64,000 nt of DNA, from positions 1 to 64,000 of the forward strand of contig JABYQR010000087.1 in assembly GCA_022592445.1 (NCBI GenBank). Direction: 5' to 3'. The position numbers and the translations under genes are program-made. The stretch is from Cytidiella melzeri (taxonomy: Eukaryota > Basidiomycota > Agaricomycetes > Polyporales > Irpicaceae). Positions 1 through 64,000 of the stretch are shown here, one piece after another; the stretch's first letter is position 1; every line of letters begins with the position of its first letter. Below the pieces are notes generated by a model. It saw nothing but the letters and a program-made list of their open reading frames with translations. It made no database searches and was not told where the DNA came from.

Positions 1-1297
1 CTTCTCTTCGTCTACGACATCGGCTGTAGGCGCTTTGGGTGGAGGTGCGGTGAGAGAGATATGCGCCGATTGCGCTGGTATTCGATACTGGGCGTATGAC
101 CATTCAGAGTCAAAGTATTTCGGTAGTGGGATGTATGTGGTTAACGGAGAGAATGTAGACTGCCGGTTCCTAAATCACTTGTAAGCATGGCCGCAATAAC
201 ATTGAGATATTGAGACGGCTCACAATCTCCCACTTCCAGCCACTAGAGAGAAGACGTGCACCGTTCCCTTGTCACTCCATGCACAAACTTCACGTTCATC
301 AGGTCGGAATGCCACACCGTAAATTTCGGCTTTGTCTGTCCCTCTTCTCAATTCACGTATGAGCTTGCCTGTGATAACGTCCCAGATTCTCACGAGAGTC
401 CCGCGGGAAGAAGTTGTTGCAAGATACCGCCCAGATGCTGGTACTGTAAGAGTGGTCAAGGCGGTCGTATGCGCAGCTATGATTGTCACTGGGTGCTTCG
501 TAGGTGCAGGAGGCGGAGGTCGTGGTGGCGTTGTTGAGACAGGAGGTCCTATGGGTTGGGGAGGGGGACATGGAGGTAAATGAACTAGTTGCACATGGCC
601 TGTCTGGCGGCCGGGTATCGCAAGTAGTGTAGCATGTGTGCCAGTGGCAAGGGCTAACAAGCCTGAATGAAGTTCGTCAGCAGTGTCATGCGAGAAAACG
701 TGACATCAACGATGCGATATGCGAACGCACCTCTTGAATTGTCGCAGGTGTCCCACTCATTGTATCTTGAGATCGATGTATCCAGCTTGAAGACTAACAC
801 TCTCCGACGCAACGCGACCGCTAGCCAGCCTCTTCGGCATGCTATTCCCCGCACCCGCTCTCTGAACTCCAATTCCGCTACTTCGTGGCCTTGCGCATCG
901 TCCCAGAAGATGATCTTATTGGGAGGATATCGCGGACTACGACCCCCACCGACGAGAAAGATCAGCGATGATGTATGAAGCGGGACTGCGAACGCTAGTG
1001 TTCCACCAGTAATCTCTAGAGCATATGCACTTAGTGTCTGAACACAACGGCCGATATGTCGCTAGATTAAGTACCTCGTTTGCGAAGCAGTTTGAGTGGG
1101 CAGACGCTGTATACTGCGAACCCTGCCTTGGTGCATGTAGTGAAGATGCGGCAGTCTGGGTCGAATCGTGTGTCGAAGATGAGGACAGGAGCGGTCGCAC
1201 TTATCTGGTGCCTTGCAAAGTTCATTCAGACGATGGTAGGAGGAAAGACTGCATGGTGCAGAGGAAGAGGTAAGCTTTACCGCCTGTGGCGTCCCAT
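1..1297 (-). CDS. WIPI/PROPPIN autophagy protein (ATG18/HSV2 family), 3' end beyond window
   Basis: WD40 beta-propeller of the PROPPIN family, which binds PI3P/PI(3,5)P2 on autophagic and endosomal membranes. Reading the minus strand across introns gives the family signature VGGGRSPRYPPNK followed by a WDD turn (about 890-970), the TGHVQLVHLP strand, and the lipid-binding LRRG motif (canonical F/LRRG) followed by a DKGTVHVF blade (about 250-330). A further exon at 1-180 encodes PKYFDSEWSYAQYRIP, typical of the C-terminal blade, and stays open at the window edge, so the stop codon is missing. The start at 1297 uses a 17-nt first exon (MGRHR), a GTAAAG donor and an acceptor near 1221 that restore frame to LIFDTRFDPD; this start is the least certain part. 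The sequence is closest to the WIPI3/WIPI4 (Hsv2) branch. The start codon is 64 bp from that of divergent EMC3. Confidence 0.85.
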
Positions 1298-1361
1298 GGC
1301 ACAATAATCCCGGCGTTCCCAATTTGGTTGTCCTATACTTCACGCTTCGTCACTCACTACC

Positions 1362-2430
1362 ATGTCGAGCTCTGCGTACGTGTTCAGTCGCTGGTACCGC
1401 GTTCATTCACTTGAATATGCTACAGAGTCTCGCTGTATCTCGACCCGCAAATCCGTGATTGGGTACTGTTCCCAATCACGCTGGTAATGGTGAGCTCTGA
1501 AAGTTTTGTAGTGATTATTCGCGGGTTTGACACGGTGGTTAGATTTTGGTCGGTATATTAAGACACTATGTCGTGCTCCTCCTACAATCTGCACCGAAGA
1601 AGCAGTCAAAGGAGGCTATACGGGAGCAGTGAGCATGTTGTCGGGCTTTCCAACTCTGCGTCGGCCTTACACTGTGTCACAGGCGCGCTCTCGTTCGATC
1701 CCAAGTTCTTCGTGCAACAGCAGCCTCCTCGCCTATACCACCTACATACTACAAGTCTATTTCACAAGAGCTTTCACAAGCACTCGGGGATGGCACATAC
1801 CTCAAAGATGGGCCTGCTAAGAAAGATGAGAAAGTTGCGCCTCCCAACCCTTTGACAGATCCAAACGCTATGGATGGGATGATGGCTGGGATGAAGACTC
1901 AAATGGTTATGATGGTACCGCAGATGATCATCATGGGTTGGATCAATTTCTTCTTCCAGGGCTTCGTCTTGAGTGAGTACAGTCATTGTGCACTCTAGGA
2001 TATGTCTGATTAGATGTCCAGTCAAACTGCCATTCCCGTTGACCCTTGGCTTCAAGTCTATGCTTCAACGTGGCATCGAAACACCGGACATGGACGTCCG
2101 ATGGGTGTCTTCATTATCTTGGTATTTTCTGAACTTCTTCGGGCTGAACGGGTTATACCGCATTATTCTGGGGAACGACAACGGTACGTGTCCGCATTTA
2201 CTGCAACGGTTAAAACTCATCTTACCGCCCTCGAAGCTGCGGACTCTTCGCAAACCCAGATGACCACGCCCTTTGCTGCGGCTGGCGCAATGCAGCCCGG
2301 ACAGCCGCAAGACTTCAACAAGTTGTTTAAGGCAGAACAAGATAACCTCCAGTTTTCGGAGGGCCTGTACACCTGGGTCGCGAACGATGTAGAGACTCGC
2401 ATCCTTAAAAAATATGGCCGGCAAGTGTAA
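1362..2430 (+). CDS. EMC3: ER membrane protein complex subunit 3
   Basis: EMC3 is a core subunit of the ER membrane protein complex, which inserts tail-anchored and multipass proteins; it belongs to the Oxa1/YidC superfamily. Six exons join in frame (1362-1375, 1426-1489, 1543-1628, 1683-1972, 2022-2183, 2237-2430), giving 269 residues, normal for the family. Visible hallmarks are [16 protein letters not shown] at the N-terminus, a methionine-rich amphipathic stretch before [14 protein letters not shown], the [18 protein letters not shown] loop, and [15 protein letters not shown]. The second intron acceptor at 2021 gives FVLIKLPFPLT, a better family match than alternative sites. The last exon encodes the soluble acidic tail. 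It ends 250 bp before the convergent NCS1 gene. Confidence 0.93.
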
Positions 2431-2680
2431 ACAGGATCATATATACCTATTCACTGCTAAGCTGCGGACCTGATGATGTACGTTTGTGAGATTGGGTCAC
2501 CGCTGATTACACATGGTGAAAGTTGTTAGAAGAGAAGAGTTGCCTGTGGCAACTGCCTGCTGGGGCAGCTAGCTACCGATACAATGAGAGGTTCGCAATA
2601 GCTCCTCCGATCGACATATTATTAGAGCAGAAAACGGAAGGGGTATCCTCGAATAACGCAAACACCGGGCAATAGCATAA

Positions 2681-3536
2681 CTATACAAGACCATCGTATA
2701 GTGACAAAGCCTACAAGGAGCTTGATCAATAAACTGGCGAGGCCAGACAAGGATGTACGAACCTGCACGATAGTCGGATCCTGTTTACTGCCCTCGACGA
2801 ACTCATCATATGTAAGTTTTGCATCCTTGTCCCTGTCCATGTTCTTGAATATCTTATCCACTCTCTTCGAACAAAGCCGCGATCAGCGACATCGAATTGG
2901 CGTAGGAGATCTTGGTGTTTACCTTCTCGGGGGTATCCTCATCTGGAGGAAGCTTGACCATCTGTCCTGTCATCTTGTATATTGACTGGACGATTTGCAG
3001 CATCTCAGCATACGTGATGAAGCCATCCCCGTCGATGTCGTATAGTTGAAATGCCCCTGGACAAGCGAGATGAGCTGCGGCGCCGTACGCTAAGGCAGAC
3101 ACTCACATTTGAGCTTTTCGTCTAATCTCCCCCGACTTGTGACACTCAGAGCACAAATGAACTCCTTGAAATCGATAGTCCCGTTCTTGTTCTCGTCGAA
3201 AACATTGAAGACATAATCCGCAAACTCCCCGGGATCTCCAAATGGAAAGAATTGCTTGTATATTCGGCTGAATTCCGACTTGTCTAGTTGGCCTGATGGA
3301 CAATCTTTGAGGAATCCTTTGTACCTGTTGATACAGAAGAGTACGACCATCAGACCTACGAACAAGGACAGCCAAGACAGAAGCTAATGACCATTGTTGC
3401 AGCTCTCGCTTATCGACTAGGTGAGCGATGAGCTGCCTCGGTCGACTGAGATGAGATGAGACTGTGACGTACAATACGTCGATTTCTGGAGATCAGAGAG
3501 CTGCTCTGGGGACAATTTCGAGTTATTCGAGCCCAT
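2681..3536 (-). CDS. NCS1: Neuronal calcium sensor 1 / frequenin homologue
   Basis: EF-hand calcium sensor; in fungi it activates phosphatidylinositol 4-kinase and supports calcium tolerance. The start gives MGSNNSKLS, an N-myristoylation consensus (Gly2, Ser6). Exons join to [27 protein letters not shown] (degenerate EF1), [13 protein letters not shown] (EF2), [13 protein letters not shown] (EF3) and [13 protein letters not shown] (EF4), then [11 protein letters not shown] and a last exon ALSLYDGLV. About 190 residues, as expected. EF4 has Ala where the loop Gly at position 6 normally sits. The short terminal exon after the intron ending near 2710 is easy to miss. Calcineurin B was considered, but the CPSGQLD loop and LYDGLV tail are NCS-1 hallmarks. 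Confidence 0.93.
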
Positions 3537-4171
3537 GTTACAACCGCTAGGGAAGGGAGCAGAGGTGGTGGCGAGAAGGAAACAGAGACAGAGTAGGCAA
3601 GTCAAGTAATTCGAGGCAGTGCACCACCAGCTGCTCCCAGCGTCATCCTGGCAATTGCCGCGCGAGGAGGCTTTTAAACAGTCGTCGTCGTACCTCGTCT
3701 GGCTCAACGACGACGTCGGCAGGTGTATGTAACAGTGTGAAGCTTAGCCACAGGGGCGGCGGTGTCGAGCTACATGAGTCTCGAGGAGAATAAGCACGAA
3801 ATACAAGATAGTTCTATATGTGGACTTATCTGGCGTAAAGTAATTACGAATTGAGTTAACTGATCAGCTCTTGCCTCGAGGCAGCATCGTGCAGCGCGAC
3901 GTCGAAAACGAAGCGTGGTTTTTGAAAGAGTCTGTCTAAACGTCGATGTGCAGCTGTGCAGCCAACGAACAAGTCTATTTCGCCGTCTCTCCTCTGCTGT
4001 GGCCATGAAGCTTGCACCAAAAACCATCATTCGCCTGAACGAACTATATCAGCGACACGAAAAGAGACCGCATGCTTATGTGTTCTCCCCTTCTCAGTAC
4101 AATCACTCTTATACTCCGTCCCAACAACTCAAACCCCCCTTTCGCCTCCCTCTGTCTGCCACAAATCCAGA
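3537..4171. other. Divergent intergenic region between NCS1 and the Cys/His-rich gene
   Basis: Contains the start-proximal regions of two divergent genes. Short ORFs cross it, but none shows codon or family support. No strong TATA box or repeat was noticed. Confidence 0.5.
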
Positions 4172-5674
4172 ATGTGTGTCGTAGTAGGCTCTATTGACCA
4201 GGCTACCTCTACCTGCCGCATGTGCAAGGCTTTCAAGCCCCAGTCAGGAAGGTATGCGCTCAGGCCACATCTCGTCAATGTGCAGACTGGCTTGCTGACT
4301 CTACCCCAAGGTGTCCCCACCAAAGTGAGGTCTGCAGGAATCGTGCTTTGCATCCGAGACATGATGTATCGTACTATAAGAATGCTGAAGGTGAGTCTCA
4401 ACGCGCAGGCATCTCCATCGGGGCGCTCACTGCTACACCAGTCACATCGTTCAATACCTGCGGGTTTTGCAAGGTACGACGCTCATCCATCTACATATTC
4501 GATTGCCCTGATCGCGTCTTTGTCGCAGTGGGCACGAGCGAACCCCTCCGCGAAGCTCACTCAGAATCCTGGGTGGCCAGGCTGCTGCAGGCCACCATCC
4601 GCTGGGGAGCAGAAGGCTGTCGCAATTGCTGATTGGCCCAGCGTTAGCACTATATATCACATTCCGATTCCGTTAGATGTGAAGGCAATCCTGGACACCC
4701 TCAACTTTCAACGTATGCACACGTTCGCCAACAATAGCACCAACGCTCGTGCTCCTGCGTCCCCTTCGCAGCCGCCATCCATGTCTCGTCGCGGCAGCGC
4801 GGCAGTGGCCAGCGCGCTTCGCAACGAAGTAACACCGGTCAAGACTACCTCGCTGCCGATCCCTGCGAAACTGAGGGGAAGTAGTCCTCTGCAAAGCACA
4901 GCCACGTTAACGAACCCTGCTTCACGTGCTTCCGCCGAACTCTCACCTTCATCCGCTATTAGCTCCAATGGTATGGACCAGATCGTCCTCCCTCGCCGTC
5001 CTATGGTGGACGTCCAGCCCGAAAAGCGCCGTGACAATTCTCGCGAGGCTAAGCAGTCGCCAGGCCGGAAGAACGCTGAGCTAACGGGGACTCTGTCTCG
5101 CAAAGGCGGCGCCCAGCGTCCTCCCTTGTCGAATGTCATTTCTCCCGCTAAAGCCACTGGCGACGCACAACCGCAGCCACGCAAAGGCTCTAGCGGGAAT
5201 CCAAGCCCACCTCCGAGCAATACATTGCGCAATGCAGATCGTACCCACGAAAAATCCAACTCTCCCTCAACTCTGCGTCAGCGATCTCCATTGGATCTAG
5301 ACGTTAGCGGTCTAAGCATTAGCAGCGGCTCTAGTAGCGCTAGCAGTGATAGCGGAGATGGCTCTGAGACTACCGTAATCTCTGACGGTGGCTTTACTGA
5401 TTACCTTTCGGACGAATCGGAGGCAGAGCTACAGAGACAGGCGGAGATACGGGCAGCCATCGTGGCTCAGACGCAGGTGGAGGAACAGGAATTCCGCGCG
5501 GCTCGCCAACAATTAGCGAACATCGACCTCCGTCCCCCAAGGTCCTGGACGTCGAACGTGAACTCAATGCCGCGTTCTCAGAGCGGTGCTCCTGCTGACA
5601 ATGGGTCGTATGGGTCACAGCAGTTCTCGTCTTCGTCATTTACAGGGCAAGCCACGACGCAATCACGCGTCTGA
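4172..5674 (+). CDS. Cys/His-rich N-terminal domain protein with long disordered Ser/Pro tail, function unknown
   Basis: I do not recognise a named family. The start MCVVVGS is followed by CRMCKAFKPQSGR; an intron from 4252 joins it to CPHQSEVCRNRALHPRHDV and YYKNAE; two more introns join FNTCGFCKWARA. Six Cys plus two His in about 55 residues (CxxC, CxxxxxxC, HPRH, CxxC) look like a compact zinc-binding module. The rest, about 330 residues in one exon, is Ser/Pro/Arg-rich and probably disordered, with a run of Ser-Gly/Asp repeats and an acidic segment near 5330-5450 before a coiled-coil-like stretch rich in Glu, Gln and Ala. Many SP and TP sites could be phosphorylated. An uninterrupted reading from 3956 crosses these introns and is not the protein. 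Confidence 0.7.
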   Translation: MCVVVGSIDQATSTCRMCKAFKPQSGRYALRPHLVNVQTGLLTLPQGVPTKVRSAGIVLCIRDMMYRTIRMLKVSLNAQASPSGRSLLHQSHRSIPAGFARYDAHPSTYSIALIASLSQWARANPSAKLTQNPGWPGCCRPPSAGEQKAVAIADWPSVSTIYHIPIPLDVKAILDTLNFQRMHTFANNSTNARAPASPSQPPSMSRRGSAAVASALRNEVTPVKTTSLPIPAKLRGSSPLQSTATLTNPASRASAELSPSSAISSNGMDQIVLPRRPMVDVQPEKRRDNSREAKQSPGRKNAELTGTLSRKGGAQRPPLSNVISPAKATGDAQPQPRKGSSGNPSPPPSNTLRNADRTHEKSNSPSTLRQRSPLDLDVSGLSISSGSSSASSDSGDGSETTVISDGGFTDYLSDESEAELQRQAEIRAAIVAQTQVEEQEFRAARQQLANIDLRPPRSWTSNVNSMPRSQSGAPADNGSYGSQQFSSSSFTGQATTQSRV

Positions 5675-5818
5675 ATTTCTAACGATTTCAGAATCTTCAT
5701 GTTCTGCAAGACTCCACCCTAGCGCAGCGACCTAACTCACCATACTGACTTATCGCGTCGTGTTCTCTGTCCTGTTGGCATCTCAGGCTCTCATCAATGT
5801 ACTTCTCATGTGGGCGGA

Positions 5819-5825
5819 TATATAG
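5819..5825 (+). promoter_or_regulatory. TATA-like box upstream of the Slh1-like helicase
   Basis: TATATAG, 113 nt upstream of the ATG at 5938, the first ATG downstream of a plausible transcription start. This favours 5938 over the internal ATG at 6093 as the start. Confidence 0.4.
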
Positions 5826-5937
5826 CAGCAGACCATTCCTCATCTCTAGCAACTACACTTGCAGCTATTCAAAGCAACATACACATCCAACTTTGCTTTA
5901 CTATTTACCGCACTGCCGTTCGCTCAGGCTCGACGCC

Positions 5938-8900
5938 ATGAGTCAGATCATGGCCGGCACCGACATCGCCCTGCAGGCGCCTGAGCATGATGCACGCGAG
6001 TTCACCTATCCCTTCATTGGTCTCTCTCAGTTTCTACGTTGTTTGCTCTTGAACCCGTCCTCGTCAATTACACTCGTCTGAATTGCTGAGGAATGTCTAG
6101 ATTCTCCGCGCATCTGCAACATCTTGCCTCTCCTGTGGAAGAGATTTCTGAACGAGAGAGACGTGCAGTAGAAGAGTGGACAGAGTGAGTACCTTCACAA
6201 CTGACCGCGTTTGTTTCGCTTACTTTGCCACATAGACTCAAGAGTGAGTTGCTTCATATCATTGTATTGTCGTTCAATTGATACAAGATGTATATAGGTG
6301 ACACTAGTGACTTCCACGCTGATGACTACCACGAGTCAGATGAAGCATGGGATACAGTCCTGTATATGTTTAGTGACCTCGGCCGTCCAGGAACTAATGC
6401 CAGGTCACACCTACTTTCGAAGGTCCTCTCGTGTGTGCATAATTCATAAAAGCTCTTGTCATACTCGTTGACATAGACACACTTCGCAGCAAGCCAAACC
6501 TCGAGCCGTTGTTACCTTCCCTCCATTCCATTATATCGTCTGCACGTGCGAATGACGATATATCAGCAGAGCTTGCTGAAATGATAGGATTCGATGAGAT
6601 AGAGCTTGTGATGGAGATTCTGGACAATAGACAGGATTTTGGCGGTCAGGCGGGTACACGTACAACATATATGCCATCGTGAAGCTAAAGCTACTACTCA
6701 GTTATCAAGTCACCTTACGGGAGAGTTGCAGAAGACGCCCCAAACAACAAGACATGAGAATGGAGCTGCGGTGCGTGGAACAGGTAAGCCTACGTTATAC
6801 ATGCAAAATCAACATGTTAATGTGGGAGACAGATGCATGGCAGCTCGATGCTCGCTCTGCTCAGCAGAGAATGGAAGATACACTTCGTGAAAATGCTTCA
6901 CGACCCCTCTATACTGGGATAGCGGTTAGTCCTGTGATCTACAAAGTAAGTTACGAGCTGATTGAATGAATAGCAAGCAGCACCTGAACAACTGCCTCAT
7001 GTTTACACTTCCGCGTCCATGTCTCAAGGCAATGTATTGTCACATGTCGGGACCAAGTTCATGCTTCCCATCGGTACAACACGCGTAGACCACGAGGTGA
7101 GCAAAATGAGTCTAGGTTATATACGTCTTGCGCGTCTTACAGAGATTACACTGGGTTTAAGGAATTCGAGGAAGTAACGGTACCACCAGCGAGGCCGGTA
7201 CCTCCCAGGTCAACAGAACGACTAATTTCTGTCGCAGAGCTGGACCCTCTTGCCAAGGGTTCGTTCCCAGTGGGTTATACAAATTGCTACACCAAAACTG
7301 CATATCATCATCTGTTTACAGGGATATTCATCGCTTAACCGAATCCAGTCAATAGTGTACCCAACCGCGTATAAATCCAACGAGAATGTCCTCGTCTGTG
7401 GTGAGTGCTGTAACGCTCATGATCCCATTCGTATCTCAAAGTGTCCTTCAGCTCCTACTGGTGCTGTCCGTATTTTTCATACCATAGCGCAAACTGTCAT
7501 TCCTTCTGAACTTGTTACAGGGTAAGACAGACGTTGCGATGTTGACGGTCCTTCGCGTTTTGGACCAACATCGATCGACTGGCCCTACGACCCAGCCGCT
7601 CGCGTCGAGCATCAGGCGGGATGACTTCAAAATCATCTATGTGTTTGTAGCGCGATTTTGTGGAGCTTTTCTTTCAGCTGAGCAAAACATTTCTCACAGT
7701 GCACCGATGAAAGCATTAGCAGCAGAAATTGTGCGAAAGCTCGGCAAGCGTCTACAGTGGCTTTCCATTCGTGTTCGGGAGTTAACAGGTACGTAGTTAC
7801 CTCAAAGACTGTTGCTTAGCCGTACTCAGGAAATTGTAGGTGACATGCAACTCACGAAGACGGAAATTGCGGAGACACAGATCATAGTCACTACCCCCGA
7901 GAAATGGGACGTGGTAACGAGGAAGCCCACCGGAGAAGGCGAGCTGGCTTCGGTGTGTGCGGTAGAGGGCTGCAGAGGATCTCATTTGCTGACATTTCGA
8001 TTGTAGAAGGTCAAGCTGCTCATCATCGACGAGGTTCATCTTCTTAACGACGACCGTGGCGCGGTCATTGAGACGATAGTAGCTCGTACACTGCGTCAGG
8101 TGGGCTTGCAGTCGATAGTTTTACCCAATTGCTGACCGATTCCCTCCGACAGGTCGAATCTAGCCAGTCCGTGATTCGCATAGTGGGCCTGAGTGCGACT
8201 CTACCAAATTACCTGGATGTTGCAGATTTCCTCAGTGTCAACCGGCATACTGGTCTGTTCTACTTCGACTCCTCCTTCAGGCCTGTACCACTCGAGCAGC
8301 ACTTTATTGGTATCAGAGGAAAGCAGCAACCACAGTATCGCAAAAATTTAGACCGTGTTACCTTTGAAAAGGTTGCAGAAATGGTTCGCGAAGGTCATCA
8401 GGTGATGGTTTTCGTCCACGCAAGAAAGGAAACCGTGAAGGCTGCTCTTGCACTAAAGGAAGCTGCTATTGCCGAAGGGTCGATCGACGAATTTAGTTGT
8501 ATAGATCATCCGCAATTCGAACTCTTCAGGCGCGATATTGGCAGATCGAGGAACAAAGAGATGAAGGAACTCTTTGATAGTGGGTTTGGTATCCACCACG
8601 CAGGTATGCTTAGAGAGGACAGGAACTTAATGGAGAGACTTTTCGATGCTCGCGCTATCAAGGTGATACAATATGTACTAAACATAAAAAAGCACTAACA
8701 TCAGATTCTTAGGTTCTATGCTGCACTGCCACACTTGCTTGGGGTGTTAACTTGCCTGCGCATGCTGGTGAGTCACCTCATAATGTTGCCAAAGACGGTC
8801 CAGCTGAATGAGAATAGTTGTCATCAAGGGTACCCAGGTATATGACAGTGCAAAGGGTTCTTTTGTCGATCTATCTGTCCTTGATGTTCTGCAAGTCTTT

Positions 8901-11900
8901 GGGCGTGCTGGTCGTCCCGGACTGGAAGACAGTGGTGTCGGGTTCATTTGCACCCCACAGGACAAACTAGAGCATTATTTGGACGCAGTCACCTCGCAGG
9001 TGCGCATTGTCCTCTTAGCTACTGTAGATATAGCTCAATATGCTCTTCAGAATCCCATAGAATCGAGGTTTACGGCTGGTATGACTGATGCCCTCAATGC
9101 GGAGATCGCTCTGGGAACGGTGGCAAACGTACAAGATGCCATACAGTGGTTGGGTTACACATACTTATACGTCCGCATGCGAAAAAATCCCTTCCAGTAT
9201 GGTGTGTTACTTCTGAGTCTTCAGAGCCAAGCAAAATCTCACGGGTGGTAGGTCTAACCTGGGACCAGGTTGCTAAGGATCCTAACCTTGGAGACAAACG
9301 TAGCTCACTCGTGCAAGAAGCAGCAAGTCATCTAAGCGACAACCGCATGATGTCTTTCGACAGGCAAGCACGGACCTTCGTGATTACGGATTTGGGTAGG
9401 ATTGCCGCAAAATACTATATTCGTTACAAGTCAATCGAAATTTTCAACAACAAGATGAAGCCGAAGATGACAGAGGCCGATGTCCTGACCATGCTATGCA
9501 GCAGTACTGAGGTGAGGCCTCGTGCAAGCCATTATATGCTCTGAGTTATTCATTTCTTTGGTTTCTCACAACGCAGTTTGAGCAAATACAAGTACGAGAA
9601 AACGAAGTCAAGGAACTCGAGCAACTCCAGGAGGCAGTACCATGCGATGTGATGGTTAGTTCATTGCGATTCTCCATATGAGTCCGTTATAATATGTCTC
9701 CAAGGGTGGGACGGATAGCAGTGCAGGAAAGGTCAACATCTTATTACAAGCATACATTTCTGGTTATCGCCCTGAGGACTTCGCTTTGGTCTCCGATCAA
9801 TCATACGCCGCACAAAATGGTGGTCGCATTGTCCGCGCACTGCTTGAAATCGCCATTAGTAAGAAGTGGGCCGATGTCAGCGCAGTCCTCATGGGCATGA
9901 GCAAGGCCATCGAGAAGCGTCTTTGGCCGTTCGATCAGCCGCTCAAGCAATTCTCGCTGAAGGCGGAGGTCTTCTATAATATGGAGCGCTATGCAGACGA
10001 GTACACCGTTGCAGAATTTTCCGCTATGAGTGCGGTCGAACTTGGAGAATTGGTCCATTTGAACGAACGGCACGGTGCTGCTATTCGTGATGCAGCCAGA
10101 AGATTCCCTACTGCGCAAATCTCGTTCGACCTCCGTCCATTAGGTCCTGACGTCCTAAAAATTGCGGTACATGTTCAACGTGCGTTCATCTGGGATAGCA
10201 GGGTCCACGGGTCTGTCGAGCCCTTCTGGCTGTGGGTCGAAGATCACAATTCGACGACGATTCACCAGCTCTCTCACATGATGTTTCGCCCGACTACGGA
10301 CATCATTGACGTTGACTTCGTCATTGCCATCCCAAATGGCAAGCCGCCGCCTTCAGTAACTATCCGGTTCGTCTCCGATAGGTGGATGGGAGCTGAGGAG
10401 GAAGTGTCTATACCGCTGGACGATCTCGTGATGCCTTCGTGGACTGACTGTCACTGCCCCCGACTCAATATTCCGTTCTTATCGCTGGACGTGCTCCAAG
10501 ACCAGCTTTTGAAAGACGTGTTTGCACGGCAGTTTGCCACGTTGAACGCTTTGCAATCGCAGGTCTTCTGGAGTTTGACATGTACCCGTCTGCATTCCCT
10601 GGTTTGTGCACCAATAGGCAGCGGAAAATCGCTTATGGGTCAGCTGGCTATATGGTACGAGATGATTACCATCTGGGAGCAGTCCACTCATCTTCTGCTG
10701 TAGGAAATCATTGAGGCAGGCTGGGACGTGGGCCCTATTGGTTGCCCCGAGGAGAAGTGTGCTCTGGGAAGCGTCATCCGAGTTGCGTCCTGTGTCTCAT
10801 GTTATGGGTGTCAAGATAGACGTCCTCAACCAGGACTCGACACTTTGTTCGCCATCAGCCAAGACTATCCGACTCGTAACAGCGCCCGATCTTTTGTCTA
10901 TTCTTTCCAAAAATCCACCGAATCGCAATTCCGCTGCACTTGGCGGGCTCCGGGTAGTTGTCTGCGAGAACCTCGAACTTCTGAACGCTCCATACGAATT
11001 GGCGATATCTATCCTCCTACATGCGACGCAACAGCACCCGACGCGATATATTGGTTTTTCAAGCTCTCTCAATGACCCTGCTGACTTGGCCGCATGGCTT
11101 AGTGTCGACCCCTCGGCGTTGCACAGTTTCAGACCCATTGATCGGGACCAGTACCTAACCACGTCAACACATACGTTCACTATCCCTCAGTCCGCAGCAC
11201 TGTTCAAAGCTATGGCAAAGCCCGCACACACGGCAATCCAATCAACCCCTGGCGAACCGGCCATCGTCTTTGTGCCTTCGCGTGCACAATGTCAACACGT
11301 AGCCCTCGATCTGATCACGCAATGTGCACTGGAATTGCAAACCGCATCAGGTTATCTCTCGGACGAAGTCTCCTCGGATGCTCTGGACGTGTATCTCACG
11401 CGTGTACAAGACCGAAGCCTGGTCGACTTCGTTGCACGCGGAATCGGGTTCTATCACGAAGGTTTGACGAAGCAAGACCGGACGCTTTTGCTTGAGCTCT
11501 ACGCGGAGGGAATTCTTCGCGTTTTGATCGTCCCGAGAGACGCATGCTGGTCGCTGCCTGTGCGTGCGGCGACTGTCATCGTGATGGGTACACAGTATAT
11601 GCATGTGAGCGGGAAGGACGGGGAGGAGCGTCAGTTGAAAGATTATGGATTGGAGGAGCTCGTGAGGATGCAGGGGCGCGCGGTACGGCATAATGGCGGC
11701 GGCCATTTCCATTTGTTTTGTCAGGCGGAGGCGAAGGACACGTCTATGCGGTTTTTGACCGAGGGACTGCCGTTGGAGTCCAGGCTTTTGGAGACCGAAG
11801 AGCTGAAGACGTGGTATCGCCAGACTCGGACAACGGGAGAAATTCGAACGAAGCAAGATGGCGTGGATGCTTTGTCTTTCACATTTCTTGCAAGGCGATT

Positions 11901-11994
11901 AGAGAGCAACCCTGCATACTACGATACTCCTCCTGGGATGTCGACAGATGAGAGGTTATCTCGGATCGTCGATGACTTGGACAGCGTCTCGTAA
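5938..11994 (+). CDS. SLH1: Slh1/ASCC3-type Ski2-like helicase with degenerate, truncated second cassette
   Basis: Slh1/ASCC3 splits stalled, ubiquitinated ribosomes (RQT complex) and, in animals, unwinds alkylated DNA. Exon 1 (5938 onward) joins at GTTGTT to give [17 protein letters not shown]. Cassette 1 is intact: APTGAGKTD formed across two introns, [82 protein letters not shown] and FGRAGRPG, followed by winged-helix and Sec63-like regions (to about 10480). Cassette 2 keeps APIGSGKS but has VCENLELL in place of DExH, SSS in place of SAT and QGRAVR in place of GRAGR, and the protein ends soon after [12 protein letters not shown], so the second winged helix and Sec63 module are missing. 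I estimate about 1,600 residues against roughly 2,000-2,200 for family members. The in-frame TAG near 10701 is removed by an intron beginning near 10653, which restores LAIWKSLRQAG. Confidence 0.88.
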
Positions 11995-12082
11995 TGGTAG
12001 CATGATACTGGTCAATTATATTCAGAATGGTATTACAGATCCAGCCTGCTCTCTAACGCCTTGATGTGTAGTACGAGATGCT

Positions 12083-14019
12083 TTATTTTTGCATGTAGTC
12101 AGCAAGCTTCTGCAGACGTTCTCCAGCATGACGAAGGGTATCAAGATCCTTGCAAAAAGCGAAACGGGCGTAATTCTCGCCAATGTCCACGTGTTCTGTG
12201 CAGTAAAACTAGTTCATAATTCAGTGCGTGCTAAGAAGGATAGATAGCACTGCGAAGCCTCTCCTTACCTCGCTGACAGGGATTGAAGAAACACCGATCT
12301 CCATTGCGATGAACCAGCATGCCCTGATAAGACACGTCAACAAGACAGTGGGCACAACGAGGAATTGAACCACTCACTTGAAATCTCGACCGCGCCCTTG
12401 CACGCTCTCAGGGAAAGGGTAATCCTCCGGCCATGTCAAACGCGAGATATCCTGTGATACCACTGATGAATACGTTCAAACATCGCGCACATGCCGTTCG
12501 TTACTCACCAACAAGAGGAAATACGTTCCCTCAGGAAGCGTGTATCGCGCTCCAATCCTATCAAAGGCGTCCACGAGGACTTGCCTGCGCTCAAGGTACT
12601 CTGTGCGTTGAGTTTCGATGAACTTGTGTTTCTGCATTTGCTCGAGACCGGCTGCAACGGCCTCCTGCAAGGGAGAGTTTGAACAAAATACGATACGCGT
12701 CGTCGCTGCGAGGGTAGGCTGCATAATCCAGGAGGGACCGATGAGCCAGCCAATTCGCCAGCCGGTTGCAGCGAACATCTCTGTCGTGATTGTTAGCTTA
12801 GTTTTGGATGATGGGGTCATGGCAGTGAGGGACGTACTGCCTGCTGACTGAACGGTGACTGTCCGATCCCACATGCCGGGGAGGGTGGCAAAGCGGATGT
12901 GTTCTCTGCCTTCAAACACAAGAGAATCATACTAGGGTGTGCGAGGGAAACAGGTCAGGCGTGATGAACTGTGCACGAGGCAAGATGATAGAGATGCTGA
13001 CCACTTCGTCCGAGATGACCATGAGATTGAACTCTTCCGCGAGTGCAGCGATCTGCTCAAGTTCTGCACGCGTGAAGACTTTGCCGACAGGGTTATGCGG
13101 AGTGTTGAGCATGATGATCTTTGTGCGAGGTGTGATGGCGCGGCTGGTGAAATCAAGTTCAAGTAAAGCAATAACACAACAAAGTCGTTCAAGACCTACC
13201 GGAGTTCTTCGAAATCAATCTTCCAGTCATCGCTGGTAGGTTTGAGCTTGGACAGGGCCGACTCTGGGTGAAGCGGAACGTATACAGGCTTGCCGCCATT
13301 GAACACGATGGATGCAAGATACTGGTCGAAGAACGGCTCAAACATGATGACTTCATCTCCAGGATCAATGAACGCAGTTAGAACGGCGTATTGACCTGCA
13401 TGGCCAGCGGACGATCGTTACTCTGTGCGCATGCAATGATGAAATGTGACCTGCTCACCTTCATTGGCGCCGCTTGTCACCAGTATCTCAGATTCAATGT
13501 CAAGCTCACGTCCTAATGCAGAGCTGAACACATCCTTGATGGCCTGACGCAGACGAGGTCTGCCCCTTGGATGTGAATAGTGGTTGGCAGTGACAGTGGC
13601 GAGAGCCTCGGTTGCAGCGTCTTTAATCCACTGAGGCGGAGAAAAGTTCATGTAACCTTGACCAAGGTTGATGCAGTCCGCCGGCAGATTTGCAGCACTG
13701 TAAATACAGTCAAAACATGCTGCATGTGTGGGTAAGGGTAGCATACACACTTGAAGATAGACCAGACGTCCTGGGCCAATGCGCGTCCGTCCTCGAGGCG
13801 CTGCGCGTGCCCGATGAGGTTTGTGCGCTTCTTGGCGACACCGTTCACACTGTTCGTGACCATTTTTCGTCTGTAGAGAGGTTGGGGGCTTGTGAAGGTC
13901 TTGAAGAGGGATTTTTGTAGGAGAGTGGTCGGAAGGGCTGGTATAAGACGAGTGAGACCGGTACAGGACACGAGTCCCCACGCCATGATCATGGAAGCTG
14001 TACCGAGCGCAAGCGCCAT
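12083..14019 (-). CDS. BNA3: Kynurenine aminotransferase-type class I PLP aminotransferase
   Basis: Fold-type I aminotransferase, closest to kynurenine-oxoglutarate/cysteine-conjugate beta-lyase enzymes (yeast Bna3), which make kynurenic acid from kynurenine. Visible: INLGQGYMNFSPPQWIKDA, HYSHPRGRPRLRQAI, LVTSGANEG, FEPFFDQYLAS, LNTPHNPVGKVFT and ISDEV. The PLP lysine is rebuilt across an intron: QSAG joins KMFAATGWRIGW, so Lys is present. The C-terminus ends YARFAF-type strand and GERLQKLADYMQK. The first Met at 14019 gives a hydrophobic/Arg-rich leader that may be a mitochondrial signal; a second Met near 13867 (MVTNSVNG) would give a cytosolic form. It is convergent with the helicase, 88 bp away. 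Confidence 0.85.
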
Positions 14020-14118
14020 GATAGCAGCTGAAGATCTCGTTCATCAATTACTCAAATCTTTGATGCTGTGCTTTGTAACTCAGTCCGTTACTCATTATTA
14101 TTTACCTCCGATGCTGCT

Positions 14119-14152
14119 CTTTTGTGCATCGCTGCTCGCCAATGCACAAAAG
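14119..14152. repeat. Perfect 11-bp inverted repeat with 12-nt loop
   Basis: Arms CTTTTGTGCAT (14119-14129) and ATGCACAAAAG (14142-14152), separated by 12 nt, about 100 bp upstream of the aminotransferase start. It could be a protein-binding dyad or a hairpin. Confidence 0.7.
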
Positions 14153-14311
14153 GCTTTGTACAACATCGTCTGACTATGCGTCGAATGTGCATTCTCAGCT
14201 TTGGCGAGCTCAGGGTTAGACTCGCACAAATCTTACCAATGGCAATTTTTAGATCCCATGCTTACTAGCACTGAAGCCTGTAACATCAGGGCCTCATCAA
14301 GTTTCAAAGCC

Positions 14312-14389
14312 GAACGCTGTACATCTCCTGCGCAATCTTCTGTACGTACCAAGCTAAGCAGAACGCTGTGCACCTCTTTCGCAATCTTC
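14312..14389. repeat. Diverged direct repeat, two 29-bp copies, 49-bp period
   Basis: 14312-14340 and 14361-14389 both begin GAACGCTGT and end GCAATCTTC and differ at only a few internal positions. A local duplication in non-coding DNA. Confidence 0.7.
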
Positions 14390-15090
14390 CGCAATGCTAT
14401 GTAACGCGAGCCTTGATCATGATGTGTTCCAACACTTCAAAGAGTGCTCTGCTCCGCCAGTGTCGGACACGCCGTAAGATTGAGCAGGAGAGTAATGCAC
14501 TCGAGTCCCGGTGCTGATCGTAGTCGGGGGATTACAACAGAGCAATGAGACATGGAATTTTCGCCGATGTAGTGAACGTACATTAGCCTCGCCTCAGATG
14601 TCGTGATCAGCAAAAGATGGGTATCTTGACAACACTTTCATTGGAGAGAAATCGCTGACTATGAAGCGCAAATACGCGTGGGGAAACCTGGCATCGCCGT
14701 GCTAGTCGAGGCGACCAGAGGTATCGCGGCCCAGCCGCTCTTACAGTTTATTGACCCGGCTGACCAATATTGGGAGGCGTCAGGCATGCGTCTATTCCGA
14801 ATCAGTCAGCGCGGCAAAAGTCTCAGTCGTACGATGAACTCACCGTCTGTGTCAACCGACTAGGCTGCTACGTTCATTCATTGCAAGCCTGTGGCCGACA
14901 CCAACGCTAAAGAGTTGTGTGAGCTATATGAGCGAGTGTAGTACAGCCGCCATGGTGAGCTTGGCTATCCGAAATGATTGATTAGTCAAGGTTTGAGTCC
15001 AGGATGCAGTTCAGATCGAAAAGGGATGAAGAGTCGAGTGCCTGTTTGAAGGCTGAATGAGCAGCGCAGGAAAGAGGAGGAGGTAACAGG

Positions 15091-15112
15091 TGGTAGCCCA
15101 GTGGTAGCCCAG
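15091..15112. repeat. 11-bp tandem repeat, two copies
   Basis: TGGTAGCCCAG occurs twice without a gap. Probably a small slippage product. Confidence 0.7.
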
Positions 15113-17881
15113 CAATCGACAGCATCCTACAACAAAGAGGAAATGACATACTTGTACACACTGAGTGATTAAACATCACAAACACGCTGTGGTGTGCCAA
15201 GAGAAAGTGAGATGGAATTTTCAGGAGAGACAAGAATGTCAATCTCGTGTTTTTCAATACCCCGGCGCGGCGAAGGGTAGCTGGAGAGCGAATTCGTTTC
15301 AACGTAGTGCCAAAGCATGCTGCACCATGGTAGCTGGTTGGCATGAGAAAGCTAACCCATAGACGGAGCGTACCATGCTTGAGCTGCATCAGATTTGCAA
15401 TACCAGTGTGAGAATCACACCATCGTGAACCCCCAAGCTTTGTGGCTCGGCGCCATCGTCGTCGAACACTTGCATGCGCATACAGCTTTGCAGCTTGCGA
15501 TAAGCCTCAGCGCGCCGTGTGGCTTGGTAGAAAATGGGGAAAGGGTGGATAGAGACCATCACAATCTAAATCGACGTGTAGTTGGCGTGCACAACCCTTA
15601 ACGCTTGAGATTGTCCTCGTATGCTCCTCAACACATCCTGGCAGAGATAATGAGCATTCTCGAACGTATTCCACGCTAGAAGGTCATGCGATGGTGTAAC
15701 GGATCATCAATGGAAGCAGGTGTGAGCGAGGTTTGGGGGCAGGTGCACCCGATGAAGGCATTTGTGTTGTGGTGGACGCGCTTCATGAACGGGGGCGTAA
15801 TAGTTATGATGTGACTGCGGTCGGACAGGCACACTAAATCATCAATAGGCCGTGAGTTGATGTACTTGAGCCGAATACATTTATCGTACCGTGTTCATTC
15901 AGGTCCGTTGTATCAAATCACGCGATGCTGTCCGCTATTATGAAGAGGAAGCTTTTGAAACTCGGAATCTGTGACGCACTTGGTAAGCTCAAGCATGTGC
16001 ATGGGATGAGTAAGACATACACTTACTTCCCATCTGCCGCACGATTGACATCTGAGTATGCAGGGAAACGAGCTGTACATCTTCACTGACATGTTCGACA
16101 ATACTGAGCGGTTTGCTGCGGTGCTGCCCAGATAGCGAGTTTCCGCCACCAGAGGCTCCAAAGCAGGCTTTGGTATCTACTTACGGTCGGAGGTGAATGT
16201 GAATCAGTCCACAAGAGCGGTCCGGACAAGAAGATCTTCCGAAAACCACCAATTATAGAATATAGAGCAAGATAAGTCAGCCAGACGACATTGCAGCGGG
16301 TCAAGCTCGCTCTCAGAGAGGACCATAGTGGCGAGTCAAAGCGGGCGAGAGACATGTAAGGAAATGAGATTGCCACGGGTTTGAAGTTGTGGTCTATCTT
16401 CGGCTGTTTTCTGTCCGCAATGTTCGCCTCGAGATCAGGTAGAGTGCGTTGGCTGTAGCAGGTGATTTATGTGTGGTTGCAAGCTATTCATGGACACGCG
16501 TCAGACGATTCGATGGTGTACAGAGGCCGCCGGCATGCTCACTTTGATAAGTCCGAGTAGATCGTGCGGCTGAGCTACTCTGTGGTCTGGATATCATTGG
16601 AGGATACAGCAAGATTCAATGAGACCAAACGAGATATTTCTTCCCATGCAAGACGGACGTACTCGTGTTCACGTATTAGATTATTGTGCTGCATGTTGGC
16701 CCTTGGCACTGATAGTCCGCGAAATGTGCGGTCGATTATGTGGTTGTGCTCAGACAAGAAAATCACAGTCCCGCGCGACGACCTGAGGGTTTGTTGAAGT
16801 TGACGATGAACATGGAATATGTCACGGTCACGGCTGGGTGTATTATCAGATAACTTGTCTGGTTCGTCACATCAATTCGGAGTTGATCCTCCCTCCGTCA
16901 CCCACGCGGAACGTGTTGTACTCCTCCTTCATCCCTGCTCTCGAGAGACATGACAACCATCCATCGTCTCGTCCCGAACGCACACCTATGTGCGCTGTAT
17001 TGAATCATATAAACCGCGACAACCGGAAAGTCTTATCACCACAGCTATGCCACGCTGGTCCGTCGGGCATCATCGTGGCTCACGCCAGTGCCCTCGCGTA
17101 AGGCCAGCTATGCTATGCTACCTTCAAGCCAGTGGGCTGCTTCCATCATGAAGGTGCGTGTACAGGTCTTCGATGGCAGCACACGTAGAGATTAACATGT
17201 TTCTATGGAATTCGCTAGTAAATTTCGCGGACCGAGCGCATTGCCCCATCGCATCCTTCCATGTGGACCTTGCTGGCATATCCAAATTGTCACCCTATGT
17301 CCGCTCGTATGAGTAGCATAGCATGTCATAGACCTATTAGCAACTCCTTGGTATAAACTCAATTCACTTCAAATTCAGCTTTTTAACTGTGCTACTTTTT
17401 GCGTTAGCATGTGGTTGTAGTAAATGATTTTGCTCTTCCGAAGGCTCAAGCTCTCCCCCGACCTGGTGCCGAAACAGAACCGCGACGCTCCATGAATTGG
17501 TATGTATGTTCATTCATGATCCACTCTTTTTGGCAGCTTAACAAGCTCAAATTTGAGTTAGATGCCTTGTCATTCAATCCTGATATTCCTCCCCACACCG
17601 TTCTAGGGTCGAATATCCGAATATTCGAAGACATTTCGCCATCTTCCTTTGCTTCAACCCTGTCCGCGCCTTTTTGACATCGATGCCGGATTCCTCGCGG
17701 TCCACATGCGCCGTGATTCTGTCGAGCTCCGTCGTCACTTGCGCTGAGTGTGCGGTCATGCCTAGCACTGCTCGTCCGCGCGGTGGGCTGTTTTCGCGAA
17801 ACATACCTTCCAAATCCTTCAGGTGTGGTCAAACGCTGGTTCATCCTCCAGCTTCTTCTCAGTCGCAGGCGGCATGAGGTC

Positions 17882-17889
17882 TATAAATA
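17882..17889 (+). promoter_or_regulatory. TATA box of the ferric reductase gene
   Basis: TATAAATA ends 58 nt before the ATG at 17948, implying a short 5' leader. Confidence 0.6.
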
Positions 17890-17947
17890 CGAGGCCCTGT
17901 TGGGCTATGTTCCCTAGCTTTGCTCGTTGATCTCTCCTCGCTCTGCA

Positions 17948-20259
17948 ATGGACTCTTCTATCCTCATTGCTGCCACCCCCACCATGGCTGACAGGCTGCT
18001 GAAGGCGCAGCAACAGCGCAAATACGTCCGGGACCTCTGGATCTTCCTCGCCAGCGTCGTGGCTTTCCTTGCCGTTGTTCGTGCCACTCGTCTTCTGCTG
18101 TCCCTTGTATTTTCAGCCAAGCGCATCAGCGCTGCGGTCGACTCTTCCCCTCACGCCACTCCCCCAGAGAAGAGCGACCCCGAGGCGATCAACAAACAAC
18201 AGACCGGCAAAATGTGTTTGAGACGATTGCCCGTTGCACTTGGCTCTGCCTTCAGGGTACTTGCATTCCGGCTGAGCATTCCTATCGGTCCTGGTTCCAA
18301 GGCAACTGTAGCTGAACTGCTCTTCATCTTCGGATACATTGCCGTGATGCTCATCCTGTGCTTCGTCGACAGTGAGTTTTCCTCCTTAAGACGGCATCAA
18401 GACTTTCAATGTTGACCGCTGCGTTGTTGATGATCAGCGAAGGGCCTGAACTTCATCTTCTGGGAAGACAGGGCGGCACATCTCGCGTCGTGCCAGTTGC
18501 CCCTGATCGTCGCTTTGGCAGGGAAGAACAACATCATATCATGTATGTTCATGTCGACGTCCACATTACATCTTTTGTACTGATCAATACGCGTTGCGTA
18601 GTCTTTACTGGCGTGTCTCATGAGAAAGTAAGATGTCGATACCTCTCCCCCATGATGCTTTTCTAACTCGAGATAACAGCTGAACATCCTTCACCGTGCA
18701 GCAGCACGCACATGTCTTCTCTTCTTGTGGATACACGCCATAACTCGCGCGTCAGAGGGGTATGTACTGTTACGGCCTTATCGCTGAAACTGTCTCAATC
18801 CCTTCCTAGTCTTCCAGAGAAGTTCGACTTAACACATGGATGGATGCGTTGTGGTGCTACTGGTCTCGTAGCATTCACGCTTGCCACCATCCTCTCCGTG
18901 CGCCCCATTCGTAACATCGCCTTCGAGTTCTTCTTGATCTCACATATCATCCTTATCGGGTAAGTAATTCTTAGCCACAACATGGCGATCATGCTGTCAC
19001 ATGAGACTACTGATACCGGTTCGACAGCATCTTCCTCGTCTGCGGGTACCTACACACACGCGAAGTCGAGTACGTTGCAGTATCTCTCTTCTATATAGAA
19101 TACTCATCGTAGCCCTCACACCGGCAGGTTCGGCGATTACATCTGGCCCGCCCTTGTCATTTGGGCCTTTGATCGCATACTTCGAGGCGCGCGTCTCTTG
19201 TGGAATAACAGGTTCAAAACCTCGGGAGACCACCACGAGTGCAAAGCGACTGTCGAGCTGCTCTCCTCTGATACAGTCCGCCTCACCTTGCGACGCAAAT
19301 TCAACTGGCGCCCTGGCCAGCACGCCTACGTTGTGCTCCCCACCGTCTCCACTCTTCCAACTGAAGCACACCCGTTTACAATTGCTAGCATTTCGAGCAA
19401 GCTTGATGGAAGCGAGGCAGCCTTCGGAGAGGAGAGAGACGTGACCTTTATCATCAGGGGACGCGAAGGCTTCACCGGAAGGCTTAGAGAGCACGCAAAA
19501 GATCGTAAAACTGCGATAGTACCGGCGTTCGTGGATGGTCCATATGGATGCCCACCTGATCTCACGCGGTTTTCGACGTCCATTCTTCTTGCAGGCGGTT
19601 CTGGTGTATCTTACACGCTCCCATTGTTGCTTGACATCGTCAGTAAAGCAAGGGCGAATAAGTCGGCGGCAAAGAGGGTGATCTTCGTTTGGGCCGTTCG
19701 GGATCCAGGTAAGACACATGCATACGCAGCATATGATTAGCGGCTGACCATGCCGTCTTTTCTGTGTTTGTAGATCATATCGAATGGATATCCAAGGTCC
19801 TCACTGAAGCTCTCGTCGCCGCGCAACCAACACAGCTCCAGGTTGTCGCAAAATTGTACATCACTGGCCCATCATCTCCTACCGCTGAACATCAACATAG
19901 CGCATCTGACTCCGACTCTCTCGGGAGCTCGAGTCCAGAGAGCCCAACCTTGGAGAAAGAAGGGAAGCTTCCGTTTTTCCACGAGCTGCAGATTGCACAC
20001 GGACGACCGAGCGTGAAGAAGATCTTGCAGGAAGAGATTTCCTGCGCATTGGGCTCCGTCTCTGTCGATGGTAAGCTCCATCCTTTGCGCACAACAATGT
20101 CAGGTAGCTCACGGCAAGCTTTTTGCAGTCGCTGGTCCCTCTGGATTATCACAGTCAGTAGCGAGAGTTCTCGCGTCTGACATTACGAGCCCGCTGAGCG
20201 TGCTTCGGGGCATGCCTGCAGTGACGCTGCACACAGAAACATTTGGCATGACGAAATAA
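17948..20259 (+). CDS. Ferric/cupric reductase-like transmembrane flavocytochrome (FRE/NOX superfamily)
   Basis: Plasma-membrane reductase moving electrons from NADPH through FAD and two hemes to extracellular Fe(III)/Cu(II). MDSSILIAATPTMADR precedes a first membrane helix (WIFLASVVAFLAVV). Further helices include FIFGYIAVMLILCFVDS, LPLIVALAGKNNIIS, HEKLNILHRAAARTCLLFLW with a downstream His, and FEFFLISHIILIG with a later His, consistent with paired heme ligands. FAD site: HPFTIAS. NADPH sites: GGSGVSYTLPLLL and the C-terminal VAGPSGLSQSV. The last normally reads CGP; here Ala replaces the Cys, and the usual closing aromatic segment is replaced by a short tail (TFGMTK). A Ser-rich acidic linker (about 19860-19970) lies between the nucleotide-binding halves. 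No iron permease or multicopper oxidase lies next to it. Confidence 0.85.
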
Positions 20260-20647
20260 ATCTTGTTCACTATGCCTTGTGTATTACGCCCTTTCACGGT
20301 ACCTTTATGACTTGTATCTTGCGCTCAGTAGAGCTAGATCTATAGACATTCTTCTCGTAAACTACGGAACTTACACCTCGTATGCGTTGACCACTCTCAT
20401 GAAGTCAAAGCGCATGTCGATAACCCAATCAATATTACGGCTGATCATGAACGAAGTTGAACGCATTCCTTTTCCGGCTGTAATATGAGCTATCAAATTC
20501 TTAAAGCCACCGCGCCGCTAGGACCGTACTCAATGGGCGTCTATAGCCTCATAAATCGTCACACTCTCAAGCTTCAACTTCAACTTTGGTCGTCTGCCTC
20601 TCCGCGACCACTACTTGCGTTCAACATTCACATCTAAGGTGTGTAGT
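20260..20647. other. Intergenic region upstream of the FYVE-RING gene
   Basis: No gene seen. An ATAAAT stretch near 20551, about 95 nt upstream of the ATG at 20648, is a possible weak TATA element. Confidence 0.45.
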
Positions 20648-23600
20648 ATGAGCGAGGAAGACTTGTCTGCTACGCTTCATCCTCTTCAGACCATTGAAGA
20701 GTACGTGTCATTCAATTTTATTGATTCCTTATGCAAGGTCATGACAGGACGTCTTGTCTTCTTATGTAGGGTCCCAAGTACTGCCACCTCCAATGCAACA
20801 TCCCCAAACCCCGCAATGCACAGCGAAGAATCGGACGAGGAAGAATTTGTATACCCTGGGACTGGAGACGGCGAAAGCGAAAGCGAATGCACAACAGCAT
20901 ATTCCTTCCATGAGCAAGCACACGAGGAGGAACCAGGAGACTCATTTGTATATCCAGGTGTACAAGAGCTCATCGAGATTCCTCACCAGGAGCACTCTGA
21001 GCTTGCAAAGAATCTCCCCACGCCGCCTTCATTCGACCCAGCATTGGAGCTTGAGCTACCCTCTGTACCGTCTGCACCACCGTCAGAGGTAGTAACTCAG
21101 CCACCTGTCACTATTATCAGGCCACCATCGTTACCACCAGCTCAAGCACCTACTCCCAAGAGCCACCCTACGCCTGCGCAGTTAGAAGCTATTCAGGCTG
21201 CTGCAGCCAACGGAGACTTGAACCAACTGCAACAGTTGTTCCGAAGCGCGTTGCAGATGGGCGAGCTGGAACCATTCGCCTTGGCCAATGACGCGTCACC
21301 GCGGACGGGTCTGACTGCGTTGCATGCTGCTGCTAGTCGTGGACATTTGGAGGTCGTAAAATGGCGTACGTTTTTGTTGTTCATTTTGCCCACGGCATCC
21401 TAACTGAAGGAATGCATACAGTCGTACAGGAGTGCGGTGCTATCCCTGATATTGAGGACAAGGAGGGAGAAGTGAGTACATTTGATCTGCATTCGAACAT
21501 GTACTCGACATATAATTCGACCCTCGTAGACTGCTCTGCATAAAGCTGCGCTCCTTGGACACCTTTCGATTGTCACGTATCTATTACCTGATCACGCAGA
21601 CGTGCAAGCTCAAGATAACGATGGATGGACCGCGCTACACAATGCCTGTTCCAAGGTATGCGTGTGATATAATGCCCTGGTCACATCTCTCATGTTTTGC
21701 AGGGTTACTTGGACATCGTTCGTTGGCTATGTGAACATGGAGGGGCTACCGCTGAATACAGCGATGCTCCTGGTGTAGACGTGAGAAGTAAAGGTGGCTG
21801 GACTCCCCTCAGTAAGTGAAATAAATTGCATTTTCCGCTGGGTGTGTCTTTCTGAGTGCTCACAGTGAACGCTGCCTCAAAGGGGCATTTACCTGTTGTA
21901 CTCTACTTATTAAGCAAGCAGTCGGCAGATCCCTTAGTTAGGAATAACTGGGGCGAAACCGCGTACGACGTCGCAGCTGCGGTATTCGAAGTTTGGATCT
22001 GCGAGGTCATTCCTGATGATATCAGCACCGCAAGTGGCTCGACTCACTTGTTCTGTAGGTCCTTCAGAAGGCCGAGGCCGAGAAATGGCGTGGCACCACA
22101 GTCCCATATAATCCCCTAGCAGTACATACCACCGTGCCCTTGATTCTTTATGAACATCAGCGCCTCGACATGCGAGTGAAAACGCTGGCTGTTTCCGGCG
22201 GATATCCAAAGTTCTCTGCGTCTGGGCTCGGTCGACGCGGAAGACGCGCTCCGTTTGAGCTCAGATTACCGTCGTCGGATGAAGAGAATGGGAAGAGGAC
22301 ACTCCCAGCGTGGCGTAGCGACGTTCACCTCCCTCTCCGTAACGAGCCATTTGCATTACCGCCCCCGGGTGCCAACATTGCAACCAGGGAAGGGGCGGAG
22401 AGGAGTCATTTTTGGTTGTACGTCGCTTTGATTCGAACCGCAATGCTGTTTCCCTGACTTGTCTCTCAGGTCCGACTGGACACTAGATGTCACGCATCCT
22501 GGAGTCGACGCTGATGAAGGTTGGCAGTATGCGCAGTCATTCGGCGAGGCCGACGATCGGTGGACTGCGGAACAGCCAGTGCAGTTGCAGCGCCTGTTGA
22601 AAGGAAGCGGTGCCCTTGCCGCTGGCTTGGGAAGCGGGAGCTCATCTCGAAGCAACGGCAGCTCGGGATCACGAGCTGGGACGCAGTCTTGGGTGAGACG
22701 CCGACGCTGGGTAAGAGTCATGCGTCGTCGATTAGACATACCGCCTCTGCCATTCACGCAGCCGGATGGCAATATGTACCACCTGGATGCCGATGGTACC
22801 ATGATACCTTACCAAGACACCGAATCTCAAGAATTTGACGGCTCTGAAGGACAGGAGCTTGGCTTTATGCCAAGTAGCGGTCTATCTGCTGCACAGGATT
22901 ATGTTGCTCGAGCGCGGTATCTCGCCGGCACGTTTAATGATGCGGAGTCGTCGCTTGATCCTCGCTCTGGTATCGAGGCTCGTCGTGCCATTGCAAAGCT
23001 TGAAAGAGCCACTGCCGAACTTAGGCAAGGCATTCTCGGTGCGTAGTGTTTTTGTGAGCGATATGCAAACTGGACTCAGCTTTTGATAGGTGATGGTGAT
23101 GCCGATAGAAAGACTCAGGCAGAGGTTTTGTTGAATGCTTATAGTAGAGACCTTGAGCGCAGGCGACTAGCTGCTGGTGCTCAAGGCTTTCTGATATCTG
23201 GCGACGGTAAGTCTATGTCTAATGCTTTATGGGGTGTGTTACAAACAGTCAACAGACGGTGATGACCTCGATGAAGATGACTCAGACGAAGAATTTTACT
23301 ATCCGGGGTCTACTCCTGGAGCCAAACCTCGTCCTCTTTCGATCAGATCAACAACTACGGACTATTTCCAAAGAGCTCCGTCTCGTGGGCCTGCTGATCT
23401 AACGCCTCAGTTGTCGCAAGCACCCGAATTCCGCGTACCCACACACGAGGCACCGCAGAAGGTTCTTAGCCCGCGATGGACACCACCCACGCCACATTCT
23501 TTACATGCCCAATGGGAACGAGATGAAACCGTCAGCACATGTCGATCATGTATGCGAAGATTCAGCTTCATCACGCGGAGAGTATGTTTTTGTCAAGTAT

Positions 23601-24502
23601 ACTTGGATACATTCACCTTGCTGACCACCTCTTCTTAGCATGTAAGCCCTACTATCAATGTGCAGTCAGGCCTAATACTGACAAGCACTTTAGCATTGTC
23701 GCCGTTGTGGACGCATCTTCTGCGATCGCTGTTCATCCTACAGGGCGCTCCTGGACCCGTCTGATATCGTGCACGATCCTTCATGGATGGAATCGTCTTC
23801 TGCTTCCACGTCTTCGCAGCGTGTCTGTCAGGCTTGTTACGAAGTGGTCACCGCCAGCGTACCGGACGGGCTACAGTTGCCAAGAACAGCCTTGATCGAG
23901 CGCATCGTGGTTGATCAAAGGCGGCTGACAGTGCAGAGTCCTACGAGTGGTCACGGTCAGACGAGCTCGCAGATTAGCGATTTGGCAGAGTCAGTTCCCA
24001 TTCATTTGTTATCCCCGTTACTTATCTGACATCGACATTACCATTACTGCTCAGCTGCCCTGTGTGTTTAGTCGACCTCAGGGACCTCGTTGGTGCTGTA
24101 GCCCAAGAGGCGCACCTGAAGAATTGTCTCGAAGGCGGAAGGGGTACATCGCCACAGACGGCAAAATATCTGGAATATGACCTTACGGAAGTGAGTGCGC
24201 TTATTGGCACAGAATGTGCGTATAGTTTCATTATGAGCTGCTTCACTGCTAAAGCGAATCACATCAGGTGTTATTTGCCTCGAGGAATTTACGAAAGGTA
24301 CGCTGTTCCTTGTACACCTTATGATTATCTTGCTGATGGTAGAGCAGGGTCTAGGGTCGCGAGGCTCAGTTGCCTGTGTGCTTTCCATGCTGGTGTGTTA
24401 CTCATGTTCTTCAAAAAACGTCCACTTCAATACTTACCGTAAACAGCGTGCCTAACCTCATGGCTGCAGCGTGGACGCAGCTGCCCTGTGCATGCCCGTT
24501 GA
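20648..24502 (+). CDS. Ankyrin-DysF-FYVE-C2HC-RING protein, putative endosomal E3 ubiquitin ligase
   Basis: Domains in order. (1) Acidic N-terminus with two FVYPG motifs. (2) Ankyrin repeats (about 21180-22000): [20 protein letters not shown], a [19 protein letters not shown] repeat, [38 protein letters not shown]. (3) A dysferlin/peroxin-like region: [23 protein letters not shown], then [15 protein letters not shown]. (4) An acidic linker with EEFYYPG. (5) [35 protein letters not shown]; the RRHHCRxCG signature binds PI3P. (6) C2HC finger CPVC..HLKNC. (7) A C-terminal [35 protein letters not shown], closest to the ZNRF type (CLC..H..C and CPxH). FYVE plus RING recalls yeast Pib1. FYVE is complete only if a 3-nt exon at 23639-23641 is included. 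The predicted role is ubiquitination on PI3P membranes (inference). It converges with the next gene, 198 bp away. Confidence 0.85.
23639..23641 (+). other. 3-nt microexon (one His codon) in the FYVE domain
   Basis: CAT lies between a canonical acceptor (CTTCTTAG) and a canonical donor (GTAAGC). The upstream intron is 23582-23638 (57 nt) and the downstream intron 23642-23693 (52 nt); each has its own CTGAC branch-point match and AG. Joining gives ACG CGG AGA-CAT-CAT TGT, i.e. TRR-H-HCRRCG. Skipping it leaves RRHCRRCG, one His short; retaining the second intron shifts the frame. Confidence 0.82.
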
Positions 24503-24700
24503 GTCTTACAGACGAAAGCCATTGTCGCTGTCCCGGCAAAAATAATCGACCCCCATTGGATATATAAACTATGCTCTTAAAAACATTATGCTACCCATAA
24601 TAGTACAACGGAATATTATATAGATATCGATACACTGTTTGATATCCACGGGAGATGTTGGGATCCTGAGAAAGATACATAGTTGCGCTGGGTTTCCCTT

Positions 24701-25736
24701 TCATCCTCCCTCCCGCTCGAAAAAATTGTTCTGTGGAATACGACTTTCATCGATACGGATAATCCCAGAGAGGTCATTGTAATCCGGCTCTATAATGTCT
24801 TGGCCTTTACGCCCGTCGTCTTGATCGTCGTCGAACCAATTAGCGGGATCGTCGTCGTCGGAATCGTCTTGGTCATCATCTTCCTCATCTGATTCAGTAG
24901 GCTTGTAAGACCTGCGGAAAAACGCCAGGCCAAAGCGTCAGCTACTCGTTTGCCGACGACAAAAGATGCAACTCACATGAAGGCGTATATGCGCGCTTCC
25001 TGCTCTGCCCTCGTTAATGCCCTCTCTCCGTGCAGTGGCAGACCCATACGCCGTCGCTTCTCCTCCTGTTTCTGTTCTTGCTCCTGCTTTCTTTGTTGAT
25101 CGAGTCTGTGAGCTTCTCGCTCGATTTCCATGGCTTCTTGGAAAGTGAAAACGTTGGAGTCGGTCCCTTCGTGCATGCGAGCCGACTACTCAACTAGTCA
25201 GCGATGTTCTCACATATAGACGAGAACGACTCACAAACTTGGCCAGCGCACGCTGTTTCGCACCTATAGGGAGCGGTTCTGGTGATCGCGGTAACTGCGG
25301 CTGATCAACGTGCATCTTATCATCTGGTGAATCCAGAATAGTGTTGTTGAGGAGCTTCTGTATGTTATCCACGCCAAGCTCGACTAGACGGTCTTCAATG
25401 GCAGCCTGCTCGGCAGATATCCGTTGCACATACGTGGAAGTGGAAGGCGTTCTGCGGGAACGGAGATTGATGGTCAGCGTCCCAGGAACTTGGGCAATAC
25501 GCAGCTCGATCACCAGCGCACAAGTCGTAGCATCAAGACACGTACGGCTCTTTCAGTCTCCTGGCATTGAACGCATGTCGCTCTTGTAGCTCTTGTATAG
25601 TCATGTCGGATACAGATTTCAGTTTCGGCCTTGTAGATGGCATGAAGACACTCCTGGGAGGTCGTGTGGAGGACGTTGGTGATGTCGACGTTGGAGACAT
25701 ACGTGCGTGTGTTCGAGTTGGCGATACCTGCGGCAT
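24701..25736 (-). CDS. Acidic-tailed coiled-coil protein of unknown function
   Basis: Not recognised. Exons join to MPQVSPTRTHARMSPTS (basic, Ser/Thr-Pro-rich), LKSVSDMTIQELQERHAFNA, TYVQRISAEQAAIEDRL and VELGVDNIQKLL (helical), GAKQRALAKF, then VFTFQEAMEIEREAHRLDQQ with a Gln/Glu/Lys/Arg coiled coil, RRRMGLPLHGERALTRAEQE, and a strongly acidic segment (SDEEDDDQDDSDDDD) followed by PANWFDDDQDDGRKG and GIIRIDESRIPQNNF at the C-terminus. The defined C-terminal motif suggests a conserved soluble, perhaps nuclear, protein. No catalytic motif is visible. The start was chosen at the first Met of the basic segment. Confidence 0.7.
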
Positions 25737-26133
25737 TGTTGTATGGACACGAACGAAAGGGTAGGGGATGGAATCCTGGTGAAGCTGGTGACTTCAGGTT
25801 GCGATATTTATACCATTCAGTTGAGGACGCTTGTTTGCCCATCAAATAAACATCCATTTCGGGCAAGAGATGTAGTTCGAGTCACTCTAAGTGCGTATGA
25901 TCTGCAGCACGTTCGCTAGCCAATGTGCATTCGCACACTGATGATGAGTACAAGTTCGGTTTGAATCATGCATATGCCAACAGTAGCTATCAACCTCAAT
26001 GTCTTAAGCCAGTCTGTGCCTACATGTCTTATTCACACGGATGAGACGAAACGACACAGCACACACCTACAAGGCTGCGTTTGGAATACAAATACATGAC
26101 ACAGACCAAGATTACATTTACAGCAAACATTCC
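25737..26133. other. Intergenic region
   Basis: About 400 bp, 5' of the acidic coiled-coil gene and 3' of PI31, both on the minus strand. No gene or repeat was seen. Confidence 0.45.
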
Positions 26134-27248
26134 TTATGAGAACATATCGTCCTGAGAGATGTAGATGTAAGTATATGAACAGCAGATGGGATATAACTGG
26201 CACTTACAGGTCCAGGAGGCATGAATTCATCATGATCCGGATCTCTCATATTACCTCCTCCTGGCAGTCCTCTGCCTACACCCCCACCCCCAAATCGAGG
26301 TAATGGACCGCCAGGGTGAGGGCCTAAACCTGGCCCTATGGGATCAAACCTTGCACCTGGAGGGGCGCCCATGGGTGGTAAAAATCCGTCTCCACCCCAT
26401 GGTCCGCGCCCTTGAGTGCCCGATCGCGGACCGAAGATAGGATGAGTAGGCCCGACCAACATGCCATCGTCGTCACCTCCGAAAAGAGGTCGAGGTGCAA
26501 ATGGATTACGAGGGAAGGGCTCCAAGTCCCTCCTTCCGACTTCCAGAGGATTTCTAGTTGGTATCTGCAGAGGTGAAGAGAAGTCCGGCGCCTCAGGGGG
26601 AGGAACAGGCTGTGGGTGCGGGTTGGAGGGACCAGGAACAGCGCGGGAGGGAGCGCTTTCGGCCACCTGCTCTGTGTAGCCATCCTTGCGCAGCCCTGGG
26701 ATGAGTTTCTGAACAATCACCATTTGGTACTGCGACACGAAGTCGGTGACTCGGTTGGAGGAGATGAAGCCATGAACTAATGGTGACGCATCCGCAGCAC
26801 TGAGATTGTGCGGGTAAAAGGATGGAGAGGTAAAATCGTTTGTAGATATGTCCAAGGATTCAGCTTTATCTGTCTGTGTGTACTTCGGTATAATGTGGCG
26901 TACAAGCCGTGGGGGTTTACGTACCTCTATAGCGATTGCGTTAATCATGGTACGAGTGCCCAGCTTCGATACTTTCAGCACAAATTCAAAGCTGCTCTGC
27001 TCGTGTTTGTACCTGAAAGTATATGATCCTGGTCCGTGCGAGTTCCACTCGGGTGGCAGTACATTATTTTCAAAAGTACGGGTTGTGGCATTGTCCTCGA
27101 CACCCACAAGTCGGAACCCCAGCGCAGTCATTGTGCTGTGTACCAAAGCCGCAAGGCCATCGTGCGATGACTGAAACTCCTGCTTCTCTGCTGGTAGGAG
27201 CGACGGTATCTTTGAAAGTAGAGCAGAGGGATCCAATATGTTGCTCAT
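26134..27248 (-). CDS. Proteasome inhibitor/regulator PI31 (PSMF1/Fub1 family)
   Basis: PI31 binds the 20S proteasome and helps its transport and assembly. The N-terminal FP domain is seen in the first 160 residues: the LAALVHSTMTALGFRLVGV region, LPPEWNSHGPGSYTFRYKH, EFVLKVSKLG. The C-terminal half is Pro/Gly-rich with the conserved RFDPIGPG motif. A final intron joins HDEFMPPGP to DDMFS; without it the reading would end with an unrelated tail. Length about 345 residues, near the family norm. It shares a 173-bp divergent promoter with PRP5. Three further proteasome genes lie at 47-51 kb. Confidence 0.9.
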
Positions 27249-27421
27249 GGTCGTCGTAGATGGTGGTCAGAGCTGAGATGAGAGGCTCGGGTTAATCATG
27301 AACTCCAGATCTCGATTGAGTATTCGGAACAAATAAGCATCAACAGATGTCTCTCTTCTCTCTGGCACGGTTGCTCGCCGCGTTTACCTTCTCCTCCTCT
27401 CATACCTGTTTCAGACTTCAA

Positions 27422-30400
27422 ATGGCGAGGCGTGACAGGTCATATTCGCCAGATACACCACATAAGAGGGTAAGACCGTCTCACCGCTCTTCACCACGGT
27501 CACCATCGCCGACCAGGCGCAGCCAAAGGCCTCCCAGATCGAGGTACGACGACGAGCGAGACCGGGACAGAGAACGCGAGCGAGATAGAGACAGGGATAG
27601 GGACAGGGACAGGTTTAGGGATGATAGGTACAGGGATGACAGAAGACGAGACTATCGTGATGACAGAAGAGACGAACGTCGCCGCTCAAGGTCAAGGGAA
27701 CGACGCGAACACGACCGCAAGCCGTCTCCTCCCCGAGCTCCTCCAGCAGAGAAGGACTCCACCCCCGCAGCTCCTGTTGAGGACGAAAAGCTCAAGGCGA
27801 AGCGTGCCAAGATTGAGGCATGGAAGAAGGAGCGTGAAGCAAAGAAGGCATTGGATGAAGCCAAGGCGAAGGCCATGGCGCTGGCCGGAAAGTCCGCACC
27901 TCGTGAGTGTTCCTCAATACCCCGTCAAATTCATGATTTCACACCACTTGATCCGATGCCCCTCAGCTATCGCCGCGCCTGCAAAGTCCGCAGGTCAGCT
28001 AAATCGTGCTGCTTTAAACGGTCTCGGCTTGAAGGGTCTACCATTAAAGCCCGACGTGATCAAAGCCGCGAAACTAACCACTGCTGCTGCTTTGGACGAT
28101 GCCGTCGAAACTAAGCGGAAGCTGGAGAAGCTTGACCTTCCTGAAGTCGACATGACTATGGCTGATGGGGAGGCTGGTGTCGGTGACCTCGAGGGTGGCG
28201 ATGATGATGATGATGACGACGCCGATAATATGGTACAGGAAAAGGGACAAGATGCGATGGACGAGGACGAGGACGACGTCGACCCGCTGGATGCGTTCAT
28301 GAGCGGCGTCAAAGAAGAGGTCAAGAAGGTCAACATGGAGGATATGAAAAAGATGACCTCGAATGGATCGAGTCGGGTACGACTCGATGAACAAGGAGAC
28401 GAGATTCCCGACGAGGTTGACGCGCCTGAACCCGACGAACTGGATACCACCGAACTCAACCCGGAAGACATCCTCGCGCTTGCTGCTAAGAAGGCAAAGA
28501 AGAAAGACTTGGCCATGATAGATCACAACCGAATTGCATATGAACCTTTCCGTAAAGAGTTTTATACTGCTCCCCCAGATATCACTGCTATGACTGACGA
28601 GGAAGCTGATCTATTGCGACTCGAGCTCGACGGCATCAAGATTCGGGGTGTCGATTGTCCGAGGCCTGCTACCAAGTGGAGTCACTTCGGTCTCCCGGCG
28701 AGCTGGTGAGTGCTATAGCTGTGTGTCACCAAATCTTCATCGACTCTTGCTATGTATAGCTTGGATGTAATCAAGAAACTCGGATATGCCGGGCCAACAC
28801 CGATTCAGGCTCAGGCCGTCCCAGCTATCATGTCTGGCCGGGATGTCATCGGCGTTGCCAAGACAGGTTCAGGGAAGACCATTGCTTTCCTTCTCCCTCT
28901 CTTCCGTCACATCAAGGATCAACGACCTCTTGAGCAGATGGAAGGACCTGTTGCTGTCATCATGACACCCACGCGTGAGCTAGCGGTTCAGATACATAGG
29001 GAGTGTAAGCCATTCCTCCGAGTACTGAATCTTCGAGTAAGTGCTGTCCCCGACTGATTGGTATCGTTACACTAAACATATCCGCTTCAGGCTGTTTGTG
29101 CTTACGGAGGTTCACCAATCAAGGACCAAATCGCTGAGATGAAAAAGGGCGCAGAGATTATTGTCTGTACTCCCGGACGTATGATCGACCTACTCACAGC
29201 CAACTCAGGCCGTGTAACGAATCTTAAGCGTGTCACATACCTCGTACTCGATGAGGCTGATCGCATGTTTGACATGGGTTTCGAGCCACAGGTCATGAAG
29301 ATCGTCAACAACATCCGTCCTGACCGACAAACGGTTCTGTTTTCCGCCACGTTCCCGAAGCAAATGGACTCGCTTGCTCGCAAAATTCTTCGAAAGCCTC
29401 TGGAGATCACTGTCGGCGGCCGCTCAGTCGTTGCGCCTGAAATCGAGCAGATTGTGGAGGTGCGCGAGGAGGACTCGAAATTTACACGGTTGTTGGAGAT
29501 TCTAGGCCAGACGTACAACGAGGATCCCGAATGCCGCTCGCTGATTTTCGTTGACAGGCAGGAAGCAGCAGATAATCTGCTTCGTGAGCTGATGCGCAAA
29601 GGATATCTCTGCATGTCGCTTCACGGTGGGAAAGACCAAGTTGACCGTGACTCCACCATCGCCGACTTCAAGTCGGGCGTCGTTCCTATTGTCATTGCCA
29701 CTTCCGTCGCCGCGCGGGGTTTAGACGTCAAACAGCTGAAGCTCGTCATCAACTACGATGCTCCGAACCACATGGAGGATTACGTCCACCGTGCTGGCCG
29801 AACTGGACGTGCGGGAAACAAGGGTACATGTGTCACTTTCATCACTCCAGAGCAGGATCGCTATTCTGTGGACATATACAGGGCGCTCAAAGCCAGCAAC
29901 GCTGCTATGCCGAAGGAACTGGAAGACCTGTCAAATGGTATGTCATGATTCCTTTACTTGTTCTAGAGCATACTGCCTAGCTCGTGTCTTTCCAAGGATT
30001 CCTTGAGAAAGTCAAGTCCGGTAAAGCCAAGGTCGCCGGTTCTGGTTTCGGTGGCAAAGGTCTGGACAGACTCGACCAAGAGCGTGACGCTAAAGAGAAG
30101 GCTGAACGCAAGGCGTATGGTGAGCCTGATGAGGAGAAGGCCGCCGCCGCTGCCGCTGCCGCCACGACAGAAGAGCCGACTGCAAAGGCTGCAGGTGGCG
30201 ACGACATGACGTTCGGTACCTTCAAGGTCGAGGTCAAGCGCGGCCCCGCCCCTGATTCATCCAAGGGCCAACTTGGGGTCGCAGGAGCTGCAGCCGCCGC
30301 TCGACGACTCGTGCAGGCGAAGGAAGAGGAGAGGCTTCAGAAGCAGCTTCGAGACGCGGAAGAAGCCGCTGCTCGTGCAGGAAAAGATACTCCCGCTCAT

Positions 30401-31006
30401 AAGACGGCGATCAGCGTCGTTGCGAAGCTCAATGCACAACTGCGTGCACACAAGCTTGTCGCTCAATCCCAGCTGCAGATGCATGACGATCCTGCGAAGA
30501 AATTGTCGGCCGATGCCACCGAGTTTCATGCTGTCATACCGATCAACGACTATCCTCAGAAGGCGAGATGGCGTGTTACCAATAAGGAGACTATGGTGCA
30601 GGTACGCGATGCATTGCATGGCGCTACATGTCCGGTTACATGCTGACTGACTTTCTGCTAGCTTATCGATATGACTGGGGCGTCAGTGACGAATAAAGGT
30701 CGGTCATTTGACTCAATAGTCATCGCCACATGTTGCTAATCTCCCGCATAGGTATCTATTACGAGTCGGGCAAAGAGCCTCCGTTCGATGGCCCGCCGAA
30801 GCTGCACCTCCTCATCGAATCTAACGAGGAGTGGAGGGTATGTGTTCCTTCGCGTCGCTGCGTGAGGGAGCGAGGCTAATATTCTCGTGTAGGTCGAACA
30901 AGCCGTGCGGGAAATTAAGCGGCTTCTCATCGAGGCGTCGGCCGCCGCGCTGCAGGCAGAGATGCGGAATCCCACTGCCACAGCCGGACGCTACAGCGTC
31001 GTGTAG
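27422..31006 (+). CDS. PRP5: Pre-mRNA-splicing DEAD-box ATPase PRP5 (DDX46)
   Basis: Prp5/DDX46 remodels U2 snRNP and proofreads branch-site pairing. The N-terminus is an RS/RD-rich domain (about residues 10-110) with a run of Arg-Asp dipeptides, then Lys/Ala-rich helices, an acidic stretch and the family motif DPLDAFM. The helicase core reads FGLPAS before an intron, then [89 protein letters not shown] and [10 protein letters not shown]. The C-terminal extension ends in a KH-like segment ([29 protein letters not shown]) typical of DDX46. The ATG at 27422 ([11 protein letters not shown]) is preferred over 27347, whose hydrophobic leader does not suit a nuclear protein. Confidence 0.95.
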
Positions 31007-31685
31007 GTTGCAGATGAAGTGCTTGCGCTTACGTGATCCGATGGTGTTTTTTGTCGTACTGCTTTAATTTACTTTCAGTAATCCCTCACAAGTCGTCTCG
31101 CTACAGTCGAGTATCATGATAATGCATAGCGTTCGTTCCCTGGTTTCACTGTACATGAAGATGTCCTATGCCAGTGACAATCTATGTGTGCTTCTCACCG
31201 CAGATAAGCGACACATTGTCAGATGCCAGACTACCGAGAAGAACCCTCGCGAATCCGCATACTATGTGTTTGCGTACCTGCTATAGCTGTAGGATTTATC
31301 TATCCGTATGGCGTGCGATGAATCTTGAGATTTTGAACACTATTACCGCCATACGATTTGGTGTTCTTGTTGGAGAATATTACGTGGCTGTTGTGTGCAC
31401 TTCCTTCACGCTTGTACACCTTGGTGTGGTCGAATGCGGATTCTGTCGCAGGATCCCAAGGTCGGGAGACGGGGCGCATTGTATGTGTTACAGTGGCTGC
31501 AATGTCATGCAGAGCATGGATTGCAAATCCTTGGGATTAGGCCATATTGCAATTTCCTTTGCCAGCAACTGCAGCGGCTCAGCGATGAGACACTGCTCCT
31601 CCCGGCACTGGACGCAGGAGGCTGAGAACGTCGGGCTACTGTGGAAAGTTGTGTGGGCATGGCGATTCGGATGAGTCTATTGCAC
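31007..31685. other. Intergenic region between convergent genes
   Basis: A 168-codon plus-strand ORF (31168-31674) is Cys-rich with no family resemblance and looks fortuitous. Nothing else was seen. Confidence 0.5.
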
Positions 31686-32917
31686 TCACTGGAGATCAAC
31701 ATTTGAGTCTGGACCACCAATGAACATGTCAAATGTGCCTTTTAGCTCCTCAATGTAGCCATCATAGTCCGCACGAATGAGAGACGTCTGTACATGTCAC
31801 TCCATGCCATGATTGATATGTATACTCATTCTGGGCTGCAGCGCACTGCTCCAATGCAACGCGATGACCAGCTAGGGGCTTATGCTCAGTACGTAGCAGT
31901 TGCTGAGAGGACGTATTGACTCGCGCTTGCTGCTGTACGAGGTGTGTATTTGTATCCTTTACCGGCGACGGCTTGCGAATATCAAATGACGCAGTTGTCG
32001 CCTTCGAAGAGTCCAACCAAGTAAGCTCGTCCGGTGTTAGACTTCGTTCATGCCACCCAGTGCTCTTCAACAGCTGCCGATAAGTTTGTGCGCCTTTTCC
32101 GACGGTCGGACAACAGACGAATAGCACACGTTTGATGTGATGCACGTCTCCATCCGGAGAAATGGCCTGAGGGGCGGGCTGCTGGAACGGGGTATTTGGC
32201 GCTGACGGAATGGGTGGTAGTGGAAGGTGGTGGGTGCGGCAGCTCCCTAGAAGTCCCGGAGGGAAGGTGACTGGCTGATGCAGTGACGTTGCGAACATAA
32301 CCACTGGTGGCTGTCGGACTTTCCATTGACCTACTGGCTGGCGGACTGCTTGGGCCTGGTTTACGATCCCAGTCAAACGACCGGTGCAAATGCACCGAGG
32401 AGCTGAGAAATATGTGCAACATCGCGACGGGCACCGGTCGTCGCCTCTGAGCTGTAAAAGACAGTCCCAATGGGTGTTGAACTTGAGAGGAACTCGAAAG
32501 CACCGCCGACCCTGCAGCGTTACCTTTGGGATGACTGGCTTGCGGCTGTACATCCTGCTGCAGGGCAGTGACACTGGAAGGGGATGGTGGCTTCTGCATG
32601 GCTGCCAGACGAATGTGACGCGGAGGTATTCGAATGATTAAGCGGGGTGTTGCTGGTGATGGCTCCTGGCAGACGCGACTGTCACCCGCACGGCCGCCAT
32701 GGGGAATGGACTCGGAGAGCCCTTCCACTGCCGACTGTTGCGCCTTTTGTGCAGTCCTGACGAGCGTCGGAGTATGCGACGCGGCTTCGTCACGGGTAGT
32801 ACGTGCACGCTTCCGCGTGAGCTTGGACTGAACATCATGTTTGGGTAGTTGGCATCGTTTCTTGCGTAGCTCATGCCTAGTACGTTTGCGCAGATGCGGT
32901 GGACTGGCACGGTTCAA
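31686..32917 (-). CDS. Putative basic, Pro/Ser-rich nuclear protein, unknown
   Basis: Tentative model. The N-terminus (MNRASPPHLRKRTRHELRKK, then KLTRKRARTTRD) is rich in nuclear-localisation-like clusters, followed by RLIIRIPPRHIRLA. Further down, coding character shifts to another frame: PPIPSAPNTPFQQPAPQ, PDGDVHHIKRVLFVCCPTVG, TYRQLLKSTGWHERSLTPDE and LDSSKATTASFDIRKPSP. A possible last exon reads TSLIRADYDGYIEELKG and then FDMFIGGPDSNVDLQ to a stop at 31686, but I could not find a canonical donor that joins it in phase. Boundaries and at least two introns are uncertain. No known domain was recognised. Confidence 0.4.
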
Positions 32918-33407
32918 GTTGGCAGGCGCTGTCGCGTACCATAAGTCAGATGACAGACGCGTGATGTTCTGAGGCTCTCACTGCAGAGAATTATTGTCAA
33001 CACTCGTATGACCCTAGTGACTTTGTGAAGAGTCGAACTTGAGAGAAGTAGGTTTCGCAGTCAAGATGGCAAGGGCGGTCTCTCATTGGCCAACGGACAT
33101 CGAGCCTCAACTCCTCGGTCAGCGCGGAAGCCAGGTACCAGGGCACAATCATCCATTTTGACGCCGAGTGCAAACTAAATAATGTTGACCTTGGTGTCGC
33201 CCCTCGTAATATTTAATTAAAACATGGTAGGATGCACGCCCAGAGTATGAGATACTACGCGTGGGCAGTGAGAGCTCGTTAATTCTGGCAGTTCTAGCAA
33301 GTTCGATAGCGGGCCGAGTCAGAGTGGCCGGGGTCTTGGTGTAATGTGCACATTGTGTGTGTGTTGACTAGTCCGTCCACTCGTCAGCGGAAAAGACGGC
33401 CCAGTCA

Positions 33408-33415
33408 CATAAATA
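33408..33415 (+). promoter_or_regulatory. TATA-like box of the MFS transporter gene
   Basis: CATAAATA ends 61 nt before the ATG at 33477. The rest of the 559-bp interval 32918-33476 shows no gene. Confidence 0.5.
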
Positions 33416-33476
33416 CCGACTATGCTCCCCCACATGAACATCACTCGCCGTCTTCACCACTGTCCGTTCCTTGACG

Positions 33477-35654
33477 ATGTCTGAAGTTGAGCCCAAAGAC
33501 GTCTCTCGCCCTGGCACCGCAGGCACCGAGTCCACAGATACAGCGCATGTCCCTGTCGACGGTCAAGGCTCACAGCCAAAAGTCGATGAGAAGGCCGCGA
33601 CGGAAGAGGCACACAGGCCGCCGCTGCTCACTGGAGGCGAGGGAGAGTCTGCCATTCCCGAGGATAGAAAGGTAAGCACTAGCTGGCCATGTTCCCATCC
33701 ACCTGTCTGACGCGCGCAAAGGAAGATGCACTTGAGAACGCAGAGGATGACTGGGTGCATGATTCCCGCAACCCCCGCAACTGGTCGTTTGGCAAAAAAT
33801 GGCGCATGGCTGGTATCGTACGTCTCAGCGTGTTACATGCGACGCGAGCTGCGACTGAGGTTTCGTGTTCATCAAACTCAGGTCTCGCTCTACACTTTCG
33901 TTACGCCTTTGGCATCATCAATGATGGCCCCTGGTCTGCCAGACATCGCAGTGCACTACGCGATCACCAATGAAACGATCATCTCGATGACTTTGAGTAT
34001 TTTCCTCATATCGTTCGCCATTGGACCTCTTTTCCTCGCGCCGCTATCTGAAATTTACGGACGGACATGGGTATGTCCTGCCCTGGATACTCTACTATTT
34101 GTTCATTCTGACATGCTCCTCAGATATTGCACATCAATAATTTATTGTTCTTGGCTTTCAACTTGGCCTGCGCGTATGCGCCGAACACTGGCACATTGAT
34201 TGGAATGCGCTTCCTTTGTGTGTACCTTTTCTCCCTTTCATGCCCTCCGCTTATTCTAACGCGTCAGAAGGTGGCCTCGTCGGAAGTGCTCCCATTGCAT
34301 GCGGTGGTGGCACTATCAGCGACTTGTTCTCAGAAAAGGACCGTGCATCGGCAATGGCAATATACAGCTTAGGTCCTCTGATCGGCCCAGCCATAGGCCC
34401 CATAGCAGGCGGTTTCATCTCAGAAACCGTCGGGTTCAAATGGGTGTTTATCGTCATCTCGGCACTTTGTGGCCTTGCAGCCATCGTCGGTATACCATTC
34501 CTTCGTGAAACGTACGCCCCAGTCATTCGTCTGCGCATCGCAAAGCGCTCGGGGATAGATCCAGAGAAGGCTGCACAGTCTCACCCTCACCTGATTGCAA
34601 ACCATGCCGGCACGTGGCATCTTATTCGTGTGAACTTGGAGAGGCCTTTCATCCTGCTCACTCGCAGCTTTGTCTGCTTCACATTGAGCTTATACATGGC
34701 TTTGTGAGTGAATCCACCCCCCGTCGTAGCTACCGTGGCGCTGACCGTTTGCTCGTAGCATGTATGGATGTTACTACCTCATGTTCACCACCTTCCCGGG
34801 TGAGCCATTTATCCACCTTTTTCGCCGGTTGTTGATGCTCAGACATCAATTACAGGTCTTTTCACGGAGGTGTACGGTTTCTCCGTGGGTATCAGCGGAC
34901 TTTGTTACCTTGGTCTCGGATTTGGATTTCTTCTGGCAACTGTTGTCGGAGCCAGCGTTGCCGACAAGATCTACCACAAGGTAAATCAAAACAATATGTT
35001 ACCCACTTCGAACGCTGTTGATCGTATCTCTGGATTGTTGTCAGCTATCCGCTTCGCGGAACGGTGGTGTGGGTAAACCGGAATACCGTATCCCTGCGCT
35101 GATCTTTGGATCCCTCTTCGTCCCTATCGGCTTGTTGTAAGTGACCACAGATTCGTGCATGTTGCCTGTCTGCTTATCATCGTGAAGCTGGTACGGCTGG
35201 TCTGCTCAGGCGCAGGTACACTGGATCATGCCAATTATCGGATCTGGTATCTTTGGATTCGGGATGATGACGACATTGTGCGTGTTGTGTAATCTGGATG
35301 CGCTTATCGACGCTGACATGTGCTGTCGTGCAGCCTGCCAATCCAGCTCTATCTCGTGGACACCTTCACATATGCCGCCAGCGCACTCGCAGCCGCTTCA
35401 GTGCGTACCGTCGCACACTATTCACCAGACATTTTTTTCTGACAGGACTTTGTTCTGATTGTCGAATATAGGTTTTCCGTTCCACATTGGGCTTCGCATT
35501 CCCTCTGTTCGGCGCGCAGATGTACGAGGCACTTGGAGATGGTGGCGGAAACTCGCTACTTGCGGGTCTCGCGATTGTGCTTGGCATACCTTTCCCCGTC
35601 TGGCTGTGGTTCAAGGGAGAGCAGATACGGAAGAACAGCTCGCTCAGCCGATGA
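33477..35654 (+). CDS. MFS multidrug-type transporter (DHA1-like, 12 TM)
   Basis: Proton-coupled major facilitator exporter of the fungal DHA1 drug/polyamine type. A hydrophilic N-terminus of about 65 residues leads to NAEDDWVHDSRNPRNWSFGKKW, a hallmark of this subfamily. Helices follow in several exons: SLYTFVTPLASSMMAPGLPD, FLISFAIGPLFLAPLSEIYG with motif A-like GRTW, GGTISDLFSEKDRASAMAIY, then motif C GPLIGPAIGPIAGGFISE, and FIVISALCGLAAIVGIPFLR. The second half follows the central loop (NLERPFILLTRS): YYLMFTTFPG, TEVYGFSVGISGLCYLGLG, ALIFGSLFVPIGLLWYGW, QLYLVDTFTYAASALAA, and LAIVLGIPFPVWLWF before KGEQIRKNSSLSR. Substrate cannot be predicted. It is about 480-500 residues with 6-8 introns. 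Confidence 0.85.
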
Positions 35655-36605
35655 CACGACGCTTCCTCACTAGATTACCTATAGATAATGCGAGGAAAGT
35701 TCGAGGTCACCTCGGTACGAGCTACCACAAGTGGCTTCGTCCGCAAGGGCGCTTTCGCGGGGGGATTGATCTCGACGGTGCGCACGATATATGCTGTTTT
35801 CGTAGGACATGACGGTACCTTTGTTTTCTTAACATTATTCGCTTCGATTCTTCACCAATGTTTTCCCTCTCGTTCATCATCTTAATGCTTGGTTCGACTC
35901 ACCACATTCCCTTGCAATACACTATATCCCACTAAGTACACCCACGATGCCACGTTTTGTTTCCGAATGCACAGAATGTGATTGTTCCGTACATACAGGT
36001 CCTTTTACGCCCCCATCATGGAACATGATCACGCAATTGGTTGAAAGGAGTTTACGTACAAGTAATATGAGCTAGGAACACGAGGTCGGGGAGGATGCAG
36101 CACGCTTCAGCACAGCTACTTATCTGTTAAGGATGTCATGTTCTAGCTCCGCTGAAACTCTTTGCAGTCCTGAAGATGGCTGTGACTTATACAGTACTCC
36201 CCTTGATCGCCGGTTAAACACTTTGAATTCGCAAAGACAAAGTACTTATGAGCTCTGAATTTTGCGCGATAGACCGTCAATGTTGATGTGCAAAAAAAGT
36301 ATCATGGCTGGATTCTTGGCATATATATACATAGCGATGATTTATGATGTTGTGAACGCATAAGCAGCAGCGGTTTGAGACGCCACCATGCGCTGATTGA
36401 CCATATCGGCAAATTTTCAATTCTGCCGCCGGCATCTAGGAGTGTCCAGGGTCGTTGCCTCCATGTGAACCAGTCCGATCTGAACGAACGACCAGTAAGC
36501 CAAGATGACTACGAGCTTGGCGATCCCGTAATTGTCACAATGAAATGAATGATACACAACAATCGTTGACAATGACACGTCGTATAAAAAAAAGTAAGGT
36601 GTTCA
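35655..36605. other. Convergent intergenic region, about 950 bp
   Basis: Lies between the 3' ends of the transporter and NSP1. AT-rich in its second half, with A-runs (about 36290 and 36588). No ORF with coding support. Confidence 0.5.
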
Positions 36606-38930
36606 TCATCTGTTGCTCACTCCAAAGCCTCGAGCTCTGCTTGCACCAAGTCCCCCTCCATACACGCTTCCGCTAGACGAGTCTTCTGCCCCAGCGCCCT
36701 TCACCCGCCGCTCGACCTCTGTCACCTTGGAATCTATTTCCTTCACAGCGCCGTCTATCCACTGCAAGCTCTCGAGATGGTTGCTCAGTACTTGAGATAT
36801 CTGCGCCATGGGGTCTTCGCTCGATGCAGATGCACCGTCCGGAGAATTTGACAACTCGTTCACAGCTTCAATCATCTGTGTGAGCGACCCGGACAGGTCG
36901 TCGAGATGTCCATGCAGCTCAGTGGCAAGAACGTAGCTATCATTGCAGTTATTTGAGTACGTATGCGCTAATCATGAAAACGCCAAAAGAACACAAGACG
37001 TACTTTTTGTCCCTCTCAGTGTCTGCTGGACCGGTGTCCAATGCTCGCAGGTTCGCCCCTCCTCCTTGTCCACCGAGAATCTCGTCGGTGACTTTCTCGT
37101 ACGCCTCAAGAGTGGATGATAGATCCTTTTGCTGCTGTTCAATATGATCCAGCGACTGGTCGATAGCTGTCTGCTCGCGCTCAGCCGCTAGGAGTGCTGC
37201 ATACAAAGCAGCGAGCTGGTCGCTCTGTTAGAAAGCTTCAAAGATGAGATACGCATAACTTACGTTGTTGCTGTTCTCAATTAATGCCCGATCCCAGACG
37301 GCAACCTCACTCGCGAACTTGTTGAACTCCCGCACATGGACGTCCAAATCAGAAGTCCATCTATTGACAATTTCCTCGATGGTCTTGCCCCGTAACATAG
37401 ATGGTGGTGGAACGGAGACTGCCACTGATGTTGCTGCCGGTTGTGTCGACGAGGGACCTGTAAGTAACGTGAGTCGATAACGTAATGTTAGACAATCGAG
37501 CTGAACCCACCTAGGGCTGTCTGTGCTGTATAACGCACGAGCACGTAAGGTCACTGCCAAGGAACCCGAGTCGAACACTTACCTGTAGCGGTCGTTGCTG
37601 GTGCATTACTCTTCTCTCCTCCAAGGGAGCCACTACCGAACGAGCTCAGGTTGAGCGCAGCTAAAACAAACGTGCTCAAGTGATTTTTCGATGCAAAGAA
37701 TGCTAGACGTACGTGCAGCAGCAGCTGGTGCTGCTTCTTTTTTCTCTTCAGGCTTGTTTGCATTTGCGTCTTTATTACCCGTCAAGGTGAAGAAACTTGT
37801 CGACGCTGTGACATCATACCATCAAATCGAGCGCAACTGGACGAGAAATCTCTACACTCACAAGAAGCACCTGCCGCCGGAGTAGCAGATGTACCTGTTG
37901 CAGCTGGCGCGTCTGGCTTCTTCCCAAAGAGCCCGCCGCCAAACAGAGATCCACCAGTAGCAGCAGGAGCGGGTGTAGCAGTCGATGGCGCTGCAGCAGC
38001 TGCAGTGTTTACGGCTTCAGCGGGTTTGGGTGGGAGACTAAAGAGACCGGATCCTGTTGTGGGGGCAGCTGCTGGGGTCGCTGCAAAGGTATTTGCTGCT
38101 GGCGTAGTGGCGTTCGGTTGCGTGAAGACTAGGTACATGCAACATGGCGAGTTTTAGATATGAATGCAATGGGAGTAAGCCGATATACGTACAGCTTGTA
38201 CTAGCAGGCTTTGCCTGATCGGTTCCTGCTGGCTTGAATGGTGCAAATCCACTGAATAGGTTAGATGTCGTGGGGGCAGTGGTCGTAGGTGCAGCAGCAG
38301 CAGCGGTTGCAGGTGTGGTGGCAGTGGTCGTCGAATTTGATGTGCCAGTACCAAATATCCCACCACCTGGTGTTCCCGTAGAATTTGTCGCTGTTGAACC
38401 AAACAGACCAGGACCCGTCGCACCCGTAGTTGCGGTTCCAAACAGCCCAGAACCTGTTGCAGGGGTAGAATTCCCACCAAACAACCCCCCTCCTCCCGTT
38501 GTTTGAGAACCTCCGCCACCGAATATGTTTGCTCCTGTGCCACCCGGCGTACTTGAGGTGTTGGCGGCAGTGTTGCTTCCAAAGAGTCCTGTCTGAGGGG
38601 CGCTAGTCGCGTTCCCAAAGATCCCTCCTCCGGTAGACGTTCCTGATGAAGCCGTAGCACTGTTTGCTCCCAGCGTCGTGCCACTGAGGGTAGTTCCGGA
38701 GGTCCCCGCTGGTGTCGACGCGCCAAAAATGCTCGCCGTTGGCTGCTGAGCTGATGGAGAACTGTTGAGTAGCTGTACAGTGCATGTAATACAATCACTG
38801 TACGCGTACCTCCTGCTGTGGCAGAGTTAGTCCCAAAGCCAAAACTTGCAGGGGTTGTACCGCTCCCTGCGATGCCTCCAAATAGATTACCACCCGTGGC
38901 GTTGTTGCCTGTGTTTCCAAGTCCGCTCAT
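36606..38930 (-). CDS. NSP1: FG nucleoporin NSP1 (NUP62)
   Basis: Central-channel nucleoporin that anchors to Nic96/Nup49/Nup57 and to Nup82/Nup159 through coiled coils and forms the permeability barrier with its FG repeats. The start MSGLGNTGNNATGG leads to FG repeats mostly of xLFG/xIFG type (GGIFG, TGLFG, NIFGGG, GGLFGGN, SGLFGT, PGLFGS, NLFSGFAPFKP, SLFGGGLFGKK). The Nsp1-C coiled coil follows: LRGKTIEEIVNRWTSDLDVH, VREFNKFASEVAVWDRALIE, EREQTAIDQSLDHIEQQQKD, and LESLQWIDGAVKEIDSKVTE to FGVSNR. At least six introns split the repeat domain. An upstream in-frame Met at 38948 is possible. Nup82, its partner, lies 5 kb away. Confidence 0.92.
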
Positions 38931-39084
38931 CGCGCGGTGCGTTACCAAAATGCAGAAATGGGGATGGGAGGCGAAGGCGAGGCGCGATTGTGGCCAATGT
39001 TCACAAATGGGCAGCTAACGCGTTCGACAAGCAACGCCAGAATATACCTCTGTACATAATATTTACAAAAGCTAACCTCCCAAT

Positions 39085-39166
39085 GGGGCGGTAGCTCAGT
39101 GGTAGAGCGTAGGACTGCAATGATGCTTTCATCCCGAGGTCGCGTGTTCGACCCACGCCCTCCCCT
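39085..39166 (+). tRNA. tRNA-Cys (anticodon GCA) with a 10-nt intron
   Basis: Cloverleaf read by eye. Acceptor 39085-39091 pairs with 39159-39165 (one C-T mismatch). D arm GCTC/GAGC with the A-box pattern TAGCTCAGTGG. Anticodon loop CTGCAA with GCA, then a 10-nt intron (TGATGCTTTC, 39121-39130) at the canonical position after base 37. The anticodon stem has one A-C mismatch. The T arm is GCGTG/CACGC with loop TTCGACC. T-runs follow at once. The cysteine identity rests on GCA; the two mismatches leave some chance of a degenerate copy. Confidence 0.8.
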
Positions 39167-39167
39167 C

Positions 39168-39171
39168 TTTT
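39168..39171 (+). terminator. RNA polymerase III terminator (T-run)
   Basis: TTTT one base after the tRNA 3' end, with a second TTTT four bases later. Confidence 0.6.
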
Positions 39172-39332
39172 GTTTTCGCTCATTGACGAACAAAGACGAG
39201 ATGCATGAATACATAACACACTGAATTAGTCATTATCAATCACATGAGGAGGCCGTCGTCACTACGTCACGATATCTATCGCTGGATAACACATGAACGT
39301 TCATGGTGAAGGATTTACATACTACTGGACCT

Positions 39333-41380
39333 CTACTCCACACCGGTGTTCATGGTTTTGAGGGGCACTAGATTGTTGTCCGCCGTGATATTGCGTCCCT
39401 TGTGATCTTCGTCATGTTGCGTGAGGCCCTACGCATAGAGTTGAGTATATTGACAGGGTGTGAGTACTGAGAGCAGTCGAGAGATTACGTTTGAGTCATC
39501 CTGAATGATGGTGTTGGTGTAGATATGTACGCGCGTTTCCTCCAGACGAGATGTTAGTAAAGATGAACATGTGCATAACAACAAAGAGATATTCACCCTA
39601 GGACGACTTGTAGAATGAACCTCGAGGTCTCGGCCGTTGAACAGGATGTGCCTTGCATTCAGGCTGTGCAGATATAAGTGACCTAGCCAATATTGCAGGT
39701 AACTTGCCACTTACAGTGCCATCATGATGTTTGCATAAACTGACAACAACAAACAACTATCATGAGATTGACGCGAGGAAACAGAAAATGAACCACGACA
39801 CATACGTTTGCTTCTCATCTCAATAATCCCTGCGAACGCCAGGCTTTCCGGCAATATGTTGAACTAATTCTGTGTCAGCGCCCAACATAGTCGCGACGGT
39901 GAGGAACTTTGATACCATAATGATCACCGCGGCAGAGCAGACGCTGGATGGGGCGAGTAATGAGTGTTGCAAAACAAATCACTGCTGGGTAGACCGTACT
40001 CACATGTTGGCAACCCCGGTATTGAGAATGTAAAACACCAGTTTCTGTACGATATCTTGTGTCCTAGTCACAGGGAACATTAGATCTGTATACTGGCGGA
40101 TCGAGGGCAATGACATTGCTCACTGTTTTACTCTAGTCGTCGCTTGCCTTTTCATCAGAGAGTATACGAGAAAGACAGTAATAGTGGCGTCGGCCACCAA
40201 CTCGATTGCATATGTCGTAGTCAAGATGCCCTGTTGAGTAACAAAAGTTGGTGATCAGTTTTAAGTCCCATTGTGCTATAACGACCCATACGTGTAGCGT
40301 TTCGTGACTGGGAAGCTGGTCCCAAGATACCAATGGTGCTCTACGGGATTATTGTAAGTAAATGGGCTTAAGCATGGAACAAATAGTCAGGCGTACAATA
40401 GCCCAAAGCTCACTGAGGTGGAAGCGCTCATTCATCCAGTGATACATGCGAGAAGCGTATTGTCACATACCAAATCCAAAGCCTACGAAGTGTCGGTGCA
40501 TCAGTAATAGACATGCTTACAGCAAGTGCCTGCACGCACAAAACCGCAAGAATGCGAGGATTGTCTAGTTCTCGTTCATGAGTGAGCGCATGATGAAACT
40601 ACCACAAATACGCACAGGGATAGCCGTCAAGATGATATTCTTATTGCTCACTGTGACAACATGTGAATATCATGTAGGTCGATTGAGCGACCGTGCCTCT
40701 CACCGTGCCAAATACGCCATGCGTATAGTCTACATGCATACGACAACGCTGATTAATCATGGAGGATATGTTACAAAATCGAAATGACCTACAATTGCGC
40801 CATGACTACGATGGCTATCTTTGTACGAAGACATACGTGAGTAAGGCACCTTCCTGTACTCTTCGAGTCAGCGATTTACCTCAAATACAACGGTGGCCTA
40901 GTTTTGCTGTCAGCAAAGCGCAAATGATACCATGGACCTGCTTACGAGTATTCCCCTGTAGTAGACGAGAATTCAGGACAATGTGCATCACACAAGGTAG
41001 AATGACATACCATGACACGCGGTCAATACCATTCTTCTGGTCTCCAAAGTGAGTTACGAGGTAGCCATAGAGAAATACCATGCAGAATATCGTATGACAT
41101 GTCTCTAGTACTCTGTGGAGGACACATATCATTCATGGAGTGCCAGAGGAAGTTTCTTGAGTATACTTGCCCCACTATCGAGACATATACTTTCAAGGCC
41201 GTACTGTCGCCGCCGTAGGTCAGATAGTAATAATATAACTGTGCGATGAATGTCCCAAATAAGCTGCAACAGTGGCCAGTAAGTCATAGTAGTGCGGCAG
41301 CAGTGGCATGTCACTTACATGAACGCGATGCAGACGCACACCAGTAATGGACCTACTGCGACTTCGAAGGAGGTGGTCAT
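39333..41380 (-). CDS. DUF6534 family seven-TM-like membrane protein
   Basis: Member of a multi-copy membrane family of mushroom-forming fungi with no known function. Exon 1 starts MTTSFEVAVGPLLVCVCIAF; an intron joins ILFGTFIAQLYYYYLTYGG, then LKVYVSIVG, then VLETCHTIFCMVFLYGYLVT followed by HFGDQKNGIDRVSW. Later exons give ELVADATITVFLVYSLMKRQ, QDIVQKLVFYILNTGVAN, VCSAAVIIMVSKFLTV, a short ILPESLAFAGIIEM segment and ANIMMALLNARHILFNGRD, the conserved C-terminal NAR motif; a hydrophilic tail ends VPLKTMNTGVE. The order and the LETCHT and LNAR motifs match the family. At least nine exons; the middle joins (40300-40950) were not fully resolved. Confidence 0.75.
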
Positions 41381-43430
41381 TGTATATAGAGTGAGGTCAG
41401 TGAGCGAAAGTTTTCGCTGGTTGATAACAGGAATTGGCGTGCGAGTGAACTGCCGCTGGTCGAGCTACTATGCTGGACGAAGCGCTGACTTGTCTACGAA
41501 CCAAGAAAACAATTGATGCGTCAGTATGCTAGAATGCTACAATCTCATCATAAATAAGCACTTGCCTCCGCTCCCCTCGACTCAAAATCGTGCCTAGAGC
41601 TGCCTTTTCATGCAGCTGCATCTCATATAAAAACTTGGGTGAAAGCACCTTGACCGGCGGCATGTCTCCAGACACTGCCAAATCGTGCTTGAATACAGAG
41701 CATGTGTTTATATCAAGAACAGGTCTAGACACGCGACTGTTCAGTAAGACTTGCTGGAACAATGCAGTAGCAAGAGAAGGAAGATAACGTCTACCTTGCA
41801 GTTAAGCGGGACTCAACCATCGCGACGGGGTGAGACCACGAGCAACCAAATGCCAGAGCATAGTAGACACGAACCTTGTTAGCGCAGGCAGTCCAATCGA
41901 GTAGCTGTCAAAGCGTTCAAATGGATCATTGTTGCAACATTAGTGGCTTGCCAATTTGCAGGCCGACGTGTCCAGCTTTGCGAATCTCCCAAAGGCGTCT
42001 CGAGGTTGTGATTGTCGAGACTGAGACTAGTAGGGAACGTCATCGTAGTGTCAGACTCTGAATACGAAACATGTTCATCATAGCGTCAAGACTGTATCCT
42101 TGGATTTCATGCGGTACACCACGCTGTCGCAACTACTCACGGTCGTCACTGTCGGCATGGCGTTTCCCGATGCCTCGGCACCCACGTCCTGCCAGCAGTC
42201 GTGTGTGTGGCCCTGCATGGGACAAATGAGTGCCATTGTCTGCACATGACATGGGAATAGAAAAAGCTCACGTGGGGCTTGCTATGAGCGACACTATCCA
42301 CGTGCATCTCTACTCGAGTCCCCTTGAGACGAAGGTTTGGAAGATCTTCAGCGTGGTATAACAATCAAACTCATGCAACAACTCCCGAAAATGTCACCGT
42401 ACGGAACTTGGTCTCCCAGCTGGCAGTCCAAATGTACTGACCCTGAGTTCAGGCTGCACGCAGAAAATGAGGAATATTGCAAGTAGAATCCGCCGAGAGA
42501 CATCCATCCATAGGGCCATAATGATAATCGCAGATGCTGACACCATCGTGTTGTCGTGAAGTCGCTTAGAGAGTGGCATAGAGAGAACGGGAGTTAAGAT
42601 TACAGTGGAACTGCGGCTGTCTTCAAATTTCTTGAAGATGTCGCATGCCAAGAATGCTATGCTCAACGAGCCTTCTACATCTGAGTGAGCCGCCAGTTAT
42701 GTATGATAATTGCAGACTCACATAACAAGCCTTCTACATCTGAGTGATAATTGCAGACTCACATAGGTATATTGATCACATTGCCTCAGCGATCAGTGGT
42801 TTTGCAAGAAACCCCATGCAACCATCCACCACGGACCCGTGAAGTTCAGGACGGACCTCGGCATGTTAATCAAGTGCAAACCTGCAAAACCAACAATCAG
42901 ATATACGGCGATTTGTACGTCTTGAGAGCTGACACTCAGGATCTCGCACGACGGCCACTTTAGATTGTGGAACTAGTACCTCTGTACCATACACAGTGCA
43001 TTTGGCGTCGCCAGTGAACGCACAAGCATCATGCTTGTAGGAGGTCGCTTAGTTATGCAATGCGGGACATGTCAAAACCTGGAAGAGATGTTCGACTTGT
43101 GACGCAGTGCGCGTTGCATCAATGCCCGACTCGAAGGTCGCGAGGCAACTTTGAGCTCTATGAGTGTCGGTATCCTGGTGAATTGTATGTATCACTACAA
43201 GAAATATAGTAAGATAGCGGGTTATAAGCAAAAAGATCCAGACAGAGTCAAAACAACGCTTACACTGACATGGCAGTCGGCCGACATTCAAGTTGGACAA
43301 GCGACTCAAATATCAGAGTCCTTCAGGCGCCCAATTACATCACCATTGTGGCGCTCGGCATGCCGGCATGGTACTATACTTGAAGCTCGAACTCGTACCG
43401 ACACTACCGTGTGGCATAATCCTCCTGTGG
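41381..43430. other. Interval without a supported gene; possible membrane-gene remnant
   Basis: Minus-strand ORFs contain membrane-like stretches (SVWIFLLITRYLTIFLVVIH near 43180-43250; RILLAIFLIFC near 42460-42500), suggesting a second, decayed or poorly resolved membrane-protein gene in tandem with the DUF6534 gene. I could not assemble a continuous model. The interval also holds the partial tandem duplication at 42669-42765. Confidence 0.35.
42669..42765. repeat. Partial tandem duplication, 56-bp and 38-bp copies
   Basis: Copy 1 (42669-42724) and copy 2 (42728-42765) share the first 20 and last 18 bases exactly; copy 1 carries 18 extra bases flanked by TGA on both sides. Confidence 0.8.
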
Positions 43431-43918
43431 ATGCAAGCTACGCTCACTGCGTATGAGGTATGCCATCTCGCAGCGACCTTGCTAATACTGCCCTGTACTC
43501 CCAGGTGCAACGCAGAATGATCGAGAGCGGCGAATGGGACAGGTGAACGAGTTTTCATCAATTTGTTCGTCAATCTAAACAAACAACAGACTCTCCGCCA
43601 CTCTCTCTCAACGTCTGGCTGAGTCTGGCTGGGTAGATGATGTCCATCATCGTACCAAAGGTTTGTACGACACGCGTCCCTCCAATTGGAAGGCTGATTT
43701 GGTGCTGCAGAGACCGCCAGGTCAGCCGGGTCACAGCATGAGGCAAAAGCGCGTCAACTCATGGCAGACGTCCGAGACCACGCTGAAGGTAATTCCTCAC
43801 TTTTACGTGCAGTTCTCGCACCTAAAACCACGTTGTTGCAGGTTCTGTGCCCCCTACTGTTCGTCAAGAAATCAAGGCTTTGATACGACAATACCTAGAG
43901 TCACAGATTGACAAGTAG
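43431..43918 (+). CDS. SUS1: SUS1/ENY2, shared subunit of SAGA DUB module and TREX-2
   Basis: Small helical protein linking histone H2B deubiquitination and mRNA export at the nuclear pore. Five exons (43431-43457, 43505-43542, 43590-43660, 43711-43788, 43842-43918) sum to 291 nt and encode 96 residues, the usual size. Sequence landmarks: MQATLTAYEVQRRMIESGEW, DRLSATLSQRLAESGWVDDV, HHRTKE, ARQLMADVRDHAEG, VPPTVRQEIKALIRQYLESQ and IDK. The donor GAG|GTATGC keeps exon 1 in phase with VQRRM. All introns are about 45-55 nt. A Ser/Ala/Gln-rich insert (TARSAGSQHEAK) precedes the third helix. Confidence 0.9.
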
Positions 43919-44289
43919 GAAGGATTACATTGCTTCTGTCTTTCGTGTACAAGACGCCATAAGCAGGACGATTGACATCACATGTACCAAGCGTGCTTTG
44001 ATTCACTGAGGCTGCTTGACCTCTGGCGTTCATTGTGCCTCGACATGCGAACCTAGTACGTCAACTTGGTCTCAGAGTAATAGACTTCCCAATATATGAT
44101 CTTGTGTTCATACTAAGGCGCAGGTGATATCGCTCCTAATTTCGAAATAACGTTGTTGCACGCACGCACAGACAGAACAACGCAACAGGTTCATCGTCGA
44201 ATCTACGATTTGCCATAGCGAATCAAATACAACATTAGTAGGGCAGCTCCAGGCAGTGACAATTCCGAAATGCAACGATAAGCCTTATA
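43919..44289. other. Convergent intergenic region between SUS1 and NUP82
   Basis: No coding potential or repeats noticed. Confidence 0.5.
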
Positions 44290-47200
44290 CTATGACTTTG
44301 GCTGCTCTTGTGTCTCTTGGGAGGACGGCGGACGACTAAGTGTCAAATCAAGTTTCGCAGCCAGCTTCACAATATCGCTCTCGATATCATTGATTCTCGC
44401 TCGCCTAATTCTGCGTCAGATTGAGGACATGAGGAGGCTGAAGAAAATCAACGTACTCTTTACTCGACCTCGACCCAAATTCAAATGCTTGCGTCACACC
44501 GAGACCCGACATGCCATTCATTTCTGACATCCGCTTTTGGAGACGCTGCTCCTTCTGCCGTAGCTCTTTCAGACTGGGTAACAAGCGATCAAATTCCCGG
44601 TGAAGCTAGAACAAGAAACTGCGTCAGTTTGTCGCTTCCCAGGAGGCGAACAGTCCCTTCACTCACCTGTGAAGTACGGCCTGACAAAGATTCCTGATCG
44701 TACCGTGTAGACCCTTTAATCTCTCGTTGCAGCCTCTTCAGTTCCTCGAACCATTTTGTTTCGTGCTCGCTCAGCTCAGGGCTCGCGCTCTTCATCATGG
44801 CCCGCAGAATACGGTTTGTCCTATCCAACAGCTCCTTCTGCCTTGCTTGCACTTCTGAAATCTTCTGATTCGTCTGCTCCTGACGCTTTCCCTGCAACGA
44901 CTCGCTGAGAGCCAGAATATCTTTGCTCTTTTCTTGTTGCCGGCGAAACTCTTGGGCTTGCAGTTGTGCGCGCAACTCGGCGTTGCGATATGCAAGTTGA
45001 ATTTCATGCATCTGGCCCGTAAGCCGTTCGACAGTAGAAGCGAGGTACCGTAAAGTGTCTGGCGTTAACTGAATCTCGCCCTTCACAGGGACCGCAAGTC
45101 TCGGGTTCGAGGGAAAACCAGAAGCACTTGCCAGATTCGAGGGTGGCGAGTATGGTTCGGAAAGAAAGGAGATATATGCGGGAGGGCCGTCCTTCGGGTT
45201 CTCGATGAGCAGTACATCTTCCTTTGGATCTGGAGTTGACTTTTCGGCACTGGTCGATGGAGCCTCGGATTGCAAAGTCAGAGGAAACGTGACGATTCGC
45301 AATGCGGACGTTAGGATGAAGATGCTGTAAGTCAGATAAACATCATTCGGTATCGTCACAGCTGTCACTGGATTGGAGCATCTAAAAGGCATTAGTCGAT
45401 TCTGCATGTGAGATTGGTAATAACAGAAACATACTTTCGTTCAACAGAGAATGTAGTCACCAAAGGCCTCACCATAGCTCCTTCCGACGCCTCCAATGAG
45501 GCACCAAGAGAATCGTCTCCCTCATTGCTAACGTCGTCGCGAAGCGCATTCGCCAGCTTTTGTAGCAGTGAGCCGAGCTCTATGACATGTACGCCGAATG
45601 CATGATAGACATAAATCGTCTCATCATTGATAGGGTCCCGCAGAAGTACTGGGTGATTGCCGTGTATGAGATCCAAGACCGGTGGTTCGCCCTTCCGCGA
45701 TGATACTTGTGAAAGGGCTGAGACTATACCAAGGTCGATCGACTCATACACAGCCAGCATCGGTAACTCAGCCTTGTTGCTACGGTGCTAGTAAGGGTCA
45801 GAAAAGTTGCTAATATGAGACTTTTCGTAAGCCGGGATATTCACCTTCCGTTCCCATCTTGCTTCCACTTTCTCCACATCCAAGAACAGATCGACCTTGC
45901 CATCCTGAAAAGCAACTAAGACGACACCCAAACGCTCTGTTTCTCCTTCGGCTTCACGTCTGTCATCCCCATCAGCACCAAAAGACAAATAGGTAATATC
46001 TGTTGCGTCGCCCCCTTCACTTCCCTCCAGACTTCGGGGTGCAGGCTGGAGCAAGAATGGACCTTGTCGAATAGGCTGAGCGCGTATTGTCGCTGGAGGA
46101 TGCATCAGCACCATGCGAGGTGAGCTTGGGAACGTAGTTCCAGGGGGTGATTGTTTGAGTAGGGCATTGACGTATTTTCGCTGGTAGTCGTAGATTGTTG
46201 CAAGACTGTTGCTCGATGAAGTGCTAGCGCTAGTTGGTTCACCCTCGGACTGTGTCAGGAATTCTTGCTTGGCAGCCACGAAGCATTCCAGCGCATGTAC
46301 ATATGATGATGGTACAAGCCTACAGGGAAAGTTAGATTGAGCTTGAGATCAGACGAAGAACGCACGCATTTTGGGGCATATATGGACATATAGCGTATAC
46401 ATCGCCGCTCCTCATCACAGCGTAGATACTGAGAGGACCCCAGTCGGCTTTTCCTTTGCCTAATGTGAAAGACGCAACTTCACGTTCTGAGTCGTCTTCT
46501 GCAAGATACGATTGGAACTTCTTGTCTGGCACGAAAGATAGAACTTGCTGAGGTTCCTCAACGCCAACCGCAATGTCGTATTCCCTGTGTATCTTTATAC
46601 ATTCAATGACATCGTTGGTATATTGACATACTATGTACCTGAGTTTACCATCAGCCGTCAGTACCAGCAGAGTAGTACCACCATCGCCCCAGGGGTGCCA
46701 GTCAATCTTGGCTATAGGTGCTTCCTTCAAGGTGTGGTAATACTGACCGATTGATATTGACCTGACGGCTATAAGAGTGCCGTCACCTATCAGATGCCAG
46801 ATAACTCACTTGCAGTCAACAGCACCAGAAACTAGCCGCGTGAAACCTGGACGCGGTAACACCACAACGGCGACATAGAATGCCCCCGCCACCGCGAGGA
46901 ACTTGCCATTGGGATTGATCACCATTTGGTGTATGTCAAATCCAACGTTTGGTGTGTTCAGGACCTACATAAGACAAGCACAATCGTGAGAATCCCTGGC
47001 AGATTAAAGAGCAGACATACATACTTTGTAGGTCTTTTGATCAGAAACACCGTGGCTGCGACTCAGCTTTGCGTCTCCCAAAGAAGCCATCCGTATTTCG
47101 TTCCCAACTGCAAGTATCAGGTCATAATCCTTGATGACCATGACCTGACGACGCCCTGAAGGTGTGGGTCCGTCGGGGGCAAAGTCGTCAGTGGTGAAGT

Positions 47201-47327
47201 CGGGAAGTGTATTAAGCGATAGTTCTAGTGAGACATCGTCGTTTGCGGACGCGACGCGTTTTCCTTTGGTAGGATTAAAGATCGGATGATCCTGCAAAAA
47301 GGCGTTCCAGTCTTCGTCGCCCTCCAT
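44290..47327 (-). CDS. NUP82: Nucleoporin NUP82/NUP88
   Basis: Cytoplasmic-face nucleoporin that holds Nup159 and Nsp1 and serves mRNP remodelling. An N-terminal beta-propeller is followed by a C-terminal coiled coil. Start MEGDEDWNAFLQDHPIFNP; propeller strands include VMVIKDYDLILAVGNEIRMA, NPNGKFLAVAG, APIAKIDWHPWGDGGTTLLV with LTADGKLREYD, GPLSIYAVMRSGDVYAICPY, ERLGVVLVAFQDGKVDLFLD and HAFGVHVIELGSLLQKLANA. The IDWHPWG and SGDVYAICP motifs are typical of Nup88. The C-terminal third (LRYLASTVERLTGQMHEIQL, then EKSKDILALSESLQGKRQEQ and LKELRQKEQRLQKRMSEMNG) is heptad-rich and ends EQPKS. It is transcribed away from PRE10 over a 171-bp shared promoter. Confidence 0.9.
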
Positions 47328-47498
47328 GATATGTTTGCAGTTGAACGCGTTCAACGTTGTGGCCAGAGGACAGTCGCGTAAAAGGCAAGTTCTTCCCACG
47401 CTCACGCGCACGCGTCGCCCACTGTAGCAAGCTTGCGCGTCGTGAACACACCTATACTTCCTCCTCGTCTTTCTCGGCCAGCTCAGATATTGTGCTAA
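47328..47498. promoter_or_regulatory. Divergent promoter NUP82/PRE10 with 16-bp ACGCGT palindrome
   Basis: GTTGAACGCGTTCAAC (47340-47355) is a perfect 16-bp palindrome centred on ACGCGT. A second ACGCGT lies at 47410-47415 beside ACGCGC. ACGCGT is the core of the MCB element bound by MBF in fungi. Confidence 0.55.
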
Positions 47499-48578
47499 AT
47501 GACTTCAATCGGTACAGGATATGACCTGTCTGCCAGTACATACTCGCCGGATGGTCGTATATTCCAGGTGAGTCTCAATAACCAAGTCGCATTATGCGTA
47601 CCAGCATTCTCATTTCATGGTATTTGTGCTCAGGTTGAGTACGCGAATAAAGCAGTGGAGAACTCAGGGCAAGTCCTACGACAAACGTCATACGCGGGGT
47701 ATACTCACGTAAAAATGCTGAGATAGGACAGCGATCGGCCTTCGAGTGAAGGATGGCATCGTGCTTGCGGTTGAGAAAATCATACACTCCAAGCTCCTTG
47801 TACCTGATACAAACAGGAGGATACAAAGCGTAGACAGGCATATTGGCATGGTACGACTCATCCATTCTTTTTGACGACTAATTCTAATTTATTCTTAGGC
47901 AACAGCGGGCTTCCTCGCGGATGGACGCCGCTTGGCCAACCATGTACGAGAAGAAACTTCCAATTACCGCAGTACCTATCGTCAGTCACCGTCTTTGAAG
48001 GTAGACATCAGCTTTCACCCTTGTGTGTACAGCTTTGATGATTATTTCCAGGACCTTGTCAGCCGAGTATCGATGTACGTGCAAGCGTACACTCTGTATT
48101 CATCTGTACGTCCGTTTGGTGTCAGCACCATCATCGGCGGTGTGGATGTGAGCGGTCCCCAGATGTACATTATCGAACCAAGTGGTATAGCATACGTATG
48201 TACTCATTTGTCCCTTCCTAATCCTACTAACTGACCAGTAATTCCAGGGCTACCACGGTGCGGCTGTAGGTAAAGGCCGTCAAATTGCTAAGACAGAGAT
48301 TGAGAAATTGAAATTATCCGAACTTTCAACTCGAGAAGCGGTGATGGAAGCCGCGCGCATGTGAGTTACTTGCAGCCACTCATTTGTGATTGTCCTAGAG
48401 GACTCACACGAGGTCTTGCAGTATATATCTCGTGCATGACGATGCGAAGGAAAAGGAGTTTGAGCTAGAAATGACATGGATCGGGGATCACTCCAACGGT
48501 CTACATACTCCCGTTCCTAAAGATCTCCTCGCCGAGGCTGAGCAGAAAGCAAAGGAAGCCCTCGAGACCTTCGAGTAA
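47499..48578 (+). CDS. PRE10: 20S proteasome alpha subunit (PSMA3/PRE10 type)
   Basis: Outer-ring alpha subunit of the core particle. The start [20 protein letters not shown] followed by IFQ and [12 protein letters not shown] is the alpha-subunit signature (YD.S...FSP.GR..Q.EYA.KA) in the alpha3/PRE10 version. Later exons: [59 protein letters not shown], then [39 protein letters not shown] and a charged tail ending AKEALETFE. About 250-255 residues, as expected. It converges with RPN12, 106 bp apart. Confidence 0.94.
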
Positions 48579-48684
48579 TTGTAAATGCGGTACCCACTTA
48601 CACGTGTAATACTACCGGATATCTCACTGCCGTTTCATGTCTCGAGCATATCAATATATGTGACGTATAGCGGGCCCTCTCAAA

Positions 48685-49762
48685 TTACACGATCATCTCT
48701 AACTCCCGAGCGTACAAAAGGTTGGCTGAGATGAGTTTCTCTTTCGGGATTTCCACCTTTTCTTCACCCTTTCGCGTGAAATTTATCTTGCCACCGGACA
48801 AATCAACTTCCCAACGACGCTACAGAAAGCCGTGAGACACTGCATCACAGGAATGCAACCACGTAAAGGGTGCGTACCATTTGAGCGTAGGATAGCAGTT
48901 CGGGTTGACTACGGAAGAAGAGCAAAGTCGCCGCATCCTTGATGGGCAAGCTGTCGTACGCAGCTTCCTCGCAGCTGGCAATCTCGTTACTAGGATAAAT
49001 GCCGATCAGCCAGTACATAGGTCACCATTGTTCAGTACCATACCGGATGGTACCCATGAGGGAATCTACGAAGAATTTGTATTCTTCCGCAGGTGCTTCT
49101 TCACGCGCATTCCAAACCTTGCTGTAGCTTCCCTCCATTAGCCAACGTTCAAGATTGATGGGATGACTGATGTATGGATTCGAGGTGAAGGAGTCAGCGG
49201 GAAGTGGCAAGGATTCGAGGGTCGTGTGGAACTCGGCTATGCGATTTTGCGTGAGGAGGCGGATGAGGTTGAGACCACGGATAGGAAACTCTCGTGATGA
49301 CGGTGGTAATGCAGAGCTGTGCGTGCTGCTGTTAGCGAAGATAGAAGCGTCCGATGTTCGTAACTGGACGCACCTGTAGTCATTGTAAAATGTCTGCAAT
49401 TGCGAGAAGTACCGGTCAAAAGAGGGGATGTCCTTTGTTCTTATACTCCAAAAAGCCCCAATTTCAAGGATTTCTCCTAAGTAACAGATGCGGTTAGCAT
49501 GAGAGATACGACTGGAGAGCCTTGGAACATACGCGCGACTACGAGGTCCTCCAGGTTGACATCTCCGCGAGGAATCAATAGGCCAGCTTGAGCTAGGCCA
49601 AGCTAGAGGTACTTGTAAGCGTTATTCTTACCCATAAGATAGGACCGTTGCATCGTGTACCTTGAGCTGAGCCAGTAGCGAACCACATTTCTGCAGATCC
49701 GAGGGCTGCGAAGTGAACGCCTTCACTAGCTCGTGGTATAGAGAGCCTAGTTGAGTTGCCAT
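48685..49762 (-). CDS. RPN12: 26S proteasome regulatory subunit RPN12 (PSMD8)
   Basis: PCI-domain lid subunit, last to join during lid assembly. MATQLGSLYHELVKAFTSQP starts exon 1; an intron joins LGLAQAGLLIPRGDVNLEDL. Then EILEIGAFWSIRTKDIPSFD, RYFSQLQTFYNDY, GLNLIRLLTQNRIAEFHTTL, NPYISHPINLERWLMEGSYS, KVWNAREEAPAEEYKFFVDS, and the C-terminal YARELEMIV, nearly identical to the family end LEMIV. The start codon is 206 bp from the divergent PRE3 start. Confidence 0.94.
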
Positions 49763-49968
49763 AGCTTGTATAGTAGTGACCTGGAAATGCGAGAATGGAT
49801 AGTGGTGAACCAGGAACTGAGAGTCTGATGGGTGTGGCAGAGAGTGCGAGAGGTGAGGCCGACGCGCGTCGACGCGTCACCTCATAGGCCAATTCCACTT
49901 CTGGTCCTTGACCTCGATCTACTACTGCTTCCTCTATCCACCACATTGTCTTTTCACTCGTGTTCAAT
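49763..49968. promoter_or_regulatory. Divergent promoter RPN12/PRE3 with overlapping ACGCG palindromes
   Basis: GACGCGCGTC (49861-49870) abuts GACGCGTC (49871-49878); the latter contains ACGCGT at 49872-49877. No yeast-type PACE box (GGTGGCAAA) was found. Confidence 0.55.
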
Positions 49969-50971
49969 ATGCAAACGGTAGATATGCAACAGCTCAAGTC
50001 AGGGGAGGTTAATCTCGGTGTATGTACTGCATCTACGATGTTGTCTTCTACGAGAGCTCACGAAACCCTACTAGACCTCGATTATGGCCGTGCAGTTCAA
50101 AGACGGAGTGGTCATCGGCGCAGACTCAAGAACAACAACCGGAAGCTACATCGTAGTTATCAGCCACAATGCTTGAATTTGACTAGTTTCAACTGATACA
50201 TGGACCACAGGCCAATCGAGTGACTGACAAGCTTACGCACATACACGACCGAATCTACTGCTGCCGTTCTGGGTCAGCAGCAGACACACAAGCGGTCGCA
50301 GACATCGTGCATTACAACCTCCAAATTCTTTCGTGCGTGATTGGCTAAGCCGCCATGGCGGGGGTGCTCTTGCTAATCCGACTCCGTATACAGACAACAC
50401 ACGGGCTCAGCACCAACTGTTGCCACAGCCGCCAATCTCTTTCAGTCCTTCTGCTATGAGAACAAGGATGCTCTGTCGGCGGGCATAATTGTGGCAGGAT
50501 GGGATAAGGAGGTAGGGCCTAGTGTATACAACATTCCTCTTGGCGGAGGTCTCTTCCGGCAGCCGTGGGCTATAGGAGGTTTGCTATATGAACCCACCCA
50601 TTTAAACCTCGGTATTCAACCCGATCTCTCTAGGCTCCGGTTCAACGTATGTGTATGGATACTGCGATGCAACTTTCCAAGACGGCTGGGGAAAAGACGA
50701 GACTATCAACTTCGTAAAGAACAGTAGGTAGATCTCCTCAGGCCTTTTTCAATGTGACTCACCACAAGCTGTAGCATTGGCTCTGGCAATGTCACGAGAT
50801 GGCTCGTCAGGAGGTGTCATCCGCATGTGTGTCATCACAGCAGACGGTGTCGAGCGACTCTTCATTCCGGGCAACGAGCTACCGAAATTCTGGGAAGGTG
50901 AAGAAGTCTTGAGCAAATTCACGACGTTCACACCTGAACCGGCAGCCGCGCCGATGGAGGTCGAGGCATGA
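49969..50971 (+). CDS. PRE3: 20S proteasome catalytic subunit beta1 (PSMB6/PRE3)
   Basis: Caspase-like (post-acidic) N-terminal nucleophile hydrolase of the core particle. Exon 1 encodes propeptide [16 protein letters not shown] and Gly; a GTATGT donor joins an acceptor so that the protein reads [20 protein letters not shown], placing catalytic Thr1 directly after the cleavage Gly. Further: [29 protein letters not shown] with [47 protein letters not shown] loop, [20 protein letters not shown]. Asp17 and Lys33 equivalents (GAD, TDK) are present. A C-terminal Ala/Pro tail ends MEVEA. Confidence 0.94.
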
Positions 50972-51066
50972 TTAATGATTAGTTGCAGATTGTGTAGTAG
51001 AAAATGTGTGTACAAATGGACGAGATAAGTTGATTTTGTGATATCTAGAATGCGTCCAACCCACCG

Positions 51067-52600
51067 TCACTCCGCATTGCGATCCCACCATGGCGGGTTT
51101 CGCATGAAGAAACCTTGGCCGTTCTGGTCATCTTTCCAGCCTTCGCCTTCATACATACGTAGTCGCCACAGGGCAATTGCGAGAGGCACCGAGTCTGCTC
51201 TCAGCAAGCTATCGCCGGTAGAATAAAGCATATATGCATGGCTGCCTTTATCTTTCGGATGACTCTCTCTGTCATAGACCAACTTCCGCCGAAGCTGGTG
51301 AGTACGCTCCTTATGCCTCGCGTCAAGCTCTACACCAAGCAGCTTGTTCATGGCGAGGTGAAGTGCTGCGCGCTGAGAGCGCAGAGGAAACAAGGCGACC
51401 CCATTGTACAGTGGTACTTTTTCTTGTGATAGGAGAGTCGGTAAGCCTTGTGCGTCCTCGTTCCATGGCCGAGATGCCGTCGGATGCAGCACAGAAACGG
51501 GGTACTTGTCTACACTCCTTGATATACCTGGCTCCGTGGGTAACGTGGTACTGGATGGCTCAGGCAGCTGCTTGGTGACGGGATCCTTATTGAGGGGCGG
51601 AAGAACTATGATTGCAACGGCACCTTTGTGTGGAATTGTTCCAGTGGTCTTGATTGCTTCCCATTCAGAACGCCGTAGACGTCGTAGGATAGGTCGGTCT
51701 GCGCATCCTTGTGGTCCACACTGCAAACGTAGTGTGAGGAGCTCGAGTTCTTGTAGCACCCGCACGCGTAAGAGATGTCCAATGTGCAGAGGCAGCGTAG
51801 GATCAGATGGGAGGGTGGTATCGAGATATCTTTTCTGCTTTCCTGTCAATATCTATAGATGAGGAAATGATAGAGAAGAAGATGTTGGGGCTAACCTTTG
51901 TGCCCTAGCAAATGCTCGACTGCGTCCTTGTAGCAGAGCACATAGTGGCCATTTCCTGCTCTTCTACCTCTGAACCGAGGGTGTTCTATGCCGTCAGGTA
52001 AGAAGGCCACAGGGGGTTGATTAGGTCTGGTCGTAGGAACGCGCATTGCTGCCAGTCTGATCATGAAGTCTGGTATAGGTCAGAAATTTGCAGGAGCGAC
52101 AGCAGGATGTGGTCAATGTAGACTGACCTGTCGGCTGGTATGCGTCTGTCACAATACACCGCCGCATGGGTTTAGAAAGCATACGAACTACAACAACAAT
52201 TTAATTTGCATCAGTGATGAGTGCATGGTACACACGTACGATATGGATTTGCCCACCATTCGTACTCTTCCGCTGTCATGACTCTACGCTGCTCGCCCAT
52301 GGACTCATCCTCACTAGTCTCCGCCTTTGACTTTCTCTTGGCAACTGACGGAACGTGCACTCTGGGCTCCAAGGTCCTTTGCCTTCTGAATGCATCTTTG
52401 TGCGTGATAGGATTGACGTCCTCTAGTAACACAGAACGCGTTCTGCGGTGTGGTGACAGAAGGGCAGTTGCCGACGCGAGTGGTGGAGGAGAGATTGTGG
52501 TGCGCGTTGTCCGTCTCGAAGAGCACACTCGTGGGCTGTGGGATCGTGTAGAAGGAGACCTGGCCAGTGCTTGGAGGAGACGAGGGATCAGACGAGGCAT
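51067..52600 (-). CDS. Putative mitochondrial protein, function unknown
   Basis: The N-terminus (MPRLIPRLLQALARSPSTRS) is Arg/Ser-rich with no acidic residues for about 50 residues, as in a mitochondrial presequence. Then MTAEEYEWWANPYR; short exons give MLSKPMRRCIVTDAYQPT and DFMIRLAAMRVP, then FRGRRAGNGHYVLCYKDAVE and a soluble region with RYLDTTLPSDPTLPLHIGHL, VLQELELLTLRLQC, LRRSEWEAIK, PHKGAVAIIVLPPLN, VPLYNGVALFPLRSQRAALH, and EGWKDDQNGQGFFMRNPPWW at the end. I do not recognise the family; the defined blocks suggest a conserved organellar factor, perhaps in gene expression (inference only). Confidence 0.65.
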
Positions 52601-52789
52601 GTTCCCTCTTACTCAAGCTGCCACTGGCTGCCACTGACCGTATAGCGGGTATATGGGCGTCTATACTCTGATGCGCGCACCCGGGCCGAGTGTACGCAGA
52701 CCTCAGCCACTTGTAAATTGTCGCACTCTCTGAACAACGTGCGTATAAGTTTCTACGTTGTTTGTGGCCAGCAGAGGAACGTCACTGTT

Positions 52790-52828
<39 letters not shown>

Positions 52829-53165
52829 CGACACCTGGCGGCTTGTCCTTGATCTCCATCCAATCGAGAGCGCTGCGTTACAGCAGCGATAATCGCAGAC
52901 GCGGTTATCATCGTCAGGACATGTACATGTGCACGCAGAGTTCGACCCCGTACAGTTTGACTCGTAGACTCTAGAGCCGCTGCGATAAGTAGTAACAAAT
53001 TGGACACTTACTTACCGTTGCATAACTCAGTCTGCCGATATCTAAGTTGTACTCTCGGCCCCCTACTGCTGAAATTCAGGACCTTGGATGGCCTCGAGGA
53101 ATAAAAGCCTTTGGAGGAGATCCATACGCATAGGTAACTCTACTACTGACACACCCCACTCTATC
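52601..53165. other. Intergenic region, divergent, with microsatellite
   Basis: Lies between the putative mitochondrial gene and the oxidoreductase. Contains the (AG) microsatellite and no supported gene. Confidence 0.5.
52793..52825. repeat. (AG)16 microsatellite
   Basis: Uninterrupted AG dinucleotide run, about 340 bp upstream of the oxidoreductase start. Confidence 0.95.
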
Positions 53166-54832
53166 ATGGGTCAAGACATGCTCTCATCTCCCAGCTCTGG
53201 ACCGCTGACTCTCGCAGTCATCGGCTGCGGTCAGCGAGGTAAAGTGAGCTTCGTCTCTTGCATCTGCCCACTAGCACGAGACTTGCAGACTTATATCCGA
53301 CTCTGAACAGGCATACTCGAGATATGCACTCGAGCAACCTAACAAATGCAAGGTCGTCGCCATGGCCGAGCCACGTATCAAGACGCGAAGCAGCTTTGCG
53401 GCCGCACACGCAGTCGACCAGACTCTCGTCTTCAACTCGTGGCAAGAGCTGCTCAAGGCTTCGGAGGAAACTATCAGGACAGTGGGCAAACGCCTCTGCG
53501 ATGCCGTCGTCATCGCAGTGCACGACCAAATGCATCTTGAGGTCGTCCTAGCCTTCGCTGAGCAGGGATACCACATACTCTGCGAGAAGCCGATGTCTAC
53601 CAACCTTGATGACTGTTTGAAGATGGAGGCGGCCGTCCAGAAGGCGGGCATCATCTTTGGGATGGGACATGGTATGTCATCATAGCTTCAAACAATTTCG
53701 TTAGGCCAATTCATCCCTACCAGTACTACGATACTCGCCGTATAATCAAGCTCTAACCGCGTTCATTCGCTCCGGAGAGCTCGGTCCTCTCATCAACGTC
53801 GTCCATGTCGAGCCCGTTGGCTATTATCACTTTGCGCACTCCTACGTTCGTGGTCACTGGCGCAAGGAGGAAGAGAGCTGTTTCTCCCTCATGACAAAGT
53901 CTTGCCAGTACGCCACTCTCATGTTTTTCACTCCGACGTTCGACGCTGACAACGGCGGCCACTACGACCGCCAGCGACATCGATATCATGTGCCACTGGC
54001 TGAACCCTTCGACACCAACCCGTGTCTCGTCCTTCGGCTCACTACAGCATTTCCGCAAAGAACAGAAGCCGGCGGAGGCAGGTGCGGCTACCAGATGCCT
54101 GGAATGTCCCATGGAGCGTGACTGCGCATACAGCGCAAAGAAGAGTCCGTGAGCTCGTCGCTTCAATATCCCTCGATCTTCAATCTCACTACTGTCCTTT
54201 CCATTTCAAGTTTATCTCGAGCCGGTTCAGCAAGGTAACAAAGGCTGGCCCGCTGAGACTATCGTCGACGGTATCCCAGATATCGAAAACATTGGTGAGG
54301 CTCTCAGGACCTCCCGATACGGACAGTGCGTATACGAGAGTGACAACGACGTCTGCGATAATCAGGTTAGCTTTCTTGTTCTCTGTTACTACATCCATTC
54401 ATCATCATCTTCATTCTGCGTTTAACGTAGGTCGTCAACCTCGAATTCTCCAACGGCTCCACCGCGTCGTTCACGATGATCGCCCACACGAGACTCATCT
54501 GTGACCGCCAGACGCGTCTCCACTTTGCCTTTGGCGAGATCGTGGGTGACATGGACACCTTCACCGTCACCGACTTTAGGAAGAAGACGCACGTGAAGCA
54601 CACGCCCAAGAGCGAAGGCGGCGGACACGGTGGAGGGGACCTTGGGTTAATCAGGACGTTTGTGGAGGCGGTGAAGTGTGGAAAACAAGAGTTGCTCGGG
54701 ACGAACGTGGGGGATGTGCTTAAGAGCCATTTGACGGTGTTTGCGGCGGAGGCGAGTCGTAGGGAGGGACGGGTCGTGGATTGTGTGCAGTTTGAGAAGG
54801 ACGCAAGGGCGAGGTTGGAGGGGTCTTTTTGA
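53166..54832 (+). CDS. Gfo/Idh/MocA family NAD(P)-dependent oxidoreductase
   Basis: Two-domain sugar/inositol dehydrogenase-type enzyme. N-terminal Rossmann fold: LTLAVIGCGQRGKAYSRYAL, KVVAMAEPRIKTR, CDAVVIAVHDQMHLEVVLAF, then CEKPMSTNLDDCLKMEAAV with the EKP catalytic motif Lys. Introns join GMGH to VLRYSPYNQALTAFIRSGEL, then VVHVEPVGYYHFAHSYVRGH, and SLMTKSC to HDIDIMCHWL; this DID..CHW motif holds the usual catalytic His. A Cys pair (CLECPMERDC) looks able to bind a metal. The rest, with VNLEFSNGSTASFTMIAHTR and TFVEAVKCGKQELLGTN, is the substrate domain. About 460 residues. Substrate unknown. MGQDMLSS at 53166 is preferred over an in-frame Met at 53088. Confidence 0.85.
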
Positions 54833-55117
54833 ACGAATCTTTGGGATATTCACGTGGACAAGATATATGTGCATATGTGTAGTTTTTTGGGCACGTCGAT
54901 GCCTCGATGTATAGTATACCAGTGTCTTCTCAGCTGCTCGCAACTTTCACATACATCTCAAGAATGAAAAGAACTTGACGTTTCGCAGAATGATGTGCTA
55001 CAACTAGATGAAGAATACATGTACGACTAGTAAATCTGAGCTTTCGAGTACTTACGCAATAAAATGTAGCATGTGCACACATCACTGTGAACATTGAAGC
55101 ATCGCGAGGACCTCCGC

Positions 55118-57029
55118 TTAGTCCTGGCTTTCCAATTCCTTCCTAATCCTCTCCCGCACCTCTCGCAAACCGCCTCCTTCTGGCTTCACCCGCCTGGGCG
55201 ACCTCGTCCGCAGCTCGTCTGCACTATCAAGCTTGCCTCGGATCCGTCCAGGACTGCTCGGCGTTTTCGTCGGACTCTCGTCTCCCGGCCCTGGAGTAGC
55301 AGGAGCTACAGAAGGCGCAGGCATCTCGAGCCACTCCTCGTTCGCAATATCCAGCTTCTTCAAGAAGAACGGACACAGCGACACGAGCAAGTCAAGCGAC
55401 TCTTGCGCTTCAGCGGATGATATCGGAACGGGAGACGACTTGATGACAGCACCCGCGACCTCCGAAGATGGGAGTGCGCGGCGTTTGCGTTTGCTGGGGG
55501 TGGATGTCACTGAGCCTGTCGGGTTGGAGAATAACATCCAGACGCTTTCTGCGACACCGCTGAGCCGCCCGAGGAGACACCGCCGGCGCATCTCTTCCTG
55601 GCTGAGTTTAAGTAGCGCGTCTTTGGACATGCCAGGTTTCTTGCTACCGAAAGGAGAGGCTTTGGTAGGTGTAGCTGATGTTAGGGAGCGTTGGCGTATA
55701 CGCTCGTAAAGCGCGGCTCGACGCGAACTTGAGGGGGTTTCGGGGGCAGTAACAGCGTGTGGGCCACGCTGGTGTACAGGCGTAGAAGGAACGGAAGAAG
55801 ATGATGATGAAGAGGGGGTATCTGAGAATGAGGTAGAAGGTGTCCGGAGAGAGGTAGGCGTAGAAAAATCGTCAAAGAGGTTACGACGAGATGAAGGTGT
55901 TTGAGGGAATAAAATAGAGCTCTTGGTAGGACTGCTAGCTCTGCTCGAAGGCGTGACCGGGAAGGGAACTGCGAATTCGCGTAGCGGTCGTTTACTAGGT
56001 AATTTGGAAGGAGATGCCGCGAATGGGCTAGGTGATGTGGGTGTCGCAAGTATGGAAGCCGAAGCGGGAGACTTTGGTGAAGAGGAGGCGAGCAGTCGAG
56101 TGAGTGTGGAAGGTTGCCTTGGGGTCGGCAGGGAGGGAAGCAAGGCCATGGGAATGGTAGGGACGGCATCAACGAACCGATGTAACTTAAGTACTTGCCA
56201 TGAGTATGAGGAAATGGTTGAGTTATGGTGGAACGTACCTCTACCCAGTTCTCGAGTTTCCGTAGAAACTCCTTTCGGCGGTCTTCGCTGGTTGCAGTCC
56301 ATCGTGCAACAGCAGCCATACCACCGCCCATGTCCTTGTCTATATCCATTTCGACTTCAATTCCAATACCGTATGCTGGGACGCGTGATCCTGCAGATTT
56401 AGAGAAGTGGGTCGTTTGTGTGATGACGAATCCCATTGAACCACGCGTCCAATCCTTCGAGGATGAAGGGGCGGGCTTCTCGTCGAGGAAAGGATTGTCA
56501 TCATCTTCTGTGGGAGCCTTAGACGTGGCTTTCGAGTCTGATACATTGGCTTTAGTATTGGTTGACAATAGAGGTTTTCCGTCCCACTCCCACAGCCAAC
56601 AGAGACGTCTCAAGTCATCAATATCGAACTTTGTCCTCAACCCGCTGTACGTGCCGAGGGAGAGGTGGTTGAGAACATTACGGACAACACCCGTTTCGGA
56701 AGACGGAGACATGGCGCCTGTGGCGAGTGCATGTGAAAGAGCGTGCTGCAAAGCAGTTTGTATCGTAAGGAGGCGGTTGAGGTGTTGTGGTAAAGGTATC
56801 GCAGGTGGTGGCGCAAACGGGCCCTTGCCGTTCACGGTTTTACGGGTAACCGTTGCGGGAGGAGTAGGGAGTCTGAGATAGTCTTATATAAGTCGTCGCA
56901 ATACAGTTAACATCATCGAACTACGTACTCTGTTCTGAGCCGCTTGGGGGTAAGCAGATTATCGTCGTCCTCTGGCAAGGTGCGCTTCTTCCTAGGCGAG
57001 ACACGCAAGGCAGTATACAGGTCAGACAT
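55118..57029 (-). CDS. CDT1: DNA replication licensing factor CDT1
   Basis: Loads MCM2-7 at origins with ORC and Cdc6. N-terminus [20 protein letters not shown] with LTPKRLRTE carries basic CDK-type sites. The central fold ([75 protein letters not shown]) is the winged helix matching the geminin-binding region in animals. A Ser/Thr/Pro-rich linker follows, then the MCM-binding C-terminal winged helix: [45 protein letters not shown], and [20 protein letters not shown]. The order fits CDT1. Three exons; the Met at 57029 was chosen because it begins the conserved stretch. Two ACGCGT boxes lie upstream. Confidence 0.85.
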
Positions 57030-58432
57030 GCCAACTTCGTTATAACGCGTCAAGATGATCGAGGAAGGGTGTGCAAGATGCCAGAGGGTGAGAATGGGTG
57101 AAGGCAATGAGGAGAGGTTGAAATGACCTGGCGGCAATTGATGTTCAACGCGAGCAATTAGAACATTCCCACGGTACGCGCTTTCAATCTCCGACCTGAC
57201 TCTAACTTTGAGGAATTCGGCGTGGCTTGCAACCCACTACCAAAATGAGTGCACAGATGCAGCATTAAAGACTCATGTTGGGTTATAGAGGAGTACTCGT
57301 GGGGATAAACGCGTCCAGGCCATCGAAAACGCGCGTATTGGCCCCTCTGCCGCGTTTGAGGCGCCGATTGGATTAGTCGCGGGCGCTCCAAAAGTGATTT
57401 AGCGTACTCAGCTTGCGTCGTCGTTCAAGAACATTTGAACAAGAATACTACACCGTCGCGGTCTCTAATATCCATGTTTCTCGAGTAAGACAACTTCCAT
57501 CGTATTTAGGGGAGGGTCGTTCGCAGTCAAGCTTGCAGGTGCGCGAAAGTTAGCTCTCCGCTACTATCACTAAGACCTCTATAATTCCTACCCAATTGCA
57601 AGGTGTGCTGCGAGGTTGCTTTCCTGTGTATGCGCTGAAGTGTTGCATGACATCGACCGGCCGCCCTAGCTGCTCATGGACTTGTCTCCCCAGATTTTGC
57701 CACTGCCCTCATACGTCCTCCTGTCAAGTAGGCGGTGCTGACATCAGTTATCGGACGCAAACCGCAAACCTTGCGAACAATCGATGATCGCGTCTCCCGC
57801 AAGGGTCCAATGATTAGTCTGTAAGTTCGAGAGTTTCACTGAAGCCAATTTGCAAAGTAGATCTGCTGTGTAGCGAGCGTTATGCACATTCACGACACAG
57901 GTAAGGACCTCAATTGAAATCCAACTTTGAATCGTATTATCTGCTTCAGATAGCTTTGTCGAGTCAGCCGTCACTGCATGCCCAGATTTTCAACCTTTAT
58001 CCACTCTTGGCATGACCGTTCTTGTGAATCCGCCTGGCGAGGGTGAACGGTGCGGATTCTCCATACTCTGACTCAACCAGTAATAACATTTCCTCCCACA
58101 GACCATTGTGCTGTGCCAGAACAGAAAGGGCAACAGGAGTTTCATGTTTCGGCAAACTCGTGGCCGGGCTATCCGAGATCTTGTGCTTTGGTGGCGATAA
58201 GTGCAGCGTTTCGGTTTCTTTTTAAGGTCGCCCAATGGAGCTGGAGCTGCGCTGACACACACGCACCGCATAGCCCTAGGAGGGTGACCGTGTGTCTCAG
58301 CGTTTGATCTCATAAAAAGCACTGCAAGTGCTGTTTCAATCCAGTTTTGAATTAGTTTCCGGTGGACCCACAGCCGCCAGGTCTTCGTATATACGCTCAA
58401 AGTATGGCTTTGTGCCACCCAAACTTTGCACC
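57030..58432. other. Divergent intergenic region CDT1/P450, about 1.4 kb
   Basis: Contains ACGCGT at 57045-57050 and 57309-57314 plus CG-rich sequence and a CCAAT on the minus strand near 57370, plausible CDT1 promoter elements. The half nearer the P450 has small ORFs only. Confidence 0.5.
57309..57314. promoter_or_regulatory. MCB-like ACGCGT element upstream of CDT1
   Basis: ACGCGT 280 bp upstream of the CDT1 start; another copy at 57045-57050 is 16 nt upstream. MBF binds such sites in G1/S genes of fungi. Confidence 0.45.
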
Positions 58433-60569
58433 ATGCTATCCACCCTCTCTCTGGTCGACATCTTAGCTGGTGGATGCGTGGTTTACATCCTTCGTAAACT
58501 ATTGTCACAAAATCAACTTTGCCGTCTTCCTCCAGGCCCTACAGGGCTTCCTCTTATCGGCAACCTATTGGATCTACCTGCTGGTCAGGAGTGGGAGACG
58601 TACGAACGCTGGAGCAAGATTTATGGTATGTGCATCGTTAGAAAGTATCCACTTGTTGCCAACTCACATTGTATAGGCGACATCATGTCTATTCAGGTTT
58701 TGGGTCAGCCGCTCATAATTTTGAGCTCACCGAAGGTGGCCACCGACATTCTGGACAAACGTAGCACTGTCTACTCGGATAGGCCCCGATTCGAGATGGC
58801 TGGCGAGATCGTGGGTTTCGCCAAGTCGCTAGCGCTGGTGAACTACGGTGAACGTTGGCGCACTTACCGTCGAATGTTCAAAGAATGCATAGGTTCCACC
58901 AGAGGAGCACTCAAGCGACATATGCCTCTAATGGAGCATTCTGCTCGCGACTTCCTCCTGCGTACTCTCCATGAGCCGGAGTATTTACGTGACCACCTTC
59001 GTCGGTGAGCTTGATCACATCAGAGTCTTGACGATGTCGTGTTGAAGGCACTTTAGGATGGCGAGCGCCACCATCTTCTCGATTGCATACGGCTACAAAG
59101 TTCAAGAAGGCGACGATAGGTTTTTGAACCTCGCTGACCAAGTAACCGACGACTTTGTCGAGGTTTGCGCCCCTGGCGCATTCCTGGTGGACGTATTTCC
59201 GTGGTGCAAGTATCTGTTCATCCCTTTCATCATCTACATGCAGCTGCTTACGCGCATGACACACAGTGGTGTATGCACCATCCTGGTTCCCAGGGACTGG
59301 GTGGCAGCGAAAGGGCCAGCGATTCAGGAGAAACCTTATGATCTCTACAGACGAACCTTTTGAGTGGACAAAAACTCAGATGGTGAATAATTTACATGTA
59401 CCTCGCAGTGAAAGTTGCTAACTAGAAGATTGCCAACTATGAAAGGCTATAGGAGCTGCCCTTCCGAGCTTTACCCTAGACGGCTTAGAAGCAGGCGGTC
59501 CTTCTGCAGATAACGAGGACTACGTGAAATTTGCGGCGATGTCTCTCACAACAGGTATGTGCTATATTTGCCCTCCCGGTCTTCTCATATAATCCTCATC
59601 TACTTTGCCGGACATATAGGGGGGTCAGATACTGTAAGCTGGCTGCGTACCGAATCATGCGCTGCTGGTTGTTGATACTGCAATGTTTCAGGTTGTGTCT
59701 GCACTATGCTCTTTCTTCTTAGCAATGACATTATATCCGGACGTCCAGAAAAAGGTGCAGGCGGAAATCGACGCAGTTGTCGGAAACGGAAGGTTGCCGA
59801 CGGTCGAACAGGACTGGGACTATCTACCTTACGTGCGTGCGGTATGCAAGGAAGTTCTGCGCTGGATGCCCGTTGCGCCTATGGGTGTGTTCCTTTTGCA
59901 GTCATATCAAATGTTTTTAGTCATGTTCTGACATCGAGGTGGACAGCTCTTCCTCATCGTTCAACTGAGGACGATGTTTACGAAAACTACTACATACCCA
60001 AAGGCTCCATTGTGCTGGTGAACAGCTGGTGCGTAAGACTAGACTGACACGAACGAGACGAGAATACTAGTACTGATTAGGAGTGCGCCTACGCAGGAAA
60101 ATTCTGCATGACCCTGAGATTTACCACAACCCTACACAGTTCATCCCCGAACGATTCATCGCCAAGCCTGGGTACACTCCAGAGGCAGATCCTGCGTCTT
60201 TCGCGTTTGGTTACGGAAGGAGGTAGGTTATGATTACTGTAACAAGTTTGAGTAATATACTAATTAACCACCAACATAGAGCGTGCCCTGGTTCCCACGT
60301 TGCAGAAACGACGATCTTCTTGTGCGCGGCAACCTCGTTGGCCGTGTTTGATGTTCAACCGACCGTGAAGGACGGTAAGCCCGTTCTTCCCATCCCAAGC
60401 TCTGCTCCAGGAGTTATTAGGTACGAGCTGTTAGCCGACTCCGTGCGTGGTTCATTTATGCACCTCACATGGTTCGTCTTTTAGTCACCCGCTGCCTTTC
60501 GAGTGCGACGTCGCACCGAGATCCGCCAAGGCCAAAGCTCTCATCAAACAAGTTAACGAGGTAGAATAA
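58433..60569 (+). CDS. Cytochrome P450 monooxygenase
   Basis: Microsomal P450 of the type abundant in wood- and litter-decay basidiomycetes. MLSTLSLVDILAGGCVVYIL anchor; the hinge LPPGPTGLPLIGNLLDLP; GDIMSIQVLGQPLIILSS; the C-helix GERWRTYRRMFKEC; VFPWLVYAPSWFPG with GWQRKGQRFRRNL rebuilt across a GC-AG intron (59206-59266); an I-helix region TGGSDT; the ExxR motif EVLRW (written KEVLRWMPVAP); LPHRSTEDDVYENYYIPKG; the PERF segment (FIPERFI) and heme loop FAFGYGRRACPGSH with the Cys ligand. A last intron joins APGVIS to HPLPFECDVAPRS, ending QVNEVE. About 500 residues. No frameshift is needed. Subfamily and substrate cannot be assigned. A sugar transporter follows on the other strand. Confidence 0.88.
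59206..59266 (+). other. GC-AG intron in the P450 gene
   Basis: The donor reads T|GCAAGT, the typical strong GC-AG donor, and the acceptor is CACACAG. Only this 61-nt excision joins VFPW-L to VYAPSWFPGTG in frame; GT donors nearby break the frame. Confidence 0.75.
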
Positions 60570-60670
60570 CCTGAATGAAAGCGTAGCGATGATTCTTCCG
60601 ATGGATGCATATGATGATTGGTGTATAATACACACATGATTGTTTGTAGCATTACGACCCTTGCATGACG

Positions 60671-63115
60671 CTATGAGTTCTCCGCCCCATGTTCGCGCTT
60701 CTCACTAGCTGGCGAAATGCCAAGGATCTCATCTGCCTCCAACGTGCCCGCAGCAGGTACGTCTTTTCGCAAAGACACTGTCACAGGAGATACGCCTTCC
60801 TTGTAAGCCATGGCAAAAATGACATCCATGTCTGAAGATTGTCGTCTGGATATGGTCCGTGAGCCAAATGAGAAAATGCTTACCTTCTAGCGACCGGCCG
60901 GCGGTTTCGGGGAAGAACCAGTACACGATGGGTATGATGAAAGCGTTCAGCGAGGCGAAGACTGTGATTGGCACTGAGTCAATATGGGAAATCTCAAACA
61001 TCGCAAATTTGTACAAACCAATGTAGGTACGCCAGCCGATATTGTTGAAGGCAGGGCCGGTGACCATCACGACCATGAAGTTGAAAATCCAGTTACTGGC
61101 TGTAGCCAAGGCATTCGCCGGAGCTCTGATTCGCAAACCGACAATCTCAGCAGGCTGGAAATCATTGGTAGCGTTGTGAGAAGGCTGTAGCTAGTAAAAC
61201 AAGAAGTCTTACGTATAGCCACGTCATTCCCAACCATCCGATTGCGAAAAAAGAGTTGAACACGAACAGCATGACCGAGGACACCACTTGAGTCGCTGCA
61301 GTGTCGATGCTGCCAAGGATTGCCAGGAGGATCATTGTCAGTGTTTGGCCGACTGAACCGAATAGCATGAGTTTACGGCGGCCGACTCGGTCAATGAGGA
61401 AGATCGCGACGAGACTAGCCATGAAGTATTCTGTGCCGTTACACGCGGCGATGATACGTGAGTCGACGTCCCCAAGACCCAAACGTTCGAATAGTAGTGT
61501 CTATTTTTCCAGGTCAGTAGATTCCCCCATCGCTGTTAGTTAAATTGTATGCATACGGCGTAACTGAAAAGACGGTTAGTGTTTACAAACAACTTTCATG
61601 CGATGTGTAAGCTTACTAGGTGATGATGTTGATACCGGTGATCTGCTGGAAGCATTGGATGACCATGCCCAACGTGGCACGCCTCAAGTTCTGATTTGGC
61701 CCGCCTGTGAATAATTCCTTGAGAGAAGATTTGCCTGCGGAGCTTCGTGCCTCTACAGCCACTGCTTCCTTGATACCCAAATATGTCTGCTGCACAGACG
61801 GTTCTGTATAAGGCTTGTCTTCAAGTGCACAAATGACAGCTAGAGCTTCAGCGTTGCGGCCCTGCTTTGCCAGCCTGTAGTGCAAACATGTTGGCACCTT
61901 TTACACAAGCTGGCAGCGTTCAAACATACCATCTGGGCGATTCAGGAAGCTATCATATACGAGCCTTTAGCTTATTAGCGCGCAAGAGCGCGTAGTACTC
62001 ACGAAGCAGATGCCGACTATCATAATGATAGCGAAAATAATCTGGATCGCAATCGGTACTCGCCATTGCGCAGAAGATCCTGACGCCCAAAACCTAGAGA
62101 AAGAGGTCAGCGACATTCAAAGCTCTTGAAGGACTTGGGACTTGCAATGCGAAGTCTATCCACTGCTCGCAATATGTGTTAGTGAGCTCGTACAAGTTAG
62201 ACAAAAGAAATTTTATATGCGTACGTAACTGTTCGATGATTAACGCTTGAACTACACAAACAACATGCGATGCACTCACGAAACCATGATACCAAACGTG
62301 ATGAGACTTCCTTCCAGCATGATAAAACTTCCTCGACTCGAAGCTGGAGAACATTCAGCATGGTACGAAGGTACAGTGGACGTCTGAAGAGCACGTATAT
62401 CAGGAAGTTTCCCAATGTAAGTAGATTTGACCGACGTTGAGCCCATTGCCGAGACCCGTTATAATGCGCGCAACTACCAGTTGGGCATAGCTGAAAGATG
62501 TTGCTTGCAATATTGCGCCAATAATCATGATGATGCCGCCAGTAACGATAGTTCTGCGACGACCGATGCGATCGCCGACCCATAAATTGGACAGCGCACC
62601 AGTGAGACAGCCAATTTCCTGAGAAAAGCGTCAGTCAGGTGCAGACCAAGATGATATACTTGATCACCACTTACATATACTGCCACCACAAAACTTTGAA
62701 GAGTGGCATGATTCGATGGTTCACTCGAGTCCACCACCACCTGCGGGAACACCTTCTCGAACTATGTGGAACAGCGGTCAGCACATGATCGTGTCTTCGA
62801 ACGTAAACGTTCTCACCTGCCCTGCAGTCAATAAGGCAGACATTACTCCCTGATCATAGCTGAAAATACACAGTCAGTATTCGTAGCCACCTTCGTAAGC
62901 GATCACCAGGCATACCCAAACAGGGTGAACCCGGTCCCCGCCACAAAAGCCAATGCTGCGGTGAGTTTACGTCCTCGAAGGCGTAGAGGAGGCGCCGCAG
63001 CCTGTAGCTCGCCGTGGCCTACAACCTCCCTACGTTGTGGCATTTCATTGATTTTGGCGCGTTCGTTGGAATTAGAGCTGGAGTCGGTGTGCGTGGTAGA
63101 TGTATGAGTAGCCAT
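60671..63115 (-). CDS. MFS sugar transporter (sugar porter family)
   Basis: Twelve-helix hexose/pentose-type porter. A cytosolic N-terminus of about 50 residues leads to GRKLTAALAFVAGTGFTLFG and a Tyr-Asp-Gln-Gly turn rebuilt across an intron. Hallmarks: GDRIGRRRTIV (motif A), LVVARIITGLGNGLNVSTVP, SPASSRGSFIMLEG, FLPESPRWL, CFQQITGINIITYYATLLFE, FLIDRVGRRKLMLFGS, YPAEIVGLRIRAPANALATA, and PETAGRSLE in place of the usual PETKG. The tail ends EKREHGAENS. Numerous small introns. The N-terminal half (61900-62800) is broken into short exons and its joins are less certain. Substrate cannot be set from sequence. Confidence 0.85.
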
Positions 63116-63757
63116 CGCGTGAGTGCGCGTAGGGGATGGCGAAGATGGGAATGTAACCTCGATGTCGGACGCAGGTTGAATATTGAATTCTGACCACCTA
63201 GCTTCTTCTGCTTTATATGGCCTCCAGGATTACCAACAAGTTCACACCTTCGTAGAAGAACCCCGTGGGGCTCCACAACCACGTACTGATATCCGGTCCG
63301 ATAAAGTCTCGTGAGTCGTGAAACTCTTGAGTTGTCTCGTACCGCATTGCGAAGGTGACCCTAGGGTGTTACCGTAATGTAGACTTCCACGTGCGATCGC
63401 CCCAGTAAAACCAAGAGATATGCTTTGAGTGTCACATTCCTGAGACTGACCACGAGTTGTTGTCCTGCGAAGGGTTTCACTGACCCGCATTCACCGTTCG
63501 TGGAGTGCCGACATCGACAACAGCCATGTTGGGCACGCTATGTCATTCCGAGATTTCCGATGTATTTGCACTCGCACCTGACAAGATAAGTATTCTAGCG
63601 GTAACATGGATATAATTTAGTCACGTTGAAAAGGAATCAACCTTAGCGAATGGTCGTAGAGAGTAGAGAGAGCATGAGTAACGCTCTCGGAGCGGTCTGA
63701 TGATTGAGGACCTAGGGACAGACATCCGTAATAGTATGAAACATCGCAAATTGATCT
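63116..63757. other. Intergenic region
   Basis: Lies 5' of the sugar transporter and 3' of the p24 gene. A short minus-strand ORF at 63242-63490 has no support. Nothing else was seen. Confidence 0.5.
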
Positions 63758-64000
63758 CTAGAAGGCACGTTTCACTTCGAAGAATGACTACAAGAGTTGT
63801 GAGCATATGTAGGAGGAGAATGAGAGAGGAACGCCGTACCTTGAGGTAGTATACCTGCCATGCCACCACCACAAACAGAATGACGAACTGGGCAACGGAC
63901 CACCATTTCACTCGTTCGTTCGTGGATTCCGCAGTATTCCGATGTGTTCGTTCTCGGACGACAATGTACTCTTGCTCGTCCTTGACCGACAAGAGTCCAC
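63758..64000 (-). CDS. p24/EMP24 family cargo receptor, C-terminal part, cut by window edge
   Basis: Only the end is present: VKDEQEYIVVRERTHRNTAE, then STNERVKWWSVAQFVILFVV, the luminal coiled coil and single membrane helix (VILFVVVAWQVYYLK); an intron joins the cytosolic tail SFFEVKRAF. The RxxxHRxTAESTNxRVxWW block and the FF plus basic residues of the tail (COPII/COPI signals) are typical of p24 proteins, which cycle between ER and Golgi and select GPI-anchored cargo. Closest to the Erv25/p24-delta type, though the tail lacks a perfect KKxx. The 5' end lies beyond 64000. Confidence 0.85.

Follow-up and report, generated by a model that had tools for sequence, protein, structure and literature searches.

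The three nucleotides CAT at positions 23639..23641 on the forward strand of the DNA analysed here (a stretch of 64,000 nucleotides, hereafter the window, from the wood-rotting fungus Cytidiella melzeri of the Irpicaceae, Polyporales, Agaricomycetes) are almost certainly a constitutive exon of a single codon. As read from the sequence, this exon would be joined to its neighbours via two ordinary short introns, giving an Upa1-like FYVE-RING protein its full RRHHCRRCG motif, in which CAT encodes the first His of RRHHCR. Hand splicing and the AG-CAY-GT read-through in relatives both place it there. It is referred to below as a microexon, being an internal coding exon of 3 nt with canonical GT-AG ends on either side.

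The coding region as a whole was spliced by hand. It occupies 20648..24502 on the forward strand, ending with the stop codon TGA at 24500-24502, and consists of 16 exons separated by 15 GT-AG introns, with an open frame of 1011 aa in which Pfam identifies ankyrin repeats, a FYVE domain and a C-terminal RING. Intron 6 (22006-22058) has an unusual donor, GTCATT. With the microexon, the protein has both the RR/RK-HHCRxCG motif and a match to Pfam FYVE (PF01363), whose score is 66.4 bits when the His is present and 56.6 bits when it is absent (cut-off 27.8), and the FYVE region aligns without gaps to FYVE chains of solved structure, EEA1 1hyi among them. The protein also has the PAM2L core DEEEFVYP, plus two weaker copies; exon 2 (20770..21365, forward strand) carries the core, from residue 44, and a weaker GDSFVYP, from residue 77. 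A looser PAM2L pattern is found in 59 of 120 relatives among the matches listed, many of these being partial models.

The ankyrin repeats, FYVE domain and C-terminal RING in one protein, together with a PAM2L core of the form [DE][DE][DE]FVYP as defined in PMC4466420, are the reason for calling the product Upa1-like, and all four are common to it and to Upa1 of Ustilago maydis (PMC4466420). Upa1 is described as an endosomal adaptor for mRNA transport that uses its FYVE domain to shuttle on endosomes; the FYVE is needed for endosomal localisation and function, and the RING was dispensable under the conditions tested in that study (PMC4466420). The function reported there was shown in U. maydis only. 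The likeness of the C. melzeri protein is one of architecture plus PAM2L core, which makes it a putative homologue. A search for MLLE domains, with the Rrm4 partner in mind, gave one place in the genome, which may be Pab1 or Rrm4. It is worth adding that the public model of the gene, P0002, has 699 aa and is marked partial, with the N-terminal part (most of the ankyrin repeats and the PAM2L motifs) absent. It does not have the microexon His (single H), and it places intron 14 differently, reading KGTLVARL where the hand-spliced model reads KGSRVARL. Relatives most often read KGSxVARL here, which favours the hand-spliced placement.

Exon 10 (23256..23581) ends in phase 0 at ...FSFITRR, and in the hand-spliced model exon 12 (23694..23989) begins after a gap of 112 nt. 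The gap divides into an upstream intron of 57 nt (23582..23638, GTATGT...TTCTTAG), the CAT, and a downstream intron of 52 nt (23642..23693, GTAAGC...CTTTAG), which lies between the two His codons. Both are GT-AG introns on the forward strand, as are all of these features, and each has a CTGAC as its predicted branch point, at 23621..23625 upstream and at 23678..23682 downstream, with 14 and 12 nt respectively following its A. The gene's remaining 13 introns measure 47-69 nt (mean 54.6), so that 57 and 52 nt are ordinary lengths and an intron of 112 nt would be an outlier. CTRAY is absent from 7 of those 13, and the two CTGAC matches are therefore good but not required. The initial annotation had divided the 112 nt at 23582-23693 into introns of 57 and 52 nt around CAT, each of normal size for the gene and each with its own CTGAC near the 3' end, and on all of these points the sequence bears it out. 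The upstream intron holds an in-frame TAG, as seen in the list of open reading frames, and its retention would end translation. The sequence TTAGCATGTAAGC is present once in the 49.7-Mb assembly.

Intron ends were scanned by pairing GT or GC donors in 23540-23640 with AG acceptors as far as 23760. The scan yields only the 112-nt intron, which leaves the frame open without a stop and shortens the motif to RRHCRRCG, and one intron with other ends was therefore rejected. The claim that RRHHCRRCG is restored only by inclusion of the 3-nt exon thus holds. Larger exons within the gap were also rejected: the in-frame candidates of 21 and 15 nt do not give a lone His, and the leftover piece is 34 or 32 nt.

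The layout of the DNA in relatives was read solely from translated ORFs in metagenomic protein sets. A short query around the FYVE matched 152 proteins, and the 120 listed were examined, these being 9 spliced sequences and 111 ORFs that leave exon 10 for other sequence, as genomic DNA would be expected to do. After RR or RK, the 111 listed ORFs continue with V (GTN) in 103 cases, HV in six and A in two. The read-through signature of AG-CAY-GT depends on the frame (A[CR]x; S[MT] and then a stop or a T-codon residue; or QHV), and CAT and CAC were the only His codons sought. Such a signature is present at 46-64 nt (median 55) in 58 of the 103 GTN ORFs among the matches listed, with CAT in 41 of them, CAC in 16 and one codon not callable. 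The other 45 listed ORFs end within 24 codons and are without it. Where a listed ORF reads for at least 26 codons the signature is found in 34 of 34, with P0258 doubtful; in 2000 shuffles of the tails of this set the mean was 5.0 and the maximum 14.

The ORFs that read for at least 43 codons also reach the exon-12 pattern, which is present in 16 of the 17 listed, all but P0258, and puts the second intron in those 16 clusters at 47-62 nt. This pattern is loose in two frames, and a shuffle control was therefore added (mean 1.1, maximum 5). Three of them, P0242, P0245 and P0301, continue directly into HCR[RK]CG. P0311 permits a second placement of exon 12, and frame-shifted 'AR' matches in P0335, P0351, P0357 and P0359 were read as exon 12 in another frame and left uncounted. 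In P0258, inspection by eye puts exon 12 only 61 nt past RR with no AG before it, and its signature match is thus probably false. P0323 and P0348 have Ala after RK, which implies a GC donor for the upstream intron, with the signature at 58 and 56 nt. The expectation that CAT flanked by AG and GT would be kept in relatives is strongly supported by this read-through.

The six HV clusters among the matches listed read RKH|GT and so lack the upstream intron. Over exon 10, one of them matches Rhizoctonia at 95% identity; the other five are nearest to Serendipita at 64-68%. The public Serendipita model P0105 is single-H, though the five ORFs nearest to it have RKH|GT, so a single H is no proof of a microexon in every species. 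Judged from the translated reading frames, the microexon is widespread, not universal; its layout is apparently common to many orders of Agaricomycetes, and it looks both old and constitutive.

Residues 760-1011, used as a query against a protein set collapsed at 90% identity, matched 255 proteins. The 120 listed were all examined, 109 of them from public genome records and 11 tagged lgn only. Among these matches, the public models comprise 71 with a single H, 25 with HH and two with QH, the rest being eight with other residues between RR and CRxCG, one broken motif and two without a recognisable core. The listed single-H models come from Polyporales, Agaricales, Boletales, Russulales, Atheliales, Hymenochaetales, Cantharellales, Auriculariales, Sebacinales, Gomphales and Hysterangiales, these being the orders to which we take the genera to belong. 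All six Ceratobasidiaceae models listed have HH, as expected where there is no upstream intron. P0032 and P0090 have RRQHCR or RKQHCR, which looks like the use of an acceptor lying three bases further upstream; the length is kept, with Gln in place of His.

The sequences tagged lgn only have HH in 11 of 11 among the matches listed. Their frames of 892-1027 aa are uninterrupted across the exon junctions, and the longest contig of P0042, P0093 and P0100 is too short to hold introns, for which reasons they look like spliced RNA. Spliced sequences on jgi contigs have HH in 5 of 5 of the FYVE-query matches listed, and the four spliced public models in that list are all single H. We infer from the uninterrupted frames that both the lgn and the jgi sequences derive from RNA. 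The nearest pairs of the matches listed include P0004 (HH) with Phanerochaete sordida P0010 (H), at 89.6% identity, P0042 (HH) with Suillus subluteus P0104 (H), at 92.7%, and P0116 (HH) with Pisolithus orientalis P0113 (H), at 82.3%. We attribute the single H in 71 of the 109 public models listed to annotation.

The genome has six places that match Pfam FYVE, and the five others are all HH. The FYVE protein L005 (contig C717) has 371 aa and a 90-nt phase-0 intron exactly between its two His codons; its public model, P0122, is identical to the hand-spliced protein, with HH. The family of L005 was used as a control, and HH is present in 117 of the best 120 of 267 matches listed, the exceptions among them being two ORFs that start just before the HCR exon and one broken model. 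On this basis, the idea that FYVE gene models are loose in general, and lose the His for that reason, was rejected.

The paralogue also bears on the history of the two introns. Both genes have an intron at H|H, in the same position, but L005/P0122 has none at RR|H and so has no microexon, unlike the Upa1-like gene. As the paralogue in the same genome has the H|H intron alone, the downstream intron is taken to be the older. The simplest history that we infer is an old H|H intron common to both FYVE families, followed by a later RR|H intron in the Upa1-like line which would have set one codon apart; the RR|H intron would then have been lost from Ceratobasidiaceae and Serendipita-like fungi, or never have been present in them. 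It is conceivable that the H|H intron was instead inserted independently at the same place in both families.

Skipping of CAT brings the second Cys of the first pair closer to the Cys of HHC, at a spacing of 11 residues instead of 12. The spacing is 12 in every one of the 116 listed control proteins that have the two Cys (of the remainder, three start inside the Cys-Cys stretch and one is without the motif). The initial annotation had assigned the two His a part in zinc geometry as well as in PI3P binding. The zinc remark was imprecise in this form, and the His residues of RRHHCR are, we assume, not zinc ligands, but skipping does alter the Cys-to-Cys spacing. In EEA1, mutations in RRHHCR impair the affinity for PI3P (PMC8491906), and the second His of HHCR is described as among the residues behind PI3P specificity (PMC3017826). 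The microexon His, and the spacing that it keeps, would be needed for PI3P binding and hence for holding the protein on endosomes. Given the EEA1 mutations and the requirement of Upa1 for its FYVE, loss of this His would most probably abolish binding to endosomes.

Introns some 50 nt long can be recognised individually, with no lower limit on exon size. The proposal that an exon of three bases challenges exon-definition models is thus weaker than claimed. Here each intron would be recognised on its own (intron definition), and because each has a normal length and its own signals, the microexon would itself need no recognition. The two introns would probably be removed one after the other, since the factors at the upstream acceptor and at the downstream donor would hardly fit together on 3 nt. 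Since the exon has exactly three bases, removal of the upstream intron leaves positions -3 to -1 of the downstream donor unchanged. Inclusion of the microexon is likely to be near-complete. Gene finders would miss it, and would accept the skipped product because RR joined directly to HCR stays in frame.

The pattern of two introns at 23582-23693 is far beyond chance. A bare AG-CAY-GT that leaves at least 45 nt on either side does arise in 218 of 50,000 dinucleotide-shuffled copies of the 112 nt (0.44%), which is the one point in favour of an accidental AG-CAY-GT in the gap, but none of the 50,000 passes once a donor of GTRNGY type and a branch point in each part are required as well. Within the window, on both strands, there are 797 GTRNGY...AG stretches of 100-125 nt, and the only one to pass is 23582-23693 itself. 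With the frame intact across 1011 aa and the layout recurring in relatives, chance or an assembly error is next to impossible as an explanation. It is also highly improbable that 23582-23693 is removed whole as one intron, with RRHCRRCG as the protein and CAT as a relic or coincidence. This is the structure implied by P0002 and by 71 of the 109 public models among the matches listed, and the frame would stay open. Against it, 112 nt is far outside the range of the other 13 introns, the relatives keep AG-CAY-GT with His codons CAT or CAC (the two sought), the transcript-like sequences have HH, and a spacing of 11 residues is found in none of the 116 listed control proteins with both Cys.

The initial annotation had further suggested a splice switch between membrane-binding and non-binding forms. 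Skipping under certain conditions would produce an in-frame FYVE short of one His and off the membranes, and so set the amount of protein on endosomes; the skipped product is indeed in frame without a stop, and a regulated microexon has been reported for Trichoderma Xlr2 (PMC11121469). In its broadest form, the one-codon exon kept across most mushroom-forming fungi would be a switch that attaches the Upa1-like adaptor to endosomal membranes or releases it, and in this way gates endosomal mRNA transport in the hyphae. Both the local and the broad form of this idea are very unlikely, and the switch found no support here: the His is present in 16 of 16 transcript-like sequences among the matches listed, both introns carry strong ordinary signals, and the sequences with one H are models taken from public genome records. 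No signs of regulated skipping were found in the relatives' protein sets, in which a minor skipped form could hide because they are collapsed at 90% identity. A constitutive one-codon exon remains the preferred reading.

Small exons are documented in other systems. Plants have conserved microexons of 1-15 nt that are pervasively misannotated (PMC8831610), and these resemble the present case in being tiny internal coding exons, clade-wide and missing from most reference annotations (PMC8831610). The present exon differs in belonging to a fungal gene whose introns are about 50 nt long and in being exactly one codon inside a FYVE motif, and it was deduced using translated DNA along with gene models instead of RNA-seq. 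The switch-like microexon of Trichoderma virens Xlr2, for which two isoforms were shown, is likewise from a filamentous fungus and likewise touches a functional protein domain (PMC11121469), whereas no skipped isoform of the FYVE gene is seen among the transcript-like sequences listed. The P450 genes of Phanerochaete chrysosporium, where the shortest exon reported is 6 bp, encoding 2 aa (PMC1184071), share with C. melzeri the order Polyporales, short introns and very short exons; here the exon is 3 bp and the gene family a different one. No description of the FYVE CAT exon was found in the listed titles and abstract openings on fungal microexons, a search whose scope excluded most subscription journals. 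A 2025 long-read annotation of Coprinopsis cinerea reportedly describes microexons, and may include this one. Among documented microexons, the FYVE CAT exon is apparently a new, unusually small and old case.

The exon offers a natural test of the minimum size of a constitutive exon where introns are short and recognised singly. With 71 of the 109 listed models short of one residue of RRHHCR, structure predictions, domain searches and constructs based on such models would start from the wrong protein. The read-through approach, in which translated intron DNA in metagenomic protein sets is examined, could reveal similar exons without RNA. If the gene is indeed a homologue of Upa1, the annotation fault sits in the very domain that places an mRNA transport adaptor on endosomes.
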